Below, in pieces: positions 1 to 17,089 of a stretch of DNA of 17,089 bases (position 1 is the first letter of the stretch; each line of letters begins with the position of its first letter). Made by a program: the position numbers and the translations under genes. The stretch is from a bacterium (GTDB lineage Bacteria; SZUA-182; DTGQ01), in assembly GCA_023512255.1 (NCBI GenBank), contig JAILZY010000075.1, forward strand, positions 1 through 17,089, written 5' to 3'. The notes under the pieces are model-generated. The model searched no databases. It was not told where the DNA came from and worked only from the letters and a program-made list of their open reading frames with translations.

Positions 1-2
1 CC

Positions 3-72
3 TAATAAGAGCTAAGCCCCTTCGAGGGTTTATGGTTGTTCTGATATAGGGTTTATGGTGTCTGATATATAA
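3..72 (+). repeat. 70-nt repeat, left copy (inverted partner at 3864-3933)
   Basis: This stretch matches the reverse complement of 3864-3933 over 70 nt with a single mismatch (position 58). It contains two tandem sub-repeats (26-48 and 49-69), each beginning GGGTTTATGG and ending CTGATATA, and a small CCCT-TCG-AGGG hairpin at 18-28. The matching stops at 72. On the other side it stops two bases from the window edge, so its full outer extent is unknown. It could be a dispersed intergenic repeat family or the end of a larger element; no transposase is visible. Confidence 0.9.
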
Positions 73-165
73 GAGCGGTGAAGATTATGTCAGGATAGAT
101 AGATCCTTTAAGATTATCAGGATCAATAGATCACTGGCGGTTTTTAATATAAGGAGGATAAGGCA

Positions 166-624
166 ATGAAAGCACGAGATATTATGACTGCTAATCCGAG
201 CTCTTGCCATCCCAAAGATCGACTGTGCAGTGCAATCAATATTATGAGAGAACATAACGTCGGCGTGGTGCCGGTAACCGATGGGGCAGATGGAAGGCAT
301 CTTGTCGGCATCATCACTGACCGCGACGTTGCTTTGAGTCTTGGAGCCGAAGAGAAGGCCTGTTCTCAACTTAATGTTGAATCCTGCATGAGCAGGCAGG
401 TTTTTTTCTGCTATCCAGATGATGATCTCAAAAAAGTTGAGCAAATCATGAAGGAGCACAAGGTTCGGCGGGTGCCAGTAGTTGATCAAGAGGGAACGCT
501 TCAGGGAATTATTGCTACCGCCGATATTGCCAGAGAGGTTCTCAAAGAGAAGAGGGAAGGACGAGCTGAGGTGCCTGAAACCGATCTGGCCGAGATCCTG
601 GAGGCGGTTTCATTGAGCTCCTAA
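166..624 (+). CDS. Tandem CBS-domain protein
   Basis: A 152-residue protein made almost entirely of two CBS domains (about residues 1-60 and 75-135). The first opens with the typical ARDIMTANP start and has VGIITDRDVAL; the second has VRRVPVVDQEGTLQGIIATADIA. CBS pairs form a Bateman module that usually binds adenine nucleotides (AMP, ATP or SAM) and senses energy state. As a stand-alone cytoplasmic protein with no attached enzyme domain, its partner is unknown. The start is fixed by a strong AAGGAGG at 151-157, nine bases ahead of the ATG. The gene lies just inside the left 70-nt repeat and ends at a strong terminator shared with the convergent kinase gene. The family call is firm; the physiological role is not known. 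Confidence 0.93.
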   Translation: MKARDIMTANPSSCHPKDRLCSAINIMREHNVGVVPVTDGADGRHLVGIITDRDVALSLGAEEKACSQLNVESCMSRQVFFCYPDDDLKKVEQIMKEHKVRRVPVVDQEGTLQGIIATADIAREVLKEKREGRAEVPETDLAEILEAVSLSS

Positions 625-698
625 CCTGAAAAGACCGGATAATCCGAGGGGAGGCAAGCTTTTAGCAAAACAATTTGCTTGAGCCCATCTCCCTTCTG

Positions 699-745
699 AA
701 AGGGCCAGGGAGGGTAAGAGATAGACGTTATCTCCCCGGCCCTTT
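699..745. terminator. Bidirectional Rho-independent terminator
   Basis: AAAGGGCC (699-706) pairs with GGCCCTTT (738-745). An inner AGATA/TATCT stem (718-722 with 729-733) extends the hairpin. It is followed by CCTTTTGGCTATTTTT on the + strand, and by an A-rich start that gives Ts on the - strand. It lies between the convergent CBS gene (ends 624) and kinase gene (ends 776), so it can serve both. Confidence 0.85.
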
Positions 746-775
746 TGGCTATTTTTCAGGCCTTCCAAACTTGAC

Positions 776-1666
776 TTATTTTTTGAGAATCAGCTCTCGA
801 CCGCTTGAATCAAGGTGCAGCGATCCAAATTGAATCGATCTGACGCGCTGCTTTGGCTGAAGCGGAGTGAGGCAGGAAAACTGCTTTCGCTTTAGATCTA
901 CCTCCTGAATGATCCCCAGAGCCAGGGTATCGTTCATTTCATCGCAGAACCCGATGAGGAGCCCTTGCCAGTGCTGTACGGATTGAAAATCTGGCAGGTG
1001 TCCATGGAGTCCTAAGCCGGCGAAAGCAAAATTCACCACCTTGGCTTCATGAAAATATTTGCGGAACTGCTCCTGACGATATTCCCATCGCTGATCCGTG
1101 GATTTTGGCTGAACAGCCTCTGATATCGGAAATCGTCGAAGGGATAGCGATCGTCGGTAAGAGAAATTCCTGAGCAGTACCTCTAATTCCCTACCCTTCT
1201 GTAGAGCGATAAGATGGGTAGGATTCACCAGGTCGATTTTTTGGAATTTAAATTCAAGGCCGATCCTGCCTGTAACAAAGCCACAAGTGTCCAGGACGAT
1301 CCCGTCTACTCTCTGCCGGATAGCCTTATCCATCATTGTCCGCACTGCCACTAGGGTTTGCAAAAGATGCCCGATTGGTGAAGTTGAACCAACAAAGCGG
1401 AGAAAGAGAGGGCTTTCCTCCCCTTCTGTGGGCGAGACAATGCGCATCCCTACGGTGGCAGGAGGGCCGAGAATAGATTGTCCAAGATCTGAGTCGATCC
1501 AAGCCACTCGACGTCCTAGATGACATATTTGAGAAACCAGGTAGCGACACAGGGTGGATTTTCCGGTATCATTTTCTCCCAGGGTGAAGATAATAAATCG
1601 ACGATGATACTCTTCAATATCCTTAACCAGTCTCACCCATTCTTCAGGTATTTTATCGATAGTCAT
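776..1666 (-). CDS. Clp1/GRC3-like polynucleotide 5'-hydroxyl kinase
   Basis: A 296-residue P-loop protein. Walker A is GENDTGKST (residues 30-38), the D-x-GKST form typical of the Clp1/GRC3/Nol9 kinase family. It is followed by IDSDLGQS (57-64), the family's D-x-D-x-G-Q element, then FVGSTSPIGH (91-100), also characteristic, and a Walker-B-like VDGIVLDTCGF (120-130). Family members use ATP or GTP to phosphorylate the 5'-OH end of RNA or DNA. The C-terminal part (about 200-296) resembles the beta-rich tail of Clp1-like proteins but with little detail. Such kinases are well known in eukaryotes and archaea and less familiar in bacteria; the substrate here is unknown. The start is supported by GAGGTAAGG four bases upstream of the ATG. 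The gene is divergent from the NHL gene, and a possible promoter lies at 1712-1740. The kinase family is clear; the specific RNA target is inference. Confidence 0.82.
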   Translation of the reverse strand: MTIDKIPEEWVRLVKDIEEYHRRFIIFTLGENDTGKSTLCRYLVSQICHLGRRVAWIDSDLGQSILGPPATVGMRIVSPTEGEESPLFLRFVGSTSPIGHLLQTLVAVRTMMDKAIRQRVDGIVLDTCGFVTGRIGLEFKFQKIDLVNPTHLIALQKGRELEVLLRNFSYRRSLSLRRFPISEAVQPKSTDQRWEYRQEQFRKYFHEAKVVNFAFAGLGLHGHLPDFQSVQHWQGLLIGFCDEMNDTLALGIIQEVDLKRKQFSCLTPLQPKQRVRSIQFGSLHLDSSGRELILKK

Positions 1667-1705
1667 TTTACCTTACCTCATTTTTCCAAAAAGGGCCGAT
1701 AACTC

Positions 1706-1740
1706 TAAAATAACATACCCTATTTTACAATTTTTCACAA
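1706..1740 (-). promoter_or_regulatory. Possible promoter and overlapping inverted repeat upstream of the kinase gene
   Basis: Read on the - strand, TTGTGA (1735-1740) and TATGTT (1712-1717) are 17 bases apart, a plausible sigma-70 -35/-10 pair. The inverted repeat TAAAATA (1706-1712), 8 nt, TATTTTA (1721-1727) overlaps the -10 box and could be an operator. The same 11-mer TAAAATAGGGT on the - strand recurs before the FDH operon (see 14560-14601). Seen by eye only. Confidence 0.35.
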
Positions 1741-1841
1741 TAATAAAACCGCCAGATGCCATATTGTAGGGATAGTTTCCGATTAAGAATAAAAGTATTA
1801 TAGAGGAGATGCTTTCTCAGGAAAAGGGGGCAGCGTGTGGT

Positions 1842-3761
1842 ATGGGCAGAGCTGACAGAGCGAAAATTAAAGCTCCGGATTTCCCATCGGGACTTGTCTG
1901 GTATAATACCCGCCACCCCATCTCATTGAAGGAGCTGAGGGGGAAAGTAGTACTTTTGGATTTTTGGTCCTATTGTTGCATTAACTGTCTTCATGGTATT
2001 TCTGATCTAGGGCGGCTTGAGGAAAAATATCCAAATGAGATAGTGGTCATCGGAGTCCATTCGGCCAAATTTAATGCTGAACAAAAGGAAGAAAATATTA
2101 GGCGAGCTATCATGCGACATGGAATCCGGTATCCAGTGGTAAATGACAAGGATCTGCTCATCTGGCATTTGTACGATATTCGTGCCTGGCCAAGCTTTGC
2201 CCTTATTGACCCGGATGGCAACCTGATAGGTATTAGCGCTGGTGAGGGAATCTATGAGTCATTCAGCACCATTATCGACAGTATCATTCAGGAATATGAC
2301 CGAGAAGGGAAAATTAATCGTTCTCCAATCCAATTTGAGCCGGAAACATTACCTGTAATTGACTCGTTCCTCTCTTTTCCAGGTAAGGTTTTGGCTGTTG
2401 AGAGTTCAAACCATCTTTTTATCGCTGATACCAATCATCATCGGATTATCATGGCCACTCTGGATGAGTTAGCTGTGCAGATGATTATCGGCCAGGGAGA
2501 GGCGGGGTTTCGGGATGGAAATTTCATGATCGCCCAATTCAAACACCCACAAGGTATGGCCGCTCACGGGGATTTTCTCTATGTGGCGGATACGGAAAAT
2601 CACGCTATTCGACAGGTTGATCTGAAAAATCGCCAGGTAATAACCCTGGCTGGAAACGGCCGTCAGGCTCGGCGGATTAATTCCGGCTATGGGCTCACCA
2701 TTCCGTTGAACTCGCCGTGGGATCTGGTGTTTCACCAGGGCTACCTGTATATTGCCATGGCTGGATTTCACCAGATCTGGCAGCTTAGGCTCAAGGACGG
2801 TTTCATCGAACCCTACGCGGGCAGCGGCCGGGAGGGCCTCATTGATGGTAAGCTCAAAGGAGCTGCCCTAGCTCAACCAAGCGGCATAACCACTGATGGG
2901 GAAAAGCTCTACTTTGCTGATAGTGAAAGCAGCTCCATACGATCAGCAGACCTTCCACCTCAGGACGCTGTTTCAACTATCGTCGGCAAGGACCTGTTTG
3001 TATTCGGAGACCAGGATGGTGAAGGAAATTCAGTACTGCTTCAGCATCCTATGGGAGTAGTTTTTGAGCATGGATATCTCTATGTAGCTGATACTTATAA
3101 TAATAAAATCAAACGGATCAATATTAAAAAGAGGACCTGTGAGACCCTCTTTGGTGCAGGAGTAGAGGGGCTTCGAGATGGAGCCGGACGGGAGACTCTA
3201 TTTAATGAACCCGAAGGCTTGAGTATCGCCAAGGGCCAATTGTATATTGCTGATACAAATAATCATGTTATCCGAAAAGCTGATCTTGAAACCAATACGG
3301 TAAAAACCATCTCCTTTACCGGACTTGATGCTTACCAGCAGGCTGCCGAGGTCTTGAAGGAGGAATTTGCCGGAAAGGTCATCCGCTACGATCCCCAAAA
3401 AATTCAGCCCGGCGAAGGAAAAATCTCGATCGATCTGGTTATCCCCAAAGGGTATCAGTTGACTCCTCACGCCCCTCATACTATCTCTTGGCAGGCGGAT
3501 AATGATCGGCTTAAGTTTCCAATCTCTCCTACCTATCTTCAATTTGAGAGCAGTAGCCTTCCCATCATCATTCCTTTTCAGGCCAGTGAGGGCAAGTCGC
3601 ATCTTTTGGTTGATATGCTGGTTTACTGTTGCGGAAGCCAGGCAGAGGCTTATTCTCAGTGTTTTCTAGCCCAGGTGCGGCTAGATATTCCGGTGGTTAT
3701 TTCCAAAGAAGCCCCAGGCGCTGAAATCAGAGTAAGCTATCAGATAGCCGAGCAGCCTTAA
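1842..3761 (+). CDS. NHLRC2-like thioredoxin-fold/NHL-repeat protein
   Basis: From the first possible ATG (1809) the protein has 650 residues; from 1842 it has 639. Using the 1809 numbering, residues about 20-165 form a TlpA-like thioredoxin domain with the redox motif WSYCCINC (53-60), the CCINC signature of the NHLRC2 family. Then come at least five NHL beta-propeller blades with recurring LYVADTxNHxIRxxD motifs (about 195-500), and a beta-rich C-terminal domain (about 540-650). No signal peptide is evident, so a cytoplasmic location is likely. GAGGAG touches the ATG at 1809, too close to work well, while a GGGGG tract lies 11-15 bases before 1842, so I prefer 1842 without certainty. The stop codon lies inside one arm of a 21-nt inverted repeat. 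The biochemical function of bacterial homologues is not established; a redox or scaffold role is inference. Confidence 0.88.
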   Translation: MGRADRAKIKAPDFPSGLVWYNTRHPISLKELRGKVVLLDFWSYCCINCLHGISDLGRLEEKYPNEIVVIGVHSAKFNAEQKEENIRRAIMRHGIRYPVVNDKDLLIWHLYDIRAWPSFALIDPDGNLIGISAGEGIYESFSTIIDSIIQEYDREGKINRSPIQFEPETLPVIDSFLSFPGKVLAVESSNHLFIADTNHHRIIMATLDELAVQMIIGQGEAGFRDGNFMIAQFKHPQGMAAHGDFLYVADTENHAIRQVDLKNRQVITLAGNGRQARRINSGYGLTIPLNSPWDLVFHQGYLYIAMAGFHQIWQLRLKDGFIEPYAGSGREGLIDGKLKGAALAQPSGITTDGEKLYFADSESSSIRSADLPPQDAVSTIVGKDLFVFGDQDGEGNSVLLQHPMGVVFEHGYLYVADTYNNKIKRINIKKRTCETLFGAGVEGLRDGAGRETLFNEPEGLSIAKGQLYIADTNNHVIRKADLETNTVKTISFTGLDAYQQAAEVLKEEFAGKVIRYDPQKIQPGEGKISIDLVIPKGYQLTPHAPHTISWQADNDRLKFPISPTYLQFESSSLPIIIPFQASEGKSHLLVDMLVYCCGSQAEAYSQCFLAQVRLDIPVVISKEAPGAEIRVSYQIAEQP

Positions 3762-3863
3762 ATGGTTCTTTTGCTAACAAAATGGGCAAGTTGGGCGCGG
3801 ATACCAAGGGCCATCCCTGATTGGGTAATTGAATCTGCTCTCGCACTTAAGTTGTTCACTGTT

Positions 3864-3933
3864 TTATATATCAGACAGCATAAACCCTATATCAGAACAA
3901 CCATAAACCCTCGAAGGGGCTTAGCTCTTATTA
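3864..3933 (-). repeat. 70-nt repeat, right copy (inverted partner at 3-72)
   Basis: It is the reverse complement of 3-72 with one mismatch. Homology ends sharply on both sides within this window. It sits in gene-free DNA after the NHL gene and before the sigma-factor operon. With the left copy it brackets three genes and about 3.8 kb. Confidence 0.9.
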
Positions 3934-3997
3934 TGGTTATGTCTCTCAATGGTAGCTAATATAAGAGCGAAGTTGTTTTCTCGCCAAGTGCGTAACA

Positions 3998-4051
3998 CAC
4001 AAGTGCGCAGCGGATCAATTACGCTATCAATTGTAGCTCGCGGACCTTGTG
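3998..4051. other. Nested inverted repeat in gene-free stretch 3762-4246
   Basis: CACAAG (3998-4003) can pair with CTTGTG (4046-4051), and inside it CAATT (4016-4020) with AATTG (4029-4033). Two AAGTGCG copies (3986-3992 and 4001-4007) lie on its left side. The rest of 3762-4246 shows no convincing gene, tRNA or clear sigma-70 promoter. A short reading frame over 3762-3959 runs across the repeats and looks accidental. Confidence 0.4.
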
Positions 4052-4246
4052 CCGCCGAAGCTTTCGCACTTTATTAGCGAAAAGATCACTTAGCAAAAGA
4101 ACCACTTAAGCGAAAAGACCACTAAACCTTAAATCATAGCGCGCAAGATTTGGTTGACTTGCCGGTATATATAGTAGTAAGTAGTAGCCTATTCCAATGA
4201 ACCTGATTGATTAATATATACAATGCGCGTTCAGAGCAGGGGCATA

Positions 4247-4861
4247 ATGCATAATAATAACATTACTGACCGGCAATCCCAAGGGTTGAAAGAGATTGCT
4301 GATGAAGAGCTGATGGTCGGCATTCGGCAGGGCAATAGCCAGGATTTTGAAAAACTGGTTGGAAGGTATGCTTCAGCGCTTTATCGGTTTGTCTACCGTA
4401 TCCTCAAGGATGAGGGAGAAGCTCAGGATATTGTTCAGGAGACTTTCTTGCGGGTGTATAGGAACGCCAGCCAGTACAATCCACAATACCCTTTACGGGT
4501 CTGGATCTTTTCCATTGCCAGCCATCTGGCCATGAATATCTTGAGCTCAGCCAGAAGGCGGCGGATACTCTTTTTTTGGAGCAGACCGTCCTCACCTGAG
4601 CAGGATAAGGATGTCCCCCAGGAAGAAGAAATTATGGATCCGGCGACAAATCCAGAAGAGGAATTCTCTCGGCAGCAAATATCACAAAGAGTTCGGCAAG
4701 CGATCGATAATCTCAGCCCCAGACAGAGGATAGCCCTTACCCTGAGCAAGTTGGAGGGGCTGAGCTATAAAGAAATCGCCAAGATCATGAATATCAATAT
4801 TTCGGCTGTGGAGTCATTGATTTTTCGAGCCAAACGGAAAATTCAGCGTGAGATCGGCTGA
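4247..4861 (+). CDS. ECF-family RNA polymerase sigma factor (RpoE-like)
   Basis: About 204 residues with the standard two-domain layout. Sigma region 2 runs from DEELMVGIRQGNSQDFEKLV through DIVQETFLRVYRNA, with YPLRVWIFSIASHLAMNIL for promoter melting and -10 contact. After an acidic linker, region 4 has LSPRQRIALTLSKLEGLSYKEIAKIMNI and a helix-turn-helix ending SAVESLIFRAKRKI. An earlier in-frame ATG at 4223 has no ribosome binding site; the ATG at 4247 has AGGGG four bases ahead, so I prefer it. The zinc-finger anti-sigma gene and two Spy/CnrX-like genes follow on the same strand, so the regulon probably answers envelope or metal stress. Such sigma factors usually activate their own operon, but I could not identify a matching promoter motif by eye. 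Confidence 0.93.
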   Translation: MHNNNITDRQSQGLKEIADEELMVGIRQGNSQDFEKLVGRYASALYRFVYRILKDEGEAQDIVQETFLRVYRNASQYNPQYPLRVWIFSIASHLAMNILSSARRRRILFFWSRPSSPEQDKDVPQEEEIMDPATNPEEEFSRQQISQRVRQAIDNLSPRQRIALTLSKLEGLSYKEIAKIMNINISAVESLIFRAKRKIQREIG

Positions 4862-4892
4862 AGGAAAATGAATAACCCGAAAAAAAAAATCA

Positions 4893-4923
4893 CCGATCGC
4901 CAAGCGATCGGGCGCAAGTTTTT
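4893..4923 (+). terminator. Hairpin between sigma and anti-sigma genes (weak terminator or attenuator)
   Basis: CCGATCGC (4893-4900) and GCGATCGG (4904-4911) form a perfect 8-bp stem with a CAA loop. Eight bases later comes TTTTT (4919-4923). The gap before the T-run makes it weaker than a classical terminator. It lies in the 103-base space between two co-directional, functionally linked genes, so partial attenuation or transcript stabilisation is more likely than full termination. Confidence 0.5.
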
Positions 4924-4964
4924 ACTTCATGCCTGGTATTAAAAGATAGTGAGGGTAGCAAAAG

Positions 4965-5474
4965 ATGTGGTGGGTAAGAAAACATGTAAAAGAGAGAAAA
5001 ATTTCAGCCTTGATCGATGGTGAGCTGTCGCCGAAAGAGCAAGAGGCCATTTTTCGACATATTGACCAGTGCCAAAGGTGCAAGGATAAGCTCCAGCAGT
5101 GGCGGCAGGTGGATTATTGCCTCGTGCGGCACTATGAGCGTCCGGTTCCAGTTATGGCTCCTGCGCTACTTGAGCAAAAGATCATGGCCCAGATACGGCG
5201 ACATCAGGAGACAAAAGAGGCCGCAGACTGTGCTCTATCAAGCTCCTTATCTCGATCTTGGCGTCCGTATTGCCTTAGCTTGCAGGTTGCAGCCGCCACT
5301 TGCCTGGTAACCTTGGGGATTGTTCTGGGAACCCTCATGGGAGCAAAACTTACGCTCTGCCTGGTCAGGAAGCAGGAGCAGATTGACCTGTTGGCGGTCC
5401 TATCGCCGGAGGAGATATATTCTACTTCTTTTGCCGAAATGAGCCTTGAGATGATCACTGAGGGAGAATGGTGA
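4965..5474 (+). CDS. Zinc-finger anti-sigma factor, single transmembrane segment
   Basis: 169 residues. The N-terminal cytoplasmic part carries ISALIDGELSPKE followed by H32-x3-C36-x2-C39 (HIDQCQRC), the zf-HC2/ZAS signature of anti-sigma factors that bind and hold ECF sigma factors. A hydrophobic segment at about 105-130 (AAATCLVTLGIVLGTLMGA) should anchor it in the inner membrane, leaving about 40 residues outside. This is the expected architecture for passing an envelope signal to the sigma factor encoded just upstream. AGGG at 4952-4955 lies nine bases before the ATG. The gene overlaps the next one at its stop codon, indicating translational coupling. The family call is strong; the signal is not known. 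Confidence 0.88.
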   Translation: MWWVRKHVKERKISALIDGELSPKEQEAIFRHIDQCQRCKDKLQQWRQVDYCLVRHYERPVPVMAPALLEQKIMAQIRRHQETKEAADCALSSSLSRSWRPYCLSLQVAAATCLVTLGIVLGTLMGAKLTLCLVRKQEQIDLLAVLSPEEIYSTSFAEMSLEMITEGEW

Positions 5475-5983
5475 TGAAAAAGTATGCTCTTTATCTTGCA
5501 CTAATTTTTTCCGTAGCCATAAACGTGGCTGTAGCCGCAACCGTTGCCTACCATTTTTGGCGACTTAGCCGGGCTGAAAATTGGAGACCCTCCTGTGATC
5601 AAAAGCCGCTTGGAAGGTTTATGCGGGAAAATCTTCAACTTGAAGCAGAAGATATCGTCCGCTTTCAATCGCTTTTGGCCCAGGATAGAGAAGAGCTTAT
5701 TGCTCTGAGAAAGCAGGTCCGAGAGCAGCAGCAGGCTCTTTTTGATCTTTTGGATAAGCCCAATATCAACCAGACTCAGATTGATCAACAGATCGAAAAG
5801 ATCGCTACCCTTCAGGCTAAAATGCAAAAGATAGTTATCAATCGGATTATTAACCTCAAATCCACTCTTCCGGAAGAGAAGCAGCAGAGGTTACTGAGAG
5901 CCCTTCGTCAGCGATTGGAGGGCGGTTCATTTGGGCCAGGGGCTTTTGGCCCGGGATTTGGGAAAAAGATGAGGAGGTGGTGA
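5474..5983 (+). CDS. Membrane-anchored Metal_resist/CnrX-like periplasmic sensor protein
   Basis: About 169 residues. An N-terminal hydrophobic segment (YALYLALIFSVAINVAVAAT) acts as signal anchor. The remainder is a long, charged, four-helix-type coiled domain (about 45-155; FMRENLQLEAEDIVRFQSLL, then helices rich in Q, E, K and R) typical of the Metal_resist/Spy/CpxP superfamily. The end is Gly/Phe/Pro rich. In the known CnrYXH system a protein of this kind sits with a sigma and an anti-sigma factor and senses metal in the periplasm, and the gene order here supports a similar job. I see no His-rich metal site. AGGGAG at 5461-5466 fits the ATG at 5474, which overlaps the anti-sigma stop as TGATG; an ATG at 5468 is also in frame but too close to that site. 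Confidence 0.75.
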   Translation: MKKYALYLALIFSVAINVAVAATVAYHFWRLSRAENWRPSCDQKPLGRFMRENLQLEAEDIVRFQSLLAQDREELIALRKQVREQQQALFDLLDKPNINQTQIDQQIEKIATLQAKMQKIVINRIINLKSTLPEEKQQRLLRALRQRLEGGSFGPGAFGPGFGKKMRRW

Positions 5984-6132
5984 TAGGTCTATCGCGATTT
6001 TCTGAATATAACTCAAGTTCTGAGAATAGGGTCATGAGAATAAAGTTATGAGTTAAGTAACATGATCAAGAGAGAACAGATCATTTAAGACATCATTGAA
6101 GACATTATTAATTGAAAGTGAAAGGGAGAAAA

Positions 6133-6723
6133 ATGAACAAGAAATTTTTTATCAGCGATCTTTTGGTTGTTTTTACTCTGATAGTCATTTTGGTTCCTCT
6201 GGCGGCCACAACCTCAGCTTATGCTTTTTGGGGAGGAGGGCGAAGCAAGTGTAAAGCAGCCTCGATGTCCGGCCAGCAAGGACTAGGACCAGGAGGTGAT
6301 GGATGGGGCAGTCGTCTCGGGCGCTATCTTGATCTATCCACTAAACAGCAGCAACAGATGCATGATCTTAGGTTTGCATTCCAGAAAAAAACTATCGATC
6401 TGCGGGATCAGATCGGTAAAAAGAGACTTGAGCAAAAAGCTCTTTTAGAGGCAGAGACCGTAGATTGGAAAAAAGTTGATGCCTTGACCGATGAGATCGC
6501 CAAACTCAGGGCAAGTATTGAAAAGGAAAGAATGCGACAGAGAGTGGAAATGAGAAAGATACTTACTCCCGAGCAGCTGAAAAAGCTTGAGAGCCTGCCT
6601 TATTGGCAGGGGGGAGGACACTGGGGCTGGGAAGAAGATGATTTTCCAGCCCAAGGATGGCCGGGATGCGGCCTCGGAAATGGGCCTGCTGGCCAGGGGC
6701 CAGGTCGCGGCCGCGGATTATAA
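6133..6723 (+). CDS. Secreted Spy/ZraP/CpxP-like periplasmic protein
   Basis: About 196 residues. It has a clear Sec signal peptide (MNKKFFISDLL..., hydrophobic core, cleavage expected after AYA near residue 32). The mature part has LDLSTKQQQQ and LTPEQLKKLE, two LTxxQ-type motifs that define the Spy/CpxP/ZraP superfamily, joined by a long amphipathic helical stretch, then a Gly/Trp/Pro-rich tail. Relatives act as periplasmic chaperones or zinc-binding repressors of stress signalling. A spacer of about 150 bases separates it from the upstream sensor gene, with no terminator seen, so it may belong to the same operon or have its own sigma-dependent promoter. The ATG at 6133 has AGGGAG (6123-6128) at good distance; a TTG further upstream at 6112 has no such site. 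Confidence 0.8.
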   Translation: MNKKFFISDLLVVFTLIVILVPLAATTSAYAFWGGGRSKCKAASMSGQQGLGPGGDGWGSRLGRYLDLSTKQQQQMHDLRFAFQKKTIDLRDQIGKKRLEQKALLEAETVDWKKVDALTDEIAKLRASIEKERMRQRVEMRKILTPEQLKKLESLPYWQGGGHWGWEEDDFPAQGWPGCGLGNGPAGQGPGRGRGL

Positions 6724-6775
6724 CATGAGTCTCAGCAGGTTTAAGTAGCAATTAATTATGGTCGCAAGCAGGGAT

Positions 6776-6813
6776 GGCCGCAGGGCTTTGAGGTTGGGCA
6801 ACGCCTTGCGGCC
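6776..6813. terminator. GC-rich hairpin between convergent genes
   Basis: GGCCGCAGGGC (6776-6786) pairs with GCCTTGCGGCC (6803-6813) over 11 bp with one G-T wobble. It lies between the Spy-like gene (+, ends 6723) and the VWA gene (-, ends 6861). No strong T-run follows on either side, so it is a plausible but imperfect terminator. Confidence 0.5.
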
Positions 6814-6860
6814 TCTCAATTTACCTTAATTTGTAGTTTTTAGCGGTCTAAAATCAGCTA

Positions 6861-8588
6861 TTAGCTTATATCCCATTCAATACAACCTCTTAGCCTATCG
6901 CGGAGCTTATTTTTTCGCCAAGTCCATACCCTTTTTTTCAGGTAGGCTCTACAGAAACGAAATAGATTGACTAGCCAGGGGCGAGCTTGTAAGAGCCAAC
7001 GGTACAGTCTGCCGATTTTCCTTATAATAATTACCAGGAAAACCTTAACACTCACCCGCTCTGTGGCCCTTAGCCGATCCTTGGATAGGCTCAAGGCTCC
7101 CCTATCCTGCTGCTCATTCTCCCCAAAGCCTTTGATTCTTTCTCTTTGACGGTCAAGACTTGTCATGATCGAGACGAACCAGGAGTCCTTCAAAAGTGAT
7201 TGCTGGATTTGGATAAAGCGATTGATTTCTTCCTTAATTTGCTCACGCATTTCCTGAGGAGGATTGCGACTCAAGAGGGTATTGAGATATTTGATCATAA
7301 ACTTAGCCCGATGATACATTTCGGACTTCACCGAAATGGACAAGTTTTTTTGATGGTGGCTTTGCTCTAATATTTTTCGGTACTCAACGATCAGTTTGAG
7401 CTCGTGGGGATTGAAAAGGTTAAATTTTTCTCCAAGGATCGAATGAAGCGGGATAAAGGTGTCTACCACCTCCTGAAGCTGGTAAATCTGGGCTAGGGCC
7501 AGTAAAATTTCCATCTTCCGGAGTATTCCCTCCTGCTTGGAAGTCAGTTTGCTCCTTCGCATCAACTCAAGGTCTTCTCCCGGATCAGGAAGAGATAACC
7601 CCTTGGTGTCAAAACCCCAAGCGTGCCAAAAAGGGGGCATCTCTCGTGGCTTGTCTCCTGACTCAGCCTGCTCCCAGGCGCTGCGGTTAGGGTAGAGTTT
7701 GAGCATCTGATCGATGTCCAGCCCGCATATTAGGATAACATGCAACTTTATCTTTCCCAGAAGCTGCCGCAAATTCTTAGGAATAGGCCCAAGCCCGTCA
7801 GTTATGACCAAGATCTCAGCCTTTTCCATCCTGGGGTCCTGGCGGATATCCTCGATGGCCTGCAAAATAGCCTTTCCGATTTCGGTCTGGTGGCAATCGG
7901 CTGTATGCAGGTGGGCTATATGCTTGACGATCTTTTTGATATCCCTGGCCCTCTCTGATCGAAGCAGCGGGCTGACCTGGTTTGTAAATGAGCGAAAATA
8001 AATTTGAGGATTCTCTGGCTGAGCCTGCCGTAAATACTCAAGAGCAATAGCCTTGGCAGCATATAACTTGTTTAGGTTCTCTCCAGCCATTGATGAGGAA
8101 TTGTCAAATAGGACGTAGACCTTTTGCGCTTTGTTGACCCTTTTGTCCAAACCACCATGCACAAGATCGTATGTCGACAAAGTTTCCTCTTCCGGAGCCG
8201 TGGTTCGACGGCGGATTAGCTCCAAGGTAATTAACTTCTTGTAAAATATCAGATCATGGTATATGACAAAATCACGCGGCACAACCGAGGCAATCTGAGA
8301 TAGCGTGGAAATCTTGGTAAAATCCATGTTGTCAGCCAGTGGCTGTACCTGCTGCCGCTGAGAGTTATGAGAGCTCATCCGCCTGCTATTTGAGGGGGAT
8401 GGTGTTATCTTGTGTTTTAAGATGGAGGTCATCAACTCTTTGTACGGATAGCGGCTATAGCTGGAGAAGATACTGCGGGCAAGTAAGAGAATTTCCTGGA
8501 CCTCCTTGGAAAAGCAGTCCTCACCCAGAGTAACCAGCATCCAATTAACCGGCTCGAAAAACTCTAGATGTTTTATTAGCTCGTTCAT
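6861..8588 (-). CDS. VWA-domain protein with intact MIDAS motif
   Basis: 575 residues. A central von Willebrand factor A domain (about 155-330) has the metal-ion adhesion site D162-x-S164-x-S166 (VLFDNSSSMAG), a candidate T235 (HQTEIGKAI) and D264 (LVITDGLG), so Mg2+ binding is likely. The N-terminal 150 residues and the helical C-terminal 240 residues, which end in a very basic Arg/Lys/Trp-rich segment, match no family I recognise. Intracellular bacterial VWA proteins often work with a MoxR/RavA-type AAA+ ATPase, but none is encoded in this window. No signal peptide is present, so it is probably cytoplasmic. A strong purine-rich ribosome binding site (GGAGGGGGAGG) precedes the ATG. The gene is separated from the FDH operon by a strong terminator, so it is its own transcription unit. 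Confidence 0.85.
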   Translation of the reverse strand: MNELIKHLEFFEPVNWMLVTLGEDCFSKEVQEILLLARSIFSSYSRYPYKELMTSILKHKITPSPSNSRRMSSHNSQRQQVQPLADNMDFTKISTLSQIASVVPRDFVIYHDLIFYKKLITLELIRRRTTAPEEETLSTYDLVHGGLDKRVNKAQKVYVLFDNSSSMAGENLNKLYAAKAIALEYLRQAQPENPQIYFRSFTNQVSPLLRSERARDIKKIVKHIAHLHTADCHQTEIGKAILQAIEDIRQDPRMEKAEILVITDGLGPIPKNLRQLLGKIKLHVILICGLDIDQMLKLYPNRSAWEQAESGDKPREMPPFWHAWGFDTKGLSLPDPGEDLELMRRSKLTSKQEGILRKMEILLALAQIYQLQEVVDTFIPLHSILGEKFNLFNPHELKLIVEYRKILEQSHHQKNLSISVKSEMYHRAKFMIKYLNTLLSRNPPQEMREQIKEEINRFIQIQQSLLKDSWFVSIMTSLDRQRERIKGFGENEQQDRGALSLSKDRLRATERVSVKVFLVIIIRKIGRLYRWLLQARPWLVNLFRFCRAYLKKRVWTWRKNKLRDRLRGCIEWDIS

Positions 8589-8668
8589 AACCTCCCCCTC
8601 CAGAGATAATGCAGTCGATAGTAGAAAAGATCGGGTAATTTTCGGAAAAGCTTTTTCGCTGGCCAGAT

Positions 8669-8719
8669 AAAAAAGCCATCTGTCTCTCTTTTCCCACTAG
8701 AGTTCCAGATGGCTTTTTT
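8669..8719. terminator. Strong Rho-independent terminator of the formate dehydrogenase operon
   Basis: AAAAAAGCCATCTG (8669-8682) is a perfect inverted match of CAGATGGCTTTTTT (8706-8719), a 14-bp stem with A/T tracts at its base, so it has a T-run in both directions. It lies after the cNMP-domain gene and before the VWA gene, both read leftward, and should end the FDH transcript. Confidence 0.9.
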
Positions 8720-8829
8720 ACCCACATAAAGATACACCAGCATGGAAGAGAAATATTTAATCCCTTATTTATTACTATATTAATCTCAGTAGGGGAATGT
8801 CAAATATTTCTCCTTAGTTAATGCCACAG

Positions 8830-9291
8830 TTAATGCCACATGTAGCCCATCATATCAATAAATCGGTTATTCATCTGATTGAGCAGATCGCTAATTTCAA
8901 CGATAATTACCTTGAAGATCTTGAATCCAGCCTGGGGAGAGCTCTCAATAAACCGATCAAAATCAATCTTGCTGATGACTACAAGCTGTGTGTCTTCTAT
9001 AGCCTCGGCTGTGGCTGAATGGGCTTTTTGGGTTAGGAGAGATAGCTCTCCAAAGAAGCTTCCCTTTTTCAGGGTAGTAAAGGTAACCTTCTCGCCTCCG
9101 GGGAGTAATTTGCTGATTCTTACTGATCCCTCAACAATGGCGTATAGTTCTTTGCCGATTTCATTCTCTTTGATGATTATCTCTCCAGCCTTATATTTTT
9201 GCACTCTGGCAATGTTGCTGATACTTTCTAGTTCTTTAATACTCAAGTCTTTGAAGAGTTTAATTTCTTTCAACTGTTCAATATCCCACAT
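8830..9291 (-). CDS. Single cyclic-nucleotide-binding-domain protein, no DNA-binding domain
   Basis: 153 residues covering one Crp-type beta-roll (about 10-130): LFKDLSIKELESIS, GEIIIKENEIGKELYAIVEGSVRI, then the phosphate-binding cassette FGELSLLTQKAHSATAEA (80-97). There is no helix-turn-helix; the C-terminus is one helical stretch rich in Met, Asn and Ile. The arginine that binds the cyclic phosphate in CRP-like proteins is His91 here, so cAMP/cGMP binding is doubtful. It is the last gene of the FDH operon, 43 bases after fdhA and before the terminator, so it may act as a small regulatory or scaffold partner of the complex rather than as a transcription factor. A weak GGGGG-type purine tract precedes the ATG. 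The fold is certain; the ligand and role are unknown. Confidence 0.88.
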   Translation of the reverse strand: MWDIEQLKEIKLFKDLSIKELESISNIARVQKYKAGEIIIKENEIGKELYAIVEGSVRISKLLPGGEKVTFTTLKKGSFFGELSLLTQKAHSATAEAIEDTQLVVISKIDFDRFIESSPQAGFKIFKVIIVEISDLLNQMNNRFIDMMGYMWH

Positions 9292-9334
9292 AGTCTAACC
9301 CCCTAAAATGTGGACGCAAAGCAAAGATGGTCGG

Positions 9335-12031
9335 TCAATCTCCCGTGGCAAGCCTTTCAATTTTCACCGCACAGACCTTCAATTCCGGAATCTTGGCTAC
9401 AGGATCAATTACTGGATTGGTTAAGGCGTTTGCCGGAGACTCATGAAAATGGAAGGGAAGAAACACTACCCCTCGCGGCATCCGATCACTGATCAGGGCT
9501 CGCACCTTAATTTCCCCTCTCCTAGATTTTACCACAACCTCCTCATGAGAGGCCACATTAATTGCCTGGGCATCTTCAGCGCTGATTTCCAGATAGCCTT
9601 CTGGATAAATTTCTTGCAATGGAGCTACCCGTCTGGACATCGAGCCTGTATGGTAGTGAAACAGTTTTCTTCCCGTAGTCAGGGTAAAGGGATATTCCGC
9701 GTCGGCTATCTCTGCCGGAGGCGAGTATTCTACCGGCGTAAATTTGCCCAATCCCCTGGCAAAGCGTCGATGGTGCAGGTATTTTGTGCCCGGATGCTGG
9801 GTGCTGGGGCAAGGCCACTGAAGCCCTCCCTCCTGTTCTATTCTCTGATAGGTCATTCCTCCGTAGCTTGGCGTCAGGTCAGCGATTTCCTGAAAGATTT
9901 CCTCAGCACACCGATAGCGCATAGGATACCCCATTAGGGTAGCTAGCTCACAGATAATTTTCCAATCCTCCATACCCTCGCCAACTGTCTGGATCGCCTT
10001 ATTCATCTTTTGGACCCTTCGTTCGGTGTTGGTAACCGTGCCCTCTTTTTCAGCAAAACTTACTGCCGGCAAAACAACATCCGCCATCTGGGCGGTTTCG
10101 GTTAAAAATATATCCTGAACCACAAGAAAGTCGAGAGAGCGAAGAGCCTTCTCTACCTTGTGAATATCTGGATCACTTAGCATCGGGTTTTCACCCATGA
10201 TATAGAGCCCCTTGATTTCTCCGGCTAAGGCTCCCTGGAATATCTCAGTAACTGTCAAGCCGGGCTTATTTGAGAGCGACACTCCCCACTTCTCCTCGAA
10301 TCTGCTCAAGATATGCGGATCAGCGATACTCTGATAACCCGGCAGGACATTGGGCAGGCATCCCATATCGCAGGCCCCCTGGACATTATTTTGTCCCCTA
10401 AGTGGGTTGACCCCGCTATTTTCCTTGCCTACATTTCCAGTCAGCATAGCCAGATTGGCGATGGCCAAAACCTGATCTGTGCCTGACCTGTGCTGAGTTA
10501 CTCCCATAGCGTAGAGAATTGAGGCCGCTTCCGCCTGAGCATAGATCCGGGCTGCCTCTTGGATCAAAGAGGCAGGAACGCCGGTTATCTGTGATACCAG
10601 CTCAAGATCGTAGCGGTCAACCACCTTCTTGAACTCTTCATATCCTTCGGTCCGCTCGGCGATAAATCGCTGATCAGCAAGCCCCTCGTCGATGATCACC
10701 TTCATCATCCCATTGAGCAGGGCAATATTTGTCCCTGGCCGAAGCTGTAGCCAGATATCAGCTATCTTAGTCAGGGCAATAGGTCTTGGATCAGCTACAA
10801 TCAGTTTGCTTCCATTCTTTCTGACCGCCTTTTTTACCTGAAGGGCAATGATTGGATGGGCTTCGGTTGTGTTAGAGCCGATAACCAGAATCGCCTTGGC
10901 CTGGCTGATTTCGGCGATAGAGTTGGTCATAGCTCCACTGCCAAACGATGTGGCTAGACCAGCCACTGTAGAGGCGTGTCAGAGCCGGGCGCAGTGGTCG
11001 ACATTATTAGTGCCTAAAACCGCCCTAACGAATTTTTGGAAGAGGTAATTTTCCTCATTTGTGCACTTGGCTGAGCTTAAGCCCGCTAGGGTATTGTTCC
11101 CATGCCGGCTTTTGATCTCCTGAAATTTTGTGGCTACTAGCCTCAAGGCTTCATACCATTCGGCCCGCACAAGCTGGCCACCCTTTCTGATAAGAGGAAA
11201 CTGCAAGCGATCAGGATGATGAACAAATTCATAGCCGAACCTGCCCTTACTGCACAGGTAGCCTTCGTTTGGTGAGCTGCTGTCCGAATGGACACCGACA
11301 ATTTCGTTATCTTTAATATGTAGGGTCAGATTGCAGCCGCATCCACAGTAAGGACAGATGGTTTTAACCCATCTGGTCTGCCATTTTCTCCCCTTTCGGC
11401 GTGCAGGCTTGCTGGTCAGCGCCCCTACAGGGCAGGAGGCGATGCACTGGCCGCAAAACTCACAGTTTAATTTTCGGTTAAAGGGAGTGCCGATTCGGGT
11501 CTGAAATCCTCTGCCGATAAAGCCAATGGCTGACACCCCCTGCACCTCGTCGCAGACCCGGACACATCGGCCACAGAGGATACATTTGCTGTTATCCCGC
11601 TCGATAAAAGGGTTAGAATCATCAATCAAGGCCGCCCGGCGCTCGCCTTTCAGCCGGCTGTTTTTTAATCCGTACTGATAGGCCAGGTCCTGAAGCAGGC
11701 AATCACCCGCCTTTTCACAAAACATGCAATCTGGCTCATGGTCAGAGAGGAGTAGCTCGACGATTAGGCGTCGATACTGATCAATCTTTTCCGAGTCGGT
11801 TCTGATTTTCATCCCGGCAGCCACAGGGGTGGAGCAGGCAGGAACAAGCTTGGGAAGCCCGGCTACCTCTACTAGACAGAGGCGACAGGCCCCGAAAGGG
11901 CTTAAGTTTTGACAATCACATAGGGTAGGAATAAAGACCTTGTTCTCTCTGGCCACTTCCAGGATGGTCTGTGAAGGGGCAGAAGCCACTTCTTTTCCGT
12001 TTATGGATAGGTATATTTTCTTCTCTTCCAT
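9335..12031 (-). CDS. fdhA: Selenocysteine-containing NAD-linked formate dehydrogenase catalytic subunit
   Basis: A single 898-residue protein read through an in-frame UGA (residue 351, selenocysteine). Domains in order: NuoG-like [2Fe-2S] (C38, C49, C52, C66); His-Cys3 cluster (H98, C102, C105, C111); two ferredoxin [4Fe-4S] clusters (C150/153/156/160 and C190/193/196/200); the molybdopterin-enzyme [4Fe-4S] motif CPYCGCGC (C226, C229, C233, C260); the active site CARL-Sec-HASTVAGLA; the bis-MGD Mo/W-pterin domains; and the dinucleotide-binding C-terminal domain (YPFTLTTGRKLFHYHTG). It should interconvert formate and CO2 and pass electrons through its Fe-S chain to the NuoE/NuoF-like partners encoded just upstream. 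No twin-arginine signal is present, so it is cytoplasmic. Its extended N-terminus matches the FdsA/FdhF2 class. AAGGAA lies seven bases before the ATG. An annotation that treats UGA as stop would give two false genes, 10979-12031 and 9335-10966. Confidence 0.95.
10950..10966 (-). promoter_or_regulatory. Bacterial SECIS hairpin of fdhA
   Basis: On the coding strand, GTGGCT - GGTCT - AGCCAC forms a perfect 6-bp stem with a five-base loop, starting 12 bases after the UGA. The loop GGUCU is the same as in the E. coli fdhF/fdnG SECIS elements that recruit SelB. Outside it, CACGCC just after the UGA can pair with GGCAGTG (one bulge) as a lower stem. It requires SelA, SelB, SelC and SelD from elsewhere in the genome. 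Confidence 0.9.
10979..10981 (-). other. UGA codon read as selenocysteine (residue 351 of FdhA)
   Basis: The UGA falls exactly where formate dehydrogenases have Sec or Cys: the context is NNVDHCARL-U-HASTVAGLA, with the invariant His next to it. The reading frame and conserved FdhA sequence continue without shift on both sides. Confidence 0.95.
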
Positions 12032-12068
12032 AGATCGGTTCCTTATATTCTTTATTTATTAAATATTA

Positions 12069-13916
12069 TCATATTATCGCCTGAGCAGGGCAGTTTTCAA
12101 TGCAGGTTTTGCATTTAATGCAGAGGCTCTTATTGATGCTAGCCGCGGTTTTCGGCATCCAGGATACCGCACCTGCCGGACACACCTTTTTACACAGGCC
12201 GCACCTTTTGCAAAGGTCCACATCTACTTCAAACTTGATCAGGGCAATACAACAATGAGCCGGACACCTCTTTTCCAGAATATGCGCCCGATATTCATCG
12301 GCAAAATACCGCAAGGTGCTCAATACCGGATTGGGAGCTGTCTGACCAAGCCCACACAAGGCCGTAGCTTTTATCCCCTCGGCTAGCTCTTGTAACAGTT
12401 CCAAATCAGCTTCTTCCCCCTTCCCTTCGGTAATTCTGGTAACGATCTCAAGCATCCTTTTAGTCCCTATCCGGCAGGGTATGCATTTGCCGCACGATTC
12501 ATTTTGAATAAATTCCAAAAAGAAGCGGGCTACATCAACCATACAATTAGCCGCATCCATAACTATCATGCCGCCTGATCCCATGATGGCTCCAAGACTG
12601 ATCAGGGAATCATAGTCTATAGGAACATCAAGGTGCTCTTCAGGGATGCAGCCACCTGATGGCCCTCCCAGTTGAACAGCTTTAAACTTTCTCCCCTTGG
12701 GAGGCCCTCCGCCAATATCGAAAATGATCTCCCGCAGGGTAATGCCCATCGGCACCTCCACTAATCCGGTATTATTAACCTTGCCAGCTAGAGCGAATAT
12801 CTTGGTCCCTTTGCTCTTTTCGGTGCCAATTTCTGAATACCACTGAGAACCTTTGGTAATAATGAAGGGGACATTGGCAAAGGTTTCAACATTGTTAATA
12901 TTTGAGGGCTTTCCCCACAACCCTTTAACCGCAGGAAAGGGTGGCCTGGGTCGTGGCATGCCCCTCCTCCCCTCAATGGAAGCCATAAGAGCGGTTTCCT
13001 CACCGCAGACAAAAGCTCCGGCTCCCTCTTTTATCATGACATCAAAGGAAAAGTCTGTCCCTAAGATATTCTGTCCTAAAATTCCAAGCTCTTGCCCCTG
13101 GGCTATAGCTATCTTGAGGTTAGTTATAGCCAGGGGATATTCAGCTCTGACATAAATGTATCCGCGGTGTGCTCCTATGGCATAGCCAGCTATCAGCATC
13201 CCTTCGAGCACCAGGTGAGGATTGCCTTCAAGTAGGCTTCGATCCATAAAAGCGCCAGGGTCTCCTTCGTCAGCATTACATATTAAATATTTGGGTTTTC
13301 CTTTGGCCTTTGAGCAGAATTCCCACTTAAGACCGGTTAAAAATCCCCCTCCGCCCCGGCCGCGAAGGCCTGATTTTTTTACTTCATCAATAACCTCCTC
13401 AGGTGTCATCTCAAAGATGGCTTTTACAAAGGCTTCATATCCTCCAAAACCGAGATAATCTTCAATTCGGGTAGGATCAATAAGGCCATTGTGGTGAAAG
13501 ATTATTCTTTTTTGCTTGGCATAAAAAGGTACATCGTGAGTATAGACATATTTTTGTTTGGTTTTTGGGTCTTGGTATAATAATTTATCTATAAGATCTC
13601 CCTTTCTAATGGTTCGCTCAATGATCTCGGGGACATCTTCTACCGATACTTGCTGATAAAAAATATCCTCAGGCAGTATGGCTACGATCGGGCCTTTTTC
13701 ACAAAAGCCGTGGCAGCCGGTCCTTTTGATCTCTACCGTGTCTGATAAGCCTGCCCTTTCTATCTCCTGCTCGAAGGCTTCGATAACCTTAACGCTGCCA
13801 GAAGCGGTGCATCCAGTCCCCTTACAAACGATAATCCTCTTTTTATTCTGATTGTAAAGCATTTCCAATTCTTTTTTTAGCTGATCGAATTCTTCTCGTG
13901 AATTAATTTTTTTCAT
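12069..13916 (-). CDS. NuoF-like diaphorase subunit with extra Fe-S domains (HydB/HndC type)
   Basis: 615 residues. The N-terminal thioredoxin-like [2Fe-2S] domain has C31, C36, C68 and C72. The core has the FMN/NADH-binding glycine stretch GLRGRGGGGFLTG (183-195) and ICNADEGDPGAF (212-223), followed by the [4Fe-4S] site ESCGKCIPCRIGT ... ALCGLG (about 475-525). The last 55 residues hold two ferredoxin clusters (CKRCGLCKKVC and CIKCKTCIENC). NuoF of complex I and FdsB lack these extra C-terminal clusters, whereas subunits of electron-bifurcating hydrogenases and FDHs have them. This subunit should carry FMN and exchange electrons with NAD(H), perhaps also with ferredoxin. It lies 29 bases downstream of the NuoE-like gene and 37 upstream of fdhA in one operon. 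GGTGAG lies two bases before the ATG. Coupled bifurcation is inference from domain layout. Confidence 0.94.
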   Translation of the reverse strand: MKKINSREEFDQLKKELEMLYNQNKKRIIVCKGTGCTASGSVKVIEAFEQEIERAGLSDTVEIKRTGCHGFCEKGPIVAILPEDIFYQQVSVEDVPEIIERTIRKGDLIDKLLYQDPKTKQKYVYTHDVPFYAKQKRIIFHHNGLIDPTRIEDYLGFGGYEAFVKAIFEMTPEEVIDEVKKSGLRGRGGGGFLTGLKWEFCSKAKGKPKYLICNADEGDPGAFMDRSLLEGNPHLVLEGMLIAGYAIGAHRGYIYVRAEYPLAITNLKIAIAQGQELGILGQNILGTDFSFDVMIKEGAGAFVCGEETALMASIEGRRGMPRPRPPFPAVKGLWGKPSNINNVETFANVPFIITKGSQWYSEIGTEKSKGTKIFALAGKVNNTGLVEVPMGITLREIIFDIGGGPPKGRKFKAVQLGGPSGGCIPEEHLDVPIDYDSLISLGAIMGSGGMIVMDAANCMVDVARFFLEFIQNESCGKCIPCRIGTKRMLEIVTRITEGKGEEADLELLQELAEGIKATALCGLGQTAPNPVLSTLRYFADEYRAHILEKRCPAHCCIALIKFEVDVDLCKRCGLCKKVCPAGAVSWMPKTAASINKSLCIKCKTCIENCPAQAII

Positions 13917-13945
13917 AACTCACCCTAACTTAATGCTTCGGTAAT

Positions 13946-14437
13946 CTAAGTATGGGATTGTAGTTCATTACCTTGGGACAACCTATTTAAAATGTCGTCT
14001 ATCTTCTGAGCCGTCACTTTATCATAATAATAACCATCGATTACTATTACTGGAGCCAGGGCACATGCCCCCAAGCAGCCTACCGTTTCCAGGGTGAATA
14101 GAAGATCTTCGGTTGTATCTCCTTCTTTGATACTAAGTTTATCTTTAATAATTTCCAGGATAGTCTTACTACCCTTTACATGACAGGCTGTTCCCCGGCA
14201 GACCCTGATCAAATGCTTTCCCCGCGGGTGGGTATAAAATTGGGCATAAAAGGTAATTACTCCATAGACTTCACTGGCCGGAATGTTTAATCCTTCGGCT
14301 ATAAGATCAACCGCAGCTTCTGGAATATACGCATAATATTCCTGAATCTTTTGAAGAACAGGAATCAGCGCCCCTCTCTTTTGCTTATAGTCCTGCAACA
14401 TCATGTTTACATAGGTTAAATCTAGTTTGGCATCCAT
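13946..14437 (-). CDS. NuoE-like [2Fe-2S] subunit of NAD-linked formate dehydrogenase
   Basis: 163 residues from the preferred ATG. The helical N-terminal half (QKRGALIPVLQKIQEYYAYIPEAAVDLIAEGLNIP) is typical of the NuoE/HydC family. The thioredoxin-like half has four cysteine ligands in VCRGTACHVKG and VGCLGACALAP, binding one [2Fe-2S] cluster. It pairs with the NuoF-like subunit to carry electrons between the flavin and FdhA, matching FdsG or HytA/HydC in known complexes. It is the first gene of the operon. A GTG at 14446 is in frame, but GAGGTG at 14444-14449 sits at the right distance only for the ATG at 14437, which I take as the start. A possible promoter and operator lie upstream at 14560-14601. 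Confidence 0.93.
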   Translation of the reverse strand: MDAKLDLTYVNMMLQDYKQKRGALIPVLQKIQEYYAYIPEAAVDLIAEGLNIPASEVYGVITFYAQFYTHPRGKHLIRVCRGTACHVKGSKTILEIIKDKLSIKEGDTTEDLLFTLETVGCLGACALAPVIVIDGYYYDKVTAQKIDDILNRLSQGNELQSHT

Positions 14438-14559
14438 TTCTGGCACCTCGATTTAGGAAGCTTATTTTTGTAAAACGCCGTTATTTTTTTATTCTGGACA
14501 ATCGCTGAAAAGATTTGGCCTGGTGGCTAACCGTTTGTCTTTCAGAACAAAAACTTCGG

Positions 14560-14601
14560 TAAAATAAAACCCTATTTTATCAGAAAAAGACCAGATGTAA
14601 A
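14560..14601 (-). promoter_or_regulatory. Possible promoter and operator of the formate dehydrogenase operon
   Basis: Read leftward, TTTACA (14596-14601) and TAAAAT (14574-14579) are 16 bases apart. The -10 box is part of an inverted repeat TAAAATA (14560-14566), 6 nt, TATTTTA (14573-14579). The same 11-mer, TAAAATAGGGT, overlaps the putative promoter of the kinase gene at 1706-1740, suggesting a shared regulator. By eye only, and AT-rich DNA favours chance matches. Confidence 0.35.
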
Positions 14602-14823
14602 CAAAAAAATGACTAAGCAGCAATATTACTGAAATTTGAGATCAATTTTAACCAAACTCAGGCCGAATTTATGCTCCTATAAGGCACGCCATGCTCTTGA
14701 AAAAATAAATATTTACCCAATTTTTTCGATGAATGAGATCTTGAGAAATGCCGATACATCTTTAGCAAAATTGATCAGGTTTTAAATAGGTGTGCTTCTG
14801 GCTTTCCTATATGGGTTTTATTC

Positions 14824-14937
14824 TCAGAGCCAGAGGGAAATCATGGTCAGAGCCAGAAGTAAATCATGGACTGAATATACAAGGCAAAATAAATAATAAT
14901 AAATAAATAAATAATAATAAAATATATAATAATATAC
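14824..14937 (+). repeat. Two tandem 23-bp repeats and an AT-only tract upstream of the TorD gene
   Basis: 14824-14846 and 14847-14869 are the same 23-bp sequence with two differences (core TCAGAGCCAGA ... AAATCATGG). AGCCAGAAG also occurs inverted at about 14793-14801. After that, 14886-14937 is almost pure AAT/AAAT repeats. The rest of the 14438-14980 intergenic region shows no gene; its left end holds the putative FDH promoter. Confidence 0.65.
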
Positions 14938-14980
14938 AGAGTTTAAAAAGATTTTCTGGCCAGTTATGATAAAGGATAAT

Positions 14981-15556
14981 ATGACACTTCATCTGAGAAA
15001 CTTACAACTTTTCCTGAATGGATATGAGCTTGCCTCCCTTCGCCTTGAGTATTATAAAGTCTATGCTCTGCTCTTTGAATCTCCACCTGAAAAATTGAAA
15101 CATTTTGTCGATATTGAAGAAAATATCGAGGCACTCAATAGGGAATACCTGGATTTATTCATTCGTCCCAATATCCGATATGTCTCTCCTTGCGGCTCGG
15201 CCTACAGGAAGAGGAAGAAAGAAAATGTCCTTCACTTTTTGACAGGCCATGCCAAGGGAGAGCCAAGGCTGGATGATCATTTCCTGATCGGATTGAGCTA
15301 TATGCGGTTTTTAATCGAGAGAGAAAAGCGGCAATGGCAGCGAAAAAATTACCTAATGGCGGTAAATCTTCTCCATCAGCAGCAGGACTACCTTCTTGGC
15401 CACCTGGGTTGGCTGCCTGAGTTATGTGCAGAGATACAGCGAAAAACAAACTCTCGGTTTTATCATGATCTGGCCTCAAATCTTGAAAATTTCTTTCAGC
15501 TTGAAAAACTTCTTCTAGAGATAATTCTCCTGAGAAGAGCAGGAGTGCTGAATTGA
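14981..15556 (+). CDS. TorD/DmsD-family molybdoenzyme chaperone
   Basis: About 191 residues, all-helical. YLDLFIRP followed by VSPCGSAYR (about residues 57-77) matches the TorD/NarJ family pattern of a YxxLF motif and a PxxSxY motif. These chaperones bind the unfolded catalytic subunit of Mo/W-bis-MGD enzymes and help insert the cofactor. Here the obvious client is the FdhA encoded by the divergent operon. FdhA has no Tat signal peptide, so a pure cofactor-insertion role would fit better than export proofreading. An ATG at 14966 lacks a ribosome binding site, while AAAGGA (14970-14975) lies five bases before the ATG at 14981, so I use the latter. The gene converges on the antiporter gene with only 34 bases between them and no obvious terminator. 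The family call is good; the client is inference. Confidence 0.82.
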   Translation: MTLHLRNLQLFLNGYELASLRLEYYKVYALLFESPPEKLKHFVDIEENIEALNREYLDLFIRPNIRYVSPCGSAYRKRKKENVLHFLTGHAKGEPRLDDHFLIGLSYMRFLIEREKRQWQRKNYLMAVNLLHQQQDYLLGHLGWLPELCAEIQRKTNSRFYHDLASNLENFFQLEKLLLEIILLRRAGVLN

Positions 15557-15590
15557 TTTGTGAATTGATTTTGTAAAGATTGCCTTAGAG

Positions 15591-16907
15591 TTACCTTGTG
15601 CTTTCTGCAACTCCTGCCTCACCTGCCTTAATGACGGCATATTTTGTTGAGATTGGGCCTATGATCTCAGTGAATATGGTGGTAAAGAGCAGAATATTGA
15701 TTACCCAGCTACTCATTTGTGATCCTATTGGGAATTTTTGGAAATCCCGGCGGATGATCATAGCTAGACCAACAGCCACTCCGATCTGGGAAAGCAGCCC
15801 AAATCCAAGATATTTTTGGACAACTTTCGGGGCCTGAGAAAGCCATGTCCCTACAAAAGCCCCTAAGACCTTTCCTAGGATGCGCATCAGCAGATAGCAG
15901 AGCCCTAACCAGCCGATTATTCGAATTAAGCCGATTCTAAGGTGCGCTCCTGCAAGAACAAAAAACATGCAATAAATAGGTGGGCCAACCATGTCGGTCA
16001 ATTGGAAAACCCTACGGCTGGCGTGCGGAATAGCATTACTCAGGGTAATTCCAAGGGCCATACAGGCCAGCAATTCGTCAAGACCCAAAAGGAGGGTTAC
16101 ACCGGCCGTAGCCAGCAGGATGCCCACTGCGGCGATAAGAAGATCCGTCCGGTCATTGATCCGCAAAACCGCAAAGCTCATAGCTGCTCCCGCAACTACC
16201 CCGATCACAATGGCCAAGGTTATATCTTTGAGGGGAGTAAGGATCATCGAGTGAAGCACGGCGGGCCAGAATCTGGCTAAAAGTGATGTCGAGCCCCTTG
16301 CTACGGCATATTGCATGGACAGAAAGGCCTTAGCCATAGCCGAGGAGAATCCATATAAAATTAGAGCAATAGCATCATCAATGGCTACGACAGCAATTAG
16401 GGTTTTAGTTAGCTCCCCCCTGGCTTTGATTTCATTCAAAACCATGAGCGTAGCTGCCGGCGCTGTGGCCGAGGCTACAGCCGCCAAGACCAGGGCCGTC
16501 GAGATGTACTGATACCAGTTGCCGTTTTTCATTACCCAGGGGAGAATGAAATATGAGGATATCCCCACCAGGATGAAAGCTCCGCAGGCCTCACATATAC
16601 TGATTAGGGTGATGGCTTTACCAAGCCTCTTTAATGAGGCTGCCTCTAGCTGCGATCCTATTGAGAAAGCAATAAAGCTGAGAGCCAGAGGAGTTAACAC
16701 TTCGACACTCAGGAGCTCGAACTGGGGACCTTGAAAAATTCCCAGTATTGATTCTCCACATACAAACCCTATGAGGACATATCCAGCCACAGCTGGAACT
16801 TTGAGCCTGTTCATCAGCCGTCCAACACTCACTCCGGCAATCGCGGCGAGCCCTAGGGAAAGAAATCCGTTTAGGTGGGAGAAAAAATTTGCCGCCCAAG
16901 GCTGCAT
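15591..16907 (-). CDS. CPA2-family monovalent cation/proton antiporter (Kef/NapA type)
   Basis: 438 residues with about 12-13 hydrophobic membrane segments filling the whole length. The early segment has VPAVAGYVLIGFVCGESILG. Further on, ATAPAATLMVLNEIKARGELTKTL leads into VVAIDDAIALILYG, which carries the double Asp found in electrogenic CPA2 exchangers. The protein lacks the C-terminal TrkA-N/RCK domain of KefB/KefC, so it is closer to NapA/GerN-like Na+/H+ antiporters, although ion selectivity cannot be read from the sequence. AAGGAG lies 13 bases and GGAAG directly before the ATG. The gene converges on the torD-like gene and appears to be a separate unit with its own promoter at 16969-17000. 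Confidence 0.88.
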   Translation of the reverse strand: MQPWAANFFSHLNGFLSLGLAAIAGVSVGRLMNRLKVPAVAGYVLIGFVCGESILGIFQGPQFELLSVEVLTPLALSFIAFSIGSQLEAASLKRLGKAITLISICEACGAFILVGISSYFILPWVMKNGNWYQYISTALVLAAVASATAPAATLMVLNEIKARGELTKTLIAVVAIDDAIALILYGFSSAMAKAFLSMQYAVARGSTSLLARFWPAVLHSMILTPLKDITLAIVIGVVAGAAMSFAVLRINDRTDLLIAAVGILLATAGVTLLLGLDELLACMALGITLSNAIPHASRRVFQLTDMVGPPIYCMFFVLAGAHLRIGLIRIIGWLGLCYLLMRILGKVLGAFVGTWLSQAPKVVQKYLGFGLLSQIGVAVGLAMIIRRDFQKFPIGSQMSSWVINILLFTTIFTEIIGPISTKYAVIKAGEAGVAESTR

Positions 16908-16968
16908 CTTCCAGATAACACTCCTTATTACTGTTTACTGTAGCGTGGCGCATTTACGAAAAAAAGCG

Positions 16969-17000
16969 ATTATACCAGTATCTATCTTTGCTTAGCAAGA
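16969..17000 (-). promoter_or_regulatory. Putative sigma-70 promoter of the antiporter gene
   Basis: Read leftward, TTGCTA (16995-17000) and a perfect TATAAT (16969-16974) are 18 bases apart, about 60 bases upstream of the ATG. The remaining 17001-17089 shows nothing I can identify. Confidence 0.5.
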
Positions 17001-17089
17001 ATAAAAGACCTCCCCCAGATGTTCCCCATATTTAAAATTAGGAGAAGTAGATAAGCTGCAGGGGAAGGGTATTGAGGTAAAAGACAATA

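Follow-up and report, generated by a model that had tools for sequence, protein, structure and literature searches.

Two open reading frames on the minus strand of a 17,089-nucleotide stretch of bacterial DNA (hereafter the window) make up one predicted formate dehydrogenase alpha subunit gene, fdhA, interrupted only by an in-frame UGA at codon 351. Selenocysteine (Sec) is very probably inserted at this codon, with a probability that we put at roughly 0.92. The preliminary description of the window had proposed both the joining of the two frames by one UGA and the reading of that UGA as a Sec codon. Readthrough translation confirmed the first proposal. The second is very probable because UGA alternates with cysteine codons at this residue, the downstream hairpin covaries and matches Rfam SECIS_3, the frame beyond the UGA is under purifying selection, and selA, selB and selD are present in the genome; the membership of the protein in the TIGR01591 family and the retention of the UGA in relatives point the same way. 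Three observations count against it, namely that no ordinary selC was found in the draft assembly, that the SECIS_3 match lies below the gathering score and that the fold of the hairpin region is not exceptional (z −1.11).

One frame across the UGA

The frames at 10979..12031 (350 aa) and 9335..10966 (543 aa, counted from a GTG) share one reading frame, and translating through the TGA gives an 898-residue protein with a single internal TGA, in the context HCARL-U-HASTVAGLA. The gene starts with ATG, ahead of which AAGGAA can be read, and ends at a normal TGA. What looks like a GTG ‘start’ for the second frame belongs to the 5′ arm of the hairpin, and no Shine–Dalgarno-like sequence was read before it, so this frame is best regarded as an artefact of the way open reading frames are defined. 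The ORF list thus shows two frames for one protein, as the preliminary description had warned for ordinary gene calling; FdhA has been described as the most widespread bacterial selenoprotein (PMC1794560, PMC13188914), and automated annotation reportedly often truncates such genes.

The joined protein scored 901.6 bits against TIGR01591 (formate dehydrogenase subunit alpha), passing the cut-off of 666.25. Its N-terminal part (residues 1–210) carries 2Fe-2S and 4Fe-4S modules, with the Pfam domains Fer2_4, NADH-G_4Fe-4S_3 and Fer4_Nqo3 over residues 4–206, and is fused to a molybdopterin catalytic part (220–890) with Molybdop_Fe4S4, Molybdopterin (275–697) and Molydop_binding; the UGA codon falls inside the Molybdopterin domain. 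A search of solved chains returned formate dehydrogenases as the best relatives. The best-scoring chain, 9t1s_L, aligns with the catalytic part only and shows opposite the UGA site an X, which denotes none of the twenty standard residues, and the NAD-linked Mo/W enzymes 6tg9_A, 7vw6_A, 7e5z_A and 9wxb_B align along residues 5–892. These matches support the assignment of FdhA as a probably Sec-containing formate dehydrogenase alpha subunit, a well-known kind of enzyme.

Among 93 homologous loci drawn from genome collections, the codon at residue 351 is TGA in 47, spread over many phyla, TGC or TGT (cysteine) in 45 and GAA (glutamate) in one. The alternation can be seen at short range, two loci (L023 and L024) being near-identical around the site yet carrying TGC and TGA, respectively. 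A congener of the window's genome (G001, 88% identity) retains the UGA, as do genomes from two further genera of this family (G002, 76%; G003, 74%). The dN/dS of fdhA against the congener is 0.054 before the UGA and 0.071 after it, figures that are rough because dS is near saturation; as judged from this comparison, the frame is under purifying selection both upstream and downstream of the UGA.

These data bear on two further explanations. The two frames in the standard ORF list would also be explained by a pseudogene, by a sequencing error, or by a 350-aa Fe-S protein and a 543-aa catalytic fragment made separately, but this is very improbable: the UGA would divide the molybdopterin oxidoreductase domain, and the second protein would have to start at the hairpin's GTG. 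Pseudogene and sequencing error were rejected on the conservation of the UGA in relatives and the low dN/dS beyond it. A genome-wide reassignment of UGA, for example to tryptophan or glycine (codes 4 and 25), has nothing in its favour beyond the in-frame UGA itself and can practically be dismissed, given that window genes, fdhA included, end normally at UGA and that aligned homologs have cysteine, never tryptophan or glycine, at the site.

The genes around fdhA suggest the electron partner of the enzyme (Table 1). The NuoF-like subunit carries a thioredoxin-like 2Fe-2S domain at its N terminus and 4Fe-4S sites at its C terminus. Among the 62 homologous loci with enough flanking sequence, a NuoF-like gene lies directly upstream of fdhA in 48 and a NuoE-like gene lies upstream within 5 kb in 52. 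Because of these upstream genes and the alignments with NAD-linked formate dehydrogenases, the best functional reading is an FdhABC-type complex linked to NAD(P). One polycistronic mRNA would encode the NuoE-like, NuoF-like and FdhA subunits of this complex, which is probably cytoplasmic, and Sec351 would serve as a ligand of the metal at the molybdenum or tungsten site. The divergent NarJ/TorD-like gene may encode a maturation factor of this formate dehydrogenase.

Table 1. Features of fdhA and its neighbours in the window
Feature	Position	Strand	Basis or remark
fdhA, predicted formate dehydrogenase alpha subunit, 898 aa, probable Sec351	9335..12031	-	ORFs, family and domain models
In-frame UGA, codon 351, catalytic Cys/Sec position	10979..10981	-	sequence, homolog alignment
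Putative SECIS apical hairpin, 6-bp stem, GGUCU loop	10950..10966	-	sequence, homolog covariation
Segment matching Rfam SECIS_3 (RF01989), 43 bits (gathering score 63), E 8.4e-9	10926..10984	-	
NuoF-like FMN/NAD(H)-binding subunit	12069..13916	-	directly upstream of fdhA
NuoE-like 2Fe-2S subunit	13946..14446	-	first gene of the presumed operon
NarJ/TorD-like molybdoenzyme chaperone	14966..15556	+	PF02613; divergent from the operon

Elsewhere in the window, a bacterial protein encoded at 776-1666 (-) matches PF16575, the CLP1 P-loop domain, whose family takes its name from an mRNA 3′-end processing factor, and the gene at 1809-3761 (+) encodes NHL repeats fused to a thioredoxin-like domain. In the interval 4223-6723 (+), an ECF sigma factor is followed by a putative anti-sigma frame and by two periplasmic proteins that are heavy-metal-sensor-like, the first of them PF13801; the row resembles a module for metal or envelope stress.

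The hairpin downstream of the UGA

A hairpin with a GGUCU loop, 12 bases past the UGA, had been noted in the preliminary description, which likened the loop to that of E. coli FDH SECIS elements. We found it as described, with the sequence GTGGCT-GGTCT-AGCCAC and with 12 nt from the UGA to the stem and 18 nt to the loop. The published bacterial model asks for an upper stem of 4–16 bp and a loop of 3–9 nt that has a G in its first two positions and lies 16–37 nt past the UGA (PMC13188914), ranges within which the 6-bp stem, the GGUCU loop and the 18-nt distance all fall.

The cysteine homologs of the same protein provide a natural control for the hairpin. Across the six stem pairs, the share of paired cells was 97.6% in 48 UGA sequences and 61.6% in 43 cysteine sequences. 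All six pairs were present in 45 of the 47 UGA homologs and in 4 of the 45 cysteine homologs (Fisher p 7e-19), and the GGUCU loop in 43/47 and 10/45, respectively (p 6e-12); both p values ignore relatedness. The covariation score was 0.466 for the UGA homologs, a value that none of 500 shuffles reached and that compares with 0.03–0.15 in slid controls, whereas the 0.207 of the cysteine homologs was reached in 29 of 500 shuffles. At column 19, the third base of a valine codon, all of G, C, A and T are seen, with the opposite side changing to match. The core GTGGCTGGTCTAGCCAC is common to the congener and the two other genera. Since TGA occurs at the same residue in 47 of 93 homologs and stem pairing differs so clearly between the two groups, the combination of UGA and hairpin is not due to chance.

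All 59 positions of SECIS_3 aligned, although the match surfaced only in a permissive search, there being no Rfam match in the window at the gathering threshold. The single-sequence fold gave the unexceptional z value mentioned above, and mean folding energies (−18.7 for UGA and −19.1 for cysteine homologs) did not separate the groups. The hairpin is therefore assigned as a SECIS on the comparative evidence, covariation being restricted to the UGA homologs, and not on the SECIS_3 threshold; on this basis the assignment proposed earlier is supported.

When a model built from the homolog sequences (R1) was run over the window's genome, the fdhA site, itself in the training set, came first. Next came a second formate dehydrogenase-like gene, on contig C134 (L146 and L152), whose in-frame UGA (ARL-U-HSSTVSALG) lies at a site that fits the SECIS model less well, and then a homolog with TGC. 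On C142, a third formate dehydrogenase homolog has TGC in place of UGA.

Selenocysteine machinery and a second UGA-reading set

The preliminary description had also predicted that the organism possesses Sec machinery, and this was borne out for selA, selB and selD; an ordinary selC was not found in the draft genome, the only candidate being a selC*-like tRNA. The window's genome (G000) is a draft of 3.83 Mb in 172 contigs, 96.6% complete. Contig C114 carries selA (570 bits) with an adjacent selB (397 bits; its product is SelB1), and C107 carries selD (375 bits), which itself contains an in-frame UGA (SAG-U-ASK) and lies next to an fdhD-like frame. The selD UGA (L018:1369-2448) is followed by a hairpin, TAGGTC-CGGGT-GACCTA, and the start of selD overlaps the fdhD-like frame, a label that was read from the sequence.

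The single software-called tRNA-Sec in the genome lies on C90, just upstream of a second selB (product SelB2). Although it scored over the cut-off, its reading as an ordinary selC was rejected, since alignment with the two corresponding genes of the congener placed it with the selC* type. The further tRNA-Sec matches listed with loci (L002-L008) proved, on re-identification with ARAGORN, to be Ser, Leu, Trp, Gly, Tyr and Thr tRNA genes; four weaker matches scored 30–34 bits. Neither a covariance model nor a DNA search found an ordinary selC in the 96.6% complete draft. It was found in G001, where the selC*/second-selB set is also present, and in G002, G003 and a further genome, G004. Beside the endonuclease gene that flanks selC in the congener, the window's genome has a tRNA-Leu and no selC, a result that is weak because the position of selC also differs in G002 and G003. 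We infer that an ordinary selC most likely sits in an assembly gap of the draft.

According to reviews, from which we took the definition (PMC7609411, PMC9437257), selC* tRNA-Cys genes are recognised by U73, 8/4 arms, a bulged A51a and a GCA or UCA anticodon, and in two deltaproteobacterial orders are followed by a second selB, selB* (PMC7609411). The C90 tRNA (L001:1501-1591) has U73 rather than G73, an 8-bp acceptor stem, a T-stem GG-A-GG/CCCC with a bulged A, giving 8/4 arms, and a UCA anticodon, and the second selB (L140:6602-8524) lies downstream; the congener has the same pair (L142). From these features it looks like a selC* tRNA-Cys, with cysteine as the putative charge. SelB2 shares 39% identity with SelB1 and sits on a long branch of its own; of the 386 genomes sampled, G000 and G001 were the only two in which it was seen. 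Ahead of the LLEYFD motif near the C-terminal end, it lacks the RK/RR pair and has GRIK where the other 32 of the 34 SelBs compared have [ST]RK/[ST]RR, so its recognition signal may be a different one. With a cysteine-type tRNA and a dedicated elongation factor, this rarer UGA-reading set is less ordinary than the formate dehydrogenase itself.

Only one CysRS in the genome scored over the cut-off, with no extra copy adjoining selB2, and a two-genome tblastx for conserved UGA-readthrough genes near selB2 gave only reading-frame noise among the matches listed. As judged by reading their translations, the genes downstream of selB2 (L140:9960-11984; L142:1031-5360) include YedF/TusA-like and cysteine desulfurase-like genes and, in the congener, also DUF3343-like, 2-hydroxyacyl-CoA dehydratase-like and corresponding activase-like genes; together they look like selenium/sulfur-handling genes.

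This second set raises the possibility that the selC* tRNA-Cys(UCA) and SelB2 place cysteine at codon 351, whether constantly or only under selenium shortage, and that one gene would thus give both a Sec and a Cys enzyme. The match of the tRNA and second selB to the selC*/SelB* description, the missing ordinary selC and the cysteine found at residue 351 in nearly half of the homologs (45/93) are all consistent with this, and such systems have been posited to put cysteine at the UGA codons for Sec when selenium runs short (PMC9437257). Against it, selA, selB1 and selD are all conserved and intact, which would make little sense without tRNA-Sec; the congener also has an ordinary selC; the same hairpin core occurs in G002 and G003, in each of which only one SelB was found; and the GRIK motif of SelB2 and the lack of an adjoining CysRS do not favour it. 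We consider such decoding unlikely. Also doubtful, and to a like degree, is its extension to the genus, in which selenium supply would decide whether codon 351 is filled with Sec (SelB1, tRNA-Sec) or with cysteine (SelB2, selC*), and the window's species may have lost tRNA-Sec and be left with cysteine decoding alone.

Because selA, selB1 and selD are kept and relatives with a single SelB have the same hairpin, the genomic evidence is by far best read as SelB1 inserting Sec. SelB1, the selA-linked copy, rather than SelB2 would then serve codon 351, binding the hairpin 12 nt past the UGA and delivering Sec-tRNA(Sec) before release factor 2 can act.

Comparison with known systems

Both the enzyme and the SECIS are of well-known kinds. 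The protein shares with the E. coli FDH-H family (TIGR01591 type) the catalytic Sec position in an RLUH motif, the downstream SECIS and the molybdopterin architecture, but differs in its extra N-terminal 2Fe-2S/4Fe-4S module and its NuoE/NuoF-like partner genes. In these respects it resembles the NAD-dependent Mo/W formate dehydrogenases with NuoEF-like subunits, to which it aligns over its full length including the N-terminal Fe-S module; unlike in the four solved examples given above, the catalytic residue is here encoded by UGA. The SECIS likewise resembles SECIS_3 over its full length while scoring below the gathering value. The analysis restores as one gene what an ordinary ORF call breaks into two, and the UGA and cysteine homologs of one protein provide a clean natural control that documents its SECIS.

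The tRNA and second selB resemble the selC*/SelB* system of Mukai et al. 2017, as reviewed (PMC7609411), in the tRNA features and gene order set out above. They differ from it in two ways: the tRNA has G1:C72 where the selC* of Desulfobacterales has A1:U72, and no CysRS* lies beside it. A congeneric genome pair in which an ordinary Sec set occurs alongside a selC*/SelB* set whose SECIS-reading domain is changed would make the posited switching between Sec and cysteine testable. A review lists the phyla Firmicutes, Thermodesulfobacteria, Nitrospirae and Proteobacteria; if the present lineage indeed lies outside those four, the switching could be tested beyond them.
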